Source: Thermococcus barossii
GTDB taxonomy: Archaea; Methanobacteriota_B; Thermococci; Thermococcales; Thermococcaceae
Direction: 5' to 3'
DNA length: 64,000 nt
NCBI RefSeq assembly: GCF_002214465.1
Contig: NZ_CP015101.1
Coordinates: forward strand, 112,502-176,501
Shown here: piece by piece, positions 1 to 64,000 of the stretch
Layout: every line of letters begins with the position of its first letter
Position numbering within the stretch: position 1 is the first letter of the stretch
Translations under genes and position numbers: made by a program
The notes under the pieces: model-generated
What the model was told of the DNA's origin: nothing
Databases searched by the model: none
What the model saw: the letters and a program-made list of their open reading frames with translations, nothing else

Positions 1-1110
1 GACATCTTTGCCTCTGTACTCCCCAAAAGTCCTCCCTACTACTTTACTGATTGTCTGCCAAGGTCCGGCACCTTTTCTTCGCCCTTCCCAGGGAGGGTAT
101 TTATGTACTAGGTCATCCACGGTATATTCTGGAACTAACAATCTGACTTTGTCGCACTTAAGTAGTTTTTTGGTTATTTCTATAGCTGCTTTGGGAAATA
201 TATTGCTGTTGTTCTTTATGTCCTTAGGGAAGACCATTGTCTTGACTAAATCTTCTGCAGCTTGAGTCAATTTAGAAGAATCTTTCGTTTTGAGATACTC
301 TAATGTGCTATCCGGGAAAGTTTTTTCACCAATTGCGATAAGGTATCCATCATACTTACAGAGAACATCGAGGAGCAACCCATAGTACTCGGACATTAAA
401 TCCCATATGACAAGTTTCACTGGTTCGTTGTCTATAGAGTACTCTGTGATCTTACGGATTAATGTGCTAAGCAGGTTGCTCTTTCCTGCACCTGTAAACC
501 CGAAGATACCAAAGTGCTTCCTTAAGAGTTCCTCAACGTTGATCCTGATTTTAACTTCATTTCCAATGGTCCAGGAACCAGCTTCTATGTACCCTTTATT
601 CATTCCTTTGTTAATTATCTCCTGAGTAGTTTCATTGTCCAGAATATAGACTTCTTTTCCGAGCATTGGAATGTTAGTTTCTTCTTGGAGTTCGTATTTA
701 TCACTCCCATCATCAACAATCTCCAAGTTAGTTGGGATAGCATCCACAATTATCCTTGTAGTAGGGTATTTCGGGGCATCTGTTTGGATCTCCCAGTCTA
801 TTGAGGCATTTTTAGCCGCAGTTTCTGCAAAATGTGGATAATGGCTCTTCGAGATATTGTGGATAGCATAGTGTAGGGGTTCAATGAATGTTACTTCTAA
901 GATACTCCAGTGTTCTTCGGCATCTTTTGTTGCAAAATTCTTTACAGCTAAAAATCTGCCTTCTCGGATTTCATTGATGTACTCAAGAGCATACGGGAAC
1001 CAGACCTCATAGGAATACCTAGTATTTTCACTAGGTTCAATCTTCATTAGAGTTCCAGAGACTTCTTTCCCATTAATTTTCAGGAACTCAAACTTTTCTA
1101 ACTTTGTCAT
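1..1110 (-). CDS. HerA-like ATPase, partial (C-terminus beyond left edge)
   Basis: Reading the minus strand from the ATG at 1110 gives 370 uninterrupted codons to the window edge. Residues 204-212 read GFTGAGKSN, a Walker A loop of the HerA/FtsK type, followed by a hydrophobic strand ending in VIWDLMSEY. The roughly 200 residues before it are predicted beta-rich, where HerA proteins carry a HAS-barrel domain, though I do not recognise that barrel clearly. HerA is a hexameric DNA translocase that partners NurA. The start ATG overlaps the stop of the upstream NurA gene as ATGA, so the two are probably translationally coupled. Walker B and the arginine finger lie outside the window. The DNA is AT-richer than the genome to its right. 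Family call firm, specific role inferred. Confidence 0.8.
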   Translation of the reverse strand, partial: MTKLEKFEFLKINGKEVSGTLMKIEPSENTRYSYEVWFPYALEYINEIREGRFLAVKNFATKDAEEHWSILEVTFIEPLHYAIHNISKSHYPHFAETAAKNASIDWEIQTDAPKYPTTRIIVDAIPTNLEIVDDGSDKYELQEETNIPMLGKEVYILDNETTQEIINKGMNKGYIEAGSWTIGNEVKIRINVEELLRKHFGIFGFTGAGKSNLLSTLIRKITEYSIDNEPVKLVIWDLMSEYYGLLLDVLCKYDGYLIAIGEKTFPDSTLEYLKTKDSSKLTQAAEDLVKTMVFPKDIKNNSNIFPKAAIEITKKLLKCDKVRLLVPEYTVDDLVHKYPPWEGRRKGAGPWQTISKVVGRTFGEYRGKDV

Positions 1111-3182
1111 GAGCCCCACCTCCTAATGTATTCACCCCTATCGCGGGTTTCCCTAAAAGAACTGTCTAAATAACTAAATTCCTCAAAGCGGGATGATGAG
1201 TGAATATAACGCCGAATAATATCCCCAAACTCCTTTGCTCCAATATCTGCCTCATGAAGAGGAACGGGATATCCTAGTGCTTCGGGATATGTATTTCTAA
1301 CCATGGACTGTAGAATAAAAATTGTCATTGCAGCATACCAATTACTCAATTCCCAGCTATTGAAGATCTTTGGCAATTCCTCTGGCCTGAAGGTGTCAGT
1401 TAAGTTAAAAGTTTCAAATGTGAAATATGCTTGAACGTGACCTAAGTTTTCATAATCATTGCATTTACTGCCTGTATTGCCTTTTGAAATTGCTTGGGAG
1501 GTTATGTCCATAATATTTATACTGCTCTCTGCTAATTCCTCAGGATATAGCAGTCTTTCAACAAAGATTGCATGCCAGATTAGGGGGTATTCAGGGTAGC
1601 TTTCTTTATCAACATAAAACATAATTATGGACTTTGCAAATAATAGATTCTGGTTTAATATTTCCCCTCGAACTCCTGTTAAGCATATTCTTCCCTTATC
1701 CTTAATATAATTGGCTCTCAGTGTACTAAACACACTATCAAATTCTATAGATCCAATTGGAGCTTTAGTTACGTCTGCTAGCTTTAGAATTAAACTTTCA
1801 ATTAGTTTTCTATCTGTGGGATGGCGAACTAATAGTTCTTCACTGACCTTTTGTGGAAGGTATGGCTTGCCGATATAGTTCATGACACTCATTGCGTTTC
1901 TGCTGAGATACCTACTGCTTGAATCTTTAACTACCCCAATTAACATGACTCTCTTGTCCCATGCCTTTTCTATTAATGATTTTATTCCAACTTCAAGAAG
2001 AAATAGAACATCATTGGGAGATAACCATGAAAATACGTCTAATTCTTGCCCTTCTGCTGTTGTATACTTCTTTCTGTACGTTAAGACCCCAATGTCCTGG
2101 TCTTTGAATAGTTTCTCGCAAAAACGTTCATAAAACCTCTTTGTCTCTTCCCAAAGTTGAGTATACCAATGAATTCTTTGTTTCCCCTTAGGCTCTTTCG
2201 ATTTGATATCCTTTCCTCCAATATACACTCCTTTGTCGTCCCATTCAAGCAAATTAGCAATCAACTTGCTTTGTCTTTTCAGATTTTTCTTAACAAGTTC
2301 TATATCAAGTTCTGAGTCTTTTTCTTTGAGCTCTTCCCACGAGACAAAGGTTCTATTGTCATCAAAGTAATATACAAGGTCAGCTATTAGCCTGGAAAAC
2401 AATCTAAATTTTGAGAGAGTTGGAATCTTCGTTTGATATTTGGTATAGTGCTCTTTAGGGTGCATAGGGTGTGCCCGGGTTATTGCGATGTGGGCAGGGG
2501 TTAGTTTAATGCCTAAGTCTATGTCCAGTTGACTATCAATTAATCCAATATCTTCCCATTTCACTTCTGAATGCATCAATAGGCTACTTAAAGAGTGATC
2601 AATAAGTATGACTTTTGCATAGCTTGTGGATTGATACGCTAGAAATATTTCGGCAAGTTTCATGAGTTCCAGATTTAGAGAGTTCATATCGATCCTTTCA
2701 CTATCCGATGAGACTAGGTATGCAATATCTCCTAGTTCTTCACCCACCAAACTCAACTCTGAGAAAGGTATCGGGACATAAGCGACGATACTTGTAGTTT
2801 CTCTTATTTCTTCGCCTGTTGAAAGTTGTGAATATGAAAATTCCACTGAGTCTCTGCTTATGCTTAAGTTTCCTTTGATGCCGTATGCAAGGCTATAAAA
2901 TATAACATACTCTTCTTTGCTTTCTTTTCCTGCAGAACCATCAATAGCTATCATTTGTGCGGAATTTCCGCCGAAGAAGTCCTTTAGATAAGTTAGTAAC
3001 CTCCTTCTTACCATCCGATTTTTAAAAAGAGTGTTGTAATTAACTAGGAGTTTTCTTAGCTCTTCTTGGTTTCTTTTAATGAACTCTTCTTGTTTCTCTC
3101 GTTTATCTTTGATTCTCTTTCTAGTTTCTGAAATTGCCTTGTTATAGTTCTCATATATTTTTGTGATCTCAGATGGAGCCAT
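1107..3182 (-). CDS. Large NurA-domain nuclease (691 aa)
   Basis: The protein has a basic, coiled N-terminus (1-70), then IAIDGSAG with Asp81, ILIDHS with Asp195, and GVVKDSSSRYL with Asp420. It ends with an ADIGAKEFGDIIRR segment like the C-terminal helix of NurA. These match the conserved acidic motifs of NurA, a 5'-3' exo/endonuclease that works with HerA in DNA end processing. Housekeeping NurA is about 400-450 residues, so roughly 200 extra residues lie between the motifs (about 200-400). It overlaps the DUF6884 gene upstream by 14 bp and the HerA gene downstream by 4 bp, and a GGAGGT site precedes the ATG. No mre11 or rad50 is beside it, unlike the usual archaeal herA-nurA locus. A defence-type or mobile-element NurA is the main alternative to a repair role. 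Confidence 0.78.
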   Translation of the reverse strand: MAPSEITKIYENYNKAISETRKRIKDKREKQEEFIKRNQEELRKLLVNYNTLFKNRMVRRRLLTYLKDFFGGNSAQMIAIDGSAGKESKEEYVIFYSLAYGIKGNLSISRDSVEFSYSQLSTGEEIRETTSIVAYVPIPFSELSLVGEELGDIAYLVSSDSERIDMNSLNLELMKLAEIFLAYQSTSYAKVILIDHSLSSLLMHSEVKWEDIGLIDSQLDIDLGIKLTPAHIAITRAHPMHPKEHYTKYQTKIPTLSKFRLFSRLIADLVYYFDDNRTFVSWEELKEKDSELDIELVKKNLKRQSKLIANLLEWDDKGVYIGGKDIKSKEPKGKQRIHWYTQLWEETKRFYERFCEKLFKDQDIGVLTYRKKYTTAEGQELDVFSWLSPNDVLFLLEVGIKSLIEKAWDKRVMLIGVVKDSSSRYLSRNAMSVMNYIGKPYLPQKVSEELLVRHPTDRKLIESLILKLADVTKAPIGSIEFDSVFSTLRANYIKDKGRICLTGVRGEILNQNLLFAKSIIMFYVDKESYPEYPLIWHAIFVERLLYPEELAESSINIMDITSQAISKGNTGSKCNDYENLGHVQAYFTFETFNLTDTFRPEELPKIFNSWELSNWYAAMTIFILQSMVRNTYPEALGYPVPLHEADIGAKEFGDIIRRYIHSSSRFEEFSYLDSSFRETRDRGEYIRRWGS

Positions 3183-3600
3183 TTTTAACCTCCTCCAGAA
3201 TCTTATCTAATTTCCCGATATCCCCCATATTCCCATACCCAAAACTAATCAAGCGCGTGCCAGTTTCTTCACAGGCCTTTTCAATTAGCTCCCGATACTC
3301 TTTTCTGGCCCCACCTTTGTAGAAAACAACTAAATCAAAGCTTTTGATGGTCTCTTTGACCGGAGACAGAAGTTCTGCTGCTCTTTCTGGTGTCATAACT
3401 TTGTCATATGGCTCTATAATCATGTCAGCATTGATAAGCCCATACTTTGCACTCAAGATGTAGAAGGGGATTCCAAGTTCTTTTGATTTTTTGTAGAGAT
3501 GGCGTATTCTAGAGGACTTGTAGAGTCTACCTGCGGGCTGTGGGGTTTCTTCCTTTTTGGCGCCACATGAAGTTACTAATGCCACCCTAATATTGTTCAC
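3169..3600 (-). CDS. DUF6884/YaaA-like small protein
   Basis: This 143-residue protein opens VALVTSCGAKK and has LYKSSRIRHLY near residues 26-36, LSAKYGLI near 49-56 and a YDKVMTPE segment. That arrangement is typical of the DUF6884 family, a relative of the YaaA-type proteins. The biochemical function is not established to my knowledge. It starts with GTG at 3600, with a TATA-like GTTTAAATA about 29 bp upstream, so the message is probably leaderless. It is the first gene of a three-gene minus-strand operon and overlaps the NurA gene by 14 bp, which suggests a shared job. Family assignment is from motif recall; the function is unknown. Confidence 0.65.
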   Translation of the reverse strand: MNNIRVALVTSCGAKKEETPQPAGRLYKSSRIRHLYKKSKELGIPFYILSAKYGLINADMIIEPYDKVMTPERAAELLSPVKETIKSFDLVVFYKGGARKEYRELIEKACEETGTRLISFGYGNMGDIGKLDKILEEVKNGSI

Positions 3601-3624
3601 CTGGGCATTTTAGAGGTTTAGTCC

Positions 3625-3633
3625 TATTTAAAC
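3625..3633 (-). promoter_or_regulatory. TATA box of the DUF6884-NurA-HerA operon
   Basis: GTTTAAATA on the minus strand is centred about 29 bp before the GTG at 3600, the spacing expected for a leaderless archaeal transcript. A second AT-rich match (AATTTAAATAC, about 3642-3652) lies further upstream. Confidence 0.5.
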
Positions 3634-3669
3634 CTTTTGCATAATTTAAATACAACTGTGGGTTAGTTT

Positions 3670-3690
3670 AAAGGGTTCCCGAAACCCTTT
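3670..3690. promoter_or_regulatory. Inverted repeat upstream of vapB, possible operator
   Basis: AAAGGGTT and AACCCTTT form a perfect 8-bp inverted repeat around a 5-base centre. The right arm runs into CTTTTATCC, a plausible TATA element for vapB at 3729. Ribbon-helix-helix antitoxins commonly repress their own promoters at such sites, so an operator is likely. A hairpin acting at RNA level cannot be excluded. Confidence 0.45.
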
Positions 3691-3728
3691 TATCCCTGCA
3701 ATACAAAGCGTATTTCGAGGTGTATTAC

Positions 3729-3950
3729 ATGGCCATCGTCACCGTCCGCGTCCCCGACGAGCTGAAGCTCAAGATGAAGGAGCTGAACATCAACTGGAGC
3801 GAGGAGATAAGGGAGTTCATAAGAAGGCGCATAGACGAGGAGGAGCGGAGACGAAAGATACGGGAAGCTCTGGAGCTTGCAAAAGCAAGCGGGAGCGTGA
3901 GCAGGGGCTTTGCAGCGAAGTCCGTGAGGGAGGACCGTGATAGTCGTTGA
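3729..3950 (+). CDS. vapB: VapB-type antitoxin
   Basis: A 73-residue protein starting MAIVTVRVPDEL, with an N-terminal strand and two charged helices. This is the ribbon-helix-helix layout of archaeal VapB antitoxins, with a basic C-terminal tail that would wrap the toxin. The ATG at 3729 follows GAGGTG with six bases between; a GTG at 3720 in the same frame is less well placed. It overlaps the PIN toxin gene by 14 bp. It probably binds the inverted repeat at 3670-3690 with the toxin as co-repressor. GC-rich codon use here contrasts with the AT-rich block just to the left. Confidence 0.85.
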   Translation: MAIVTVRVPDELKLKMKELNINWSEEIREFIRRRIDEEERRRKIREALELAKASGSVSRGFAAKSVREDRDSR

Positions 3951-4329
3951 TGCTTCAGCCCTTGTAAAGGTCGTCCTTCAGGAGCCCGGCTGGGAAAAGG
4001 TTCCAGTGGAGCCCAGCGTGGCGACCCTCGACTACGCGCTCGTCGAAGGCATGAACGCCATCTGGAAGGCGGTGCGGCGAAAAGAATTGACCTTGGAACA
4101 GGGAAAGATCAAGATAACCGTGCTCAAGACATTGGGGAGTTCATTAACCCTCTTCGAGGCCGGGAACTTCTTTGAGCGCGGCCTTGAGATAGCGCTGAAA
4201 GAAAACATAACCATCTACGATGCCCTCTACATAGCCCTCGCTGAAGCCCTCAACGCTGAGTTCCACACCGCCGACGAGAGGCAGTACCATGCGGCTCAAA
4301 ATTATGTAAGGGCAAAGCTGGTCAGGTAG
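3937..4329 (+). CDS. vapC: VapC-type PIN-domain toxin ribonuclease
   Basis: This 130-residue PIN protein has the acidic set expected of a metal-dependent VapC ribonuclease. Asp5 lies in MIVVDASALVK, Glu37 in ALVEGMN, Asp95 in TIYDALYIA and Asp113 in HTADERQ. The GTG start at 3937 lies inside the end of vapB, so the two are probably co-translated. All active-site residues appear intact. Its 3' end overlaps the convergent HAD gene by 8 bp. VapC toxins usually cleave tRNA or rRNA; the target here cannot be read from sequence. Confidence 0.88.
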   Translation: MIVVDASALVKVVLQEPGWEKVPVEPSVATLDYALVEGMNAIWKAVRRKELTLEQGKIKITVLKTLGSSLTLFEAGNFFERGLEIALKENITIYDALYIALAEALNAEFHTADERQYHAAQNYVRAKLVR

Positions 4330-5029
4330 CTTTTCCTTTCTCTAACTCCTCCAAAACCTCCAGAATTCCCTCAACGCCCGGCACTTCAAAGCCCCTCTCG
4401 TGGATCTTTCTAACTTCCTCTGCCTCCGGGTTTATCCAGACGGCCCAGAGGCCGGCCTTTAGAGCGCCTTCAAAGTCCTCCGCGTAGGTGTCTCCGATGT
4501 GGATTGAATCTTCAGGCTTCACGCCAAAGGCATGGAGCGGCTTCCTGAACATTTCGGGCATCGGTTTGAAAGCCCTCACCTCGTCGGCGAAGAAGGTTCC
4601 CTCAATGTAGTCCATCAGGCCGAACCTCTCGAGTAGGAGCCTCGTGTAGGAGCCGGGCCAGAACATCACGTTGCCCGTTACCGTGATTTTAAGTCCCTTT
4701 CTTTTAACGACTTCAAGGGTTTCCTTTGCACCTGGGATGACGATCTCATCGCCAACGTTCAGAGTCGCCCTCGCGGCGGCCCTCTTAACCACCTCGACGT
4801 CTGTTCCCAGAAGTTCAGCCAGCATCTCCTGGCTCTCCTCCAAGGCCCTCTCCGGGCTCCCCTCGGTTCTGGCGCGCATGCGCTTTATTCTCTCGCGCGT
4901 GAGCATCATGCCCTCCACAACGTCGACTATGCAAACTCCCATCAGCCTGGAGAGCTCAACGGCCATGACGTCGAGCATCACGTTGATGTCGAGGAGGGTG
5001 TTCCAGACGTCGAATGAAACGAGTTTCAT
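4322..5029 (-). CDS. HAD-superfamily hydrolase
   Basis: The protein begins MKLVSFDVWNTLLD, so the nucleophile is Asp7. VTGNVMFW follows as motif II, then KPMPEMF with the motif III lysine, and IHIGDTYAEDFEGA with the motif IV acids. The residue two after the nucleophile is Trp, not the Asp of typical HAD phosphatases, as in haloacid-dehalogenase-type members. The ATG at 5029 has GAGGGTG six bases upstream; longer starts would run into the neighbouring gene. It is the last gene of a minus-strand operon behind the TOPRIM protein, with about 40 bp between them. Substrate unknown. Confidence 0.82.
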   Translation of the reverse strand: MKLVSFDVWNTLLDINVMLDVMAVELSRLMGVCIVDVVEGMMLTRERIKRMRARTEGSPERALEESQEMLAELLGTDVEVVKRAAARATLNVGDEIVIPGAKETLEVVKRKGLKITVTGNVMFWPGSYTRLLLERFGLMDYIEGTFFADEVRAFKPMPEMFRKPLHAFGVKPEDSIHIGDTYAEDFEGALKAGLWAVWINPEAEEVRKIHERGFEVPGVEGILEVLEELEKGKAT

Positions 5030-5069
5030 ATCCATCACCCTCTTCGGTTTGAGCACAGGGGATAAAAAT

Positions 5070-6107
5070 TCAACGCCTTCTCTCTTCCTCTCTCCCTGCA
5101 AGATAGATGAGCCCATTCATGAGTCCTGCCTCTCTGAGAACCGCTTTGAGGTTTCTGAAGCGCGAGCGCATGATGAAGAGCTCGTAGAAGCCCTCCAGGT
5201 TGCCCCAGTGGCCGTATGCTGAGAGGGCCAGATACATGACTTCCTTGGGTTTGAGCCTTCTCCCGAGGCTCTCGTTAAGGGCTCTGAGTGCAGGCTTTAT
5301 CCTCTCCAGCAGGCCTTCCCTCGCGATCATGTGGAGCATAAGGTCTTCCACGGTGGGTTTCTTCCATTCTATGACCTCGTCTTCGAAAGGAAGGCCGATT
5401 ATGAGGGGGACAACTTCAGTCCCCCCAACCCGATAGCCGAGGGGTGTTTTTTCATGCCTGAACCCGGATAGCTTCCCCGCTATCGAAGCCATCGCCGCCT
5501 CCCTGTCCTCGTCAACGTCTATTGCCACGCCTATCTTTTCAACGGTGAAGCCAAAAACGTCCATCGCCCTGAGGAAGTTCCCAAGGTTCCTTATCACCCC
5601 GGAGTTGCCCTCGCTGGGGATTATGGCAAGATAGTGTCCGTCCTCCTCCCGCCGAAGGAGGTCGAAGTTGTCACGCTCGAAGACCCGCTCGATGAACCTC
5701 AGGCTGTATGGTGCCTCTCTGCTCTCCTTGAACTCAAAAAGCTTTTTGAAGACCGCCTTGAAGAACTTGGCGTCGGTCTTGCCCTCGACGAACAGAACGC
5801 TTGTCTCTGCCCTCTCTCCCTCAAAGCCGCCGCGGACGTCAAAATCGAGGTACTTCCTCAGCTCGTAGACCTCCTTGAGGGTGAGGGACTTCCCGGTGTC
5901 AGAGTATACCAGAACGTTCTCTTCGCCCCGTCTGAACTTCCAGGCTATTAAGTCTATCAGTTCGAGGCTCGCGGTGACGACGGTTTCATCTCCGGTCAGG
6001 GAATCCACGAAATCAAGGAGCTCATCGCGATTCTTTCTGTACTCCGGGAATAGAAGGGCCTTCTCGTCGGCGAATGCCTCGAACCGGTCTCCGGTTATTA
6101 TCCTCAT
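5070..6107 (-). CDS. TOPRIM-domain protein of unknown function (DUF3226-like)
   Basis: This 345-residue protein contains VLFVEGKTDAKFF with Glu108 and GVAIDVDEDREAA with Asp197 and Asp199. These are the E...DxD signature of a TOPRIM fold. SEGNSGVIRNLGNFL between them resembles DUF3226/OLD-type TOPRIM proteins. Metal-dependent nucleic-acid cleavage or nucleotidyl transfer is possible but unproven. It is immediately downstream of the DUF2391-like membrane gene (TGA directly followed by ATG) and upstream of the HAD gene, so all three are likely one transcript. N-terminal 100 residues have no fold I recognise. Confidence 0.6.
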   Translation of the reverse strand: MRIITGDRFEAFADEKALLFPEYRKNRDELLDFVDSLTGDETVVTASLELIDLIAWKFRRGEENVLVYSDTGKSLTLKEVYELRKYLDFDVRGGFEGERAETSVLFVEGKTDAKFFKAVFKKLFEFKESREAPYSLRFIERVFERDNFDLLRREEDGHYLAIIPSEGNSGVIRNLGNFLRAMDVFGFTVEKIGVAIDVDEDREAAMASIAGKLSGFRHEKTPLGYRVGGTEVVPLIIGLPFEDEVIEWKKPTVEDLMLHMIAREGLLERIKPALRALNESLGRRLKPKEVMYLALSAYGHWGNLEGFYELFIMRSRFRNLKAVLREAGLMNGLIYLAGREEERRR

Positions 6108-6647
6108 TCACTTCACCATGTCCACCGTTATAGCCCCTATCACCGCGAAGGTGCTTATAAGTATGGTCGCGTTGATGTATTGGCCCGGGGTGAAGTCGGC
6201 CAGGCCGTTTATCCCGTACACGTATATCAGAACCGCCGATATCATGTAGGCTATCACCGTGACGGTTAGGAGTCTCTTGGGGATGTGGAAAAGCTCCTCC
6301 TTCTTCAGGTTTCCTATCCTGGACTTGGCTATGAAGAGGTAAGCCACACCAAGCGTCATCAGGAGTATCGCCAGCGAGCGCTCAACGGATATGTCCTTGG
6401 CAACTTCCCACAGCTCGCCGGTGAAGAGGAATGGGAGGGCGAAGGTAACTGCACCGACTATTTCCTGGGCTATGTCGTCCCAGCCAAGTTTATCAGGGGC
6501 TTTTCTGCTCTCGTTCTCCCTTTTTAGCTCCTCGATGCTGGAGTACAGTTCTTCAAGTCGTTTCTCCATTTCAGTTCGCCTTTCGTTTTCTATCCCGTGC
6601 TCAGGTTCGGGGTTCATCATCCGGTCAGCATTGGATTCACTCATCAT
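6108..6647 (-). CDS. Putative DUF2391-like integral membrane protein
   Basis: From the ATG at 6647 the product is 179 residues: a charged N-terminus with a short coiled coil (about 25-50), then four hydrophobic segments between about 65 and the C-terminus. Spacing of the segments recalls DUF2391 membrane proteins, a tentative match. GGTTATAAAG lies about 29 bp upstream, suggesting a leaderless message, and no good ribosome binding site precedes the ATG. The TATA box is shared head-to-head with the S-layer-type gene. First gene of the operon with the TOPRIM and HAD proteins. Function unknown. Confidence 0.6.
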   Translation of the reverse strand: MMSESNADRMMNPEPEHGIENERRTEMEKRLEELYSSIEELKRENESRKAPDKLGWDDIAQEIVGAVTFALPFLFTGELWEVAKDISVERSLAILLMTLGVAYLFIAKSRIGNLKKEELFHIPKRLLTVTVIAYMISAVLIYVYGINGLADFTPGQYINATILISTFAVIGAITVDMVK

Positions 6648-6670
6648 CGCAGAAGTAACTTCCGGGGAAA

Positions 6671-6680
6671 GGTTATAAAG
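6671..6680. promoter_or_regulatory. Shared divergent TATA box
   Basis: GGTTATAAAG reads as a TATA box on both strands. It lies about 29 bp before the minus-strand gene start (6647) and about 36 bp before the plus-strand start (6712), which also has GGTGAT at 6701-6706. One element may therefore serve both directions. Confidence 0.5.
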
Positions 6681-6711
6681 GTTGAGATGCACTTTAAATC
6701 GGTGATAAACG

Positions 6712-8181
6712 ATGAAAAGGGCTTTGGTTCTGTTTATGGGCCTGGTGGTTCTGGGCCTGCTCCTTACGCCTATTAATGCAGCGATTACGGAAATCAATTC
6801 CTCGAACACAGTGATAGTCCTTCCGACCACCAAGATAGTCAACGGTGTGCCGCTTCACATAGGTGAGGACGCGATAACCGGTTCGAGGCTCGGTGCCTTT
6901 CTGGTTCTCCAGGGTGTTTCCCAGGGAACGTATACGAAAACCGTTTCTGTGCCGGTTGAGTACCACAGCGTGCTCATTCACGATGAGAACCAGACGTACA
7001 AGCTCAACTCCGTTGACATGCCTGACGTTGGCGTTAACGTCAGCGATGAGCCGGTTGGGCACGGGATAGTCGTTCAGGTAAACTTCTCACGGATTGAGTT
7101 CAACTCCACCAAGAAGGCCGCCGAGTTCGGGGACAGGAGTGTCGAGATAATCTTTAACGAGAACACCACCCCCCTCAATATCGGCGGGGACTACAAGGTC
7201 ATCTCGACGACAGTGGATGGGAAGGACACCATGTACTTCTACGCCTACACGGAAGTGGAATCAACCACGAGCTCCCTGGGGGAGAGCATAACAGTTGGAA
7301 GGTGGACCCTGAAGTTCGTGGACATTAACATCAACCAGGAGGAGATGCTGGTTGACCTGACGTATCCCAGCGGCATAATCAAGCAGAAGACCATGGACAA
7401 GGGCAACTACTACATCATGTACGTTGATTCTGACGGAAACGAGGACTTTGAGTGGTTTGATACATACCCATCCTCCAGGATAAACGAACTCCTCGAAAGG
7501 GGTGTCAAAGAGCTCTTCGTGTTCACCCCGACGGATTTCTTCGTGGGGATAAACAACGCCCAGATGGTCACCTACGACTACTGGCACTACGAAAAGGTCA
7601 GGCAGTATCAGGACGGCGATGTGTACAAAGGCCAGTGGGTATGGGATATAGACCCCAACAGAAACCTCTACGTCCTCTACCTCCATGTCAATGAGAGCCT
7701 CACCGGCTTTAAGCCGGTCTTCATTGGAGAAGGCTCCGCCCTGAAACTGCCCACGGAGTGGGGGCTTGAGATAGAGCCTGTGTTTGTGAAAAACAATGAG
7801 GGTGAGATAACAGGCATCGAGGGCTACCGCTTCGTACGCGTTGCGTCCGTGACCAAGAAGGTCTCCATAACCGCGCCGAAGATAGAGGCTACCGACGACG
7901 TCTATGAGTTCATAGTCGAGGACACCCAGCTCAAGAACCTGCCGGCCGACAAAAATGTTATAATCGTCGGCGGCTGGGTCAGCAACAAAGCATGGGCGCT
8001 GCTTGAGCAGGTTTACGGCAAGGACACCATCAATGCAATCAAGGATGAAATAAACCAGAAGGGCTACGTGATAAAGGAGCTCAATAACCCGCACAACCCG
8101 AGCTACAAAGTGATAATCCTTGCAGGAAAGACCTATGAGGAGACCAGGCTAGCCGTGGAGAAGTTCATGGAGGAAATGTAA
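6712..8181 (+). CDS. S-layer-family surface protein
   Basis: A 489-residue exported protein. Residues 1-24 are a signal peptide (MKRALVLFMGLVVLGLLL then a small-residue cleavage region). The mature part is rich in Ser/Thr/Asn with several N-glycosylation sequons such as NSS, NQT, NVS and NFS. The C-terminal 100 residues (VIIVGGWVSNKAWALLE to AGKTYEETRLAVEKFM) match the C-terminal domain shared by methanococcal and thermococcal S-layer proteins. It is shorter than many main S-layer subunits, so it may be an accessory paralogue. Preceded by a TATA box and GGTGAT; a T-rich tract follows. Confidence 0.75.
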   Translation: MKRALVLFMGLVVLGLLLTPINAAITEINSSNTVIVLPTTKIVNGVPLHIGEDAITGSRLGAFLVLQGVSQGTYTKTVSVPVEYHSVLIHDENQTYKLNSVDMPDVGVNVSDEPVGHGIVVQVNFSRIEFNSTKKAAEFGDRSVEIIFNENTTPLNIGGDYKVISTTVDGKDTMYFYAYTEVESTTSSLGESITVGRWTLKFVDININQEEMLVDLTYPSGIIKQKTMDKGNYYIMYVDSDGNEDFEWFDTYPSSRINELLERGVKELFVFTPTDFFVGINNAQMVTYDYWHYEKVRQYQDGDVYKGQWVWDIDPNRNLYVLYLHVNESLTGFKPVFIGEGSALKLPTEWGLEIEPVFVKNNEGEITGIEGYRFVRVASVTKKVSITAPKIEATDDVYEFIVEDTQLKNLPADKNVIIVGGWVSNKAWALLEQVYGKDTINAIKDEINQKGYVIKELNNPHNPSYKVIILAGKTYEETRLAVEKFMEEM

Positions 8182-8184
8182 AGT

Positions 8185-8214
8185 CTTATTTTACCTCTTT
8201 CTCTTGATTTTACC
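8185..8214 (+). terminator. T-rich tract after the S-layer gene
   Basis: Several T runs (TTATTTT, TTTCTCTTGATTTT) directly follow the stop codon, consistent with archaeal oligo-T termination. No stem-loop is seen. Confidence 0.4.
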
Positions 8215-8310
8215 CCTCCAATTTGAGCCAGAATTAAGTCGTGTTTTTGATTTAAACGCTGAGTAATCCTCGAATTTTTTAATAAACTTTTCGGTTGGGG
8301 TGGGGGGTAG

Positions 8311-8320
8311 GTTTATATAC
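8311..8320 (+). promoter_or_regulatory. TATA box of the MFS gene
   Basis: GTTTATATAC is centred 26 bp upstream of the ATG at 8342 with no Shine-Dalgarno between, which predicts a leaderless transcript. The 130 bp further upstream show only T-rich sequence. Confidence 0.65.
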
Positions 8321-8341
8321 TCGACGGCGGTCTAAACGTTC

Positions 8342-9520
8342 ATGCCGCTGCAGAATTATAGGGGTTTCAGCAGGGATGCGTGGCTGCTCGTTGCGTACTC
8401 ATTCATTTCCTGGATGGGGGGTAACATAGCGTGGTTTATCTTCCCGTTCTACCTGAAGTCCCTCGGCTTCAGCTACACGGACATCGGGATAGTGTTCTCC
8501 CTCTCAACTATCGCCCAGGCGAGCGTTCTTCTCTTTTCAGGCCCTCTCGGCACGAAAATGGGCTATAAGAGAGCGGTCCTTCTGGGCGTTTTACTGATGT
8601 TCCTTGGCAGGCTGGTTCAGGTGCTCTATCCCACGATAGCCCTTCTGACCCTTGGTGGCGTTCTCATAGGTATAGGTATGGCCTTTGAGGGCCCTTCCTA
8701 CATGGCGCTGCTGAGCGGTGAGGTGAGCGACGAGAAGAGGCACTACCTCTTCAGCCTCTCCTCTGCAATGGGCACCATAGGCTCGGCCGTCGGACTCATC
8801 ATGGCCGGTTTCCTGCCCAGGTACCTCCCGTACAGGGAGGTTTTTGCAACGGTTCTCGTAATAATACCCATCAGGTTTGCCTTAGTGGTGCTAGTTAAGT
8901 CGGTTCTTGCAGAAACGGAAAAGAGGCTCGAGCTGAACAGGAAGCTGCTCCTTAAGATAGGACGCTTTGCCATTCCAAGTGCCCTTATAGGCCTCGGCGC
9001 TGGGGTCACAATACCTTACATGGGGCTATGGTTCAACCAGCGCTTTGGCACGAGCCTTGAGAGCATAGGCTGGCTCTTCGCCTTCCAGCAGTTTATAATG
9101 GGGCTGGGGATGTTTATTCTGCCGATGATAGCCGACCGGCTGGGCAGCGTCAAGACGATAGTGTCCTTCAACGGAAGCGCCAGCGTTCTCATAGCGGCGA
9201 TGCCGTTTTCTCCAACCTTCTTAATAGCAGCTGTGGTCTACACGGTCAGGACAATTCTGATGAACATAGTCAATCCAATCTGGAACTCGTTCATGATGGG
9301 CTTCTTCAAGAAGGAGGAGCGCTCGACTGTGATGGCTCTCAGCAACCTGTCCTGGACGGCTACATTTGGGGTTGGGCAGTACCTCGGCGGCAGGCTCTTC
9401 GACTTCTCCCTCACTTGGCCGTTCATGATAACCGCGCTGCTCTATACCCTGTCCATGATAGCATTCTGGGGCTTCTTCCGGGACGCGGAGACAAAAGGTT
9501 ATAAGTCCTCAGCCGCCTAA
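8342..9520 (+). CDS. Major facilitator superfamily transporter
   Basis: A 392-residue membrane protein with about 12 hydrophobic segments in two halves. Between segments 2 and 3 it has GPLGTKMGYKRAVLLG, a version of the MFS loop motif (G-x3-D-x2-G-R-R). In the second half IADRLGSVKT repeats it. The substrate cannot be told; similar archaeal proteins are annotated as drug or sugar exporters. It is monocistronic by appearance, with its own TATA box, and ends 38 bp before the RecJ-like gene. Confidence 0.82.
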   Translation: MPLQNYRGFSRDAWLLVAYSFISWMGGNIAWFIFPFYLKSLGFSYTDIGIVFSLSTIAQASVLLFSGPLGTKMGYKRAVLLGVLLMFLGRLVQVLYPTIALLTLGGVLIGIGMAFEGPSYMALLSGEVSDEKRHYLFSLSSAMGTIGSAVGLIMAGFLPRYLPYREVFATVLVIIPIRFALVVLVKSVLAETEKRLELNRKLLLKIGRFAIPSALIGLGAGVTIPYMGLWFNQRFGTSLESIGWLFAFQQFIMGLGMFILPMIADRLGSVKTIVSFNGSASVLIAAMPFSPTFLIAAVVYTVRTILMNIVNPIWNSFMMGFFKKEERSTVMALSNLSWTATFGVGQYLGGRLFDFSLTWPFMITALLYTLSMIAFWGFFRDAETKGYKSSAA

Positions 9521-9558
9521 GGTTCCCCCGGTGGGAAGAGTTCTGGAGTGTGATGCTC

Positions 9559-11784
9559 ATGGTGGTTAAGGACTGTCCCGAGTGCCACGGAACCGGGAAG
9601 GTCAAGGTCGGCGAGAAGGAGTGCCCCGTCTGCGAGGGCTGGGGTTACGTTCCTGCTGATTTCAAGATAGGCGACAAGCTGAAGGGCTACAGAAACCTTG
9701 ACTATATAGGGGTTGAGGACGAGGTTGACGAGATACCCTGTCCTGAGTGCCACGGCAAGGGCGTCGTGCCGGTTTATGACACCTGCCCCACCTGCGGTGG
9801 AACCGGCCGCGTTCTGGCCTGTGACATCTGCGGAAGGGTCAAGGAGCCCTGGGAGCCAGGAATGGAAACTACCTGGGTCTGTCCCGATTGCATGAGGAAG
9901 TACAAGGTCGTCTACGTCCTCGACAAGACCTGCGACATCGAGGACATAGAGGTCGGGAACGTTTACAAAGGAACAATCGACAGGGTGGAGCGCTTCGGCG
10001 TCTTCGTTCGTCTCAACCCGCACGTGAGGGGACTCATAAGGCGCAAAGACCTCCTCGGCGGCAGGGAGTACCGGCCGGGCGACGAGATTCTGGCCCAGGT
10101 TCTCGACGTTAGACCCGACAAGGGTGAGATAGACCTCATAGAGTCGGCCCTCAAACACTACAAGGAGGTTGTGGTCAGGAAGGAACTCCCCGCGACTCCT
10201 ATAGGGGAGCTCACCAAGGACATGGCAGGCCAGACGGTGAGGCTGCGCGGCAAGGTTACCCAGATACAGGTTACCGGCGGGCCTACGGTCTTCACGATAA
10301 CCGATGGGACGGGCATAACATGGGCGGCCGCCTTCGAGGCTCCCGGGGTGAGGGCCTACCCGAACATAAACGTCGGAGATATCGTGGAGATAATAGGCAA
10401 GGTGGCCTTCCATTCGGGTGAGATTCAGATAGAGGTCAGCGACATGGCGAGGCTCTGGGGGCCGGAAGCCGCGGAGGTAAAGAAGCGCATAGAGGAGGAA
10501 CTCGACAGGCGCGCCCAGCCTCAGGACGTTGGCTTCCTCGTGGAGAGCGAGGTTCTTGAGAAGCTCAAGCCGAAGATAATGAAGGCGGCATTTATGATAC
10601 GCAGGGCGATCTACGAGGGCAGACCGATTCTGCTCAGACACCACGCCGATGCCGACGGCTACACCTCGGGCCTAGCCCTGGAGTACGCTATAGTGCCCCT
10701 CATCGAGCAGGTCTCTCCGGATTCGGGCGCCAGATGGAAGCTCTTCAAGAGAAGGCCGAGCAGAGCTCCGTTTTACGAGCTGGAGGATGTGCTCAAGGAC
10801 ATCATATTCATGGTTGAAGACCACGAGAAGTTCGGCGACCCGCTCCCGCTTTTGGTTATAGTGGACAACGGCGGGACGAGCGAGGACATTCCAGCTTACA
10901 AGCGCATAAGGGCCTTTGGCGTCCCGATAGTGGTCATAGACCACCACGACCCGCGCGAGTGGGTGAGTGAGGATAAGGCCAAGGTTGACGACTACGTTGA
11001 CGTACACGTCAACCCGCACCACATAAAGCGCGGCTACTACGAATTAACGGCCGGAATGCTGGCAACGGAAGTGGCGCGCTTCATCAACCCTGATGTGGAG
11101 GACAGGATAAAGCACCTGCCGGCCATAGCCGGAACCGGCGACAGGAGCAAGGCCCCGGAGTTCTACCAGTACCTTGAGATTGCAAAGAAGGCCAAAGGCC
11201 TTGACGAGGAAGACCTGAAAAAGATAGCGGAGGTAATCGACCATGAGGCCTACTTCTGGAAGTTCATGGACGGCCACGGCATCATAGACGAGATCCTGCT
11301 CCTCACAGGTAATCTCCAGAGGCACCGCGAGCTTATCAACGCGATTTACCCCGAGGTCAGGGAGAAGCAGGAGAAGGCGCTAAAGGCTTCGCTGCCTCAC
11401 GTCAAGAGCGTCGTCCTGCCCAACGGGATAAGGTTCAACACGATAGACATCGAACTCTTTGCTCCAAAGTTCAGCTATCCGAGCCCGGGCAAGCTGTCTG
11501 GCTTAATACACGACCACTTCAAGGAGAAGTACGGGGAGGATGCGCCAATACTCACCCTCGCCTACGGCCCGGACTTCGCTGTCGTCAGGGCCAGCGACGG
11601 CATGGCGGCCTACAACTTCGACCTGAACGAGATAATTCCAAGGCTCCAGGAGGCCCTGCCGAGCGCTGGAATCGAGGGCGGCGGCCACAGCTACGCCGGC
11701 TCGATAAAGTTCTTCGAGGGCATGCGCAAGGAGGTCCTTGAAGAGTTTGCCAAGCAGGTGCTAAAATTGAAAAAGAGTGGGTAG
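9559..11784 (+). CDS. Archaeal RecJ-like DHH phosphoesterase with DnaJ-type zinc, S1 and OB domains
   Basis: A multidomain nucleic-acid enzyme of about 741 residues. The N-terminus carries CPECHGTG, CPVCEGWG, CPECHGKG and CPTCGGTG zinc-knuckle repeats (about 1-115). An S1 domain follows (VGNVYKGTIDRVERFGVFVRL), then an OB-fold (about 220-300). The DHH domain has HHADADGYTSG, VDNGG and VIDHHDPRE, and the DHHA1 part has GGGHSYAGS. This is the domain order of COG1107, the archaeal-specific RecJ-like family, likely a 5' or 3' exonuclease on DNA or RNA. I chose the ATG at 9559 because GTGTGAT lies four bases before it; an ATG at 9553 and a GTG at 9550 are alternatives. Confidence 0.85.
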   Translation: MVVKDCPECHGTGKVKVGEKECPVCEGWGYVPADFKIGDKLKGYRNLDYIGVEDEVDEIPCPECHGKGVVPVYDTCPTCGGTGRVLACDICGRVKEPWEPGMETTWVCPDCMRKYKVVYVLDKTCDIEDIEVGNVYKGTIDRVERFGVFVRLNPHVRGLIRRKDLLGGREYRPGDEILAQVLDVRPDKGEIDLIESALKHYKEVVVRKELPATPIGELTKDMAGQTVRLRGKVTQIQVTGGPTVFTITDGTGITWAAAFEAPGVRAYPNINVGDIVEIIGKVAFHSGEIQIEVSDMARLWGPEAAEVKKRIEEELDRRAQPQDVGFLVESEVLEKLKPKIMKAAFMIRRAIYEGRPILLRHHADADGYTSGLALEYAIVPLIEQVSPDSGARWKLFKRRPSRAPFYELEDVLKDIIFMVEDHEKFGDPLPLLVIVDNGGTSEDIPAYKRIRAFGVPIVVIDHHDPREWVSEDKAKVDDYVDVHVNPHHIKRGYYELTAGMLATEVARFINPDVEDRIKHLPAIAGTGDRSKAPEFYQYLEIAKKAKGLDEEDLKKIAEVIDHEAYFWKFMDGHGIIDEILLLTGNLQRHRELINAIYPEVREKQEKALKASLPHVKSVVLPNGIRFNTIDIELFAPKFSYPSPGKLSGLIHDHFKEKYGEDAPILTLAYGPDFAVVRASDGMAAYNFDLNEIIPRLQEALPSAGIEGGGHSYAGSIKFFEGMRKEVLEEFAKQVLKLKKSG

Positions 11785-11785
11785 G

Positions 11786-14700
11786 CTACCTCTTTCCTCT
11801 CGCTGCCAGCGGCACGAGCAGGAGGAGCAGTAAGAGACCCATCCCGCATATCCCTCCTTCCTGTCCCCCAGGTGAGGTGGGGGAAACTGGCTCTGTTTCC
11901 CCTGTGGGGCTCTCAGCTGGAGGGCCTTCTTCCTCTTTTTCAGCGGTCACTGTTATCTTCTTCGTCGTTTCCGACGTCAGCCCTGTTGAATCCGTGACCT
12001 TCAGCCTGACGGTGTAGGTCCCCTCACTCCGATAGCAATGGGTGGGGTTCCTCTCTCTGGACACGTAACCGTCCCCGAAATCCCACTCCCACGAGACTAT
12101 CTCCCCATCGGGATCGAGGGAAGTGTCCTTGAACTGGATTTCCATACCCACCTCGGGGGTCTCGGGGGAGTAGTGGAAATCCGCTTTGGGGGATGTGCTG
12201 AAGGAGAAACTTGCTGTGGCCGGTTCGCTCATGGTCCCGTCGTAGAGGACGTAACCTGTAACCTCTGCACCGGACTTCCCGGCGCGGAAGGTTTCCTCGA
12301 AGGTTGTCTCCTCCCCGGGCTCCAGAGTCACGTTCATGATCACCTCTTTTGTTCCGGAGGAGAGATGGACTTCACCCGTTACCGGGAGGTCTCCGGTGTT
12401 GATGACCCTCAAAACCGCCGTGAAGGCAGCTCCCGGAGAGGGTTCCTGTGGAATGGTGAGGATGTTTTCAACGCGTTTAACTCCCAGCAGGAAGTGAAGG
12501 AGTTTTCTGTCGAGAACGTTTCCGTTTACATCTCTGGCGAGGATCTCTATCCCGTACTGTCCGCCGGTTAATCCCTTCGTCTGGAACTCAAAGGAGAAGT
12601 ATCCGGTGCCGGTTAGATTTCCGAGGCTGAGAAGTTTGGCTTCAGAAACGGTGGCTCCATACGTCCCTTTCCTGAGAACTGCACTCAGAATAACATCGGT
12701 ACTGCCTTCAGAGTTCGTTATGACTCCCGCTACCCTCACACGCTCTCCGGGTTTGTATACATCCCTCTCAAGCCTCGCACCCGCGATTTCGACACCCGTT
12801 TCTATGTACTCAATTGTGAATCGATGGCGGCCGTACAGCACGGCCCTCTTGGTGAGGTTGTTGTACTCCAGAGGGAACACCCTTATGAAGAGCGTACTGC
12901 TTCCGTCGGGGTTCTCACTCACGCGCCACTGGTAAGGTGGAAGCGGTGTGGCCTCCTCGGTCCCGCTTCCGACCTCTTCGCCGAGCTTTCCTACCCTAAA
13001 GGGAACCATTGTGATGCTGAGCACTTCTTTAGCCTCTCTCTCCACGAGTTCAACGTTTTGAACGCGCCTCCCCCTCGGAATCTTCACACTGTAGGTGTAA
13101 TACGGGATTGGTGACCTTCCCGGTAGGAGGAGAATGCCTCCCTCTTCGAGTTCCACGAGTGAACCCTCACCGGTTTCCTGAATGCTGTACGCGGGCGTCT
13201 CCAGTTCCAGGCTCTCTGGGGCCCCCTCGTTCTCTCCTTCCGGTGTGCCGGCTCCAAGCCCAAACTTGGGGTCGCCGTAGAGATGCATTGACATGACCCA
13301 CAGAAGGTCGGTGTCGTCTTCGATTTCCCAAACCCTGCCTATCCCCATGTCCCGCTTAAGCTCTTTGAAGGCGTCACCGATGGGGGTTCCCAGTTCCCAG
13401 CGCCTGTAGAGCCTCTTTGCCCTCGCAGTCCACGGGGCAGAATACGTTTCTTCCGTTGACCCGAGATACACAACCGCCCCCGCTTGAAGGAAGGCCTCTG
13501 CTACGCTCACTCCTTTTGTGTAGTCCCCTGTGAGACAGGATTCAGCGTAGGCAAAGGGGCACGCACTTCCGAAGGGGTTCCTCCTGTTGATCACGTCTGT
13601 CACTGAGATGTCGTCGATGACATTGGTGTTTCCATGGCCCTCAAGGTGTATTATGTCCTTTTCGGGAGTGTTGTTGAAGAACGCCTCCACGGCCAGCCTC
13701 TTTCCGTTGACCACTATCCTGTCCCCTTCCTTTACATCCCGGTAGTCCGTGGTAAAAACGATTGTTACCAGGGTACCCTGCCCCTCCAGTGCCCTCTTCA
13801 CGGCTCTGCTCCTCTCTGCAAAATCATTGTCGCTGCAACCCCCGCTTCTGCATTTGGGCCAGCCAGATAGTATTAACGCGTGGGAGCGGTCAAATGAGCA
13901 CTCCCCCCTCGCGGCCTTTATTGCATTTCTTATGGCCACCTCAAGCTTATCCGCCGTGTCTCCAACTATCCTCCCGATGATGAGCTCCGGATCTAGAACG
14001 TCTCCTTCCGTATTCGCGTAGGGCAGATCCGTCACCCTGACGTGCTTTACAGCGCCCCAGTCCAGCCACAGCGGCTCAAAGCTCATTTTCTGTGCCGGAA
14101 CAACTTCGGTCTCCCCTACTATGAGGAGGTATCCATCAGAAAGCCAGCCCTCTTTCATTCTCGTGCCCCAGCGCTCGATGAGCGTCGTGGAGAGGGGTGA
14201 AGGACCTTCGGCGACTTCGCGCCAGGTGGTAAACTCAAAGTTCTCTCCATGGACTACAGCGATCTCATCGCTCTGTCCTCCCACGATATCCACGAGCATC
14301 GCCTTTCCAGAGTAAAAGAACCTGCGTGTTTCCCTTAGTCCAGCGGTGTCGTACACTTCAACGGTACCAAGCTCCTTTTTGAAGACCAAGAGCTCCCCAA
14401 CGCCATCCCCGTCCACGTCTCCCCAATCTACGTCATCCCCCTTTCTGTATGATGTCTGAACGCTTCTTAGGAGGTTTGCGTTCTGCACCCCCATGAGGTC
14501 GTAGAATTCGAGGGTTCCATCGGGTCTCAGTATAATCACCTCATCGGAGTTCTCCGGATGGGAGTTGCCGATGAATATGAGGCTGTCCTTTGGAACATCC
14601 AGGCTGATGCTCCTCCACTCCGGCGTAGTGTCTGTCTCTGAATAGCGGAACCACACCAACCTATCCTGGGCTTGGTAGAGGCAGCTTGGGTACCGGGATT

Positions 14701-17700
14701 GTTCAAGAACGTCCATATGGAGAAAACCACAGGCGAGTCTTCCCCCGATGAAGTGCGGAACCCGAAACTCAAACTCCTTTATATATTCCTCGCGGGGATT
14801 TCCCCGTCCATCCGTAACGACTTCTCTACCGTAGATCATTACCGTCATGTTGTCGAACACTAAAACGACTTCGTCCTTGCCGTCCCCGTCAAAGTCCACC
14901 AGGCTCATTGCCTTTGCACTGCCGATTCCCTCAAAGGCGTGCCTGAACCTCTGAACCGGTTCGTGGATCCAGAGGCCTGAAGATGAGCTGTACGTGACCA
15001 CTTCTTTCGTCCCATCACCGTCAGTGTCGCCACCCGATACAAGCTCGGGATTCCCCACCCGCATTCTGATGGAGCTGAAGGAATCCACGTATCCTATAAC
15101 CCCGTTCCTGTACACGGCAAGCTCGGCGATGGCCGACAGGAGATTGTTAACACTCTCATCGTCGTTCAGTGTGTAGAGGTTCGTGGGGTCGGTAACTATC
15201 AGGTAGTCACTTTCCTTGATTGCCCTCTCCCAGGCTTCGCTTATATCTTCCCTCTTCCAGGTTCCTCCATCCAAGGTCATGACCCCATAACCCTGGTAAA
15301 ATCTTTTTACGGTTGAATAAGTCTCGACGGTTATCCCACCGTAGGCTGCACTCACGTATATTGGATGTGGATACATAACGGGAACCGCAGGATAGCTCAC
15401 TTCGAAGTGCTCTCCCGGCTGAAGGACCACGGAATCGAAGGTGAAGTAAATGGTATTGACTCCAGTGGCGGGGTCAAAGACGGTCTTCATGTTGTAGCTT
15501 TCGCCGTCCCTCTCAACGGCCTGGAATCCTATGAGGCGCTGGGTTATCTCCATCAATCCAAAGGGCACGTCTCCGGTGTTGAGAACCCTTAGGGTGACGT
15601 TGAGGTAATTCCCACGGCGCACTATTCTTGTCTCCAGAGAGTAATCCTCCTCCCTGGGCTGAACTTCCACGGTGATGGCCCTTGAGTAGTGAAATCCCCC
15701 GTCCGTTGAATTGGCAATTGCCGTGATGAGGTACAACCCAACGGGCAGACCGCTCATGTCCCAGGTGTAAGTGTATGTGAGTTCGTCATCGCTTCTCGGC
15801 CTGAACGTGCGGGAGATGTGATAGTTCTGAGGCCCCCAGATATGAAGTGTGACCATTCCGATGGCGTGGGGAACAATCTCCCCCGGATTGTGCATGCATG
15901 CAAGCTCTCCCAGCTCCGAACTTGGGCAATCCCTCATCCTCAGCTCGTACTCTGCCGCGTATATCTCAACCTCAACAAGGGTTCCGGGAGCGACTCCGTT
16001 CCTTCCTGCTTTCACTGAGTACCTGTCCTGGGGCGAGATTATTTCCACGTCAACACTGTGGACCTCATATTCTGGCCTCCAGAGTTCTGAACCTATCCCG
16101 CAGACGCCGGTCATGTCACAGACCCTTACCGTTATCTCATGGTCGCGGTAAAGGCCGGGACCGCTCATTCCCAAAGCTGAGGGACTAAACGCTACGCTGG
16201 CCGAATCCTGGGGGTTGTACACAGTCCCTACGAGCATTCCATCGACGTAGAACTCCACCCTTGAGATTCCGCTTTCGTCCCTTACTGGAATTCTAATCTC
16301 GTAGTAGTCTCCCGAACCTCTTATGGAGAGCTCCCCCAACATTGGCTTTTTTCCGTCGGCCACTTTTTCAGTTTCAAAAAACCTCTCCCTGTCCCTCATT
16401 ACGTTTCCGCTCTCATCGATGGCCGTAATGACAAATCTGTAAAGGGTTGAGGGCTTCAGTGACCCTATTCGGATAGAATGCTCCCGGGAGAATTCTTCAG
16501 TCTTGAAGGTTCCCTCAAAGCTTAGGGCGTCTCTTCCATACTTTACCTCGACCCTTGACGGTTCATCCGTTAGTATGCTGAGCTCTACGTGCTCCGTCCC
16601 GACGTCCTCAACGGTGACGTTCAGTATCTTCGGCGGCTTCTCGTCGCACTTAAAGGTCTCCACCCTGAAGTTGTTGCTCTCGTTGAATTCAGGAATAGAA
16701 TCCCCTTCGTCTGCGATTATTTCCACTTGGAACGCTTTCCAGGGGCATTCAGACAGTTCAAAGCTGCCATCAATCCTTTCACCGCTTCCAAGTCCTTTGA
16801 GAACTGTAGACTCTACGGCTTCTCCGTTTATCAGCAGGGTGACCGTGAACTCCTCGGAGAACTTTTCTTTGGCGTTCATGACCTGAAATCCTATCTCATT
16901 TCCTTTTTTCCATATGTCGGTGATCAGGAGGTCCGCCCTTTTTTCTGGGGCTGGAAGAACCAGTGGAAGCCAGTCCCCGTTTCTTACATTTCCACCTGAG
17001 GTGTGGGGTAGCTGGGTGTCTCCTATCCAGTCGCCGTTTGTATCCTTCCCGTCGTAGTCGCTCCAGTAGTTGCCGCCTATGTAGGGACCCCCAATGATAT
17101 TTTTTCCCGGTTTCTTTGTGGTGTTCCAGTGGTTGTTTCCGACGTCTATCGCGTTTTGTTCGTTGGAGAGGTAGTTGTTGTAGAACAGGTTTCCCCTCGT
17201 ATCGGCGGAGTATATACCCAGACTGTTGTTTGCTATCACGTTGCTCCTGATGGTGTTTTCATTTCCAAAGACGGATACACCCCTCTCGTTCAGCGTTAGG
17301 GTGTTGTTTTCAATCACGTTCCCCTCGCTGGATTGAATGGTAATGCCGTCTTCGGCACTTTCTTCAATCCTGTTTCCGGCTATTATGTTGGCATCTGACG
17401 ACCCTTTGAGAAAAATTCCCGAATATAGGGGTTCGACTATTGTATTGTTGATAATAGTGCTCTTAACGGTGGAGCTGAGGTATATGCCCCTCTCAGGTCT
17501 CAGGATTTCGTTGAAGGAAATCTCTGCCTGGAGGTTTCCGTATGCCATAACAGGGACTGAAACGTTCTCAAAGCGGTTCCGGGAGATGACATGGCCCGCG
17601 CCTTTTTGTGCCAGGTAAATCCCACCGTAGCTCGAAATTATCAGGGTTTCGAGAATACTGCACCCCTCTGTGTTGCTGTCTATTACGATGGAATACATTC

Positions 17701-18068
17701 CTGATTTTTTTGGTTCCCGTTATGGTCAGCGCCTTTACCACTGCTCCGCTGGCCTTTATTCTGAACACGGGAAGGCCCGGTTCTGGGGCTTCGACTATCA
17801 CATCTTCAGGATTTCCAGAAACAGAGCGTATTACAACGGCTTTATCCACGGTGACGCTCTCGATGTACCTACCGCTGTCAAGGAGTATAACGTGTCCAGG
17901 TTTTGTATCGGGATCGCTTATGGCCTCATTTATGCTGGAAAATATCTCGCCGGTATTCAGGTTGCGCACCACGGGAATCGCACCTGCCCTGGCGTAGCTT
18001 GGAGCACTCAGCATAGAACTCAAAAGAAGAAAGGTAAGGAGAATGGGAAAGTATCCCAATCCTCTCAT
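11786..18068 (-). CDS. Giant exported mosaic protein with C25-type peptidase, frame interrupted at A7
   Basis: Two overlapping frames make one protein of about 2,093 residues if one base is skipped at 17705-17711. The first starts at 18068 (GGAGGAG upstream) with a signal peptide. The second is 1,970 codons from 17698 down to 11786. In its numbering: NosD-type beta-helix repeats (1-230, ending GGNYWSDYDG), CARDB/Fn3-like domains (about 255-450), FG-GAP-like DGDG repeats (about 890-1130), and a C25 (gingipain-like) peptidase with His1355 and Cys1388. A PKD domain (about 1840-1920, WEWDFGDG) and a C-terminal ICGMGLLLLLLL tail follow. The tail resembles the Thermococcales CGP-CTERM sorting signal. 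Probably a cell-surface protease or adhesin. The break may be a sequencing error, phase variation or programmed slippage. Confidence 0.75.
17568..18068 (-). CDS. N-terminal frame of the giant surface protein (signal peptide plus start of beta-helix)
   Basis: This 166-codon frame supplies the signal peptide (MRGLGYFPILLTFLLLSS) and the first beta-helix turns up to ALTITGTKK at codon 121. After that its sequence (RNVFHRNRQQ onward) is basic and out of character, while the neighbouring frame continues the beta-helix with SGMYSIVIDSNTEG. It is therefore the 5' part of the larger gene, not a gene of its own. Ribosome binding site GGAGGAGTT lies just before the ATG. Confidence 0.7.
   Translation of the reverse strand: MRGLGYFPILLTFLLLSSMLSAPSYARAGAIPVVRNLNTGEIFSSINEAISDPDTKPGHVILLDSGRYIESVTVDKAVVIRSVSGNPEDVIVEAPEPGLPVFRIKASGAVVKALTITGTKKIRNVFHRNRQQHRGVQYSRNPDNFELRWDLPGTKRRGPCHLPEPL
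17705..17711 (-). other. A7 homopolymer at the frame break
   Basis: On the coding strand ACC AAA AAA ATC is read in the upstream frame. Removing one A gives ACC AAA AAA TCA GGA ATG, which joins the frames exactly. Seven A bases are a classic site for polymerase or ribosome slippage and for sequencing error. Confidence 0.75.
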
Positions 18069-18123
18069 GCCAACTCCTCCAGATGCTGTGGGCCGAATTG
18101 AGCAGCATCTATTAAGAATCCCC

Positions 18124-18162
18124 CAGAAGCCAAGAATGTAAAGTGAGAATGAAAGGCTTCTG
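18124..18162. repeat. Inverted repeat in a 255-bp intergenic region
   Basis: CAGAAGCC (18124-18131) and GGCTTCTG (18155-18162) pair over 8 bp across 23 bases. The region 18069-18323 separates the divergent giant surface-protein gene and a small plus-strand gene. It otherwise holds AT-rich candidate promoters (for example GATTTTTAAGC near 18270 for the plus-strand gene). No gene is seen in it. Confidence 0.35.
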
Positions 18163-18323
18163 AGACTTTATCTTGCTTTATATTTGCGTTTTTCGTATAA
18201 ATAACTTTTGAAAAGTCATTCATCATTTTGACAAAGACCTTTTTCGGGCATATTCGGCTTTGACCGCAGATTTTTAAGCTGAAGTTTCAAAACATATGTG
18301 CTGACAAGTTAGGAGGGATTTTT

Positions 18324-18578
18324 GTGAAAATCGTTCTTGAAGTTACCTTCAGGATGGGTGGCGTTTCCTACCGCGGCCATCGCTGGGAGGATGATGTCCT
18401 GGTTTTTGAGTTCGAGCGCCTTGGAGATGCCTTCATACAGGTTCTCAGCAAGAGAAAGGTCGAGGAAGAGGTCGAGCGTGAGCCCTCGGCCGTAATGGTC
18501 GAGCTTAAGACCAAGGAAGGCGGCAAGATATTCGGGGCCGTTGGGGAGGACGGCCTTTATCGGGCGGTGGAGCCTTAG
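18324..18578 (+). CDS. Small protein of unknown function (84 aa)
   Basis: Starts with GTG at 18324, seven bases after AGGAGGG, a strong site. The product is a compact alpha/beta protein beginning MKIVLEVTFRMGG, without membrane segments or cysteine motifs. I do not recognise the family. A TATA-like GATTTTTAAGC lies near 18270. The next small gene starts 33 bp after its stop, so the two may be co-transcribed. The coding call rests on the start signals and on regular codon use. Confidence 0.6.
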   Translation: MKIVLEVTFRMGGVSYRGHRWEDDVLVFEFERLGDAFIQVLSKRKVEEEVEREPSAVMVELKTKEGGKIFGAVGEDGLYRAVEP

Positions 18579-18611
18579 GTTTTTATAGTTCCGCACCAAC
18601 TTTCTACGGTG

Positions 18612-18833
18612 ATGGCCATGTACATGGCTGAGTTCAAGCTTCGCTTCGGCGACATGAAATGGTACGTCCGGAGAATCGTCGAGGCCTCCTCACTGGAGGA
18701 GGCGGAGGAAATCGCCGAGCGCTACGCAAAGGCGATGAACAGGGGCGAAGTTAGATGGGAGCTGAGCTACGTCATTGAAGCCGGGAGGCCTCTCCTGATA
18801 GGAGAAGAGGAGTTAGAAAAGCTCGGTGCTTAG
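18612..18833 (+). CDS. Small protein of unknown function (73 aa)
   Basis: From the ATG at 18612 the product is MAMYMAEFKLRFGDMKWYV, followed by a helix rich in Glu and Ala (EASSLEEAEEIAERYAKAM) and a short strand region. This strand-helix pattern is common in small archaeal proteins, but I cannot name it. A second ATG at 18618 is possible. The end overlaps the convergent asparaginase gene by 21 bp. Confidence 0.55.
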   Translation: MAMYMAEFKLRFGDMKWYVRRIVEASSLEEAEEIAERYAKAMNRGEVRWELSYVIEAGRPLLIGEEELEKLGA

Positions 18834-19811
18834 TTCCATTGCAACGTTTCTTCTCATGATTTCCCTTATCTCTTCGACGTTTCTGGTGTGCCCCAGCGCC
18901 CACATGAGCTTTGTGAGGGTTGCTTCCTTTGTCATGTCTCCTGCGGGGATAACTCCTGCCTCCAGCGCCCTCCTGCCAACCTCGTAGCGCGTCAGGTCCA
19001 CGCCGCCGTAGAGGGCCTGGCTGGTCATCACCACCGGCTTCTTCTTGGCTGCAACTGAGACTGCTTCCAGAAGGTTCCGTCCCCTGTAGGGAATTCCACC
19101 GGCACCGTAACCCTCGAGAACTATCCCGTGAACTGTCCTTTCGACCGCCAGAAACGTCTCGGGGGACAGACCGGGTGTGAGGCGGAGATAGGCCACCTCA
19201 GGGTCTAGGGCAGGGTCAAAAACGGTCTCTCCGGAGAAGGAAATCTTTCGCCTGAAGATGATTTTATCCCCTTTTAGGTACGCCACGTCCGGGTAGTTTA
19301 TGCTCTGAAAGGCATTCAGGCCGAGGGAGTTGACCTTTGAGACCCTCGTGCCGAGCATTATCTTGCTCCTGAACGCCACGTAGATGCCCGGAATTCCGTC
19401 CATGGCGAATTTTATTGCCGTCTTCAGGTTTCCGGGGGCGTCGCTGTTAGGCTCCGTGATGGGGAGCATCGAACCGGTAAGAACCACCGGGACCGGGACG
19501 TTCCTGAGCATGAAGCTCAGCGCCGAGGATGTGTAGGCGAGGGTGTCCGTGCCGTGGGTTATAACGATGCCGTCGTAGTCGTGTATGGATTCAAACACCG
19601 CCTTTCCAATCTTGATCCAGTCCTCGGGCTGGATGAGCGTGCTGTCGACGTTAAGGAGGTCCCAGCAGTCTATTATGAGTCCGTCGTGTCTCTCTATGCC
19701 CGACATCTCGAGTATCTCGTCTATCCCAAGCTGGGCCTTGTAGCCCCTTTCCGTTTTTGCACTGGCTATCGTGCCCCCAGTCCCGATGACAAGAACTCTC
19801 ACTGCTTCCAC
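18813..19811 (-). CDS. L-asparaginase
   Basis: A 332-residue cytosolic enzyme that hydrolyses asparagine to aspartate and ammonia. The first catalytic Thr is in VIGTGGTIAS (about 8-17), and the second is in VITHGTDTLAYTSSAL (about 85-100), with the Thr-Asp pair. The supporting lysine is probably in RVSKVNSLG. Length matches the thermococcal type I enzymes (about 328). The start is GTG at 19811 with AGGAGG upstream; a second GTG 12 bases on is possible. It stands alone, convergent with the small gene at its 3' end. A GatD-like glutamyl-tRNA amidotransferase is excluded by the absence of the longer N-terminal extension. Confidence 0.9.
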   Translation of the reverse strand: MEAVRVLVIGTGGTIASAKTERGYKAQLGIDEILEMSGIERHDGLIIDCWDLLNVDSTLIQPEDWIKIGKAVFESIHDYDGIVITHGTDTLAYTSSALSFMLRNVPVPVVLTGSMLPITEPNSDAPGNLKTAIKFAMDGIPGIYVAFRSKIMLGTRVSKVNSLGLNAFQSINYPDVAYLKGDKIIFRRKISFSGETVFDPALDPEVAYLRLTPGLSPETFLAVERTVHGIVLEGYGAGGIPYRGRNLLEAVSVAAKKKPVVMTSQALYGGVDLTRYEVGRRALEAGVIPAGDMTKEATLTKLMWALGHTRNVEEIREIMRRNVAMELSTELF

Positions 19812-19888
19812 CGCTCTAACTACCTCCTCAGGTTTTTAGACTTTTTGACAAGATAAGCCCGTAGTCCCGATTCAAAATTGGAAAAATG

Positions 19889-21073
19889 TCAATCTTTCTC
19901 CCTTATAAGGCCCATCATGACAAAGGCGGCGGTGTTCATAGCGGCTGCGAAGAGGAAGCTGTATTCCAGGGAGTGGGAACTCCAGAGCCAGCCCGCTATC
20001 ACCGAGGCGGGAAAGACGAAGACGCCGAAGACGGTGTGGTATGCCCCTATCACCGTCCCCTTCTCGAACTCCTTCGCGAGGTCGGCCATGTAGGCCCTCG
20101 GAATTGTGTCCTCGATCGCTATGTAGACCCCGTAGAGCACGAAGGCCGCCATCAGCGTGTAGAGGTCTCTTGCATAGGCGAAAGCCACGGCCGCCAGAGC
20201 CGCCACCCCGAATCCGAGGGTTATGAGCCGCTTCTTACCGAAGCTGTCCGAGATAACTCCGAGGGGATACGCTGAGAGTGCATAGATGAGGTTGAACAGC
20301 GCGTAGAAGGCCATGCTCTGAACGACCGAATACCCCAGCTCCTGCGCCTTCCACATCGTGAAGGCGTAACTGTACCTCCCGAGGGCGCCTATCGCGACCA
20401 CCGCGAGGAAGAGCTGGAGGTTCCTGCTCCTCAGCGTTGATATGCCCTTTATCTTTCTCTTAACCTCACCGCCCCTGTCCTTCACGAAGAGGACTATGAC
20501 GAGGAGCGATATCGCCCCCGGAACCGCGGAGAGCAGGAAGATGTACCGGTAGGTGGTCTCGGCTGGAAGGTTTTTGAGGAGTTCTATCAGCCCTATCGCA
20601 ACGAGCGGGCCGGCAACCGCGCCGAGGGTGTCCATCATCCTGTGGAAGCCAAAGGATTTCCCGGTTTTCCCCTTCTCGCTTGACTCCGCTATCAGCGCGT
20701 CCCTGGGGGCTGTCCTTACGCCCTTGCCAACCCTGTCCACCGCGCGGAGGAGGAGGAAGTCCCACCAGTGGCGGGTGAAGGCAAGGGCTCCTTTTGAGAG
20801 AGTCGAGAGGGCGTAGCCGGCGAAGACGAAGGCCTTCCTCCGTTTAAAGCGGTCGCTCACGTAGCCGAAGGCCACCTTGAACAGCGAGCTCATGCTCTCT
20901 ATCGCGCCCATGACCGAACCGCTGAGAAGCTTTCCGGCATCGAGAACCTCCATCAGGTAGCTCGGCATTATTGGGATTATCATCTCGCTGCTCATATCGT
21001 TGAGGAAGCTGATGATTCCGAGCAGGAAGACGTTCCAGCTTATTCCGAATATCCTCCTCTCCCTTTCATCCAT
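19889..21073 (-). CDS. MFS transporter, PadR-linked
   Basis: A 394-residue, 12-segment transporter. The loop GYVSDRFKRRKAFVFAGY is the MFS signature after segment 2, and PLGVISDSFGKKRLITLG repeats it in the second half. Segment 4-5 contains RVGKGVRTAPRDALIAES, typical of a group of prokaryotic exporters. It lies 3 bp downstream of the padR gene and should be co-transcribed, which suggests an efflux pump induced by a ligand of the PadR protein. Substrate unknown. Confidence 0.85.
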   Translation of the reverse strand: MDERERRIFGISWNVFLLGIISFLNDMSSEMIIPIMPSYLMEVLDAGKLLSGSVMGAIESMSSLFKVAFGYVSDRFKRRKAFVFAGYALSTLSKGALAFTRHWWDFLLLRAVDRVGKGVRTAPRDALIAESSEKGKTGKSFGFHRMMDTLGAVAGPLVAIGLIELLKNLPAETTYRYIFLLSAVPGAISLLVIVLFVKDRGGEVKRKIKGISTLRSRNLQLFLAVVAIGALGRYSYAFTMWKAQELGYSVVQSMAFYALFNLIYALSAYPLGVISDSFGKKRLITLGFGVAALAAVAFAYARDLYTLMAAFVLYGVYIAIEDTIPRAYMADLAKEFEKGTVIGAYHTVFGVFVFPASVIAGWLWSSHSLEYSFLFAAAMNTAAFVMMGLIREKD

Positions 21074-21076
21074 TCC

Positions 21077-21367
21077 TCATTCCCCCAGCAGTTCGAGGCA
21101 GAGCTCCCTCAGCTTCTCTTTGCCCTCGTCGAGGGCTCTCCGGCCGATTTCCGTTATCTCGTAGACCCTCACGCGCCTTCCGTTCTTGACCTTCCACTGA
21201 CTCTTCAGGAGGCCCTCCTCCTCCAGGGAGTGAAGGAGGGGGTACATCGTGCCGGGGCTGATGTGGTAGCCGTGTCTCTCAAGCTCTTTCATCAGAAACG
21301 AGCCTGTGACCGGCTCTTCGCTCGCGTGGTGGAGTATGTGCAGGGCCAGGAAATCGCGGTACTTCAT
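21077..21367 (-). CDS. PadR-family transcriptional regulator
   Basis: The product (96 residues) is a winged-helix protein: MKYRDFLALHILHHAS, then EEPVTGSFLMKELERHGYHISPGTMYPLLHSLEEEGLL with the PadR signature SPGTMYPLL. A basic wing (NGRRVRVYEIT) and a C-terminal dimer helix follow. The ATG at 21367 has GGTG six bases upstream and lies at the edge of a palindromic operator. It is the first gene of an operon with the MFS transporter. PadR proteins usually repress such an operon until a small molecule binds. Confidence 0.88.
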   Translation of the reverse strand: MKYRDFLALHILHHASEEPVTGSFLMKELERHGYHISPGTMYPLLHSLEEEGLLKSQWKVKNGRRVRVYEITEIGRRALDEGKEKLRELCLELLGE

Positions 21368-21395
21368 ATCGAACACCGATATCGAAATGCGATAT
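21366..21395. promoter_or_regulatory. Triple half-site operator, probably for PadR
   Basis: Two overlapping perfect palindromes of the form ATATCG-n5-CGATAT share a central CGATATCG: 21366-21382 and 21379-21395. They touch the padR start codon and cover the expected transcription start, about 25 bp below a TATA-like TTTTTTAAGC near 21401-21410. This position suits autorepression. Confidence 0.7.
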
Positions 21396-21416
21396 TGGGG
21401 CTTAAAAAATTTTGGC

Positions 21417-21800
21417 TCATTCGAGCACGTGCTTCTCCAGAACGTAGCAGTGGAAGGTCCCCTCGAAGACCTTCTCCTTTCCCCTGAAAACACCAACCCC
21501 CGCCACCTTCTTACGTCCGAGGTCCTCAACAACCTCCGCCCTCGCCACGAGCCTATCACCGGCCCTCACCGGCTTCAGGAACTTCACCTCGGCTTTTCCG
21601 AGGACAACGGTGGGCTCGTTTACAGCCAGCATCGCCGCGTAGTCCGCTAAACCAAAGGTGAAACCCCCGTGAACGAGGCCGTGCTCGTCAACGGCCATCT
21701 CCTCAGTGGTTAGAAGCTCCACCTCAGCCCTTCCAGGTTCTATTCTCAGCGGCCTACCCACGAGCCTCTCCGAGGTCAGCCTGTGCGTCCTCTGCTCCAT
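21417..21800 (-). CDS. PaaI-like hotdog-fold thioesterase
   Basis: A 127-residue single hotdog domain with VDEHGLVHGGFTFGLADYAAML, the HGG helix signature of PaaI-type acyl-CoA thioesterases; Asp of LADYA is the probable acid. It would hydrolyse acyl- or aryl-CoA esters. ATG at 21800 follows GGTGGAG. It sits upstream of padR on the same strand, but the strong TATA and operator between them suggest separate transcription. Diverges from the DUF2240 gene on the other strand. Confidence 0.82.
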   Translation of the reverse strand: MEQRTHRLTSERLVGRPLRIEPGRAEVELLTTEEMAVDEHGLVHGGFTFGLADYAAMLAVNEPTVVLGKAEVKFLKPVRAGDRLVARAEVVEDLGRKKVAGVGVFRGKEKVFEGTFHCYVLEKHVLE

Positions 21801-21854
21801 GGTCTCCACCAAAGGTTTATTTATTTCCTCGCCCTAAAAAAGTTAGGTGGTTGC

Positions 21855-22253
21855 GTGCACCCGATAAAACGCGCGGTTGAGTATAAGGGTTCGCTTGAGT
21901 TCACCAGGAGCGAACTCGTTGGAATACTGGCCTTCAGTCTCCGGCTTATGGACGTGAAAGCCGCGAAGGAGCTTATAGCCAAGTCCCTGGAAGAGGGTCT
22001 CCTTGAGGAACGCGATGGAGTTCTCGTGGTCAACAAAGCCCTACTGTCGGAGGAAGAAGCCCAGGAGGACCTCTTCAACGAGATGGTGGGTTACATTGCC
22101 AACTCCCTCGGCTGGGAGCGGGAGGAGGTCATCGAGGGCATCAACTCCATGCGTGAACGCTACGGCGACCTCGACGAGAAGGTTCTGGCGTACCTCTTCG
22201 GCATGGAGAAGGGCGTTGATATGGCAAGGTTCAGGGACAGGATTGGTGATTAG
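21855..22253 (+). CDS. DUF2240-family archaeal protein
   Basis: The GTG at 21855 follows AGGTGG. The 132-residue product opens MHPIKRAVEYKGSLEFTRSEL and has a winged-helix-like middle with AKELIAKSLEEGLLEERDGVLVV. An acidic helical C-terminus (about 70-132) follows. The family is archaeal and uncharacterised, perhaps nucleic-acid binding. The 3' end overlaps the convergent PIN gene by 23 bp. Family call from recall of the N-terminal pattern, not a search. Confidence 0.6.
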   Translation: MHPIKRAVEYKGSLEFTRSELVGILAFSLRLMDVKAAKELIAKSLEEGLLEERDGVLVVNKALLSEEEAQEDLFNEMVGYIANSLGWEREEVIEGINSMRERYGDLDEKVLAYLFGMEKGVDMARFRDRIGD

Positions 22254-22686
22254 CATCGTATAAGGGTACTCCTTCACTTTCTGCGGGTTTTTGGAAGTCA
22301 GAGTCCAATGTTGCGAGGCACATGCCATAAACTTTAGTCGTGGCGAGGATTATGGCATCATTTGGGAGGAGACCATGTTTTTTAATGATCTCAGATGCCG
22401 TCTGAAGAACGACATCGTTTATCTCAGCAACCTTAAACTGACCGAGGAGGGTGAGAATCTTTTCAACTCCGCTGTTGGTTATTGTCGTGGGTCTCTTTTT
22501 CAGAGTAAACGCCGAGAGTCCCGTTGTTTTTGAAAGGAACAGAAAAACCACCTCTGAGTAAACGATAGCGTTTATAAAAAGCTCGTAATCATCGGAGAGG
22601 AGCCTTGTCAGCGTCTTCATAGCTGCGGAATTTCCTTTTAGATACTCTATAAAGACGTTCGAATCAATAAGCACCCGCTTGGTCAT
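22231..22686 (-). CDS. vapC: VapC-type PIN-domain toxin
   Basis: A 151-residue PIN protein. Acidic residues are Asp8 (VLIDSNVFIEY), Glu45 (VYSEVVF), Asp110 (LPNDAIILATT) and Asp128/Asp130 (LATLDSDF). These are the expected metal ligands, so it should be active. GAGGGGGAAAC precedes the ATG at 22686. A small antitoxin gene overlaps its start by 23 bp. It is convergent with the DUF2240 gene. Likely a separate toxin-antitoxin pair from that at 3.7 kb, with a different sequence. Confidence 0.86.
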   Translation of the reverse strand: MTKRVLIDSNVFIEYLKGNSAAMKTLTRLLSDDYELFINAIVYSEVVFLFLSKTTGLSAFTLKKRPTTITNSGVEKILTLLGQFKVAEINDVVLQTASEIIKKHGLLPNDAIILATTKVYGMCLATLDSDFQKPAESEGVPLYDANHQSCP

Positions 22687-22840
22687 ATGTTTCCCCCTCA
22701 AGCTCTTCCCAAGACTTCTCGGTTTTCAGGATTCCATAAAGTTCCTTCAAGAGTAACTCCATCTCTATAAACTTCTGGAGTTTCTTTCGGAGGAGCCTCT
22801 CATCGACACCTGGGGGAAGCTTTACGGTTATTTCCGACAT
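22664..22840 (-). CDS. vapB: Short VapB-type antitoxin (58 aa)
   Basis: ATG at 22840 to TGA at 22664 gives MSEITVKLPPGVDERLL, a short beta-strand then helices (RKKLQKFIEMELLLKEL) and an acidic tail with EKSWEELEGE. This is the size and layout of thermococcal VapB antitoxins that pair with PIN toxins. Its 3' end overlaps the toxin by 23 bp, in a different frame. A TATA-like TTTAATAGC lies about 30 bp upstream of the ATG. It is easily missed because of its size. Confidence 0.82.
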   Translation of the reverse strand: MSEITVKLPPGVDERLLRKKLQKFIEMELLLKELYGILKTEKSWEELEGETYDQAGAY

Positions 22841-22922
22841 GCTTCATTATAGGTGACCTCTGCTATTAAACCTTGTGGGCAAGGATTTAAACCCGAACAT
22901 CGAACGTAATCAGGGTGATACC

Positions 22923-23468
22923 ATGCCCGAGGAGGCGCTCATAGTTGTGGACATGCAAAGGGACTTCATGCCCGGCGGGGCTTTGCCTGTTCCAGAGGGG
23001 GACAAGATAATACCCCGGTGCAACCGATACATCGAGGAGTTCCGGAGGAGGGGGGCTTTAATAGTCGCCACGCGAGACTGGCATCCCGAGAACCACATCA
23101 GCTTCAGGGAGAACGGCGGCCCCTGGCCGAGGCACTGCGTCCAGAACACCCCCGGGGCAGAGTTCGTCGTGGAGCTTCCAGCTGATGCAGTGATAATCTC
23201 GAAGGCGACGGAGCCGGACAAGGAGGCCTACTCAGGCTTCGAGGGAACCGAACTGGCGGAGATTCTGAAGAGAAACGGCGTGAAAAGGGTCTACATCTGC
23301 GGCGTTGCGACCGAGTACTGCGTTCGGGCTACGGCCCTAGATGCGGTCAAAAATGGCTTCGAGACGTACCTCCTCAGGGATGCCGTGAAGGGGATCAACC
23401 CCCAGGATGAGGAGAGGGCTTTGAGGGAGATGGAGAGGGCCGGCGTGAAGGTTCTTTACCTGATATGA
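22923..23468 (+). CDS. pncA: Nicotinamidase
   Basis: A 181-residue isochorismatase-fold amidase that turns nicotinamide into nicotinate in NAD salvage. The catalytic triad is visible: Asp10 (VVDMQRDF), Lys94 (IISKATEP) and Cys133 (GVATEYCVRAT). The metal ligands are Asp52, His54 and His71. These positions agree with the Pyrococcus horikoshii enzyme. GGTGAT lies four bases before the ATG, and ATTTAAACC about 30 bp upstream is the TATA box. The end overlaps the convergent permease gene by 74 bp. Confidence 0.93.
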   Translation: MPEEALIVVDMQRDFMPGGALPVPEGDKIIPRCNRYIEEFRRRGALIVATRDWHPENHISFRENGGPWPRHCVQNTPGAEFVVELPADAVIISKATEPDKEAYSGFEGTELAEILKRNGVKRVYICGVATEYCVRATALDAVKNGFETYLLRDAVKGINPQDEERALREMERAGVKVLYLI

Positions 23469-24441
23469 CCCTCTTCCATTCTTTTAGGAGGACCAGGAGA
23501 AGGTTGAGCACTATCGGACCGATTATGAGGCCCTTTACTCCCATGGCCCAGGTTCCGCCTATCATCCCTATGAAGACGAGGGTCTCGTCAAGGTCCGCGT
23601 CTTTCGCCACCATCATCGGTCTTATGGTGTAGTCCGGCATCGGGGAGACCAGGAGAAAGCCGTAAACCGCTATCCCTATCGCGTGGAGGTACATGGCCTC
23701 CTTGGCGAAGTACGCGGCCGCGATGAGCCATATCATCCAGCCCTCGAAGAGCGGGACGAAGGAGAAGATGAAGGTCAGGAAGCCGGCCACTATCGCGGTG
23801 TACAAATCGGAGACCCCGAAGAGGAGAAAGCCAAAGGTCATCAGGATACCCTTTATGACGTTCAGAACCAGCCAGGCCCTTACCAGTGCCCCGAGGGTCT
23901 TGTTTAGGCTCTCGAGTATCTCCTCGCCCAGCCGGCGGTTCTTGTCTGGAATCGCCAGCCTTATCTCCTCCGCTATCTCATGGGCGTTGGCGAGGGCATA
24001 GTAGAAGGTGAAGAGGAATACGACCAGCTGGAGGAGGTACATGGGGAGGGAGAAGGCCTGCCTTGACAGGTATTCCGACAACCTCGGGATGAGCTGGTTG
24101 AAGAAGTTCTGGAGGAAATCGAGAACCTCTGGCGGCAGTGGCTGGGTCATGAGCCACCTGAAGAAATCAACAACGCTCTGGTAGAAGGACGCAGCGACCT
24201 GGACGGATATCATCAGAAGCTCGAAGGTCACCACACCACCAAGGCCCAGCATTCCCACCGTGAGGAGCACAGCGGAGTGGACCTCGCCGAGTTTGGGGAC
24301 AAGTCGCCTGTGTATGGGATAGGCGGCATATGCTAAAATCAGGCCGAAGAATATCGGGGTTATCAGTGGGCTGATGGCCCTCCAAGTTATGTATGCTATT
24401 ATGAGCACTGTGATAGCCCAGGCAAGTCTCTCCGCCTTCAT
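23395..24441 (-). CDS. AI-2E family membrane protein (permease)
   Basis: A 348-residue protein with about 7-8 hydrophobic segments. It has a long amphipathic region in the middle (about 95-170) and a C-terminal half with GVSDLYTAIVAGFLTFIF and IGMIGGTWAMGVKGLIIGPI, both typical of the AI-2E/YdiK/PerM family. Members have been linked to quorum-signal export or sodium/proton antiport; the substrate here is unknown. A TATA box (GGTTTATAAGG on the minus strand, around 24475) is shared with the divergent gene. Its basic, Pro/Ser-rich tail (about 330-348) overlaps pncA. Confidence 0.82.
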   Translation of the reverse strand: MKAERLAWAITVLIIAYITWRAISPLITPIFFGLILAYAAYPIHRRLVPKLGEVHSAVLLTVGMLGLGGVVTFELLMISVQVAASFYQSVVDFFRWLMTQPLPPEVLDFLQNFFNQLIPRLSEYLSRQAFSLPMYLLQLVVFLFTFYYALANAHEIAEEIRLAIPDKNRRLGEEILESLNKTLGALVRAWLVLNVIKGILMTFGFLLFGVSDLYTAIVAGFLTFIFSFVPLFEGWMIWLIAAAYFAKEAMYLHAIGIAVYGFLLVSPMPDYTIRPMMVAKDADLDETLVFIGMIGGTWAMGVKGLIIGPIVLNLLLVLLKEWKRVISGKEPSRRPSPSPSKPSPHPGG

Positions 24442-24495
24442 ACCCCTCGACAGGTTTATTAGGTCTCTCCTTATAAACCATGCGTGGTGCCGGCG

Positions 24496-24816
24496 ATGGA
24501 AGATGCTCTGAGGGAAAAGGCTCTGGCCTATATAAGCCGTGCTGAGTACTATATGGCGGAGAAACGCTTTGAGATGGCATACAACGCCTATATGGACGCC
24601 CTACACACCATTGGGGCCTACCTGGTCTACCTGGACATGGGAATGCTCATGTCCGTGAGAGAGATGATGGGAATCCTTGAGAGCCGGCATCCGGGAGTCC
24701 ATGGGGTCATAGCCCACTATTCCCGGGTAACGAGCTTTGATGAGGGGACATTAACCGCCATGAGAAAAGAGGTGGAGAGGCTCAGGGATTCAGTGTTTCC
24801 CACTGGGCCGGATTGA
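24496..24816 (+). CDS. Helical protein of unknown function (106 aa)
   Basis: Begins MEDALREKALAYISRAEYYMAEKRFEMAYNAYMDAL, an amphipathic helix pair resembling a HEPN or TPR-like bundle; this is only a shape impression. CTTATAAACC ends about 17 bp before the ATG at 24496, giving a leaderless spacing. It diverges from the AI-2E gene and ends 35 bp inside the convergent gene downstream. No catalytic motif is seen. Confidence 0.6.
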   Translation: MEDALREKALAYISRAEYYMAEKRFEMAYNAYMDALHTIGAYLVYLDMGMLMSVREMMGILESRHPGVHGVIAHYSRVTSFDEGTLTAMRKEVERLRDSVFPTGPD

Positions 24817-25264
24817 TTGTTTTCACGTGCAGCATGGAGGACAGCATCTTCTCATCCTCCCTTCTCTCCGTTCTGCAGTCAAAGACAGCCCCTTCGAGTG
24901 TCTTTGCCAGCCCATCGTTTCCGTAAAGGGTGACCAGCACTATACCTCTGTCCGAGGGATGGAAGGTTATGTACACGATGCCCCCGTCCCTCACCTCTAT
25001 TCCCGAGGGAACCATCTTCAGCAGAAACGCTCCGCTCCTGCCCTCACGGTTCCATATTCCGGTTATCTCAAGCATTCCACGGGAGTAGAAGACGTTGAGA
25101 AACGGAAGGGTTTCGCCCGTGGGCGTTAAGGGGTACGTTCCCATCTTGTACAGGACGACCTTTCCCCTGGCAGTTCCAAGAAACACCGAACCGCAGAGGT
25201 CGTCTATGTAAGAACCCAAAGCTTCATAAACAATATCGCCTGACACATCCAACGCTATCACCAC
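24782..25264 (-). CDS. Beta-rich protein of unknown function (160 aa)
   Basis: A soluble protein with strands throughout (DVSGDIVYEALGSYIDD, GKVVLYKMG, LLKMVPSGIEV, GIVLVTLYG) and a C-terminal helix. The N-terminus resembles a roadblock-like fold by eye, but this is weak. GTG at 25264 lies about 23 bp after an ATATAT element shared with the divergent DUF4152 gene, so it is probably leaderless. No motif identifies the function. Confidence 0.55.
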   Translation of the reverse strand: MVIALDVSGDIVYEALGSYIDDLCGSVFLGTARGKVVLYKMGTYPLTPTGETLPFLNVFYSRGMLEITGIWNREGRSGAFLLKMVPSGIEVRDGGIVYITFHPSDRGIVLVTLYGNDGLAKTLEGAVFDCRTERREDEKMLSSMLHVKTINPAQWETLNP

Positions 25265-25318
25265 TTTATACCTTGGCTCCCGTCATATATTGGTAATTGG
25301 TCCTTAACGGTGGTTACG

Positions 25319-26002
25319 ATGAGAATAGTCGCCGCTGACACGGGTGGAGCACTTCTCACCGAGGACTACGAGCCGGTTGGGCTTATAGCGACGGCCGCTG
25401 TGCTCGTGGAGAGGCCCTACCGGACGGCAACCCTGAGCAGGGCCAGGTACGCTGATCCGTTCAACTACGACATGAGCGGCAGGCAGGCCATTCGGGACGA
25501 GGCTCTGCTCGCGGTGGAGCTCGCTAGGGAGACAAAGCCTGATGTCGTTCACCTCGACTCGACTATAGGTGGTATTGAGGTCAGGAAGCTCGATGAGCCG
25601 ACCATAGAGGCCCTGACGATAACCGACCGCGGGAAGGAGGTCTGGAGAGACTTGGTCAAGGACCTTCAGCCCCTGGCAAAGAAGCTCTGGGAGGAGACTG
25701 GAATTGAAATCATAGCCATCGGCAAGTCCAGCGTCCCGGTGAGGATGGCGGAGATATACTCCGGGCTATACACGGCAAAGTGGGCCATCGAGTACGCGCG
25801 GGAGAACGGGAAGGCCACCGTCGGACTGCCGAGGTACATGAAAGTTGAAATCCGTCCTGGAAAAATCTACGGGGAAAGCTTGGACCCCCGCGAGGGCGGC
25901 CTATTCGGTGAAATAAATGCTGAAACCGAGGGAATCGGCTGGGAGCTGTACCCCAATCCTCTCGTGAGGCGTTACATGGTTCTTGAAGTGTGGAGGGAGT
26001 GA
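25319..26002 (+). CDS. DUF4152-family protein, RNase H-like fold
   Basis: A 227-residue protein starting MRIVAADTGGALLTEDY, an RNase H-type first strand with an acidic residue. HLDSTIGGIEV supplies another and VRMAEIYSGLYTAKWAIEYA a third region. The family is restricted to Thermococcales-type archaea; a Pyrococcus furiosus member (PF2046) has an RNase H-like structure. A nuclease role is therefore plausible. GGTG lies before the ATG at 25319. No obvious partner gene is nearby. Confidence 0.7.
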   Translation: MRIVAADTGGALLTEDYEPVGLIATAAVLVERPYRTATLSRARYADPFNYDMSGRQAIRDEALLAVELARETKPDVVHLDSTIGGIEVRKLDEPTIEALTITDRGKEVWRDLVKDLQPLAKKLWEETGIEIIAIGKSSVPVRMAEIYSGLYTAKWAIEYARENGKATVGLPRYMKVEIRPGKIYGESLDPREGGLFGEINAETEGIGWELYPNPLVRRYMVLEVWRE

Positions 26003-26019
26003 GGGGTTAACGTCATTAT

Positions 26020-26033
26020 CCAATTTTTATTGG
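26020..26033. promoter_or_regulatory. Palindrome upstream of the antitoxin gene
   Basis: CCAAT-TTTT-ATTGG is a perfect inverted repeat ending seven bases before the ATG at 26041 and next to the GGTGG ribosome binding site. It may be an antitoxin operator. Confidence 0.4.
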
Positions 26034-26040
26034 TGGTCAC

Positions 26041-26304
26041 ATGCCAGTCATTACCATCTGGGTAAACGTTCCTGAGAACGCCGACCCTGAAGAGCTGAAG
26101 AGGCTCTTAGAGCTTGAGCTGATTCGAAGAGAGCTCGTGAAGGAGCGGAAACGGCCAAAGGACGACTTCAGGAAGCTCAGGGGGATTTTAGGAAAGGCAG
26201 AGTTTGAGGAGATGAAGGCATACGAGCTGGAGGCTGAGTTCGGTGATTTATATAGATGCAAACGTCATATACAGCTATTACTCGTGGAGTATATTACTGA
26301 ATGA
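26041..26304 (+). CDS. VapB-type antitoxin left behind with a broken toxin
   Basis: The 87-residue frame begins MPVITIWVNVPENADPEEL and continues with charged helices (LELELIRRELVKERKRP). The layout resembles antitoxins that partner PIN toxins. GGTGGTC lies just before the ATG. From about residue 67 its sequence becomes unlike an antitoxin (CKRHIQLLLVEYITE), because the DNA there also encodes the start of a PIN toxin in another frame. Normally such antitoxins end shortly after the toxin start, so the C-terminus may be altered. Confidence 0.6.
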   Translation: MPVITIWVNVPENADPEELKRLLELELIRRELVKERKRPKDDFRKLRGILGKAEFEEMKAYELEAEFGDLYRCKRHIQLLLVEYITE

Positions 26305-26308
26305 GTAA
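26243..26308 (+). pseudogene. Truncated VapC PIN toxin
   Basis: From the GTG at 26243, inside the antitoxin gene, the frame reads VIYIDANVIYSYYSWSILLNE and then stops at 26306. YIDANV is the first strand of a PIN domain with the catalytic Asp5. The remaining 100 or more residues are absent: the next gene ends at 26344 on the other strand. The toxin therefore appears to have been lost by truncation. Confidence 0.65.
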
Positions 26309-26343
26309 TATTTGCGAATGAGTACAGAAAAAGAGAAGGCAGG

Positions 26344-28260
26344 TTAAGCCCCCTTCTCCAGCTCGCTCGGGAACTTGATAGCATCGAACGGACACGTCTG
26401 GTTGCAGACGCCGCAGCCAGTGCAGAGCAGGTTGTCAATGCGCACCTTGTTCGTCTCCGGGTCGTAGACTAGGGCGGGACAGCCGGTGAGGAGTATGCAC
26501 GCCTTGCAGCCTGTGCACTTGTCCTCGATGACGAGCGGTATCTCCCCTATCTCCCCGCGCCTTATGACCGGGATGACGCACTCCTGCTTTGCTATTATCA
26601 CCGCCGGTCCCTCGACTCGCATGGCCTCCTTTATTGCTTCCCTCGTTGCCTTGAGGTCGTAGGGATCGACGGTCTTGACGTACTTCACTCCCAACGCCTT
26701 GACCAGCGCCTCGATGTCAATCTCGTTGAACTTCCTGCCGGTTTCGCTCCCGCCGGTTCCGGGGTGCGGCTGGTGGCCGGTCATGGCCGTTGTCCTGTTG
26801 TCGAGTATCATGACGAGAACGTTCAGGTTCTTGTAGACGGCATCAACCAGCGGCTGGATTCCGTTGTGGAAGAAGGTCGAGTCGCCTATCGTGGCGATTA
26901 TCTTCTTGTCCATCACGACGCTCTGGCCGTTGGCAAGGCTTATGCTAGCGCCCATGACGAACTCGGTCCAGATGGCTTCAAGCGGCGGGAGGAGCGAGAG
27001 GGCGTAGCAGCCTATGTCCCCGTGTATCGGAACCGAGTAGCGGCCGAGCTTTAGGTCCCTCAGCGCGTCCAAGGCGGCGCGGTAGCTCCCCCTGTGGGGA
27101 CAGCCCGGGCACATAACAGGAGGCCTCTTCGGGGCGAGGCTTTCGGCGAGCTTTACCTCCTCCGGCTTCTCATAGGTCTCCTCGCTTTCACCGGTGAGCC
27201 TCAGCAGGGCGTTCCTGACCAGTGAAGGCGTCAGCTCTCCCTCAAGTGGCAGATGGCCGGTCCTCTTGCCGTATATCGGCACGTTCAGGCCGGCCTCGTA
27301 GGCGGCAATCTTGACTTCCTCCTCAAGGAAGGGCGCGCCGTCCTCTATAACTATCGCGAAGTCCACACTCTTAAGGAACTCCACGACGAGCTTCCTCGGG
27401 AGCGGATGGGGCGTTGAGAGCTTGAGAACCTTGAAGTCGCCGTCGAGCTTGGGTAGAACCTCGCGCACGTAGTTGTACGGCGCCCCCTCGACGATTATCC
27501 CAACCCTACCGCTCCCCTCGACCCGGTTGAATTCCAACGCGTTGAACTCCTCCTCTATCTTAGCCAGCGTTTCGTTGAGCCACTTATGCCTCCTCCTGTT
27601 GCCCTCCATGCTGGCCCTGACGTAGCGCTCTATGTCCTTCTTGAAGACCGGCTTCCGGTTTAGCTCGATGAACTCGCCAACCTCGACGTCAGCTGTTGTG
27701 TGGTTCACCCTCGTCGTCGTGCGGAATATTACCGGAACCTTATAGCGCTCGCTCAGCTCGTAGGCGTAGATTATCAGGTCGTGGGCCTCCTGGGGGTCAG
27801 CAGGTTCGAGAACCGGCAGGAGCGAGAGCTTGCCGTAGTAGCGGTCGTCCTGCTCTGTCTGGCTGGTGTGCGGGCCGGGATCGTCTGCCACGAGAATGAC
27901 CAAACCACCTTCGACGCCAGAATAGGCCAGGCTCATCAGCGGGTCGGCCGCGACGTTAAGGCCGACGCACTTCATAGTCACGAGGGCTCTTAATCCGGTG
28001 TAGGCAACTCCTGTGGCCTCCTCTAAAGCCACCTTCTCGTTGGGCGCCCACTCGGCGAAGACCTCGGGCTTGAGCCTTGCGATGGTCTCGATGACCTCTG
28101 TTGATGGGGTTCCAGGGTAGCCTGTCGCAAAGACAACACCGCTTTCGAGGGCACCGTAAGCTATAGCTTCATTGCCCATGAGAAGCTTCTTTTCCCTCTT
28201 TCTGGCCTTCACTTCGATTGAATCAGAAGGATAAGCCTTAATCGCTTCCACTATGACCAC
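26344..28260 (-). CDS. iorA: Indolepyruvate:ferredoxin oxidoreductase alpha subunit
   Basis: A 638-residue subunit that decarboxylates aryl pyruvates from amino-acid transamination to acyl-CoA and reduces ferredoxin. The N-terminal part has GNEAIAYGALESGV and GYPGTPSTE. The TPP-binding part has GDIGCYAL and GDSTFFHNGIQPL with ILDN. Two [4Fe-4S] motifs end the protein: CTGCKAC (about 580) and CTGCGVCNQTC (about 610). The start is a GTG near 28260; a nearby in-frame GTG with better placed GGTGG is possible. The beta subunit gene, which often follows directly, is absent here. It must lie elsewhere. Confidence 0.9.
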   Translation of the reverse strand: MVIVEAIKAYPSDSIEVKARKREKKLLMGNEAIAYGALESGVVFATGYPGTPSTEVIETIARLKPEVFAEWAPNEKVALEEATGVAYTGLRALVTMKCVGLNVAADPLMSLAYSGVEGGLVILVADDPGPHTSQTEQDDRYYGKLSLLPVLEPADPQEAHDLIIYAYELSERYKVPVIFRTTTRVNHTTADVEVGEFIELNRKPVFKKDIERYVRASMEGNRRRHKWLNETLAKIEEEFNALEFNRVEGSGRVGIIVEGAPYNYVREVLPKLDGDFKVLKLSTPHPLPRKLVVEFLKSVDFAIVIEDGAPFLEEEVKIAAYEAGLNVPIYGKRTGHLPLEGELTPSLVRNALLRLTGESEETYEKPEEVKLAESLAPKRPPVMCPGCPHRGSYRAALDALRDLKLGRYSVPIHGDIGCYALSLLPPLEAIWTEFVMGASISLANGQSVVMDKKIIATIGDSTFFHNGIQPLVDAVYKNLNVLVMILDNRTTAMTGHQPHPGTGGSETGRKFNEIDIEALVKALGVKYVKTVDPYDLKATREAIKEAMRVEGPAVIIAKQECVIPVIRRGEIGEIPLVIEDKCTGCKACILLTGCPALVYDPETNKVRIDNLLCTGCGVCNQTCPFDAIKFPSELEKGA

Positions 28261-28421
28261 CGTAGTTCCTTTGTGGAGGGGGTTAAAACTCTACCTTCAG
28301 AAAAGTGTCAATAAATCTCGAAAAATCTTCGAAAAATTACCGCAGTTTTTTCTTGTTCTTGCCATGGTATGCCGGCAGTGTCTCGGCGTACCTTCCCACG
28401 GCAGGCCCAAATCTGCCTTCT
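28261..28421. other. Intergenic region before iorA
   Basis: This stretch carries the probable iorA promoter (GAGTTTTAACC near 28285-28295 on the minus strand). It also holds a short basic open frame (28337-28444) discussed as a finding. No larger gene is seen. Confidence 0.4.
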
Positions 28422-28670
28422 TCACCTCTTTCGCCTGTCATCATAGAAGTACTTGCTGAATACCTGCGCTTGGGCGTCCAGTACCCTTCTACTCACTAGA
28501 CTGCGGATGACTACGAGCATCAGAACCAAGCCGCCGAAGAGCAGGCTGAGATACTTTAACGCAACGTAGGCCCAGATACCAATGATCGCGAACATGCCTG
28601 CAACGACCAGGCCGAAGAGTGCGAGGAGTATCTTGTATCCGTACCTCTCCATGAAGAGGTCGAAGTCCAC
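28422..28670 (-). CDS. Small membrane protein (82 aa)
   Basis: Two hydrophobic segments (ILLALFGLVVAGMFAIIGIWAYVAL and LLFGGLVLMLVVI, about residues 12-55) are followed by a basic cytoplasmic tail (RSLVSRRVLDAQ...YFYDDRRKR). I chose the GTG at 28670 because GGGTGGTGGG precedes it; a GTG at 28679 is possible. The gene diverges from the one at 28763. The family is not recognised. Confidence 0.55.
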   Translation of the reverse strand: MDFDLFMERYGYKILLALFGLVVAGMFAIIGIWAYVALKYLSLLFGGLVLMLVVIRSLVSRRVLDAQAQVFSKYFYDDRRKR

Positions 28671-28721
28671 TCCCACCACCCTATGAAATTCATCTTATTC
28701 GGCGTAAAACCTTTTTGGGGA

Positions 28722-28732
28722 GGTTTAAATAC
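28722..28732 (+). promoter_or_regulatory. TATA box of the 28763 gene
   Basis: GGTTTAAATAC lies about 30 bp before the first in-frame start codons at 28754-28763, giving a leaderless or nearly leaderless transcript. Confidence 0.5.
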
Positions 28733-28762
28733 CTCCAACGCGCAGGTTAAGGCGTGATGAAG

Positions 28763-29050
28763 ATGAAGGTTGGGGAGCTTATTGAACTGCTCGACGAGAC
28801 GATAGCCAGCGTTAAGATTGCCATAATAGCCAATCAGAACAGGGTCTTTGAGAGCCCTCACACGAGTTACGAGTTCGCCCAGCGCGCCCTGGAGCTCCAG
28901 GAAGATTTGGACGACCTGATGAAGGTGCGGGAAATGCTCGCCAAACTCGACCCCGAGGATGACGCTGAAAGGCATTTCTCTGAGGAGGAACTTGGGGAGT
29001 TTTTGAAGCTCCTTGAGCTTCTCAGGAAGGCCGATGCACACGCCTACTGA
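28763..29050 (+). CDS. Helical protein of unknown function (about 95 aa)
   Basis: The product is MKVGELIELLDETIASVKIAII, then acidic amphipathic helices (ALELQEDLDDLMKVREMLAKL and EEELGEFLKLLELL). It is probably a small helical bundle. Start choice is uncertain: ATG 28763 has GTGAT four bases before it, while GTG 28754 and ATG 28757 fit a leaderless start. It lies 9 bp before the MazG-like gene and is probably in one operon with it. Function unknown. Confidence 0.6.
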   Translation: MKVGELIELLDETIASVKIAIIANQNRVFESPHTSYEFAQRALELQEDLDDLMKVREMLAKLDPEDDAERHFSEEELGEFLKLLELLRKADAHAY

Positions 29051-29059
29051 GGTGGTAGC

Positions 29060-29386
29060 GTGAACTTCAGGGAGCTTGAGGAAAAGCTTGTCGAGTTCAG
29101 AGACGCCAGGGGCTGGGCGAAGTATCACACGCCCAAAAACCTCGCCATCTCGGCGGCGGTTGAGCTGGGCGAGCTTCTGGAGCACTTCCAGTGGGAGAGC
29201 GATGGGGAGATACTCGAAGCTGTGAAAGACCCGGCCAAAAGGGAAGCCATAGCGGACGAGATAGCCGATGTCGTCATCTACCTAACACTTCTCGCCCACG
29301 AGCTCGGCATAGACCTCGATGAGGCACTTAAGCTGAAACTGAGGAAGAACGGGGAGAAGTATCCAGCTCCCGAAAGGCCTCCCTGA
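29060..29386 (+). CDS. MazG-like nucleotide pyrophosphohydrolase
   Basis: A 108-residue all-alpha NTP pyrophosphatase. The metal motif is Glu35/Glu38 (VELGELLEHFQWES) and Glu67/Asp70 (ADEIADVVIYL), the EExxE-ExxD pattern of MazG and dCTPase (RS21-C6) proteins. Such enzymes clean the nucleotide pool by cleaving (d)NTPs to (d)NMPs. The start is GTG at 29060 with GAGGTGGTAGC just before. Its end overlaps the convergent HIT gene by 59 bp. Confidence 0.85.
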   Translation: MNFRELEEKLVEFRDARGWAKYHTPKNLAISAAVELGELLEHFQWESDGEILEAVKDPAKREAIADEIADVVIYLTLLAHELGIDLDEALKLKLRKNGEKYPAPERPP

Positions 29387-29813
29387 GGGCGTTTAGTTCC
29401 TCTTCCCTCATCCTGTTCTTTATCCAGCGCTCCTTCAGGCTCAGGTTCTCGTCCTCCAAATCGAGGACGGCCTTTCTCACGCCACCGCGAGGGTTCCTGC
29501 TGTCCCCTTCCCAGCGGGGAATCACGTGGACGTGCAGGTGCGGAACGGTCTGGCCGGCGGCCCTGCCCAGGTTTATTCCGACGTTGAACCCGTCGGGCTT
29601 CAGTACCTGGGCCAGCTTCTCCATCGCCAGTTCCATTCCCCTCAGCAGTGCCTCCTTCTCCTCACCGCTAAGCTCCCACCAGCTCTCAACGTGTCTCCTG
29701 GGGACGACGAGCAGGTGCCCCCTGTTCGCTGGATACGAGTCGATTAGTATCCTTATCAGCTTGTCCTCGTACAGGAGAACATCAATCTTCGGCCTGCAGA
29801 ACGGACACTCCAT
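29328..29813 (-). CDS. HIT-family nucleotide hydrolase
   Basis: A 161-residue protein with MECPFCRPK at the N-terminus and the histidine triad in PHLHVHVIPR (His92, His94, His96). Members hydrolyse AMP-lysine, diadenosine polyphosphates or related nucleotides. The ATG at 29813 follows GGTG with six bases between. The C-terminal helix region (about 125-161) is charged and overlaps the MazG-like gene. The pairing of two nucleotide-cleaning enzymes is probably chance, as they are on opposite strands. Confidence 0.88.
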   Translation of the reverse strand: MECPFCRPKIDVLLYEDKLIRILIDSYPANRGHLLVVPRRHVESWWELSGEEKEALLRGMELAMEKLAQVLKPDGFNVGINLGRAAGQTVPHLHVHVIPRWEGDSRNPRGGVRKAVLDLEDENLSLKERWIKNRMREEELNALREAFRELDTSPRSSSVSA

Positions 29814-29868
29814 CGCCAACACCAAAGACTTAAAACGGGTTTCAAATAAAAATGCCTCGGTGGAGGGA

Positions 29869-30090
29869 ATGGAGGAGACCCTTGAGGTAATGAACAAAAC
29901 GTACCGGAGGTTCCTCGCGGTTGGCATGGGGTTTCTCATAGTGGCCTTCGGCATGATGATAGTTCAGCCCTTTGGCCGGGAGCCGTCGCTGATTCTGGCG
30001 GCGATACTCTTCGTAATCGCGTTCATTCCCCTGGAGTTCGCCAGGAGAATAGCCAGAAAGATGGCGATGCTCGCCTTGCGGGGTGAATAG
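29869..30090 (+). CDS. Small membrane protein (73 aa)
   Basis: From the ATG at 29869 with GGAGG seven bases upstream. The protein has a charged N-terminus (MEETLEVMNKTYRRFLA), then two hydrophobic segments (VGMGFLIVAFGMMIVQ and LILAAILFVIAFIPLEF) and a basic C-terminus. The family is not recognised. It sits just upstream of psmA, but a separate promoter follows it. Confidence 0.58.
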   Translation: MEETLEVMNKTYRRFLAVGMGFLIVAFGMMIVQPFGREPSLILAAILFVIAFIPLEFARRIARKMAMLALRGE

Positions 30091-30168
30091 AAAAGCTTAA
30101 TTAGGCCGTCCGAGAATTATGGCCAGAGAGTAGGAGATATGACGATAATTCGTTAGAGGTGATGTAAA

Positions 30169-30951
30169 ATGGCGTTTGTACCACCGCAGGCAGGTTACGA
30201 CAGGGCCATTACTGTTTTCAGCCCTGACGGAAGGCTCTTCCAGGTAAACTACGCACGGGAGGCCGTTAAGAGGGGAGCAACTGCAGTGGGTGTTAAGTGG
30301 AAGGAGGGTGTAGTTCTCGCGGTTGAGAAGAGGATAACGAGCAAGCTCATAGAGCCGAGCAGCTACGAGAAGATTTTCCAGATTGACGACCACATAGCGG
30401 CCGCTCCGAGCGGTATAATCGCCGATGCAAGGGTTCTCGTTGACAGGGCCCGGCTGGAGGCCCAGATTTACCGCCTGACCTACGGCGAACCCGTTCCGCT
30501 CACCGTTCTGGTGAAGAAGATTTGCGACCTTAAACAGGCTCACACCCAGTACGGCGGTGTGAGACCCTTCGGTGCCGCCCTCCTCATGGCCGGCGTCAAC
30601 GACAAACCGGAGCTCTATGAGACCGACCCCAGCGGGGCCTACTTCGAGTGGAAGGCAGTCGCCATAGGTAGCGGCAGGAACACGGCGATGGCCATCTTCG
30701 AGGAGCACTACACCGACGACATAGACATGGAGGGTGCGGTGAAGCTCGCCATAATGGCCCTCGCGAAGACCCTTGAGGAGCCGAGCCCGGACAGCATAGA
30801 GGTTGCCTACATAACCATGGAGGACAAGCGCTGGAAGAAGCTCGGCAAGGAGGAAGTCGCCAAGTACCTCGATGAAATCCTTGAAGAGGTCAAGGAAGAG
30901 GAAGTTGAAGAGAAGGAAGAGGACTACTCCGAACTGGACAGCAACTACTGA
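30169..30951 (+). CDS. psmA: Proteasome alpha subunit
   Basis: A 260-residue outer-ring subunit of the 20S proteasome. It begins [33 protein letters not shown], where the first residues form the gate and [19 protein letters not shown]-like sequence is the alpha-subunit signature. The extreme C-terminus is acidic ([19 protein letters not shown]). It leads the operon of SBDS and exosome genes, a classic archaeal superoperon joining protein and RNA turnover. A CTTAATTAGG element near 30094-30103 is a candidate TATA box, leaving a leader of about 45 bases. Confidence 0.96.
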
Positions 30952-30962
30952 GGTGACGGGCG

Positions 30963-31673
30963 ATGCCCATAAGCGTTGATAAAGCCGTCATCGCCCGTCT
31001 GAAGACGCACGGCGAGACCTTCGAGATACTCGTTGACCCCTACCTCGCGAGGGACTTCAAGGAGGGCAAGGAGGTTCCGATAGAAGAGATCCTTGCCACC
31101 CCCTACGTTTTCAAGGACGCCCACAAGGGCGACAAGGCGAGCGAGCACGAGATGGAGAAGATATTCGGCACCAGCGACCCCTACGAGGTGGCAAAGATAA
31201 TCCTCCGTAAGGGAGAGGTTCAGCTCACCGCAGAGCAGAGGAGGCAGATGCTCGAAGATAAGAGGCGCTACATAGCGACGATTATTCACAGGCACGCCGT
31301 TGACCCGAGAACAGGCTATCCCCACCCGGTTGATAGAATCCTCCGCGCGATGGAGGAAGCCGGGGTCCACATAGACCTCTTCAAGGACGCCGAGGCGCAG
31401 GTTCCCGGGGTTATCAAGGCGATAAGGCCCCTTCTCCCGATAAAGATGGAGCTTAAGGTCATAGCCGTCAAGATACCCGGTGACTACGTCGGCAAGGCCT
31501 ACGGGGAGGTGCGGAAGTTCGGAACGATAAAGCGCGAGGAGTGGGCCAGCGACGGCTCGTGGCTGTTCCTTATCGAGATTCCTGGAGGAATTGAGGACGA
31601 GTTTTATGAGAAGCTTAACGCCCTCACGAAGGGCAACGCTGTAACTAAACTGATAGAGAGGAAGGGACTATGA
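30963..31673 (+). CDS. SBDS-family ribosome maturation protein
   Basis: The archaeal relative of human SBDS and yeast Sdo1, which helps release the anti-association factor eIF6 from the large ribosomal subunit. The three domains are seen: an N-terminal FYSH part (1-90, with [20 protein letters not shown]), a helical middle (95-165) and a ferredoxin-like C-terminus ([20 protein letters not shown]). 236 residues is the usual length. The ATG at 30963 has GAGGTGACGGGCG upstream. Its stop overlaps the Rrp4 start by 4 bp. Confidence 0.95.
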
Positions 31674-32440
31674 GACGGATTTTTGTAAAGAATAGGGAAC
31701 TGGTGGTCCCGGGCACTTTGCTTGCCCAGGGGCCGTTTAAGAGCGGAAGAGGGACTTTCAGGGAAGGCAACAGAATATACTCCACGGTCGTTGGACTGGT
31801 TGAGATAAGGGGAGACTCCATAAGGGTGATACCCCTCGAAGGACCGTACATCCCAGAGGTGGGCGACAACGTTCTCGGTAAGATAACCGACGTTAGGTTC
31901 TCCAACTGGAGCGTGGACATAGGGGCACCCTACGAGGCCAACCTGCGCGTCCAGGACGCGGTGGAGGAGCGCATAGACATACTGAAGACGGATCTGAGGA
32001 AGATATTCGACATTGGCGACATAATCTACGCCAGGATAAAGGCGTACAACGAGATAAACCAGATAGACCTGACGACGAAGGGCATGCCCTTCAAGGGTGG
32101 CCCGCTCAGGGGAGGGCAGATAGTGAAGATAACCCCCTCCAAGGTGCCGAGGCTCATCGGCAAGGGCGGTTCGATGATAAACCTCATCAAGAAGCTGACC
32201 GGGACGAGGATAATAGTCGGCCAGAACGGCTGGGTCTGGGTCAGCGGGAGAAACGATGAACTTGAGAAGCTCGCGATTGAGGCGATACTCAAGGTGGACA
32301 GGGAGAGCCATACCCAGGGACTGACCGACAGGGTCAAGGAACTCCTCATGACCAGGCTCCAGGAGCTCAAGGAGAGGGGAGTCGTTGAGGAGATACCCAA
32401 GATTGAAGAGCAAACTGCTGGAGAGGGTGAAGGAGAATGA
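31670..32440 (+). CDS. rrp4: Exosome RNA-binding subunit Rrp4
   Basis: A 256-residue cap protein of the archaeal exosome. It has an N-terminal beta domain ([11 protein letters not shown], about 8-60), an S1 domain (about 65-140, [21 protein letters not shown]) and a KH domain (about 150-210, with [20 protein letters not shown]). It threads RNA into the Rrp41-Rrp42 ring. It overlaps both neighbours by 4 bp. The acidic C-terminal tail ([17 protein letters not shown]) is a common feature of this lineage. Confidence 0.95.
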
Positions 32441-33186
32441 TGGGCAAGCCAGAGGGTTTAAAGCTCATAGATGAGAACGGGAGAAGGATAGACGGTAGAA
32501 AGAAGTACGAACTCCGGCCTATAAAGATGGAAGTCGGCGTGCTGAAGAACGCCGACGGTTCTGCCTACGTTGAATGGGGCAAGAACAAGGTTCTCGCCGC
32601 CGTTTACGGGCCGAGGGAAATTCATCCCAAGCACCTTCAGAGGCCGGACAGGGCAATCCTGCGCGTCCGCTACAACATGGCACCCTTCAGCGTGGAGGAG
32701 CGCAAGAAGCCCGGTCCGGACAGGAGGAGCGTTGAGATAAGCAAGGTCATAAGGGGCGCGCTTGAACCGGCGCTTATCCTTGAGATGTTCCCCAGGACTG
32801 CCATAGACATCTTCATCGAAGTCCTTCAGGCCGACGCCGGAACGAGGGTTGCCGGTATAACCGCCGCATCTCTGGCCCTGGCCGATGCGGGCGTTCCGAT
32901 GAGGGACCTCGTGGCGGCGTGCGCCGCGGGGAAGATAGAGGGCGAAATAGTCCTCGACCTCAACAAGGACGAGGACAACTACGGTGAAGCAGATGTGCCT
33001 GTTGCGATAATGCCCCTCAAGAACGATATAACGCTCCTTCAGATGGATGGCTATCTCACCAGAGAGGAGTTTGTTGAGGCGGTGAAGCTGGCAATCAAGG
33101 GGGCAAAGGCAGTCTACCAGAAGCAGCGCGAGGCGCTGAAGGTCAAGTATCTCAAGATAGCGGAGGAGGTCGGTGGAGGTGACTGA
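32437..33186 (+). CDS. rrp41: Exosome catalytic subunit Rrp41
   Basis: A 249-residue RNase PH-fold subunit carrying the phosphorolytic active site. Key features are [15 protein letters not shown] at the N-terminus, [16 protein letters not shown], and the metal/phosphate loop [20 protein letters not shown] with the conserved Asp pair. It degrades RNA 3' to 5' with phosphate. The start ATG overlaps the Rrp4 stop, and the C-terminal GGGD overlaps the next gene's ribosome binding site. Confidence 0.96.
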
Positions 33187-33187
33187 G

Positions 33188-33997
33188 ATGGAAGTGATGG
33201 CCAGCATAATGCGCGACCACATCCTGAGCCTTCTTAAGGAGGGCAGGCGCATAGACGGCCGCGGTCTTGAGGACTATCGCGACCTTGAGGTCAGGGTCAA
33301 CGTCATTGAAAAGGCCGAGGGCTCGGCGTGGGTGAGGCTCGGCAACACCCAGGTTCTCGTCGGCATAAAGGTGGACATGGGCGAGCCGTTCCCGGACCTT
33401 CCTGAGAAGGGCGTCATAACGACCAACGTCGAGCTCGTGCCTCTCGCCTCCCCGAGCTTTGAACCCGGCCCGCCCGACGAGAATGCCATAGAGCTGGCGC
33501 GTGTCGTGGACAGGGGTATAAGGGAGAGTCAAGCTGTGGAGCTTGAGAAGCTGGTCATAGTCCCTGGCAAGCTCGTCCGTGTAGTCTTCATAGACGTCCA
33601 CGTCCTTGACCACGACGGAAACCTGCTGGACGCCAGTGGAATCGGTGCCATCGCCGCCCTTCTGAGCACGAAGATGCCGAAGGTCGTCTACGACGAGGAG
33701 AACGACGAGGTTCAGGTTCTCGATGAGTACGAGCCGCTTCCGGTGAGCAGGGTGCCGATTCCCGTGACAATAGCCAAAATCGGCGGCAACCTCCTTGCCG
33801 ACCCCAACCTCGACGAGGAGCGCGTCATGGACGGCAGGATAACCATAACCACCGACGAGAACGGCATGATTTCCTCGGTTCAGAAGAGCGAGGGCGGCAG
33901 CTTTAAGCTTGAGGAGGTTATGTACGCGGTTGACCTTGCCCTGAAGAAGGCCGCTGAGATCAGGGAGAAGGTTCTTGAGGCCGTAGGGGCCGAGTGA
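33188..33997 (+). CDS. rrp42: Exosome subunit Rrp42
   Basis: A 269-residue RNase PH-like subunit forming the hexameric ring with Rrp41. It has the family opening (RRIDGRGLEDYRDLEVRVNVI) and ends VYAVDLALKKAAEIREKV, but lacks the catalytic DxxxxxD of Rrp41, as expected for a structural subunit. The ATG at 33188 follows GGAGGTGACTGAG. Last member of the proteasome/SBDS/exosome operon; the stop overlaps a GTG that might start the next gene, though a later ATG is preferred. Confidence 0.95.
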   Translation: MEVMASIMRDHILSLLKEGRRIDGRGLEDYRDLEVRVNVIEKAEGSAWVRLGNTQVLVGIKVDMGEPFPDLPEKGVITTNVELVPLASPSFEPGPPDENAIELARVVDRGIRESQAVELEKLVIVPGKLVRVVFIDVHVLDHDGNLLDASGIGAIAALLSTKMPKVVYDEENDEVQVLDEYEPLPVSRVPIPVTIAKIGGNLLADPNLDEERVMDGRITITTDENGMISSVQKSEGGSFKLEEVMYAVDLALKKAAEIREKVLEAVGAE

Positions 33998-34029
33998 ACC
34001 TTTTCTTTTCACCTTTTGGGGTGGCTGCC

Positions 34030-34326
34030 ATGGGAGCCTCTCTTTTTGTTGACATCATAGCCATTGCGGTGCTGGTGCTTTTTCTGTTTCAGTTTCTCAG
34101 ACTGGCCGTTAGAGGGGGCTCCAAAAAGGAGCTTTACCTGACGCTTGCGCTCTTTTCGATTACCCTTGGGGTCTGGCTTATCTACAACGCCTCCTTTACC
34201 TGGGGATGGGATGTATATACCTACGTTCCCCTTGCCTTTGCGGTTGCCACCTTTCTCCTCAGCGTCTTTGGTCTGTTCCGGCTGCGGGAAGAGGAGGGGT
34301 TGGGAGGTTTTCAGAAAGAGATATAA
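34030..34326 (+). CDS. Small membrane protein (98 aa)
   Basis: Three predicted membrane segments: VDIIAIAVLVLFLFQFL, LYLTLALFSITLGVWLIY and YVPLAFAVATFLLSVF. The start ATG at 34030 follows GGGGTGGCTGCC; a GTG at 33994 overlapping the rrp42 stop is possible but lacks a site. The family is not recognised. It may be transcribed with the exosome operon because only about 30 bp separate them. Confidence 0.58.
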   Translation: MGASLFVDIIAIAVLVLFLFQFLRLAVRGGSKKELYLTLALFSITLGVWLIYNASFTWGWDVYTYVPLAFAVATFLLSVFGLFRLREEEGLGGFQKEI

Positions 34327-34328
34327 AC
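34320..34328 (+). promoter_or_regulatory. TATA box of sepF
   Basis: GATATAAAC lies inside the last codons of the upstream membrane gene, 54 bp before the sepF ATG. That spacing leaves a leader of about 27 bases with the GGGGGG ribosome binding site at its end. Confidence 0.5.
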
Positions 34329-34377
34329 ACCAATGCCCAAATTAATCCAGCCTTACGATTAACTGGGGGGAACAGTT

Positions 34378-34773
34378 ATGGGATTGTTTGACAGCCTTAA
34401 AAAGAAGGACGAAAAGGCCAAGAAGAAGCCGTCCGCGGCGATTAAAAAGGAGGTTGCTCCTAGGCGTGATATCGATGTCATCCCTCTCGAGGAGGATGTT
34501 CTTGCTAAGGAGATTGTCAAGCCCCAGGTCAGGTACCTCAAGAAGATCGTCGTTACCAGCTATGCCGACCTCGAGAGAATCTCCGAGGAGCTCCAGAACG
34601 GCAACATAATCCTAGTCGACCTCACACCGCTGGAGGTCAAACCGGAGGTTCTCGAAAAGGTTGCGGAGCAGATAAAGGGAATGGTCAGCGCCCTCGGTGG
34701 ACAGGCCGCTAAAATCTGCAAGCACGAGATAAAGCTGATTCTCGTCCCGTCAGACATAAGGATCGCCAAGTGA
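34378..34773 (+). CDS. sepF: Archaeal SepF cell-division protein
   Basis: A 131-residue protein that anchors FtsZ to the membrane. MGLFDSLKKK is the amphipathic membrane-targeting helix. A charged linker follows (KAKKKPSAAIKKEVAPRRD). The SepF globular domain spans about 50-131 (YLKKIVVTSYADLERISEELQNGNIILVDLTPLEV, ending LILVPSDIRIAK). It is the archaeal SepF (DUF552) layout. GGGGGGAAC precedes the ATG. T-rich sequence (TTTCTTTTT) follows the stop as a likely terminator. Confidence 0.9.
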   Translation: MGLFDSLKKKDEKAKKKPSAAIKKEVAPRRDIDVIPLEEDVLAKEIVKPQVRYLKKIVVTSYADLERISEELQNGNIILVDLTPLEVKPEVLEKVAEQIKGMVSALGGQAAKICKHEIKLILVPSDIRIAK

Positions 34774-34776
34774 CGG

Positions 34777-34788
34777 CTTTCTTTTTCT
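34777..34788 (+). terminator. T-rich tract after sepF
   Basis: TTTCTTTTTCT directly follows the stop codon, consistent with oligo-T termination before the separate ZPR1 promoter (ATTTTATAAAGG around 34799). Confidence 0.4.
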
Positions 34789-34842
34789 ACCCTACCATGA
34801 TTTTATAAAGGGTTTACCTGCTCTATTCTTCGGTGATGAGAG

Positions 34843-35466
34843 ATGACCGAGAGGGAAGGAGAGATTCAGGAGATTCGCCTTGGAGACTGTCCGATTTGCG
34901 GTGGCAAGGGCACGCTCAAGGCTATTCAATACGTTCACGACATCCCCTACTTTGGAAAGGTCATGGAGAGCACCATAATCTGCGAGCGCTGTGGTTATAG
35001 AAACGCGGATGTCATGATACTCGAGGACAGGCCGCCCAAGCTCTACACGGTTAAGGTGGAGAACGAGAAGGACCTCTTCACCCGCGTGGTGAGGAGCAAG
35101 AGCGGGACGATAGAGCTGGAGGAAATAGGCGTCAAGATAGAGCCAGGGCCAGCAGCGGAGGGCTTTGTCAGCAACGTCGAGGGAGTGCTTGAAAGGGTCA
35201 GGGAGACCCTCATAATGGCGAAGCATTTCCGGCAGAGTGAGGGTGATGAGGAAGCGGTTAGAAAGGCCGACGAGATACTGGAGTACATAGAAGAGGTAAA
35301 GGCCGGAAAGAAGCCCCTGACGGTCAAGATAGCCGACCCGCTGGGCAACAGTGCCCTCATAGGTGAGAAGGTGAAGAGCAGGCTTTTGAGCGAGGAGGAA
35401 ATAAAAAAGCTCAGCCTCGGGCCATATAAGATAGTTGAACCTGAGGAAGCGGGGGAGGGAGAATAG
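34843..35466 (+). CDS. ZPR1-type zinc-finger protein
   Basis: A 207-residue protein with a zinc finger Cys16/Cys19 (GDCPICGGKG) and Cys47/Cys50 (IICERCGYRN). A beta-rich A domain follows (about 60-120) and then a helical stretch. Eukaryotic ZPR1 is a chaperone for elongation factor eEF1A; the archaeal single-module form probably acts on aEF1A. GGTGATGAG lies just before the ATG, with a TATA-like TTTTATAAAG about 40 bp upstream. Confidence 0.85.
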   Translation: MTEREGEIQEIRLGDCPICGGKGTLKAIQYVHDIPYFGKVMESTIICERCGYRNADVMILEDRPPKLYTVKVENEKDLFTRVVRSKSGTIELEEIGVKIEPGPAAEGFVSNVEGVLERVRETLIMAKHFRQSEGDEEAVRKADEILEYIEEVKAGKKPLTVKIADPLGNSALIGEKVKSRLLSEEEIKKLSLGPYKIVEPEEAGEGE

Positions 35467-35471
35467 TCCGA

Positions 35472-35996
35472 TTAGAGATAAACTGCCTCCCTCGCCAGGA
35501 GGTCCTCTATCAAAGCCCTTACCCAGGGCTTCCTCGTTTTTCTTGAGAGGTGGATTATCCCCTCCACGTGAACCCCGTAGCGCTCCTTCATCTCCTCCCT
35601 GCTCATTGGCTCCTTGAAGAGGAACGGCCTCTCTATCGTGAAGGCGTAGCCGTATTCCCTGATGTACTCGCCCAGCCACTTCTTGCCGTTCTCACCATGG
35701 ACTAAAGCCAGACCGCTCGTATCTTTCGTCATCTCCCAGAGCGTATCCAGGTCAGCCCTCATGACCTCACCGACCTCGAAGCCCCCCGCTATGGTGCCCC
35801 TCCTGGTGAGCGTCTGCTCCTCGTGGAGGCCGAGCCTCCTCAGGGTGTCCCTAAGCTCGTAGGGGTTGCCCCTCGCCACGTAGAGGAAAACCATGTCCCC
35901 CTCGCTGAACGCCCTCGCCTTCCTCAGCTCGACCGTTTTCAGTCCGCGGAAGATGAGCTCGGCGTAGACCTGGTGGAGCGCTATCACGTGCTCCAT
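35472..35996 (-). CDS. ASCH-domain-like protein (DUF365 type)
   Basis: A 174-residue protein with an N-terminal ASCH/PUA-like beta-barrel: HQVYAELIFRGLKTVELRKARAFSEGDMVFLY. The family's conserved ElRk motif and a GxxVGEVMRADLD strand are visible. ASCH domains bind RNA, suggesting a link to translation. The ATG at 35996 follows CGGTGAAACC. It lies convergent to ZPR1 and 5 bp from it. Exact family is tentative. Confidence 0.65.
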   Translation of the reverse strand: MEHVIALHQVYAELIFRGLKTVELRKARAFSEGDMVFLYVARGNPYELRDTLRRLGLHEEQTLTRRGTIAGGFEVGEVMRADLDTLWEMTKDTSGLALVHGENGKKWLGEYIREYGYAFTIERPFLFKEPMSREEMKERYGVHVEGIIHLSRKTRKPWVRALIEDLLAREAVYL

Positions 35997-36067
35997 GGTT
36001 TCACCGCGGCAACATTCGGAAGAAATGTTAAAAACCTTAACCCAACAATTAGGATCGGTGGTGGTAA

Positions 36068-36445
36068 GTGAAGGTCTCCGCAAGGGAGGTGGGTGTTTGG
36101 AAGATGGGGTACCTAACGATTGGCTTGATTTTTATGGCTTTAAGCATCTTCTCTTGGGCGTATGGAAGAGATTTTCTCGGGTTTTTCTTTAGCATATCTG
36201 GTTTAACGCTCCTCTGGGAGGCCGACAAAAGGAGGGCAATGGTCGTCTCGGTAGACGGCCGGAACTTCAAGGTGCTCGTCAGGGGCAGGAAGGCTCCCTT
36301 CGAGGTTACCCTGCTGGAAAACGAGAGGGTCTCGTGGAGGGGCACGGTGGAGGACTACGTTGAAGTTGGAGATTTCTCCTTCGATATCGTGGACGGAAAG
36401 CTGAGCATCAAGTTCAATGGAAAAGAAATCGGGAGGCTGGGGTGA
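36068..36445 (+). CDS. Small membrane-anchored protein of unknown function (125 aa)
   Basis: GTG start at 36068, with GGTGGTGGTAA upstream. Two hydrophobic segments (MGYLTIGLIFMALSIFSWAYG and FLGFFFSISGLTLLWE) are followed by a soluble beta-rich C-terminal half (about 60-125). The soluble part faces the cytoplasm by the positive-inside rule. The family is not recognised. The region 36446-36498 after it holds nothing clear. Confidence 0.55.
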   Translation: MKVSAREVGVWKMGYLTIGLIFMALSIFSWAYGRDFLGFFFSISGLTLLWEADKRRAMVVSVDGRNFKVLVRGRKAPFEVTLLENERVSWRGTVEDYVEVGDFSFDIVDGKLSIKFNGKEIGRLG

Positions 36446-36498
36446 TAGGGTCATGATTAACAGCCCTGTGGGCAGATACTAACCGTCGGAAGAAGGGC

Positions 36499-37509
36499 TC
36501 AGTTCCTCCTGAGCCCAAGGGCCGCCTTTATAACGTCACTCACAACACCACTCGCGGTCTCCTTCAGACCCGCTCCGGCCCCTCTGATGACTAACTCCCC
36601 CAAGAGGTCCGTCCTTATCATCGCGGCATTCTCATGGCTTTCAACTGCCAGGGGACTGTTCAGGGGAACTTCCCTCGGCTCAACCGTTACCTTTCCATTC
36701 TCCACTCTCGCGATGAGCCGTACTGTCTTGCCTTTGCCTTTGGCGCGCTCCATCTCGCCGGGCGTTACCTCGACGATGCCCCTGACCTCAGCCTCGTCGA
36801 AGGTAATTGGCCCGAAGGCCAGGCAGTGGAGTATCGTGGCCTTGTATCCCGCGTCGATTCCGAGTACGTCCCCGCCGGGGTCGCGCTCGGCTATGCCCAA
36901 CCCTTGGGCTTTCCTCAGGGCTTCCTCGAATTCAAGTCCCCTTTCCATCTGGCTCAGGATGAAGGTCGTCGTTGCGTTGAGTACCGCCTCGATTCTCTCA
37001 ACGGTATCCCCCTTGAGGCCATCGCGTAGGAGGGTTATTATCGGCGTCCCCGCCATAACGGTGGCCTCGAAGAGGTAGGGCAGGTTTCTTCTTTCAGCTT
37101 CCTCCATGAGTTCGGAGTAGTGGAACGCCAGCGGCGGCTTGTTGCTCGTGACGACGGCCTTGCCGTCCTTCAGTGCCGCCAGATGCCACTCGTGGGCGTT
37201 TCTGTCGTTGGTAACATCAATGACCACCTCAGCATCTATCTCCTTCACGGCCTCTTCAGGCGTGAAGCTGTACACCTCGTAGTCGTTCGTCCAGGCGGAG
37301 AGTTTTCCGAAGGTCTCCTTTACCATAAGGGCCTCTTTGAGGTCTATGCCCTCGGGTAACCACACCACTCCGCTGGTGTCGGCTATGCTGACCACCCTGA
37401 ACTTCAAACCGTACCTCTCGCGGAAGAACGCCTCCTTCTCAAGGAGGACTTCTGCGGTGGCCTTTCCCACGTTGCCAAAACCGAACAGCGAGAGTCTGAT
37501 TCCCTTCAC
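36499..37509 (-). CDS. hom: Homoserine dehydrogenase
   Basis: A 336-residue NAD(P)-dependent enzyme that reduces aspartate semialdehyde to homoserine on the route to threonine and methionine. The Rossmann fold begins LFGFGNVGKATAEVLLEK (about 8-25). The catalytic part contains TSNKPPLAF, YLFEATVMAGTPII, and GIAERDPGGDVLGIDAGYKATIL with the conserved Asp and Lys. There is no ACT domain, as is usual in archaea. The GTG at 37509 has GGTGG upstream. No other threonine genes are nearby in the window. Confidence 0.92.
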   Translation of the reverse strand: MKGIRLSLFGFGNVGKATAEVLLEKEAFFRERYGLKFRVVSIADTSGVVWLPEGIDLKEALMVKETFGKLSAWTNDYEVYSFTPEEAVKEIDAEVVIDVTNDRNAHEWHLAALKDGKAVVTSNKPPLAFHYSELMEEAERRNLPYLFEATVMAGTPIITLLRDGLKGDTVERIEAVLNATTTFILSQMERGLEFEEALRKAQGLGIAERDPGGDVLGIDAGYKATILHCLAFGPITFDEAEVRGIVEVTPGEMERAKGKGKTVRLIARVENGKVTVEPREVPLNSPLAVESHENAAMIRTDLLGELVIRGAGAGLKETASGVVSDVIKAALGLRRN

Positions 37510-37550
37510 GGTAAACCACCGATAAGAAAAGGAGGAAGGACTTAAAGGGC

Positions 37551-38396
37551 TTACTTGTTGAGGATGACCTTTATGATGTCCATGTCCCTGACGATGCCGA
37601 CCAGCTCACCCTCACCCTTGATGACGGGCAGCTGCTCGATGTGGTACTGAACCATCTTCTGGGCGACGTCGTAGATGCTCATGTGGGGCGTTGCAACGAC
37701 CAGCTCGCGGTTCATTATATCCGAAACGGGCCTCTTCGGAAGCTGAAGCTCGGCCTTCTCGAAGAGGAGCGTGGGGTTGCTCTCCAGTATCCAGTCCTCC
37801 TCGCTCGAAGCGGCCAGGGCGGTCTGTTTCATGACCCTTACGACCTCGCTGTCCTTCAGGAGGTCGGTCTCATCGACCATTCCCACGAGGTTGCCCTCGT
37901 CGTCGATGACCGGAATCGCCATCGCGTTGCACAGGAGGAGAGCCTTGAGAGCGGCCTTGAGAGGCGTTCCGTGCCAGACGACGCCGACGTTCTTCTGATA
38001 ATACCTCTCGATGGTGACATCCTTCAGCTTCTCGTTCTTCGCCAGATAGCGCCTCACAATATCCCCTACCGTGAGGATGCCCAGAACCCTCTTCTCATCG
38101 TCAACAACAACCACGCGCCTGTAATCCATCTCAAGCATGGCCCTAACGGCCTTCTTCAGGTCATCGTTTGGTTTGACGGTGGGGACGTCCCTCTTAACGA
38201 GCATTGCAAGCTGCTCCTCATCGGGGTGGAGCAGAACGCGCTTTATGCTTATTATTCCTACGAGAGCCTTTGTGTTCTTGTTGATAACCGGGAATGACCT
38301 TACTTTGTACTTCCTGAAGAGGCTGAGGGCGTACTCCCTCGTTGCCGGGAGCTCTATCACTACTGGGTCTGGAGTCATCAGAGTCTTCACGCGCAT
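37551..38396 (-). CDS. Protein with four CBS domains
   Basis: The ATG at 38396 follows GGTGGTGAAG and gives 281 residues. Four CBS repeats are seen, beginning KTLMTPDPVVI, VKRDVPTVKPNDDLKK, NVGVVWHGTPLKAALK and ISDIMNRELVVATPHMSIYD. Each repeat ends in a VGIV/LGIL-type motif. CBS pairs (Bateman modules) bind adenosine nucleotides and regulate partner proteins. The partner is unknown. TATA-like CTTAAAATAGG lies about 45 bp upstream. Confidence 0.88.
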   Translation of the reverse strand: MRVKTLMTPDPVVIELPATREYALSLFRKYKVRSFPVINKNTKALVGIISIKRVLLHPDEEQLAMLVKRDVPTVKPNDDLKKAVRAMLEMDYRRVVVVDDEKRVLGILTVGDIVRRYLAKNEKLKDVTIERYYQKNVGVVWHGTPLKAALKALLLCNAMAIPVIDDEGNLVGMVDETDLLKDSEVVRVMKQTALAASSEEDWILESNPTLLFEKAELQLPKRPVSDIMNRELVVATPHMSIYDVAQKMVQYHIEQLPVIKGEGELVGIVRDMDIIKVILNK

Positions 38397-38477
38397 TTTC
38401 TTCACCACCGCTTTAACCTAAAGCGCTCTTCTCCTATTTTAAGGTTTTCATTCAAAAATTGACAAAAAGGTAGAAAG

Positions 38478-39683
38478 TCACCCGAGAACCGCCAGGAAAA
38501 CTCCAGCGGCCACAGCGGTTCCTATAACTCCCGCGACGTTCGGTCCCATCGCGTGCATGAGAATGAAGTTCCCTGGATCTTCCTCGCTGGCCATCCTCTG
38601 GACGACCCTCGCCGACATCGGAACCGCTGAAACACCCGCTGCGCCTATCATCGGGTTTATCCTTCCGCCGGAGAGCTTCATCATGAGCTTTCCGAAGAGC
38701 ACTCCTCCCGCTGTTGCGCTGGCGAAGGCCACTATGCCGAGCCCCAGTATCATCAGGGTCTCCTGGGTGAGGAAGCTCCCGGCACGCATCGTCGAACCGA
38801 CGCCTAGGCCGAGGAATATGGTGACTATGTTCATCAGCTCCTCCTGGGCGGCCTTGCTGAGCCTCTCGACGACACCGCTCTCCCTGAATAGGTTGCCTAT
38901 CATGAGCATTCCGACCAGCGGGGCCGCACTTGGAACAAGGAGACCGATGACGATCATGCTGATTATCGGGAATATTATCTTCTCCCTCTTTGACACAGGT
39001 CTGAGCTGCTCCATTCTGATTCTTCTCTCCTCCTTGCTGGTGAGAGCCCTTATGATTGGCGGCTGAATCAGCGGGACCAGGCTCATATAGGAATAAGCCG
39101 CAACCGCAGTGGCTCCAAGTATCTCCGGCGCGAGCTTTGTCGTGAGGTATATCGTCGTCGGCCCGTCGGCGCCGCCGATGATTCCTATCGAAGCAGCCTG
39201 GTGGAGGTTGAAGCCGAGGGCGAGGGCGGTGAGCATCGCTATGAACACACCTATCTGCGCCGCCGCGCCCATGAGCGCTGTCTTCGGGTCCGCTATCATC
39301 GGCCCGAAGTCCGTCATCGCTCCAAGACCGAAGAATATCAGGAGCGGGACGATTTCCGTTCTTATGAGGGTGTAATAGATGATATCGAAGATTCCGGGCG
39401 GTCCGTACTGCTGGTTGAGGTAGCTCATCGTTGCGAATATGTTGTCCGCTATGTGCTCCGGGAGGTTGGGGGCTATGGGCCAGTTGGCCAGGTGTCCGAG
39501 GGGTATGTTCACCAGCACGGCGCTTATGCCTATCGGAAGGAGCAGCAGTGGCTCCATTTCGTACCTTATGGCCAGGTAGACCAGCGTGAGGCCCACTATT
39601 ATCATTATCACGTTGCCCGCGGTGAGGTTCAGCAGTCCCATTCCCTGGAAGAACGTTATTATTGATTCCACCAGTCCAGCCAT
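38478..39683 (-). CDS. Sodium-pumping decarboxylase beta subunit
   Basis: The membrane subunit of the methylmalonyl-CoA/oxaloacetate decarboxylase complex, which couples decarboxylation of biotin-bound CO2 to Na+ export. It has 401 residues and about 9-11 hydrophobic segments. The conserved GIIGGADGPTTIYLT holds Asp173, equivalent to the essential Asp203 of the Klebsiella OadB. NPMIGAAGVSAVPMSARV is the second conserved block. It is the last gene of the operon, 6 bp after the biotin protein. Confidence 0.92.
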   Translation of the reverse strand: MAGLVESIITFFQGMGLLNLTAGNVIMIIVGLTLVYLAIRYEMEPLLLLPIGISAVLVNIPLGHLANWPIAPNLPEHIADNIFATMSYLNQQYGPPGIFDIIYYTLIRTEIVPLLIFFGLGAMTDFGPMIADPKTALMGAAAQIGVFIAMLTALALGFNLHQAASIGIIGGADGPTTIYLTTKLAPEILGATAVAAYSYMSLVPLIQPPIIRALTSKEERRIRMEQLRPVSKREKIIFPIISMIVIGLLVPSAAPLVGMLMIGNLFRESGVVERLSKAAQEELMNIVTIFLGLGVGSTMRAGSFLTQETLMILGLGIVAFASATAGGVLFGKLMMKLSGGRINPMIGAAGVSAVPMSARVVQRMASEEDPGNFILMHAMGPNVAGVIGTAVAAGVFLAVLG

Positions 39684-39689
39684 CGCTCC

Positions 39690-40148
39690 TCACCCGAGTT
39701 CTATTAGTGCTTGTCCGGTGTCGACGGTGTCGCCTTCTTTGACGAGGATTTTCTTGACCACTCCATCCTTTGGTGCTGGAATCTCATTCTCCATTTTCAT
39801 TGCTTCGAGGATGAGTAATCCCTGGCCGGTCTTGACCTGTTCGCCTTCCTTAACGAGTATTCTCAAAATCTTACCCGGCATTGGGGCGGTGACAACACCC
39901 TCTCCAGCAGGAGCTGGAGTCGGAGCCGCAGGGGCAACCGGAGCCGGAGCGGGGGCGGCCGTGGGAGCGGGAACGCTCGGGGCACTCGCGGCGGGAACCG
40001 CGCTCAGGGCACCCACGTCGATTCCAAGGCCCTTCGCCTCAACGGTGTACTCTTTGTCCTCAAAGGCAACCTTAAAGCGGCCCATCCCAAGCTCCTCAAC
40101 CTCAACCTCGTACTCAACACCATCAACGATGACCTTGACCTTCGCCAT
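39690..40148 (-). CDS. Biotin carrier subunit of the decarboxylase
   Basis: A 152-residue soluble subunit. An N-terminal beta domain (about 1-45) joins a Pro/Ala-rich linker (about 50-82) and a biotinyl domain with LLILEAMKMENEIP, where Lys118 carries biotin. It moves CO2 from the alpha carboxyltransferase to the membrane pump. GGGGAAGTGGTGAAG lies before the ATG; the preceding gene's stop is 2 bp upstream. A biotin-protein ligase is needed in trans. Confidence 0.9.
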   Translation of the reverse strand: MAKVKVIVDGVEYEVEVEELGMGRFKVAFEDKEYTVEAKGLGIDVGALSAVPAASAPSVPAPTAAPAPAPVAPAAPTPAPAGEGVVTAPMPGKILRILVKEGEQVKTGQGLLILEAMKMENEIPAPKDGVVKKILVKEGDTVDTGQALIELG

Positions 40149-40150
40149 CT

Positions 40151-40531
40151 TCACCACTTCCCCATTTCGTAGTTGAAGTCCTCAACCTCTTCCATCTGGC
40201 TCTGGACGCCGTAGAGGCGCCAGGCATCGGAAACTTTCCTCTTGAACGGCAACGGTCTGAGCTGTGAAGCCTTCTCCGCGGTGTATGCCAGCACCGCGGC
40301 CGTTATGACCGCGAGGTCCCTCGGCGGTATGGCGGGCTTTTCTTCGCTCTCTGCCTCGGAGGGTGGAACGGGGACTGGGGAAGGGGCTTTCCCCTCCCTT
40401 TCCACCAGCCTTCTCTCTGTCCAGCCAACGGCGTAGAGAACGACCGCCAGTATGCTGAGCACCATGAAGACTATCGTCACTCCCAGCACCGTCAGGTTCA
40501 GGCCCTCCATGAACTCGCTCATCACAACCAT
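40151..40531 (-). CDS. OadG-like gamma/delta subunit
   Basis: A 126-residue protein with one N-terminal membrane helix (LTVLGVTIVFMVLSILAVVLYAVGW) and an Ala/Pro/Glu-rich linker. The C-terminus, TAEKASQLRPLPFKRKVSDAWRLYG, is the layout of sodium-pumping decarboxylase OadG/MmdD proteins, which stabilise the complex. GAGGTGTTAGC precedes the ATG. It lies between the alpha-subunit gene (9 bp) and the biotin protein. Confidence 0.85.
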   Translation of the reverse strand: MVVMSEFMEGLNLTVLGVTIVFMVLSILAVVLYAVGWTERRLVEREGKAPSPVPVPPSEAESEEKPAIPPRDLAVITAAVLAYTAEKASQLRPLPFKRKVSDAWRLYGVQSQMEEVEDFNYEMGKW

Positions 40532-40540
40532 GCTAACACC

Positions 40541-42109
40541 TCACAGTGGTATGTTGCCGTGCTTCTTGGGCGGCAGCTTAACACGCTTGCTCTCCATGGC
40601 CTCCAGGGCGAGGATTATCTTTGCCCTCGTCTCTGCCGGGTCTATGACGTCGTCTATGTATCCCCTCGCGGCGGCGACGTACGGGTTGGCGAACCTCTCG
40701 CGGTACTCGGCTATCTTCTGCTGGCGAACCTCTTCCGGGTTCTCAGCCTGAGCTATCTCCTTCCTGAAAATTATGTTTGCAGCTCCTTCGGGACCCATAA
40801 CCGCAATCTCCGCTGTGGGCCAGGCGAAGACGAAGTCGGCACCCAGGTGCTTGCTTCCCATCGCGAGATAGGCACCTCCGTAGGCCTTCCGGAGGATGAC
40901 GGTAACGAGCGGAACTGTGGCTTCCGAGTAGGCGTAGAGAACCTTTGCACCGTGTCTTATGATTCCGCCGTACTCCTGCTGGGTTCCCGGGAGATAGCCC
41001 GGAACGTCCACGAGGGTAACGATGGGTATGTTGAAGGCATCGCAGGTTCTGACAAATCTCGCTATCTTGTCGCTTGAGTCTATGTCAAGAACGCCCGCGA
41101 AGTGTATCGGGTTGTTGGCGACTATGCCGACGGTCTGGCCGTTCATTCTGCCGAAGCCCACCACGGCGTTGGGGGCGAAGTACGGGAGTATCTCAAGGAA
41201 GTCCGGGTTGCCGTTCTCGTCCCTGTCAACTATCTCGTAGATGACCTGCCTGACGTCGTAGCCCTTGTTCGGGTCGTCCGGGACGATGGAGTAAAGGCTT
41301 TCCGTCTTCCTGAAGGGCAGGTCGGTGGTCTTGACGCGCGGCGGCTTCTCCATGTTGTTTGACGGCAGATAGCTCATGAGCCTCCTTATGAGAGCCAGAA
41401 CCTCTTCGTCGCTCTTGCCAACTAAGTGGGCCTGCCCGCTCCTCTGGGCGTGAACCATCGCGCCACCGAGCTGAACCGGTGTAACCTCGACGCCTGTCAC
41501 AGCTTTAACGACCTGCGGGCCTGTGATGAACATGAAGCTTGCCGGGTTGTCCACCATGAGGATGAAGTCACCTATTGCCGGGCTGTACACCGCACCACCG
41601 GCACAGGGGCCCATAATGGCTGTAATCTGCGGCACAACACCGCTGAGAATCGTGTTCATCTTGAAAATCTCGCCGTAGCCCTTGAGGGAATCGACGCCTT
41701 CCTGAATCCTGGCTCCACCCGAGTCGTTGAGGCCTATGATTGGCGCTCCAGCTTCGAGTGCCAGCTCCATTACGCGCTTTATCTTGGCCGCGTGCATCTC
41801 ACCGAGGGAACCGCCCATGACCGTGAAGTCCTGGGCAAACACGAAGACGAGCCTTCCATCGATGGTACCGTAGCCGGTGATGACGCCGTCGGCGGGCAGT
41901 TCCTTCTTGTCCATGCCGAACTCGGTACCGCGGTGCTTCACGAACATTCCGATTTCCACGAAGCTTCCGGGGTCCAGGAGCTTTTCAATTCTCTCGCGAG
42001 CCGTTAGCTTTCCCTTAGCGTGCTGTTTTTCGACGGCCTTTTCGCCGCCCATCTCAAGAATCTTCTTCTTTCTCTCATACAGTTCGTTAACCTTCTCTTC
42101 CATGCTCAT
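40541..42109 (-). CDS. mmdA: Methylmalonyl-CoA decarboxylase alpha subunit (carboxyltransferase)
   Basis: A 522-residue crotonase-fold carboxyltransferase. It has the signatures GFARINGQTVGIVANNP-like (seen as GFGRMNGQTVGIVANNP) and oxyanion glycines in NDSGGARIQEG and GPCAGGAVYSPA. It passes CO2 from methylmalonyl-CoA (or a related acyl-CoA) to biotin. It leads a four-gene operon (alpha, OadG, biotin, beta). The ATG at 42109 or an ATG two codons later is the start; CTTTTAAAC upstream is a TATA candidate. Acetyl- or propionyl-CoA carboxylase activity in the reverse direction is an alternative. Confidence 0.9.
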   Translation of the reverse strand: MSMEEKVNELYERKKKILEMGGEKAVEKQHAKGKLTARERIEKLLDPGSFVEIGMFVKHRGTEFGMDKKELPADGVITGYGTIDGRLVFVFAQDFTVMGGSLGEMHAAKIKRVMELALEAGAPIIGLNDSGGARIQEGVDSLKGYGEIFKMNTILSGVVPQITAIMGPCAGGAVYSPAIGDFILMVDNPASFMFITGPQVVKAVTGVEVTPVQLGGAMVHAQRSGQAHLVGKSDEEVLALIRRLMSYLPSNNMEKPPRVKTTDLPFRKTESLYSIVPDDPNKGYDVRQVIYEIVDRDENGNPDFLEILPYFAPNAVVGFGRMNGQTVGIVANNPIHFAGVLDIDSSDKIARFVRTCDAFNIPIVTLVDVPGYLPGTQQEYGGIIRHGAKVLYAYSEATVPLVTVILRKAYGGAYLAMGSKHLGADFVFAWPTAEIAVMGPEGAANIIFRKEIAQAENPEEVRQQKIAEYRERFANPYVAAARGYIDDVIDPAETRAKIILALEAMESKRVKLPPKKHGNIPL

Positions 42110-42207
42110 GAGAACTCCCCCTGACCGCTGAGAGTGTCGCCTACTTGTAGTTTGTAAAGTTTAAAAGAGTTTTTATCGGCCCTCAAATCATGAAAAGAAA
42201 AGGGGAT

Positions 42208-42639
42208 TCAGAGGTGCTGAATCGGTGTTTCGGCACCACAGGCCTCGCACTTGAGGAAATGGAAGCGGCCGCGCTTGATAATTTTCGTATCCGGGCTTCC
42301 ACAGACCGGACAGATGACGTAGTCCTTGAGGTACTTCTTCATCTTGTTGGCTATCAGGTAAGGTGTGAAGCGTCCCTGCAGTATGACGCGCCTTCCTTCG
42401 AGTGTTCCGGCCGTTGCCACCTCACGCAGGATGAACTTGAGCAGGTGGTTCGGGTCGCGGTTCATGGCCTCGGCTATGTCCACGAAGTTCTCGATTATAG
42501 TCCTGTTTCCGGCTATCGTGACCACCGCAGCGGGAACCTCGAAACGGGATGTGTGATGCTTGACGTTCTCGGGGAGCTCCTCGTAAGCCTTATCGAGTAA
42601 GCCTTCGAAATCGTAAAAGTCAACCTTCTTCTCGCTCAC
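42208..42639 (-). CDS. Translation initiation factor aIF2 beta subunit
   Basis: The 143-residue beta subunit of the trimeric factor that brings initiator tRNA to the ribosome. It has an N-terminal helix ([19 protein letters not shown]), an alpha/beta core ([14 protein letters not shown]) and a zinc ribbon CPVCGSPDT...CEACG. The GTG at 42639 sits five bases after GGAGGTG, and this start matches the family length (about 140); an ATG at 42654 is too close to its own site. It has its own promoter. Confidence 0.93.
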
Positions 42640-42671
42640 TTTCCTCACCTCCATCTTAACTATCGGGAGAC

Positions 42672-42680
42672 GTTTATAAC
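42672..42680 (-). promoter_or_regulatory. TATA box and BRE of aIF2 beta
   Basis: AAAAGGTTATAAAC on the minus strand gives BRE plus TATA, about 33 bp upstream of the GTG, so the gene is transcribed apart from mcm. Confidence 0.6.
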
Positions 42681-42706
42681 CTTTTGGCGTGGATAAATGG
42701 TGAGAA

Positions 42707-45700
42707 TCAGAGCACGCGGTAGAAGCCCGCGCGCGGCTCGTATATCCTCGCGTCCCTCTTAAGGTCGTTGAGGAGCTTCTTTATCTCGTTCTCCGAGCCG
42801 AGGCCGGCCTGCTTCGCGGCCTCGATTATCCTGTCCTCCGGGGCTCCAAACTCTCCCTCGCTCTCCAGGCTCTTTATGATGTCCACCATCCTGTCGATCT
42901 TGTTTATCTTCTTGGAGCTCTTGCCGACCTCCAGTATGGAGACGTCCAGCGTTCCCTCCTCGTCAACGGCTATCTTCCTTATCATGTCCTCGATTATCGC
43001 TATCGCAGCTTTAGCATCTTCCCTCGTGACCGTCTCGCTGAGGCGCATCCTTGCGTGGGCCTCGCTGAGCCTTATCAGGGCCTCCAACTGCCTTGCGGTT
43101 ATTGGAATCGGCTGCACGCCGTCCTCCTCGCCCGGGCGCTTGAAGCCCTTCCTCATCCTGACGTAGTAGCGCTTTATCTCCTCCATCGCTTCCCTGCTCA
43201 GCACGGGATGGACGTTCTTCCTGGCGTAGGCTATGTACTTCTTGAGCAGGTCGTAGGGTATCTTGGGCGTTACGGCCTCGGCCTCCCCGCGGCGGACCTT
43301 GAGGATGTGCTCCGCTATGCTCGCGTCGACCTTCTCGTCGGGCTCGTCGAGGAGCAGGAAGATAAGGTCGAAACGGCTGAGCAGGGTCGGTGGAAGGTCG
43401 AGCTGCTCGGGTAGGGACTTATGGCGATTGAAGCGGCCGTACTTTGGATTTGCGGCCGCTATGACGGTTGTCCTCGCGTTCAGGGTGGCGGTGATTCCGG
43501 CTTTGGAGATGCTTATTGTCTGCTGCTCTAGTGCCTCGTGTATCGCGCTCCTGTCGCGGTCGCTCATCTTGTCGAACTCGTCAATTAGGGCAAATCCGCC
43601 ATCTGCCAGAACGAGAACACCCGCTTCGAGAACCCAAGACCCCGTGAACTCGTCCCGGACTGCTGCGGCCGTAAGGCCCGCTGCCGAACTACTCTTCCCA
43701 CTCGTGTAGATTGCCCTTGGAGCGAGGTTGGCGACATAACGGAGGATCTGGCTGTTGTGGACGAAGATGTCGTTGGCTATGAAGTTGTGGTGCTCGGGAA
43801 CCTGGAGATCATAAACCCAGGGATGCTCTGGGTTGTACTCTTCGATTTCAACGACCCTGTCCCAGAAGATGTCCGAGCTGGCTAAGAGTTCAAGAACTTT
43901 TAACTCTTCGGACTCCGATAAGCGTCGTTTAAGGGCTTCTATTACTATTTTGAGCTTCTCTCTGCTGGGCAGTCTATCACCGCGCTCGTAGTGCATATAA
44001 GTTGAGCGGTTAATTCCCATCTGTTTCTGGGTCAATCCTGCCTCACTCCGAAGCTTCCTCAGAAGCTTGCCAACTCCGGGAACAATGTCCACGTTGGTGT
44101 TTGGCTTTATGCCCTGGGTAACCTGTTCAAGAATTTTGTGTTTCCTCGACACTTCTAACCCAATGAGTTCCTTAAATCTCACGGCATCTTCTCCAGTAAT
44201 GAATAGGCGGTAATACTTTCTGGCGGTTTTCATTCTCCCGTTTGTTGCACGGGATCTGGTTTCGTGGAGCTGGGATTTTATGCCAAACCTGAGGAGCAGA
44301 TGCTGAACGCCTTTAAGAAGCTCTTCTGAGGCAGAAACAACGGTGATCTTTGGTCTTTTTCGGTCCACTGTGGCTTCGGCGTCGAAGTGTCCTCTAAGGA
44401 ACGCTCTAACATCCTCCAGTCTTGCTCCGAACAGCTGGGGGGGTACTTTTTTCTCTGATGAATTCTGTGCGATACCGAGCCACTTCATGAGTTGGTAGAG
44501 TTCTATTCCGCTCGCATAGACTTCCTTGGCGGTTTTTCCTTTGTGAGAATCTCTAATGGTTGGATTTAATCCGAGCTTTTTGAAGTACTCGTAGACCTTT
44601 TCGATAAGCCTGTCGTCGTTGTTCGTGAAATACACAGTTGCACTACTTCCTCTTTTCTGGGTGTACCCCTCTCCTGTCAGGAGCCCAATCACGTACCAGA
44701 ACTCCTCATCGGCAAACTCTGGAAGCTTTAATCTGCTCTTTGCAGTTTTGGGCTTTTCAATGGGTACCTCTGAAAGCTTTACGGGCCTACCATCAACTGG
44801 AATAGTCCTTGGGACCGCAATGAAATAGCCTTCTTTAAGCTCCGCTGCCCTTCTCGTCCTGAACTGCCCGTCCTCGAAGGTGAAAAACGGATGGGTGGGT
44901 GTTGCCCTTATCTCCCTTCCACTTGCCGTCCTTATGCGGTACATCTTCCTAGGGGCAGTTCTCTTCCAGGCGATGTTGGCTCTAACCTTTCTGACCTTCA
45001 GTGTTTTAGCGTCGAGAGCGTACAGCTCAAGGTCTATTGGAGCGTAGAAGCCGTCATCCACTTTTCCGAGCGTGCCCATTGAGTTAGCCTTCTCGACGGC
45101 CTCCTCGACTACATCTCCAATCTCCCTCAGGCTCCCATCAGCGAGTATAACCTTTGTGTGGTAGTCCACACATTTTGCAACACCAGGATCTCCGACCAGC
45201 AGAACGTGGCTCTCCCCCCTTAGCTTCGTCCCGTCCGGCAGGGTTCTCTGCACGCCGCCGAAGAGAGCGAGCGCTATGCCCTTCTTGACGGTCTTGTGCC
45301 CCCATATTGCAGGTGCTATTGAGTCAACTATCGCATCGACGATGTCCTTTCTCTTTGCCAGCTCCCGTATCTTCTGCTCGTCCTCCGGTGAGATCTCAAG
45401 CTCCTCTATCTCCTTGCTGAGCTGTTCGATGTGGTTTACCTCCAGAACCTTCTTGAATATCGGCCTCTTGTCCTTCTGCTCAAGGATGACGCGCAGGATT
45501 CCGGTGACGAGAACCCTGTCGCCCGGCAGGGCCGTGTCCACGAGGTCATCGAGCAGGATCGCATCGACGAAGCGCGGCATCTGGCCTCCTTTAAGGCTCT
45601 CGGGTCTGTCCTGAAGGCGGAAGCTCTGGAAGTTGATAAACCTGCTCTTCTCGACGTCGAGGTCAACGTTTCTGGAGCCGCAGGCGTCACACTTGCTCGG

Positions 45701-46177
45701 CTTGACTATGTTCTCGTAGGGTCTCTGGAGGCGAACCATCTCGTTGCCGCAGTCCTTGCAGACGAATACAGCCTTCTCAACGAAGGGCTTCACCTCGCTC
45801 ACGCGCGTGATTATACCCTCAACCTGAATGAGCCTGTTTATGTGCTCGCTCCCCAGTTCTTTGACCAGAAGGGTTCTGGGAAGGTTGTAAAACCTCGCGT
45901 GAACTTTGAACTCTTCCTCCTTGAGGAGGGGCGGCTCTCGCAGGACTATCTGAATGGCATCCTCCGCCGCCAGAATACTCTCCTCAGGGTTCTCAAGGAG
46001 CTCCGCCGCCAGCTCGGGGTCAAAGGAGTTGAGGTGCGTCCAGTCTATAGCCAGCGAGCGCTTTGGGGTGACCGTGAGAAGGTCTTTGAGCTTGTTCAGG
46101 TATACCTCGTTCCCGCTGTCGTCCACGTACTCCCTCAGAAAGCGCGCATACCTCTCTATCATATCCTCCCTGTCCAT
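42707..46177 (-). CDS. mcm: MCM replicative helicase with one intein
   Basis: The 1,156-residue precursor of the MCM helicase. The N-terminal part (1-270) has a zinc ribbon (Cys140/143 and Cys163/166) and the OB fold. The ATPase has [10 protein letters not shown], interrupted by the intein (residues 336-808), and resumes [20 protein letters not shown]. Further features are [10 protein letters not shown] (Walker B) and [17 protein letters not shown]-terminal winged helix ends the protein. Splicing would leave 683 residues, the normal length. The start overlaps the Gins23 stop (TGATG), an arrangement shared with other archaea. Confidence 0.94.
43754..45172 (-). mobile_element. MCM intein with homing endonuclease and HTH segment
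   Basis: The 473-residue insertion starts with Cys336 after GDPGVAK and ends with His-Asn before Ser809. Block B is TPTHPFF (427-432) and block G is [10 protein letters not shown]. Two LAGLIDADG-like motifs are [10 protein letters not shown] (Glu503) and [10 protein letters not shown] (Asp599), both with catalytic acids, so the endonuclease may be active. An XRE-like helix-turn-helix ([30 protein letters not shown], 710-739 in parts) lies between the endonuclease and block F. Position in the Walker A loop matches known Thermococcales CDC21/MCM inteins. Confidence 0.92.
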
Positions 46178-46671
46178 CAGTCCTCACCCAGCCACTCGTT
46201 TCTAATCCTTGAAAGCTGGAGGTATATCCTTCTCTCCTCCGGCGAAAGCCTCGAAAGAAGCTCCAGGCTGTTGGGCCTCAGCATGACCGCCTTCAGGATT
46301 TTGTTGAAGCGTATCGTCTTCAGGTGTTCCAGCTTCTTCTTCAGGTTCGCCAGCTTCGTCAGCTTGACGTTTATTGTCTCTATGCCCTCCCCGGCGTTCA
46401 TCCTCACGTAGTTCTCCAGGTAATACATGTAGAACTCGGCCCTCTCGTACAGCCCGGCAGGGAGGGGCATCAAGGGCTCGTTCTCACGCTCCTCCGCTAT
46501 CGCACGGTCTATCTCCCCTATCACCTTGTCGGTCTCGTCAATAACTTCGACTATCCTAGCCTCCCAGAGTTCCTTTGCCTTCCAGTCCTCAAGGAGAACG
46601 ACGTCACCAGCGCTCCAGTCTCCCAGGGGACGGAGGATTTTAACCGCTATGACCGCCCTACCGGTGAACAT
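46177..46671 (-). CDS. GINS complex subunit Gins23
   Basis: A 164-residue subunit that joins MCM in the replisome. The small beta B domain comes first (MFTGRAVIAVKILRPLGDW, about 1-45), followed by the helical A domain, the order of Gins23 and not Gins51. The gene's position directly before mcm, with stop overlapping start, matches Pyrococcus and Sulfolobus. The ATG at 46671 follows GAGGGTGATGTC. Two copies of a 10-bp direct repeat lie in the leader (46680-46707). Confidence 0.82.
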   Translation of the reverse strand: MFTGRAVIAVKILRPLGDWSAGDVVLLEDWKAKELWEARIVEVIDETDKVIGEIDRAIAEERENEPLMPLPAGLYERAEFYMYYLENYVRMNAGEGIETINVKLTKLANLKKKLEHLKTIRFNKILKAVMLRPNSLELLSRLSPEERRIYLQLSRIRNEWLGED

Positions 46672-46813
46672 GACATCACCCTCTCGAATATACCCATCCT
46701 CTCGAATGCCTATTAATTTTGTGTTGTTTTTTGTATGAAAAAACTGGAAGATTTTCACGTATTTCCACGTTAACCCTATAAGCCTTGAGGGTGTACTCTT
46801 CATGGGTGAGGAC

Positions 46814-47326
46814 ATGCTGATAGGTATAATGAGCGATACCCATGACAACCTTCCTGCAATCGCTAGGGCGGTCGAGCTGTTTAACGGAAGAAACGTTGAG
46901 CTGGTCATCCACGCGGGCGATTACGTTGCCCCCTTCGTTGCCAGGGAACTCAAGAAGCTCCGGGCACCGCTCAGGGGTGTGTTTGGCAACAACGACGGCG
47001 AAAGGAAGGGCCTCTACGAGGCGCTGGGCATCTACGATGAGATACTCGAAATCGAGGCCGACGGAATGAAGATAGCCGTGACGCACGGCACCGACGAGCG
47101 CATCGTCCGCGCGCTGGCCAGGAGCAGGCTCTACGACGTTGTCATAGTCGGTCACACCCACCGCTACGAGATACGGGAGGAGGGCAGGACCATACTCGTC
47201 AACCCCGGCGAGGTCTGCGGCTACGTCACGGGGGTGAAGAGCGTCGCCCTGCTCGACACCAGGAAGAGGGAGGTGCAGATAGTCAACCTCGACACTGGGG
47301 AGCTCCTCGGGGCAATGAGCCTCTGA
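46814..47326 (+). CDS. Metallophosphoesterase (YfcE/MJ0936 type)
   Basis: A 170-residue phosphodiesterase. Metal-binding motifs are GIMSDTHDN (Asp8, His10), IHAGDYV, GVFGNNDG, VTHGTD and IVGHTHRY. Members hydrolyse cyclic nucleotide or phosphodiester bonds with two metals; the natural substrate is unknown. The ATG at 46814 follows GGTGAGG; an ATG at 46802 is possible. CCCTATAAGCC about 35 bp upstream is the TATA box. The next gene starts 65 bp on, on the same strand. Confidence 0.9.
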   Translation: MLIGIMSDTHDNLPAIARAVELFNGRNVELVIHAGDYVAPFVARELKKLRAPLRGVFGNNDGERKGLYEALGIYDEILEIEADGMKIAVTHGTDERIVRALARSRLYDVVIVGHTHRYEIREEGRTILVNPGEVCGYVTGVKSVALLDTRKREVQIVNLDTGELLGAMSL

Positions 47327-47390
47327 AGGTTGATGATTTTTGCACCCTGTTTTTGTTCCTCCAATCAGCAGAGACAAACCGGGGATGGGC

Positions 47391-48213
47391 ATGGAGGATA
47401 TACTGATTCCGAAGGAAAGGCGCGACGCGGTCGTGCTGATAGGGGTCGACAGGGGGGAGAACGTGGAGTTCATAAAGGTTTACGCGGTCAGCGAGGAGAA
47501 GGCAAAGCAGACACTTGAGGAGTTTTTCAGTGCCCGGGGCTTATTTCCCGGCGACTACCGGCTCGTGAGCAGGGGAAGCGAGGAAGTGGGGGAGAGAAAG
47601 GCGATAACGACGAAGAGCGAGGCTTCGCTCAGTGCCTCCCTAGCCAGGCTTGGCCTCAGGCTTCTCTCCAACGGGGTTCTCTACCTTGAGGGTGTTGAGA
47701 GGATCTACCAGTTTACACTCGTCAGCGAGTCCCTTTACCGGCGCATAACCACCGAAAAAGAGGGAGATGTGAAAGAAGAACCCATCCCCGAGTTTGAGCC
47801 GCTGGATGTGCTCTCACTCGGCGTTGACGTCCTGGTTGAGAACCTGAGGGGAATCGAAGTGGCGGAACTCCTCCCGCCTAACGCGGTTCTCCTGAAGGAG
47901 CCGCCGCTTGAGGAAGTCTACGAACTGCTGGAAACGGAGCGGGATTTCCCGGTTGTCGTGGAAACAAAGGACGCGGGAAGGTATTCCTCCCTGGATTTTC
48001 CCGCCGTCGTCCGCCTTCCGCCCCTGACCGTCGAGGAATTCGCGGCGGAGCTGTCGGAGAGGCTGGGCTTTGTGGTTGAGCCGGAGCGCTTCCTCGACTA
48101 TCCCCCTGAGCGGCTGAACCTGAAAAACGTGGATGCCCTGGCGGGGCTGGTTAAGGCCCTGATGGCTCAAAAGAGATTTTCCCCCGAGGAGGCCCTCTCC
48201 CTCGCGGTGAGGC

Positions 48214-48233
<20 letters not shown>
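47391..48233 (+). CDS. Protein of unknown function (280 aa)
   Basis: Starts MEDILIPKERRDAVVLIGVDRGENVEFIKVYAV, a strand-rich N-terminal domain with a nucleotide-binding look but no Walker motif. The rest has alternating strands and helices and ends with a helical segment like an AAA lid (VKALMAQKRFSPEEALSLAVRLNL). I do not recognise the family. GGGGAT precedes the ATG. The end overlaps the convergent gene by 20 bp. Long, GC-rich and free of stops, so the coding call is firm. Confidence 0.65.
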
Positions 48234-49922
<1,689 letters not shown>

Positions 49923-49930
49923 TTTCCTCT

Positions 49931-50776
49931 TTACTCTTCCAGCTCCACCCCATAAACCTTCTCCGGATTTTCCACGTGAATCTTGTAGACGTCCTCCTCG
50001 GTGAAGAGACCGTTCTGGAGGAAGGCCTTAGTCCTCTTCGGCACGGTCTTCGGCCCGAGAACCGCTCCAGGACGGCGCTTGTCGTCTATGTAGTCGGTCT
50101 CCATCATGAACCTGTTGCCATGCTTTATTGCCTCCTCGATGTTCTTCCTGCTCGCGATGATGCTCGGGAAGACTCCGACCTCCTCAGCGACCTTCACCAG
50201 GGGCGGCGAGAAGTGCTTGACGACCTTGTACGGCTTTATCCCGACCTCTCTCACGTACTCGCCGAGCTCCCTGAACTTCTCCTCGTCGAAGCTCTCGGTG
50301 TGGAGCTGGACCGCGCAGCCGGCTTCTTTGGCAAGGCTCATCCCGTACTTCATCAGCTCGATGCTTGCCCCCCAGATTTCCTCGCTTACCTCGTAGTGGG
50401 GCCTACCTATCTCACCTATGGCTATGGCCTTCCCTTCCAGGCAAAGTCTCTGGGCGTATTCAAGTGCCTTCATGACCTCGTTTCTGGCATAGCTTAGGCC
50501 CCTCTGCTCTGCCAGGTAGACGAACTCCGCTGGATGAACGCCAACGACGGCGTAGGCTTTAACCGGCGTTTCTCGGTTGATTCTCTCGACCAGTTCTATG
50601 TGAAAGTCCATTGCCCTCATGAAGTCCTCGGCCCTCAGACCTTGGAAGCCGTAGTCGTGGGCCGTCTTGTAGACAACCACCAGGTGGGTTCCTCCGGCAC
50701 GGTGGAACTGCTTGACGGCCTCAAGGAAGAGGCCCTTGTAGGGGTCAACGTGAAAGTGGTCGTCCCAGATTATCAT
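49931..50776 (-). CDS. TatD-like metal-dependent hydrolase
   Basis: A 281-residue TIM-barrel hydrolase (COG1099 type). The metal site is HFHVDP (His-x-His) near residue 6, with Glu in AIGEIGRPHYEV, His in VQLHTES and VVKHFSPP, and Asp in METDYIDDKRRPG. TatD enzymes are DNases or related hydrolases. The ATG at 50776 follows GAGGTGAT. The neighbouring beta-barrel gene ends about 10 bp upstream of its start and is probably in the same operon. Confidence 0.85.
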   Translation of the reverse strand: MIIWDDHFHVDPYKGLFLEAVKQFHRAGGTHLVVVYKTAHDYGFQGLRAEDFMRAMDFHIELVERINRETPVKAYAVVGVHPAEFVYLAEQRGLSYARNEVMKALEYAQRLCLEGKAIAIGEIGRPHYEVSEEIWGASIELMKYGMSLAKEAGCAVQLHTESFDEEKFRELGEYVREVGIKPYKVVKHFSPPLVKVAEEVGVFPSIIASRKNIEEAIKHGNRFMMETDYIDDKRRPGAVLGPKTVPKRTKAFLQNGLFTEEDVYKIHVENPEKVYGVELEE

Positions 50777-50786
50777 GACAATCACC

Positions 50787-51095
50787 TCACGAGCGGTAGA
50801 CTTCGAGGATGTCTCCTTCTTTAACCTTAAGCACTCCCTCGAGAACCAGGGCCGCTTCGTCGTGCTCCACGATGAAGTCCACCCTTCTGTTCTGGAGGCG
50901 TATCTCCCTCACGAGCGCTATTCCACCGCCCTTGAGCTTGTAACCTGGATATATAACCCCCTCAAGCACGACCCCCCTCAAAACCTGCTTTCCGAGGATG
51001 TGAGTAGTCCCAACAACCTTGAACTTCCCGATGTGATGCCTTGAGGCTATTTCCGGCCCATTCACTTTCCTTCTGAACCGTTTGAAGATGTCCAT
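50787..51095 (-). CDS. EF-Tu domain-2-like beta-barrel protein
   Basis: A 102-residue protein with a basic N-terminus (MDIFKRFRRKVNG). The core is VLRGVVLEGVIYPGYKLKGG...ALVREIRLQNRRVDFIV...ALVLEGVLKVKEGDILEVYRS, with the glycine and hydrophobic spacing of the translation-factor domain 2 barrel. Such stand-alone barrels are found in archaea, with unknown role, perhaps RNA binding. First gene of a small operon with the TatD-like gene. Confidence 0.65.
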   Translation of the reverse strand: MDIFKRFRRKVNGPEIASRHHIGKFKVVGTTHILGKQVLRGVVLEGVIYPGYKLKGGGIALVREIRLQNRRVDFIVEHDEAALVLEGVLKVKEGDILEVYRS

Positions 51096-51399
51096 ACACC
51101 TCCCCCGAGAAGATTGGTAAAAGGGGATTAAAACTTGTCCCTGTGTTGCCTATTTCGCGTCATCACGGGTATATCCCATAGTACCTCATAATTCTCTACA
51201 GGCATGCTTTCTCCGGCATTACTTCGAGTTTGTTCCCCGCTGACGATGGGGGGTCCTTGGTCTTTCTCCTTTACATTCACTGTGATTTATTGAATGCCAA
51301 GAATCTTGGGACACTCCATCCTGAATTTCCACGGGTTTTTGGAACAATTTGAGTGTGCTCCATCTTTTCTTGCCCTACCCAGGAGCTCCCCAAGAAGGT
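51096..51399. other. Intergenic region without a recognised gene
   Basis: About 300 bp between the beta-barrel gene (start side) and the end of the second DUF257 gene. It holds T-rich stretches and a GTGATGA match near 51165 on the minus strand, but no CTGA partner in the right place for a C/D box RNA. AT content is raised. I see no reading frame with a good start. Confidence 0.4.
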
Positions 51400-52101
51400 T
51401 CACATCCACCACCGTAGTATCTCCCTTGGGGAGACGAGCAGGTGGTCTCTGTGCATGAGCAGTGTGAAGACAGACTTTTTCAATTTTATATCTATGAGTT
51501 CGTCCTCGTCTTGGAGTTCTATCACGGATGTTGCCAGGTCTTCGAGCATCGGGAGGGGGTTGAACTCTAGGGTTTCCATGATCGGCGTTTCTATCAGGTA
51601 CAGGTTTATTCTCCTCTCATCTCCCAGCTTCTGCTTTATCAGCCCCATAAGGGTGTAAATGCTGTGGACATCACCCTGAAGGACCAGTAGCCTCTCCAGG
51701 CCGAGGACGAGATGCACGTACGTTGAATTACCCGTTATCTTCTGGAGCTCCCTGTCGATCTTTTCCTGATAGACGTGAGGGTCGTTTCCGAACTTTATTC
51801 TTGCTATTACGTCCCCTACCTCTTGGGTTCCACCCACCTTGATGACCTTCACATCGGGATCCTTTACCTGAACCCCCATCAGTCTCAGATGGGTCATGTA
51901 GACGGGTAGTGTGTCGAATATGTCCTCGACTATCAGGGGGATTCCCCTCTTTTTTGAGTACTGGATGAATGCATGGAGTGCGAACTCTATCCCCAGTGAT
52001 GCCCTGTTCTCGACTATGGTGGTTCCTCCTGGCCAAATCTGCTCCAGCAGTTCGTCGAGGTCCCTTTCTGTGATCAGAACTGGTTTTTTTAGGGCTTCCA
52101 T
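51400..52101 (-). CDS. DUF257 protein, second copy
   Basis: A 233-residue protein of the Thermococcales-restricted DUF257 family. It has GGTTIVENRASLGIEFALHAFIQYSKKRGIPLIVEDIFDTLPVY near the N-terminus and LVLGLERLLVLQGDV in the middle, like a degenerate RecA/KaiC fold without a Walker A loop. ATG at 52101 overlaps the stop of the first copy (TAATG). About a third of its residues match the first copy by eye. Function unknown. Confidence 0.82.
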   Translation of the reverse strand: MEALKKPVLITERDLDELLEQIWPGGTTIVENRASLGIEFALHAFIQYSKKRGIPLIVEDIFDTLPVYMTHLRLMGVQVKDPDVKVIKVGGTQEVGDVIARIKFGNDPHVYQEKIDRELQKITGNSTYVHLVLGLERLLVLQGDVHSIYTLMGLIKQKLGDERRINLYLIETPIMETLEFNPLPMLEDLATSVIELQDEDELIDIKLKKSVFTLLMHRDHLLVSPREILRWWM

Positions 52102-52766
52102 TAGCTCCACCCTCCCGCATCTATCGTTGTTTCCGTTCCAACCAGACTTGGATTAATGGTCTTCAGGACTTTAACATCTGCCCCAGTGTGGTACGGTGTC
52201 AGCCTGACGACGGTCGTGGAGATCCTTTCCAGCTCGTAAAGGCTTTTCACGGGGAGACTCTCCATTATCCCCTCATTGACAAGGTAGAACGCCTTTCTCC
52301 TCTTGTCTCCTGTGAATCTCTGCATGGCAAGTATAATGCGGTATGTGTCAAGGGGAGTTCTCGTGACGAGAAAGAGGTTCTCCAGCCCTAGGACGAGGTT
52401 TACCATTGGGGAGGGAATTTCTCTGAAGATTTTAATGCTGCTTTCTTCATAGTTTTTGAGGTAGACCCTTGGATCCGGGTGAAAAGGAACCTTTGCCAGG
52501 ACGTTTCCTACGTCAAATTTTCCTCCGGTCTTAAGAACGTAGACACTGTCCAGATCCAGGGAAAGTCCCATGGTCTTGGCGTGGATTGCAATAGCGTGAA
52601 GAGTGTCGAAGTTATCATCAATAACCAGGGGGACGCCCCTCTCCTTTGAGTACTCGATGAAGAACTTCAGGGTGAACTCTGGAATGTAGGAGGTGGTGTA
52701 CTTTACCAGAACCGTCTCACCGGGAAGAACAGAGTCAATTATTTCGGCGACCTTTTCCTGTTCCAT
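52101..52766 (-). CDS. DUF257 protein, first copy
   Basis: A 221-residue paralogue of the next gene, with GETVLVKYTTSYIPEFTLKFFIEYSKERGVPLVIDDNFDTLHAI and NLVLGLENLFLVTRTP at matching places. AAAAAGGTGAGAGCA precedes the ATG at 52766, and a TATA box (ATTTATATCC) lies about 36 bp upstream. The tandem copies are translationally coupled, suggesting a complex of the two or a recent duplication followed by divergence. Confidence 0.82.
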   Translation of the reverse strand: MEQEKVAEIIDSVLPGETVLVKYTTSYIPEFTLKFFIEYSKERGVPLVIDDNFDTLHAIAIHAKTMGLSLDLDSVYVLKTGGKFDVGNVLAKVPFHPDPRVYLKNYEESSIKIFREIPSPMVNLVLGLENLFLVTRTPLDTYRIILAMQRFTGDKRRKAFYLVNEGIMESLPVKSLYELERISTTVVRLTPYHTGADVKVLKTINPSLVGTETTIDAGGWS

Positions 52767-52796
52767 TGCTCTCACCTTTTTAAGGTTATTTGGGAG

Positions 52797-52808
52797 GGAT
52801 ATAAATAT
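52797..52808 (-). promoter_or_regulatory. TATA box of the DUF257 pair
   Basis: AATATTTATATC on the minus strand, centred about 36 bp before the ATG at 52766, with a GGTGAG site in the short leader. Confidence 0.55.
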
Positions 52809-52879
52809 TTTGGAAGAATCCTCGGTTTAACGGCGTTTATTGGAGATGTATGGAAAATAAAATGAAGTCCTTCGCCGAC

Positions 52880-54127
52880 TTAGAGCTTCACCAGGTGAAC
52901 CGAGCAGGAGATACACGGGTCAAAGGCCCTCACTGTCTCCTCAAGCCTCTGAATCATTACCCTCTCCTCGGCCTCCCCGTACAGCTTTCTTGCCTCCTCC
53001 AGCAGGCTGGCTTCCATCATCGCGTGGTTCAGCGCCGTGGGGGTTATTATGTTGGAGTAGGCTATGTTTCCGTTTCCGTCTATGCGGTAGTGGTGGATGA
53101 GCACGCCTCTGGGCGCCTCCACGTAGCCTATTCCCTCACCCTCCCTGGCTTCAACAGGGACGTTCTCCCCTTCGATTCCCCTATCCAGAAGAACCTTGGC
53201 TATCTCCTTTGCCCTCTCAAGGGAGTAAACCAGCTCTATCGCCTGGGCGAGGTTGTTGTAGCTGACGTAGCCGGTCTCCAGTTTTTCCCTGTGCTCCTCG
53301 AAGAGCCTCTTTGCCGTAGGGGTTAGCATCTCCGACTTTAGGAGGAGTCTTGGGAGGGCGCCAACGAAAAATGGTTCCCCCTTATAGCGGCTCTGCTTTG
53401 CGAAGCTGTACACGAGGGAGCGCTCCTCTATCCGCTCGGTGTAGTGGAACTCCCCTTCCTCGTCTGATACCAGCTTTTCGCCCCAGAGGTAACCGTCGGT
53501 GGCGACGAAGTGTTCCGCCCGTGCGCCGTACGGGTCCAGCTGGGCGAAGAGCCTTACCGCCCTCCTGGCCAGCCTGAGGAGTGCCTCACTTTCCTTCTCC
53601 ACCCTCTCAAGCTCTTCCACGGAGGGATACCTGCCGAAGCCGCCTGGCTTGACGTTTATACCGTGTATCTCCCGGCCGCCCACCATGACCCTTATCCTGT
53701 TCCCGAAGGACTTGAGGGCCAGGCCTTCCTTTACAAGCTCTCCGTGTTTGGTTGCCATCCGTATCGCATCGGGGTAGCCAAACACGTCGGGAGCAACGAG
53801 GAGATAGAGGTGCAGCGCGTGGCTTTCCAGCAGTTCGCCGATGAGTCCGAGCTCCCTGATGAGCTGAATCTCCTCCGGAACCTCCACGCCGAGGGCCCTT
53901 TCTATGCCCAGAACGGAGGCGACGCTGTGGGAGAGGTAGCAGATGGCACATATCCTCGCTTCGAGATCGGGCACGTCGTAGTAATGCCTGCCAAGGGTTA
54001 GAAGCTCAAAAAAGCGCGGCCCTTCGATGATCTTAAGCCTGACGTCCTTTACCTCCCCGTCATCTATGATAATCTCTGCCTTACCGTTGCCTTCAACCCT
54101 CGTAAACTCGTGGAGTTCTATTATCAT
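52880..54127 (-). CDS. Sulfhydrogenase alpha subunit ([NiFe] large subunit)
   Basis: The 415-residue catalytic large subunit of a group 3b NAD(P)-linked hydrogenase. Nickel ligands are Cys60/Cys63 (ARICAICYLSHS) and Cys405/Cys408 (DPCISCSVH). The C-terminus continues HLVKL, leaving four residues after His411 for removal by a maturation protease. Length and sequence fit sulfhydrogenase II or the single hydrogenase (Hyh) of Thermococcus. GAGGTGGGAGCC precedes the ATG at 54127, which overlaps the delta-subunit gene. The enzyme makes or consumes H2 and reduces elemental sulfur in vitro. Confidence 0.92.
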   Translation of the reverse strand: MIIELHEFTRVEGNGKAEIIIDDGEVKDVRLKIIEGPRFFELLTLGRHYYDVPDLEARICAICYLSHSVASVLGIERALGVEVPEEIQLIRELGLIGELLESHALHLYLLVAPDVFGYPDAIRMATKHGELVKEGLALKSFGNRIRVMVGGREIHGINVKPGGFGRYPSVEELERVEKESEALLRLARRAVRLFAQLDPYGARAEHFVATDGYLWGEKLVSDEEGEFHYTERIEERSLVYSFAKQSRYKGEPFFVGALPRLLLKSEMLTPTAKRLFEEHREKLETGYVSYNNLAQAIELVYSLERAKEIAKVLLDRGIEGENVPVEAREGEGIGYVEAPRGVLIHHYRIDGNGNIAYSNIITPTALNHAMMEASLLEEARKLYGEAEERVMIQRLEETVRAFDPCISCSVHLVKL

Positions 54128-54864
54128 GGCTCCCACCTCGCGAAGGTCTTGAACTTCCTTATGATGTATTTGTCATCGTAGCCGAGCTCCTTGAGTATCT
54201 CGTATTCGCCCGCAGGGTTCACTTCTCCGGGCAGCGGACCGCGGCAGCCTATACAGCCGAGGCCCGAGCGCACGCAGACAGCGTTGCAGCCGCCGTATGT
54301 TATTGGGCCGAGGCACGGAAGGCCCTTCTTCACCAGCACGCACTCGTATTCATTGAGCTTGCACTCGAGGCAGACGGGATAGTCTTTTTTAACGGGCTCG
54401 ACGCCCTTGGCAATGTCCAGGAGAACCTGGTAGACCTCGTTCTTGTCGTAAGGACAGCCGGGGAGTGCGAAATCAACTGCCACGTACTCCACCACCGGCT
54501 TTGAATCGAGGGCACGCATCGGATTGCCTTCATCTCCGTAAACGGCCTTCAGCTTTTCTCTGATTGGCAGCTCAACGCTAGCCTGAACCGAACCGTGTGT
54601 TGCGCAGGTTCCGAGTGCTATCAGGTAATCAGAGTGGTTCCTCGCCTCCTTGAGCAGGTTCAGGTCGCGCTGGGTCGAGACTGTTCCGGTAACGAGGGCC
54701 ACATCGTAGTGATTTTCCACCTTCAGACTGGTTGCCATGTGGAACTCGGTTATCTCGTAGAACTCAAGGAGGTCGAAGAGCCTCTCGTAAAGGAAGAGCA
54801 TGTTCAGGGCACAGCCACCGCAGTCGGTAAGCTCGAAAACTGCCAACTTAAGATTGTCCATCAT
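54124..54864 (-). CDS. Sulfhydrogenase delta subunit ([NiFe] small subunit)
   Basis: A 246-residue iron-sulfur subunit that passes electrons from the active site to the flavin subunits. ELTDCGGCALNMLF holds the proximal-cluster cysteines; further cysteines are GTCATHGS, PGCPYDK, VCLECK and GLGCIGCRGPLPGEVN. The ATG at 54864 has GGGGGTTGAT before it and overlaps the gamma stop. No signal peptide is present, as expected for a cytosolic hydrogenase. Confidence 0.92.
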   Translation of the reverse strand: MMDNLKLAVFELTDCGGCALNMLFLYERLFDLLEFYEITEFHMATSLKVENHYDVALVTGTVSTQRDLNLLKEARNHSDYLIALGTCATHGSVQASVELPIREKLKAVYGDEGNPMRALDSKPVVEYVAVDFALPGCPYDKNEVYQVLLDIAKGVEPVKKDYPVCLECKLNEYECVLVKKGLPCLGPITYGGCNAVCVRSGLGCIGCRGPLPGEVNPAGEYEILKELGYDDKYIIRKFKTFARWEP

Positions 54865-55736
54865 ATCAACCCCCTCGTGGAGAGAGCGTCCCAGTAGGTG
54901 AAGACCGGGCCGTCCTGGCAGATGTACTTCATGGAGACGCTCGTTCCGACGACACAGTGGCCGCATTTGCCGACTCCGCAGCGCATGCGCCTTTCAAGTG
55001 TCATGTATATTCTGCCCGGTGAGAGCTTCCTGTCCAGGAGCTCCCTTATGACGAACTTGTACATGACCGGCGGGCCGCAGATGAGGGCGTACGTATTGTT
55101 AACATCGAACTCTTCCCCTCTGAAGAGGTCTGTGACGACACCCTTACACACCTTGTCCGAGAACCCCTGTTCGAGGTAGATGCATGAGGGGCTCTCAACC
55201 TCATATGCCAGCTTCACTGAGCAGTTCATGGCCTCACCGTGCTTGAGGAGGTGAATTATCTCGTCGCGGAAGAGTATGTCCTCGTAGGCCTTGGTTCCGT
55301 AGAGCAGCCAGACGTTCTCGTATTTGCCGGTATCGATGGCGTACCAGAGCACCGAGCGGAGGGGAGCCATTCCAAGGCCACCTGCTACAAGAATCAGGTT
55401 CGAGCCCTCCATCTTCTCCATCGGGAAGCCGTTGCCGTAGGGCCCGCGGATTCCAACAACGTCGCCCTCTTTCATTCTGTGGATGAACTTGGTCATCCTG
55501 CCCACTTTCCTTATGCAGAGCTGGAAGTAGCCCTTTCTTGTTGGCGAGGAGCAGATGCTTATCGGGAACTCTCCGAAGCCCCGGATGTCAACGATGACAA
55601 ACTGGCCCGGCCTAAAGTCGAACTTGTCTTCGATCTTTGAGTCAACGAAGCGCAGGGTGAAGAGCTTCTCCCTCGATGTTAAGTCCTTCACTTCGAGAAT
55701 CCTTGCGTCATAGGTTTGATACGGATTCTCGCTCAT
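54861..55736 (-). CDS. Sulfhydrogenase gamma subunit (FAD/NAD(P) binding)
   Basis: A 291-residue flavoprotein of the ferredoxin-NADP reductase type. The FAD part has PGQFVIVDIRGFGEFPISICS, the nucleotide part VAGGLGMAPLRSVLWYAI and LICGPPVMYKFV. A C-terminal [2Fe-2S] motif is RMRCGVGKCGHCVVG with a last Cys near ICQDGPVF. It receives electrons from NAD(P)H. The ATG overlaps the beta-subunit stop as ATGA. Confidence 0.92.
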   Translation of the reverse strand: MSENPYQTYDARILEVKDLTSREKLFTLRFVDSKIEDKFDFRPGQFVIVDIRGFGEFPISICSSPTRKGYFQLCIRKVGRMTKFIHRMKEGDVVGIRGPYGNGFPMEKMEGSNLILVAGGLGMAPLRSVLWYAIDTGKYENVWLLYGTKAYEDILFRDEIIHLLKHGEAMNCSVKLAYEVESPSCIYLEQGFSDKVCKGVVTDLFRGEEFDVNNTYALICGPPVMYKFVIRELLDRKLSPGRIYMTLERRMRCGVGKCGHCVVGTSVSMKYICQDGPVFTYWDALSTRGLI

Positions 55737-56743
55737 CTCAGCGACCCCCTAACCTCCTCAAGAACCTTAACATGCTCTATCTTCGCCGGGCAGAACTCGT
55801 CGCAGCGGCCGCAGCCGACGCAGTTGTAGCCCGAGGAGGGGTCAAAGTAGCTCTTGCAGTAGTAGCGGTGCCTGAAGCGGTCCAACCGCGTGGGCCTGAA
55901 GTTGTAGTTGCCCGCAACGAGTCCGTGGTTCTCCATGAAGCAGGAGTCGTAGCGCCTCTCCCTCACCGCGCTGTAGGCGTCGACCCAGCGGTCGCAGACC
56001 TCGTAACAGCGGCAGGTCGGACAGACCATGTTGCAGTTGCCGCAGGCGAGACATATTTCGGCGTACTTTTTCCACACCGGGCTGTTGTATGCCAAATCGA
56101 GCATGTCGGCGAGGCCCTCCTGTGGAAGCTCCTTCTGGAAGGCTTTCGCGCGCTTCTCTTCGAACTCCTTGAAGTTGGCCAGGTCTTCGTCGGTTACCTC
56201 CTCGAACAGCTCGCCGTTTTCCCATGCGATCTCATGTCCCCTGACGCTGCCGATCCTCACCAACCAGCCGTCGGGAAGCTCGTGCAGGAACAGGTCGAAG
56301 CCGTCCATCGCGAAGTGCGTTCCGAGACTCTTGCAGAAGCAGTACTCATCTGGCATGCAGCTGATACCTACGATGACCGTTTTCTCACGCCTGGTCCGGT
56401 AGTAGGGGTCGGCTGGCTCGTCGAGGTAGACCTTGTCCAGTATCTTGAGGCCGTGTATGTCGCAGGAATGGAGTCCGAAGAGAACCATCGGTTCCACTTC
56501 GAGGTTTTCTTCCCAGCGGCCGTTTTTCATGCGGAGTACGGTGTCCCTCGGCCTGAAGAAAAACTTCTTTGGTGGGAGCATCGTTCTGTTGTAATCCAGG
56601 GCTATCTCTGCCGGGTCGTGGACTTTCTGGAAAGAATAGATGCCACCCCTCTTTACCGGGGCGTAAACACTGCCCCAGGCCTCAAGTGACTTGAAGAACC
56701 TCTCAAAGTTTTCGGAGGGTAGTTTTATGTATCTCAAGGACAT
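55733..56743 (-). CDS. Sulfhydrogenase beta subunit ([4Fe-4S] protein)
   Basis: A 336-residue subunit with two [4Fe-4S] motifs: CLACGNCNMVCPTCRCYEVC and CVGCGRCDEFCP. The front part (KLPSENFERFF...) has the ferredoxin-hydrogenase subunit fold. The start is uncertain: the ATG at 56743 lies 26 bp below a TATA-like CTTAAAATC (leaderless). The TTG at 56737, preceded by GGTGATGTCC, would give MRYIKLPSENFERFF, close to homologues. It leads the beta-gamma-delta-alpha operon. Confidence 0.88.
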   Translation of the reverse strand: MSLRYIKLPSENFERFFKSLEAWGSVYAPVKRGGIYSFQKVHDPAEIALDYNRTMLPPKKFFFRPRDTVLRMKNGRWEENLEVEPMVLFGLHSCDIHGLKILDKVYLDEPADPYYRTRREKTVIVGISCMPDEYCFCKSLGTHFAMDGFDLFLHELPDGWLVRIGSVRGHEIAWENGELFEEVTDEDLANFKEFEEKRAKAFQKELPQEGLADMLDLAYNSPVWKKYAEICLACGNCNMVCPTCRCYEVCDRWVDAYSAVRERRYDSCFMENHGLVAGNYNFRPTRLDRFRHRYYCKSYFDPSSGYNCVGCGRCDEFCPAKIEHVKVLEEVRGSLR

Positions 56744-56764
56744 CACCGCCTTGAACGGGCTTAC

Positions 56765-56773
56765 GATTTTAAG
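56765..56773 (-). promoter_or_regulatory. TATA box of the sulfhydrogenase operon
   Basis: CTTAAAATC on the minus strand lies 26 bp before the ATG at 56743. The SurR-like site sits about 40 bp upstream of it. Confidence 0.5.
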
Positions 56774-56811
56774 TTTGTAAAGGATTGATTTAAGAATTTT
56801 TCAAACAAATG

Positions 56812-56834
56812 GTTGCCAACCAGATGTTACAAAC
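56812..56834. promoter_or_regulatory. Tandem SurR-like binding site
   Basis: GTTGCCAAC (56812-56820), five bases, then GTTACAAAC (56826-56834). This matches the SurR consensus GTTn3AAC twice and the extended GTTn3AACn5GTT. It lies between the divergent sulfhydrogenase and NuoE-type promoters, about 16 bp upstream of the plus-strand TATA box. Confidence 0.75.
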
Positions 56835-56850
56835 TTGTACTTTAGTGCAC

Positions 56851-56860
56851 TCTTATAAAC
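56851..56860 (+). promoter_or_regulatory. TATA box of the NuoE-type operon
   Basis: TCTTATAAAC lies about 50 bp before the ATG at 56905, giving a leader of roughly 25 bases ending in GGTGATGCAAG. Confidence 0.6.
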
Positions 56861-56904
56861 ATTAAAGTCGAAACTTTTCCGAGAAAAGCTTGCGGTGATG
56901 CAAG

Positions 56905-57369
56905 ATGGAAGCTTCGTTCGATTACATGCGCTCTTATCCGCCGGAGCCGAGTTCTCTAATCCCTCTTCTCCAGAGAACCCAGGAGCGCTTTGGCTACCTT
57001 CCCAGGGAGGCCCTTGAAGAAATTGCGAACTACCTCGGGATTCCCCTCAGCAGGGTCTACGGGGTCGCGACTTTCTACGCCCAGTTCCGTTTTGAGCCCC
57101 TCGGGAAGTACGTCGTCAAGATCTGCCACGGTACAGCGTGCCACGTCAACGGTGCCGTCAACATAGCGCAGGCTCTGACTGAAGAACTTGGAATCGAAGA
57201 GGGCCAGACCACTGAGGACGGCCTTGTAACGCTTGAACGCGTTGCCTGTCTCGGCTGCTGCAGTCTTGCCCCCGTGATAATGATAAACGAGAAGGTCTTC
57301 GGCAAGCTGAACCCTGACAAGGTGAGGAAGCTGATGAGAAAGCTCAGGGAGGGGAAGCTCGATGTCTGA
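56905..57369 (+). CDS. NuoE/HydC-type [2Fe-2S] subunit
   Basis: A 154-residue thioredoxin-fold subunit. The cluster motif is CHGTACHVNGA with the second half CLGCCSLAPV. Leading part LLQRTQERFGYLPREALEEIANYLGIPLSRVYGVATFYAQF is the family's helical domain. It belongs to a soluble NADH-dependent complex. GGTGATGCAAG precedes the ATG, and it overlaps the next gene by 8 bp. Confidence 0.9.
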   Translation: MEASFDYMRSYPPEPSSLIPLLQRTQERFGYLPREALEEIANYLGIPLSRVYGVATFYAQFRFEPLGKYVVKICHGTACHVNGAVNIAQALTEELGIEEGQTTEDGLVTLERVACLGCCSLAPVIMINEKVFGKLNPDKVRKLMRKLREGKLDV

Positions 57370-59164
57370 AATCAAGGCCATAGCGGTCGGCATGAACTCC
57401 TGCGGTATAGCGGCTGGAGCCAAAGAGACGTATGAGGCAATAAAGGCCGAGCTTGAGAGGAGAAACCTTGATGTGAAGCTCAAGATAGTCGGCTGCGTTG
57501 GCATGTGCTACCGCGAGCCTCTCGTGGACATCATCACCGAGGACGAGATAATCACCTACGGCCACGTCGACCCGAAGAAGGTTCCGAGGATTATAGAGGA
57601 GCACGTCATTAATGGAAAACCCATAGAGGAGTGGATAGTCAAAAAGGACTGGTGGGAGAACGGGGAAAGAAAGACGTGGGACGTTGACGGCTACTTTGCC
57701 AAGCAGAAGAAGATAGTGCTTGAGAATTCGGGATACATTGACCCCGAGAACATCGATGAGTACATAGCTGCTGGCGGCTACGAGGCCCTCAAAAAGGCCC
57801 TCGAGATGGAGCCCGAGGAGATCATCGACGTAATCATGAAGTCCGGCCTGAGGGGAAGGGGCGGAGCAGGATTCCCGACGGGACTGAAGTGGAAGTTCGC
57901 CCGCGAGGCTAAGGGGGACGTCAAGTACATCGTCTGCAACGCCGACGAAGGTGATCCTGGAGCCTTCATGGACAGGAACGTCCTTGAGGGCGACCCGCAC
58001 AGGGTAATAGAGGGCATGATAATCGGAGCCTACGCGATTGGAGCAACCAAGGGATTCATCTACGTCCGCGCCGAGTACCCGCTCGCGATAAGGAGGCTGA
58101 AGATAGCGCTGAAGCAGGCGCGAGAGAGGGGATTCCTCGGCGAGAACATCCTCGGCTCGGGGTTCTCCTTCGACATCGTCATCAAGGAAGGTGCCGGGGC
58201 CTTTGTCTGCGGTGAGGAAACCGCTCTGATAGCATCAATAGAGGGCAGGCGCGGAATGCCGAGGCCGAGGCCGCCGTACCCGGCTCAAAAAGGCCTCTGG
58301 GGCAAGCCCACCAACATCAACAACGTCGAGACGTGGGCAAACGTGCCGTGGATAATAAAGCACGGCTGGGAGGCCTACACCTCAATCGGGACGGAGAAGA
58401 GCAAAGGAACGAAGGTTTTCGCCCTCTCAGGCAAGATAAAGCACGGCGGAAACGTTGAAGTTCCGATGGGCATGACCCTGAGGGAGATACTCTACGATAT
58501 CGGCGGCGGGACGAAGACCGGTAAAAGAATAAAGGCCGTCCAGCTCGGCGGTCCTTCAGGCGGCTGTATCCCGGAGTACCTCTTTGACACTCCCGTTGAT
58601 TACGAGAGCGTCAACGCAACCGGTGCAATAATGGGAAGCGGCGGAATGGTCGTCATGGACGAGGACACCTGTATGGTCGATGTCGCCAAGTTCTTCCTGG
58701 ACTTTACCGTGAAAGAGTCCTGCGGGAAGTGCACCTTCTGCCGTTTGGGTACCAAAAGGATGTGGGAGATTCTGGACAAGTTCACCCAGGGCAAGGCCAC
58801 CGAGGAAGACCTTGAGAAGCTCGAAAGGCTCGCCTACCAGGTCAAAGCGGGTTCGCTCTGCGGCCTCGGACAGACGGCACCAAATCCAGTTCTAACAACG
58901 CTCCGCTACTTCAGGGACGAGTACATGGCCCACATCGAGGGCCGCTGCCCGGCCAAGGTCTGCAAACCGCTCATCAAGTACGTCATCATCGCCGACAAGT
59001 GCACCGGCTGCACCGCCTGCGCCATATTCTGTCCTGTTAAGGCGATAAGCGGCGAGAGGCTGAAGCCTCACATCATCGACCAGGACGCCTGCATAAAGTG
59101 CGGCACCTGCTATGATGTCTGCCGGTTCAACGCCATAGAGATAGTCGATGCGGGGGGTGAGTGA
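57362..59164 (+). CDS. NuoF/HydB-type flavoprotein subunit
   Basis: A 600-residue subunit that oxidises NADH. An N-terminal thioredoxin-like [2Fe-2S] part (about 1-90; NSCGIAAGAKE, VGCVGMC). The FMN/NADH site is GRGGAGFPTGLKWKF and the [4Fe-4S] site is ESCGKCTFCRLGTKRM. Two further [4Fe-4S] clusters end the protein (CTGCTACAIFCP, CIKCGTCYDVCRF). This N- and C-terminal extension is typical of bifurcating HydB/StnB and not of respiratory NuoF. It overlaps NuoE by 8 bp and ends 1 bp before the next gene. Confidence 0.9.
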   Translation: MSEIKAIAVGMNSCGIAAGAKETYEAIKAELERRNLDVKLKIVGCVGMCYREPLVDIITEDEIITYGHVDPKKVPRIIEEHVINGKPIEEWIVKKDWWENGERKTWDVDGYFAKQKKIVLENSGYIDPENIDEYIAAGGYEALKKALEMEPEEIIDVIMKSGLRGRGGAGFPTGLKWKFAREAKGDVKYIVCNADEGDPGAFMDRNVLEGDPHRVIEGMIIGAYAIGATKGFIYVRAEYPLAIRRLKIALKQARERGFLGENILGSGFSFDIVIKEGAGAFVCGEETALIASIEGRRGMPRPRPPYPAQKGLWGKPTNINNVETWANVPWIIKHGWEAYTSIGTEKSKGTKVFALSGKIKHGGNVEVPMGMTLREILYDIGGGTKTGKRIKAVQLGGPSGGCIPEYLFDTPVDYESVNATGAIMGSGGMVVMDEDTCMVDVAKFFLDFTVKESCGKCTFCRLGTKRMWEILDKFTQGKATEEDLEKLERLAYQVKAGSLCGLGQTAPNPVLTTLRYFRDEYMAHIEGRCPAKVCKPLIKYVIIADKCTGCTACAIFCPVKAISGERLKPHIIDQDACIKCGTCYDVCRFNAIEIVDAGGE

Positions 59165-59165
59165 G

Positions 59166-62024
59166 ATGGTCAAGATCATAGTTAACGGAAAGGAAATCGA
59201 CGCTCCCGAAGGAAAGCCGCTCATAGACTTCCTCCGTGAAATCGGGGAGCACATCCCGGGCTTCTGCTACACGAACGAGCTCGACCCCTACGGTTCGTGC
59301 AGGCTCTGTCTCGTTTCAACGCCCAGAGGAGTGACAACCTCGTGCACGCTCAAACCAATGGAAGGACTGAAGATAGAGACCCTCAGCGATGAAGTCGTCT
59401 CAATGAGAAAGACCGCGCTGGAGCTCATCCTCTCGGACCACTACGGCGACTGCATCGGCCCATGTCAGGACGGCTGTCCGGCGCACAGCGATGTTCAGGG
59501 CTACCTGGCGCTCATAGCGATGGGCAAATACCACGAGGCTGTTAAGCTGATGAAGGAGAAGTACATCCTTCCGGCGGTCCTCGGAAGGGTCTGTCCGGCG
59601 TTCTGTGAGGACGCCTGCCGGAGGAACCTCGTGGATGAACCTCTGGCGATAAGGCAGCTCAAACGTTTTGCCGCTGACTACGACCTCGAGCACGGCCCGT
59701 GGATGCCTGAGATACCGCCCTCGACAGGGAAGAGGATAGCCGTCGTCGGCGGGGGGCCAGCTGGCCTTGCCTGCGCCTATTACCTCAGGACCATGGGGCA
59801 CGAGGTTACGATAATCGAGGCCATGCCCGAGCTCGGCGGAATGATGCGCTACGGGATTCCGCCCTACAGGCTCCCGAGGGACGTTCTCGACAGGGACATC
59901 GCGACGGTGATAAACACGGGCATCGAGGTGAAAACAAACACCGCCCTCGGAAGGGACGTTACCCTCGAAGAGCTCCGCGAGAGCTATGATGCCGTTTTCC
60001 TCGGCGTCGGCGCCTGGAGAAGCAGAAGGATGGGAATTCCGGGCGAGGAGCTAGAAGGCGTCATGCACGGCATAGAGTTCCTCCGGAAGGTTAACACCGG
60101 CGAAAAGGTCGAGCTCGGCGAGCGCGTGGTAGTTGTCGGCGGCGGAAACACCGCGATGGACGTGGCGAGAACGGCTTTAAGGCTCGGTGCAAAGGTTACC
60201 GTCGTTTACCGCCGCTCAAAGGCCGAGATGCCCGCCAACGAGAGGGAAGTCGAGGAGGCGATGGAGGAAGGCGTTGAGTTCATGTTCCTCACCAACCCGG
60301 TCAGAATCCTTGGAAACGGAAAAGTTGAGGAAGTCGAGCTGGTGAAGATGAAGCTCGGCGAGCCGGATTCGAGCGGAAGGAGGAGGCCGATACCGATAGA
60401 GGGTTCGGAGTTCCGCGTTAAGGCCGACAACGTGATCCTCGCGATAGGCCAGTACTGTGACGAGGAGTTTCTAAAGGGCCTCGGCATCGAGGCGAAGCGC
60501 GGGAAGGCCCTCGTTGATGAGGTGACGCTGCAGACGAGCATCCCCGGTGTTTTTGCCGGTGGAGACCTCGTCCTCGGGCCCTCAACCGTCATCGAGAGCA
60601 TCGCGACGGGAAGAAGGGCCGCGATAATGATAGACCTCTACCTCAAGGGCAAGCTCGATAAGGCAAAGGCAGTCCTCACCGAGCCGGAGAAGCACATAGA
60701 GGAGGTCCTCAGAGACGACGACCTGTATAGGGTTCTCTTTGACCTCAGGCCCTACAACCACTGGAAGAAGGTCACGGAGAAGGACTACGAGGACGTGGAG
60801 AGGCTTCCTCGGGCCAAGGTCAAGCTCCTCGAACCGGAAAGGAGGAAGAAGACCTTCGAGGAGGTCGAGCCGGCCTTGAGTGAGGAGGAGGTTCTGAAGG
60901 AAGCCCAGCGCTGTATGAGTTGCGGCTGTATGGAGGTCTTCCGCTGCAAGCTGAGGGAGTACGCAACGCTCTACGGTGCCGAACAGTACGCCTTTGAGGG
61001 CGAGCAGAACAAGTTCGAAATAGACGAGAGCCATCCGTGGGTGACGCTCGACAACAACAAGTGCGTCCTCTGCGGCCAGTGCGTCAACTTCACCCATGAG
61101 GTTGCTGGAGAGGGCGTCCTTGACTACCTGTTCAGGGGCTTTGCCACGAGAATCGGGCCTCCACTTGGAGAGAGCCTCGGCAGCGCTGAGGGCAGGTTCA
61201 TCGGGGAAATGATAGACGTCTGTCCTGTAGGGGCTATAACCGAGAAGCTCCCCTTCGTCAAGCCCGGCCCGTGGAAGACAAAGCCGGTAAAGACCGTCTG
61301 CAACGGCTGCTCCTTGGCCTGTGAGATGAACGTGGAGATCTACGACGGCATGCTCGTCAGGGCTTCGAGGGTGGAAAACTCATGGAACAGGCATATCTGC
61401 GACCACTGCAGGTTTGACAGGCCCTGGGCCGAGGATCTAACCCAGCCGCTCCTCAACGGAAAGCCCGTAAGCTGGGAGGAGGCAAAGCGCTTCATAGCTG
61501 AGAGGAGCTACGCCCTGATTTTGACCCCTGAACTGACGAATGAAGAAATCGCCCGGCTCAAGGCCTTTGCGGAGGAGAAGGGCATTCCGATAGGTTCAAC
61601 CGTGAGCGGAGGCTCCTCGACGGCTACGCTGGAGGACATCAGAAACGCCAAGAGGGTTCTCCTGAAGGCCAGCCCGGAGAAGTTCCCGCTCCTCAAGATA
61701 CTGCTGAAGGGCAAGGAAATCGTCGAGGAGGAATACGATGTGGCCGTTTTGGAGGGCCCGGCTCAGCCGCTTGAAGTGCCAACGCTGATCCTGCACGAAG
61801 GCGTCAACGCGGCCGGAATCATCAAGGCGGGCATCGGGGGAATCCCGGAGAGTGAAGCTTACGTGGTCATAGGCAGGCCGGGGAAGGAACTACCTGGTGA
61901 CGTCCTCGTGATTCCAGCCGGAGTGTGGGCAGAGAAGAGCGGAACGGTAACGAACGCCTTCGGCATGGAGCTGAGGCTTGAGAAGGCCAGGGAGGGCTAC
62001 TCGCCGCTGGGGCTTTTTGAGTGA
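59166..62024 (+). CDS. NuoG-NfnB (GltD-like) fusion subunit of a transhydrogenase-type complex
   Basis: A 952-residue iron-sulfur flavoprotein. A [2Fe-2S] domain has Cys34/45/48/60, then the H-C3 cluster (DHYGDCIGPCQDGC, 91-104). The GltD/NfnB part binds FAD (GGGPAG, 195-200) and NAD(P)H (GGGNTA, 325-330). After it come MSCGCMEVFRC, NKCVLCGQCVNF and a NuoG-like CNGCSLACEMN cluster. The last 200 residues are a reduced molybdopterin-type domain without cofactor-binding elements. The arrangement matches StnC-like subunits. ATG at 59166 follows GGTGAGTGAG. A T-rich terminator follows. Confidence 0.88.
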   Translation: MVKIIVNGKEIDAPEGKPLIDFLREIGEHIPGFCYTNELDPYGSCRLCLVSTPRGVTTSCTLKPMEGLKIETLSDEVVSMRKTALELILSDHYGDCIGPCQDGCPAHSDVQGYLALIAMGKYHEAVKLMKEKYILPAVLGRVCPAFCEDACRRNLVDEPLAIRQLKRFAADYDLEHGPWMPEIPPSTGKRIAVVGGGPAGLACAYYLRTMGHEVTIIEAMPELGGMMRYGIPPYRLPRDVLDRDIATVINTGIEVKTNTALGRDVTLEELRESYDAVFLGVGAWRSRRMGIPGEELEGVMHGIEFLRKVNTGEKVELGERVVVVGGGNTAMDVARTALRLGAKVTVVYRRSKAEMPANEREVEEAMEEGVEFMFLTNPVRILGNGKVEEVELVKMKLGEPDSSGRRRPIPIEGSEFRVKADNVILAIGQYCDEEFLKGLGIEAKRGKALVDEVTLQTSIPGVFAGGDLVLGPSTVIESIATGRRAAIMIDLYLKGKLDKAKAVLTEPEKHIEEVLRDDDLYRVLFDLRPYNHWKKVTEKDYEDVERLPRAKVKLLEPERRKKTFEEVEPALSEEEVLKEAQRCMSCGCMEVFRCKLREYATLYGAEQYAFEGEQNKFEIDESHPWVTLDNNKCVLCGQCVNFTHEVAGEGVLDYLFRGFATRIGPPLGESLGSAEGRFIGEMIDVCPVGAITEKLPFVKPGPWKTKPVKTVCNGCSLACEMNVEIYDGMLVRASRVENSWNRHICDHCRFDRPWAEDLTQPLLNGKPVSWEEAKRFIAERSYALILTPELTNEEIARLKAFAEEKGIPIGSTVSGGSSTATLEDIRNAKRVLLKASPEKFPLLKILLKGKEIVEEEYDVAVLEGPAQPLEVPTLILHEGVNAAGIIKAGIGGIPESEAYVVIGRPGKELPGDVLVIPAGVWAEKSGTVTNAFGMELRLEKAREGYSPLGLFE

Positions 62025-62041
62025 TTTTTGTCTTTATCCCT
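62025..62041 (+). terminator. T-rich tract after the transhydrogenase operon
   Basis: TTTTTGTCTTT follows the stop codon directly. The rest of the 135-bp gap to the next gene is AT-rich. Confidence 0.45.
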
Positions 62042-62147
62042 CCACTTTCTTCCGGACCTTTTCTGGATGGGTAGGTCTTGGCTTAATCATCCGGAACTCG
62101 TTTGGAAGTTGGAAATGCTCTCCGAAGTTTTTAAATAGCATAATGAC

Positions 62148-62159
62148 GATTATATAATC
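62148..62159. promoter_or_regulatory. Perfect palindrome before the ATPase start codon
   Basis: GATTATATAATC is a perfect 12-bp palindrome ending just before the ATG at 62160. TAATCATGATTA, overlapping the start, is palindromic too. A TATA-like TTTAAATAGC is centred about 27 bp upstream of the ATG, so this is the transcription start region of a leaderless gene. Confidence 0.5.
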
Positions 62160-63545
62160 ATGATTACGCAAAAGTTCGTTGACAGGGAGGAGGAAATCGC
62201 GACCCTGAGGAGGGCATTTGAAAGGGGCGCCCTCGTTGTGGTCTACGGAAGGAGACGAGTCGGGAAGACGCGGCTTCTCATCGAGGCCTCGAAGGGCTTC
62301 AAAACCCTCTACCACCTGTGCAAGGAGGAAGAGCCAAGGGAAACCTTAAAGTCCCTCAACGCAAAGCTCTTCTCGCTGACAGGGGATAGCTCTATCCTCA
62401 GACACCCGGTCAGCTCCTTCGAGGAGTTTTTTGAGCGGCTTCCCGAGGGAGTCGTGGTGATATTCGACGAGTTTCAGGTGCTGGTCAGGAACCACCCGAG
62501 AATCCTCGGCGTCCTGCAGGAGTACTGGGACTTCGGGGGGAAGGGCAGCCTTGTCCTCTGCGGCTCAAGCGTCTCGATGATGGAGGAGCTGACCTCCTAC
62601 GGGAGCCCGATCTACGGCAGGAGGACGCTCTCTCTGAAGGTTCAGCCCTTAAAGTTCCGCCACGTGGGGGAGTTCTTCCCGGGTTACAGCCTCGAAGATG
62701 ACGTCAAGGTTTACGGCGCGGTGGGCGGTGTTCCGGAGTACCTCCTCCGCCTTGACCCCTCGCTTCCGCCTGAAGAGAACGTACGGAGAGAGTTCTTTGG
62801 CAGGGGTTTTCTCTACGAGGAAGCTGAGTACCTGCTCCGCTACGAGCTCAGGGATTTGAGCACCTACAACACGATACTTGAGGCAATAAGCTACGGCTAC
62901 CGCTCCTTCAACGAGCTGAAGACCGCGACGGAAATTGACGGCTCGAAGCTGACCCGCTACCTGAGCATACTGATGAACCTCGGCATCGTTGGGAGGGAAC
63001 TGCCGGTCACGGCCACGGCAAAGAAGAGGCGGAGGAACTCCCGCTACTTCATAAAGGACAACTACTTTGCCTTCTACTACACCTTCGTCCACCCATTCAA
63101 GGAGGAAATCGAGCTCGGCATTCCGGATGTGGCTATTGAACATTTCGAGCGGAGCTTCAACCGCTACCTCGGCTTCACCTTCGAGGGCATCGCCAGGGAG
63201 TTCCTCCTGGAGATGAACAGGGCCGGAAAGTTACCGTTCAGGTTCACTAAAATCGGCAGGTGGTGGCGTAAGAACGAGGAGATTGACCTGCTCGCTCTGA
63301 ACGAGAGGGAGAGAAAGGCGCTGTTCGTCGAGGTGAAGTGGAAAAGCCTGAGGGAGAGGGAAGCGCGGGGTATTTTGAAGGACCTTGAAAGAAAGGCTGA
63401 GCTGGTGGGTCTTGAAGGGTGGGAGAAGAGCTATGGCCTGGTGGCGAGGAGGATTAAAGACAAAGAAAAGCTGAGGGAAGAGGGCTACCTCGCCTGGGAT
63501 TTGGGGGATTTCGAAAGGCTTATCTCTTCCAGAGGTGAAGTTTAA
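62160..63545 (+). CDS. Archaeal AAA ATPase with DUF234 C-terminus
   Basis: A 461-residue protein of the ATPase family common in archaea. FVDREEEIATLRRAF is followed by Walker A GRRRVGKTRLL (30-40) and Walker B VVVIFDEFQ (98-106). GSSVSMMEEL and the winged-helix part (about 235-290) come next. The C-terminal DUF234 domain has EEIDLLALN...LFVEVKWK near residues 375-395, a PD-(D/E)xK nuclease-like motif. These proteins are numerous in Thermococcales and some are linked to mobile elements or defence; the role is unknown. It is preceded by a palindrome. Confidence 0.85.
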   Translation: MITQKFVDREEEIATLRRAFERGALVVVYGRRRVGKTRLLIEASKGFKTLYHLCKEEEPRETLKSLNAKLFSLTGDSSILRHPVSSFEEFFERLPEGVVVIFDEFQVLVRNHPRILGVLQEYWDFGGKGSLVLCGSSVSMMEELTSYGSPIYGRRTLSLKVQPLKFRHVGEFFPGYSLEDDVKVYGAVGGVPEYLLRLDPSLPPEENVRREFFGRGFLYEEAEYLLRYELRDLSTYNTILEAISYGYRSFNELKTATEIDGSKLTRYLSILMNLGIVGRELPVTATAKKRRRNSRYFIKDNYFAFYYTFVHPFKEEIELGIPDVAIEHFERSFNRYLGFTFEGIAREFLLEMNRAGKLPFRFTKIGRWWRKNEEIDLLALNERERKALFVEVKWKSLREREARGILKDLERKAELVGLEGWEKSYGLVARRIKDKEKLREEGYLAWDLGDFERLISSRGEV

Positions 63546-63551
63546 GGGGTG

Positions 63552-64000
63552 GTGGCCTTGTCGCTTCTGGCATTGACCGGGATGTTCATCTTCGGGGGGA
63601 AGAAGGAGAAGAAAAAGAAAAAAAGCTACGAAGAAATTCTGAAGGATGCTGAAGAGAGATTCGGAGTGCCTGCAGACACGATAAAGGAACTTGCCAACCT
63701 ATACGTATTCAATGCCAGCCTACCGAGGCTCGTGCGCCACGCACATCCGGAAAAGGATCTTGAGCACGTCATGAGGATAACGGGATCTGTAGACAGAGGA
63801 GATTATATACATATATCCTCAATTCTAGATGCAAAGTGGCACGAAAAGGCTTCAAATGCAAATGATCCGCGAGCGGTTAAGTTCGTCCTTCTCCACCCAT
63901 TCATCGCGCTGATACTTTCTCACCACAGCTCGGCAGAGACGAGCACAATAGGACGGGCCGTTAGCGATGCCCTAAACGTATACTACGGGCAGTTGGGAAA
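63552..64000 (+). CDS. Protein of unknown function, partial (runs off right edge)
   Basis: From the GTG at 63552 the frame stays open for 149 codons to the edge. It begins with a short hydrophobic segment (VALSLLALTGMFIFGG) and a lysine-rich stretch (KKEKKKKKSYEE), then a helical soluble part (IKELANLYVFNASLPRLVRHAHPEKD). The DNA is AT-richer in its second half than the preceding gene. Start uncertain: a TTG at 63558 follows GGTGG as well. I do not recognise the family. Confidence 0.55.
   Translation, partial: MALSLLALTGMFIFGGKKEKKKKKSYEEILKDAEERFGVPADTIKELANLYVFNASLPRLVRHAHPEKDLEHVMRITGSVDRGDYIHISSILDAKWHEKASNANDPRAVKFVLLHPFIALILSHHSSAETSTIGRAVSDALNVYYGQLG

Follow-up and report, generated by a model that had tools for sequence, protein, structure and literature searches.

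At the left edge of the stretch analysed here (the window, 64,000 nucleotides of the Thermococcus barossii chromosome), a HerA-type translocase and a long NurA-like nuclease are encoded together with a DUF6884 protein, which raises the question of what this trio does and what part the DUF6884 protein plays in it. The first-pass annotation had suggested a specialised HerA-NurA system, perhaps directed against viruses or plasmids, with the DUF6884 protein as an accessory or effector. We favour, with a probability of roughly 60%, a reading in which four genes form one acquired Dpd-like 7-deazaguanine DNA modification-restriction cassette, with HerA-NurA as its exchangeable restriction motor-nuclease.

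The three genes are coupled on the minus strand, as first described. The DUF6884/DpdC-like gene (3169..3600, 143 aa) comes first and shares 14 bp with the frame of the NurA-like nuclease (1107..3182, 691 aa), which in turn overlaps the HerA gene (1..1119) by 4 bp if HerA starts at an internal ATG, or by 13 bp from an upstream GTG. HerA has 622 residues, of which the N-terminal 373 fall inside the window, and the frame is open at the window edge; the full gene lies at L003:13753-15621 (G000:C1:111752-113620, minus strand). Extending the sequence leftwards, as had been proposed, recovered the rest of HerA and a fourth, co-directional gene 23 bp after it, which was missed earlier because the window edge hid it. 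This gene (L003:12740-13729, G000:C1:110739-111728, minus strand) lies wholly to the left of the window and encodes a DpdA/TGT-like protein of 329 aa, giving the order DUF6884, NurA-like, HerA, DpdA. The promoter region (3601..3677, minus strand) has a TTTAAATA box about 30 bp upstream of the GTG start of the operon, and the sequence of this box is also kept in the sister genome G063.

The operon, including its promoter, occupies an AT-rich island of 5.45 kb between polB and vapB (L003:12733-18179; window part 1..3677, with the start 1769 bases to the left of the window). Its GC content is 37-43%, against about 55% for the chromosome (0.54-0.55 in the flanking genes). The insertion is clean, with polB and vapBC as its borders, and the site is empty in relatives; in G070 the two island flanks align back to back, 0 bp apart. 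The housekeeping herA and nurA genes have loci of their own (C1:1,434,428 and C1:1,439,841), and the NurA-like protein of the island occurs in 1 of 94 Thermococcaceae genomes, on which grounds we rejected its identity as the housekeeping pair. The absence of rad50 and mre11 from the locus was borne out, and the possibility that the three genes are housekeeping genes in all Thermococcales was tested and proved false. The cassette is thus a rare, horizontally acquired island. No direct repeats of at least 22 bp, which might have indicated a CRISPR link, were found in window positions 1-8000 or in L003:5000-19001.

The part of HerA inside the window matches Pfam DUF87 with E=8e-15, and the full protein with E=8e-18. 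The Walker A motif reported for it is present (GFTGAGKS) together with a Walker B (DEAD), the central domain, the sensor Q and the Arg finger of the family. Solved HerA chains match it with E down to 2e-18, and the PADLOC model nearest to the full protein is HerA 'Type III coevolved' (E=4e-81). The putative assignment of its partner to NurA rests on one weak Pfam match (E=5e-5, 23.4 bits, just above the cut-off of 21), one well-aligned aspartate and the adjacent HerA. The domain, the motif I catalytic Asp and the HerA partner of the family are all found. This aspartate, D81 (AIDGS), aligns with D49 of the same genome's housekeeping NurA, and D49 is essential in T. kodakarensis NurA (PMC12977600). 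All NurA acidic motifs had been listed as present in the first-pass annotation, but the alignment is poorer for the remaining ones (DHSL in place of DGTL, HEAD in place of QRAH). An AlphaFold model of the nuclease, derived from only 2 sequences, has a pLDDT of 29.6. A full-length homologue, 28-34% identical, adjoins a HerA in the MAG JAMNZA01, and as there is no DpdA on that 8.8-kb contig such a NurA-HerA pair can exist without one. A genome-wide contig scan with poor peptide patterns returned a single relative; nothing was found on viral contigs scanned for this NurA, HerA and DpdA, nor on plasmids scanned for this NurA and HerA.

The profiles closest to the transglycosylase are those of DpdA (PADLOC, E=2e-10) rather than tRNA TGT, and its best PDB match, though weak, is the DpdA 7ui4 (E=0.02). 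The three core aspartates (D79, D111 and D230) are conserved, namely those of SDSG, of base recognition and of the nucleophile position, as are GVAQG/IAIGGL. The nucleophile motif is ADYKGW, not FDSxS, and the Zn-binding CxCxxC...H site of TGT/DpdA enzymes is absent, as it is in G063 and G070; it is present in G020, G075 and G047. With these two departures the activity or the substrate of the enzyme may differ. The housekeeping tRNA-guanine transglycosylase is a separate gene elsewhere in the genome, and a supply of preQ0 is possible from QueC (C1:1371184).

Within the Thermococcaceae all six accessory DpdA genes adjoin a DUF6884 gene or lie no more than 4.1 kb from one, and five accompany a HerA-NurA pair. 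Accessory cassettes that join HerA-NurA to DUF6884 are thus present in further genomes too. At the same site in G063, DUF6884 is 90% and DpdA 92% identical to ours, with some 100-bp blocks of the DpdA gene reaching 98-100% DNA identity, and the NurA-HerA pair is unrelated (37% DNA identity, which is background). The label NurA is tentative for the G063 protein, as the Pfam match behind it is below threshold (E=0.055) and the other grounds are its position before a HerA and its length. Three other genomes (the G020 type) have HerA, NurA, a STAND ATPase, an ArcS-like protein, DpdA and DUF6884, and the sixth cassette (G070), whose DpdA is 60% identical to ours, combines DpdA-DUF6884 with a Druantia-E-like helicase bearing a PLD nuclease domain. 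In G069 there is a degraded copy at the same site as ours.

The DUF6884 protein matches Pfam PF21818 (E=3.4e-14) and PADLOC PDC-M57A (E=1.4e-12), and the PADLOC DpdC model weakly (E=1.4e-5 across 63 residues), and it carries CxxxK and LSAxxG motifs. Its AlphaFold model (pLDDT 80) matches viral DUF6884 proteins in Foldseek (E=4e-8 to 2e-6), and a Foldseek search against the PDB gave no specific relative. Bacterial DpdA carries DUF6884 as a fusion with its TGT domain; in preQ0 operons DUF6884 comes after queC, and a viral DpdA-queC-queD-queE operon contains it as well. Since it travels with DpdA, is retained at 90% identity across the NurA-HerA replacement, is fused to bacterial DpdA and occurs in preQ0 operons, we rejected the effector role as the leading idea. 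Judged from these sequence relationships, DUF6884 would belong to the modification half and NurA-HerA would be the effector half. Of the original proposal the specialised accessory HerA-NurA system is supported, as a rare acquired island with recurrent counterparts, and the effector role of DUF6884 is not.

The operon, the island, the co-occurrence, the exchange of the NurA-HerA half and the conservation of the catalytic residues are seen in the sequences. In the proposed modification-restriction cassette DpdA would replace guanine of the DNA with preQ0, or with one of its derivatives, made by the cell's own archaeosine pathway. DUF6884 would act with it on the base, either by taking hold of the target nucleotide and flipping it or by conversion of the preQ0 nitrile. 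Hexameric HerA and the long NurA would form an ATP-driven nuclease that pumps double-stranded DNA and destroys what is unmarked. That DNA is the target, that the mark denotes self and that HerA-NurA reads it are what we infer; the extra ~250 residues of the nuclease would be, by conjecture, the likeliest mark-sensing site. T. kodakarensis HerA-NurA pumps and degrades double-stranded DNA, for which its authors suggest an antiviral use (PMC12977600). The housekeeping HerA-NurA of Thermococcus shares with ours the motor-nuclease pairing and the aligned catalytic Asp; ours differs in its NurA (691 versus 436 aa), its separate locus and its near absence from the family. The known enzyme also degrades from ends with no sequence or mark specificity (PMC12977600), which is a point against a cassette that spares self.

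No published description of this cassette was found in a literature search. The bacterial Dpd system, reported by Thiaville 2016 and Yuan 2018 and summarised in PMC11888242 and PMC12839542, places a 7-deazapurine in DNA. It resembles ours in a TGT-family DpdA with a DUF6884/DpdC-type partner, a genomic island and restriction genes nearby. Ours is archaeal and has DUF6884 as a separate short protein. The four operon genes include neither the ParB/DndB-like ATPase DpdB, which is a point against a Dpd-like reading, nor the restriction genes DpdD-K, in whose place stands HerA-NurA; in the GATOR-GC survey, the phyla given for dpdAB number eight, all of them bacterial. BREX-Related Capture (BRC) also joins a HerA/FtsK translocase to a TGT gene (PMC12839542), and the G020-type sisters further share a large STAND/AAA ATPase with it. 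It is built on PglZ, DUF6079, DUF4007 and GNAT and is reported without a DpdC homologue (PMC12839542), whereas ours has NurA and DUF6884 and, among its four genes, HerA but no PglZ, DUF6079, STAND NTPase or DUF4007. BRIGADE is archaeal and likewise combines 7-deazaguanine genes with a restriction half (PMC12458937), and the G070 sister, with its YprA/DruE-like helicase and PLD, resembles it. A pair of YprA helicases is usual for BRIGADE, and reports of it are confined to halophilic archaea (PMC12458937); it lacks HerA-NurA, and our cassette, unlike that of G070, lacks a YprA-family helicase. The nurA-csm6-herA genes of Pyrobaculum are likewise an accessory HerA-NurA in a defence setting (PMC3396285), but they are CRISPR-associated, while in our cassette we met no CRISPR or cas gene and the partners are DpdA and DUF6884.

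There is a small chance that the transglycosylase modifies protein or RNA instead, and that conjugation arms or regulates HerA-NurA. Cap10 of type IV CBASS, a TGT-family enzyme remodelled for a protein N-terminus, conjugates a 7-deazapurine to protein (PMC11996544), a precedent to which the missing Zn site and divergent nucleophile motif add some weight. This is opposed by the DpdA rather than tRNA TGT profiles, by the fusion of DUF6884 to the DNA-type DpdA of bacteria and by the make-up of the cassette, which contains neither a cyclase gene nor one resembling Cap9. Nor do we think it likely that the mark sits on invader DNA, with HerA-NurA acting as a type-IV-like restriction enzyme or a general end degrader and DpdA-DUF6884 employed elsewhere, for example in competition or baiting. 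Modified invader DNA does exist, as indicated by viruses bearing DpdA and DUF6884 with queC and by the DpdA encoded by archaeal viruses (PMC6884629), and the indifference of known HerA-NurA to marks (PMC12977600) would suit it. Even so, DpdA and DUF6884 share the operon of the nuclease and persist when it is exchanged, just as the modification genes of a host do at restriction-modification loci. HerA-NurA is classically tied to DNA end processing, and a specialised repair or recombination module could be envisaged, the more so as the B. subtilis DUF6884 member YfjM was found among DNA-lesion binders (PMC11701544). We consider this improbable: the NurA-like gene is sporadic, the AT-rich island has empty sites, a Druantia-E-like helicase replaces the pair in one sister and a housekeeping HerA-NurA exists elsewhere in the genome. 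Decay or a chance neighbourhood with no joint function, for which the degraded copy in G069 might speak, is very improbable given four intact frames that overlap or lie 23 bp apart and an association that recurs across six genomes, with effectors of several types.

Taking the modification-restriction reading further, we consider it an evenly balanced proposition that these cassettes form an archaeal immune family with a fixed DpdA and DUF6884 marking pair, DUF6884 being a preQ0-handling enzyme or a base-flipping transglycosylase subunit, and with exchangeable destruction modules. The latter would comprise at least two unrelated NurA-HerA pairs, HerA-NurA-STAND with an ArcS-type enzyme, which may make deoxyarchaeosine, and the Druantia-E-like helicase with PLD. 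If true, DNA hypermodification-restriction would reach the hyperthermophilic archaea, in Thermococcus, which is genetically tractable and already produces preQ0 for tRNA. The DUF6884 family, whose function is unassigned, would gain a testable role in 7-deazaguanine chemistry, and accessory HerA-NurA, whose role is debated, a partner able to separate self from non-self. Two genomes that differ at a single site by a natural exchange of NurA-HerA offer a ready-made test of which half does the reading of the mark.

The stretch analysed (G000:C1:112502-176501) comes from the complete 1.92-Mb genome of Thermococcus barossii, and its first 3600 bases are occupied by three minus-strand genes encoding a DUF6884 protein (143 aa), a NurA-like protein (691 aa) and HerA. 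The first-pass annotation had reported this trio and called for the sequence to be extended leftwards in search of further genes. On a stretch reaching left of the window (L003) HerA, which is open at the window edge, was completed to 622 aa and, 23 bp beyond it, a fourth gene of 329 aa was found running in the same direction. The fourth gene ends 4 bp from the end of the convergent polB gene, which bears an intein. Inteins are present in both DNA polymerase B (L003:9229-12735) and the MCM helicase (window 42707-46177).

The highest scoring profile for the 329-aa protein is that of the DNA-guanine transglycosylase DpdA (PADLOC, E = 2e-10), with the Pfam TGT family falling below threshold at 1e-3. 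A tblastn search of plasmids matched four cyanobacterial and Paenibacillus transglycosylase genes, two of which are annotated as dpdA, and the nearest relative in the PDB, though a weak match, is the solved DpdA 7ui4. An alignment to annotated DpdAs and to the genome's own arcTGT shows that the protein retains the aspartate of the (S/V)DSG motif, the base-recognition aspartate and the GVAQG and IAIGGL motifs; the nucleophile position is likewise occupied by an aspartate, while the zinc ligands have been lost. A separate gene (C1:682040) encodes the arcTGT, which acts on tRNA in archaeosine synthesis. As QueC (C1:1371184) and an ArcS-type DUF5591 protein (C1:1541837) are also encoded elsewhere in the genome, preQ0 should be available.

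Searching 115 genomes of the phylum with the DpdA profile and for DUF6884 revealed an accessory DpdA, besides the ubiquitous arcTGT, in six Thermococcaceae genomes: T. barossii, G063, G070, G020, G075 and G047. DUF6884 is adjacent to it or within 4.1 kb in all six. Given that DUF6884 is found in 18 of 94 Thermococcaceae genomes, this greatly exceeds what chance would give, though the cassettes are not fully independent by descent. The association recurs in G020, G075 and G047, where HerA and NurA (Pfam E = 1e-10 in G020 and 2e-9 in G075) accompany DpdA, DUF6884, a STAND/AAA ATPase of 1451–1583 aa and an ArcS-core DUF5591 protein carrying PC-x3-KPF. The DpdAs of these three have the zinc site, and that of G020 matches both the TGT (E = 3e-24) and DpdA (E = 2e-19) profiles. 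In G070 the companions of DpdA and DUF6884 are a protein of 458 aa and a helicase of 1805 aa; the helicase has MZB and PLD domains, and its C-terminal 1158 aa match Druantia DruE (E = 6e-85). G024 holds a short stretch resembling DpdA and interrupted by two stop codons (C1:1041047-1041226, L017), possibly the relic of a lost cassette.

Several observations place DUF6884 with the modification half, as a putative DNA binder or nitrile converter. The Nostoc and Paenibacillus DpdAs carry a DUF6884 domain (E = 8e-11 and 1e-11) fused N-terminally to the TGT domain. In two MAGs from the phylum, G094 and G096, the gene directly follows a queD-queE-folE2-queC operon (L109:5392-8262; L120:1460-4381), where it is a candidate enzyme for converting preQ0 in tRNA or DNA. 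A viral contig (IMG/VR 3300004369_000181, L131:4605-8206) carries, in order, DpdA2-like, queC, DUF6884, queD, queE and folE2-like genes; this virus probably modifies its own DNA with a 7-deazaguanine. DUF6884 is listed as a dpdC domain by GATOR-GC (PMC11888242) and is related in Pfam to YaaA, with a DUF6884 member modelled flipping a base (PMC11701544). The predicted structure of the T. barossii protein (pLDDT 80) matches viral DUF6884 proteins and, more weakly (E = 3e-3), the DUF5591 domain of Vibrio phage nt-1, which has been shown to bear 7-deazaguanines (PMC6884629).

The cassette lies on an acquired island. The GC content is 0.37 for dpdA, 0.40 for herA, 0.37 for nurA and 0.43 for DUF6884, against 0.54–0.55 for the rsmB, polB and vapBC flanks and 0.551 ± 0.031 (1-kb blocks) for the remaining window. 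In three relatives vapB directly follows polB with no island, and in a comparison with G070 the flanks meet without an intervening base. This places the inserted segment at L003:12733-18179; it begins 1769 bases left of the window and reaches window base 3677. Of the 115 genomes of the phylum two encode the long NurA-like protein, one of them among the 94 Thermococcaceae genomes, and housekeeping herA and nurA genes lie near C1:1,434,000-1,441,000. Together with the GC content and the empty sites, this excludes the cassette being the housekeeping HerA-NurA, from which it had been set apart at the outset. The VapB-VapC toxin-antitoxin pair (window 3720-4329) directly beside the island also adjoins polB in the empty-site genomes, and we therefore assign it to the chromosomal site. 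The polB site of G069 holds a degraded DUF6884 copy and AGOG-like DNA glycosylase fragments (L117:9804-11347). Elsewhere in the window are a C/D-box small RNA, sR46 (Rfam RF01130; 6599-6651, minus strand), and a predicted surface protein of 1970 aa (11786-17698) with NosD/beta-helix, CARDB, C25 (gingipain-type) peptidase and PKD domains.

G063 has a cassette at the same site and in the same gene order. Its outer genes are 90% (DUF6884) and 92% (DpdA) identical to those of T. barossii, whereas the inner pair comprises an unrelated HerA, at 24–25% identity, and, in the NurA position, a protein of 587 aa; the profile matches behind the NurA-like labels are weak, that of G063 being sub-threshold. 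DNA identity, in 100-column blocks, is 87–100% across most of dpdA and 83–92% over part of the stretch from vapB to the start of DUF6884, but falls to background, 37% overall, between the outer genes. As the chromosomal neighbours are more diverged than DpdA (HAD 78%, VapC 70%), DUF6884 and DpdA have probably passed from one species to another, with replacement of the NurA-HerA pair. In G047 (L108/L129) and G070 (L079/L083) differing cassettes occupy one other insertion site, which follows rpsJ and tRNA-Ser(GGA) and precedes an oxidoreductase gene common to both. This second exchange site is a hotspot of exchangeable, putative defence cassettes.

Dpd, BRC, BRIGADE and the CRISPR-linked nurA-csm6-herA each have parts in common with the cassette. 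Neither DpdB nor the restriction genes DpdD-K were found when looked for in it, so we regard it as Dpd-like rather than as a Dpd system. The combination of DpdA, DUF6884 and HerA-NurA is not described in the literature searched, where coverage of the key Dpd papers was incomplete and absence is thus unproven. The operon, the island, the swap, the co-occurrence and the conserved residues are established at the level of sequence. Among less likely alternatives, the modification half might act on protein or RNA, for which Cap10 of CBASS provides a precedent (PMC11996544), the nuclease might be directed at modified invaders, or the cassette might serve in repair. In the favoured reading, that of a Dpd-like modification-restriction system, DpdA and DUF6884 would mark the host DNA, and HerA-NurA would pump in and degrade DNA without the mark. 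The HerA-NurA of T. kodakarensis degrades double-stranded DNA in an ATP-dependent manner and its authors suggested an antiviral role (PMC12977600). Since that complex is not known to be mark-specific, the proposed mechanism requires a sensing step, for which the extra length of the NurA-like protein of T. barossii (691 versus 436 aa) would be a candidate.
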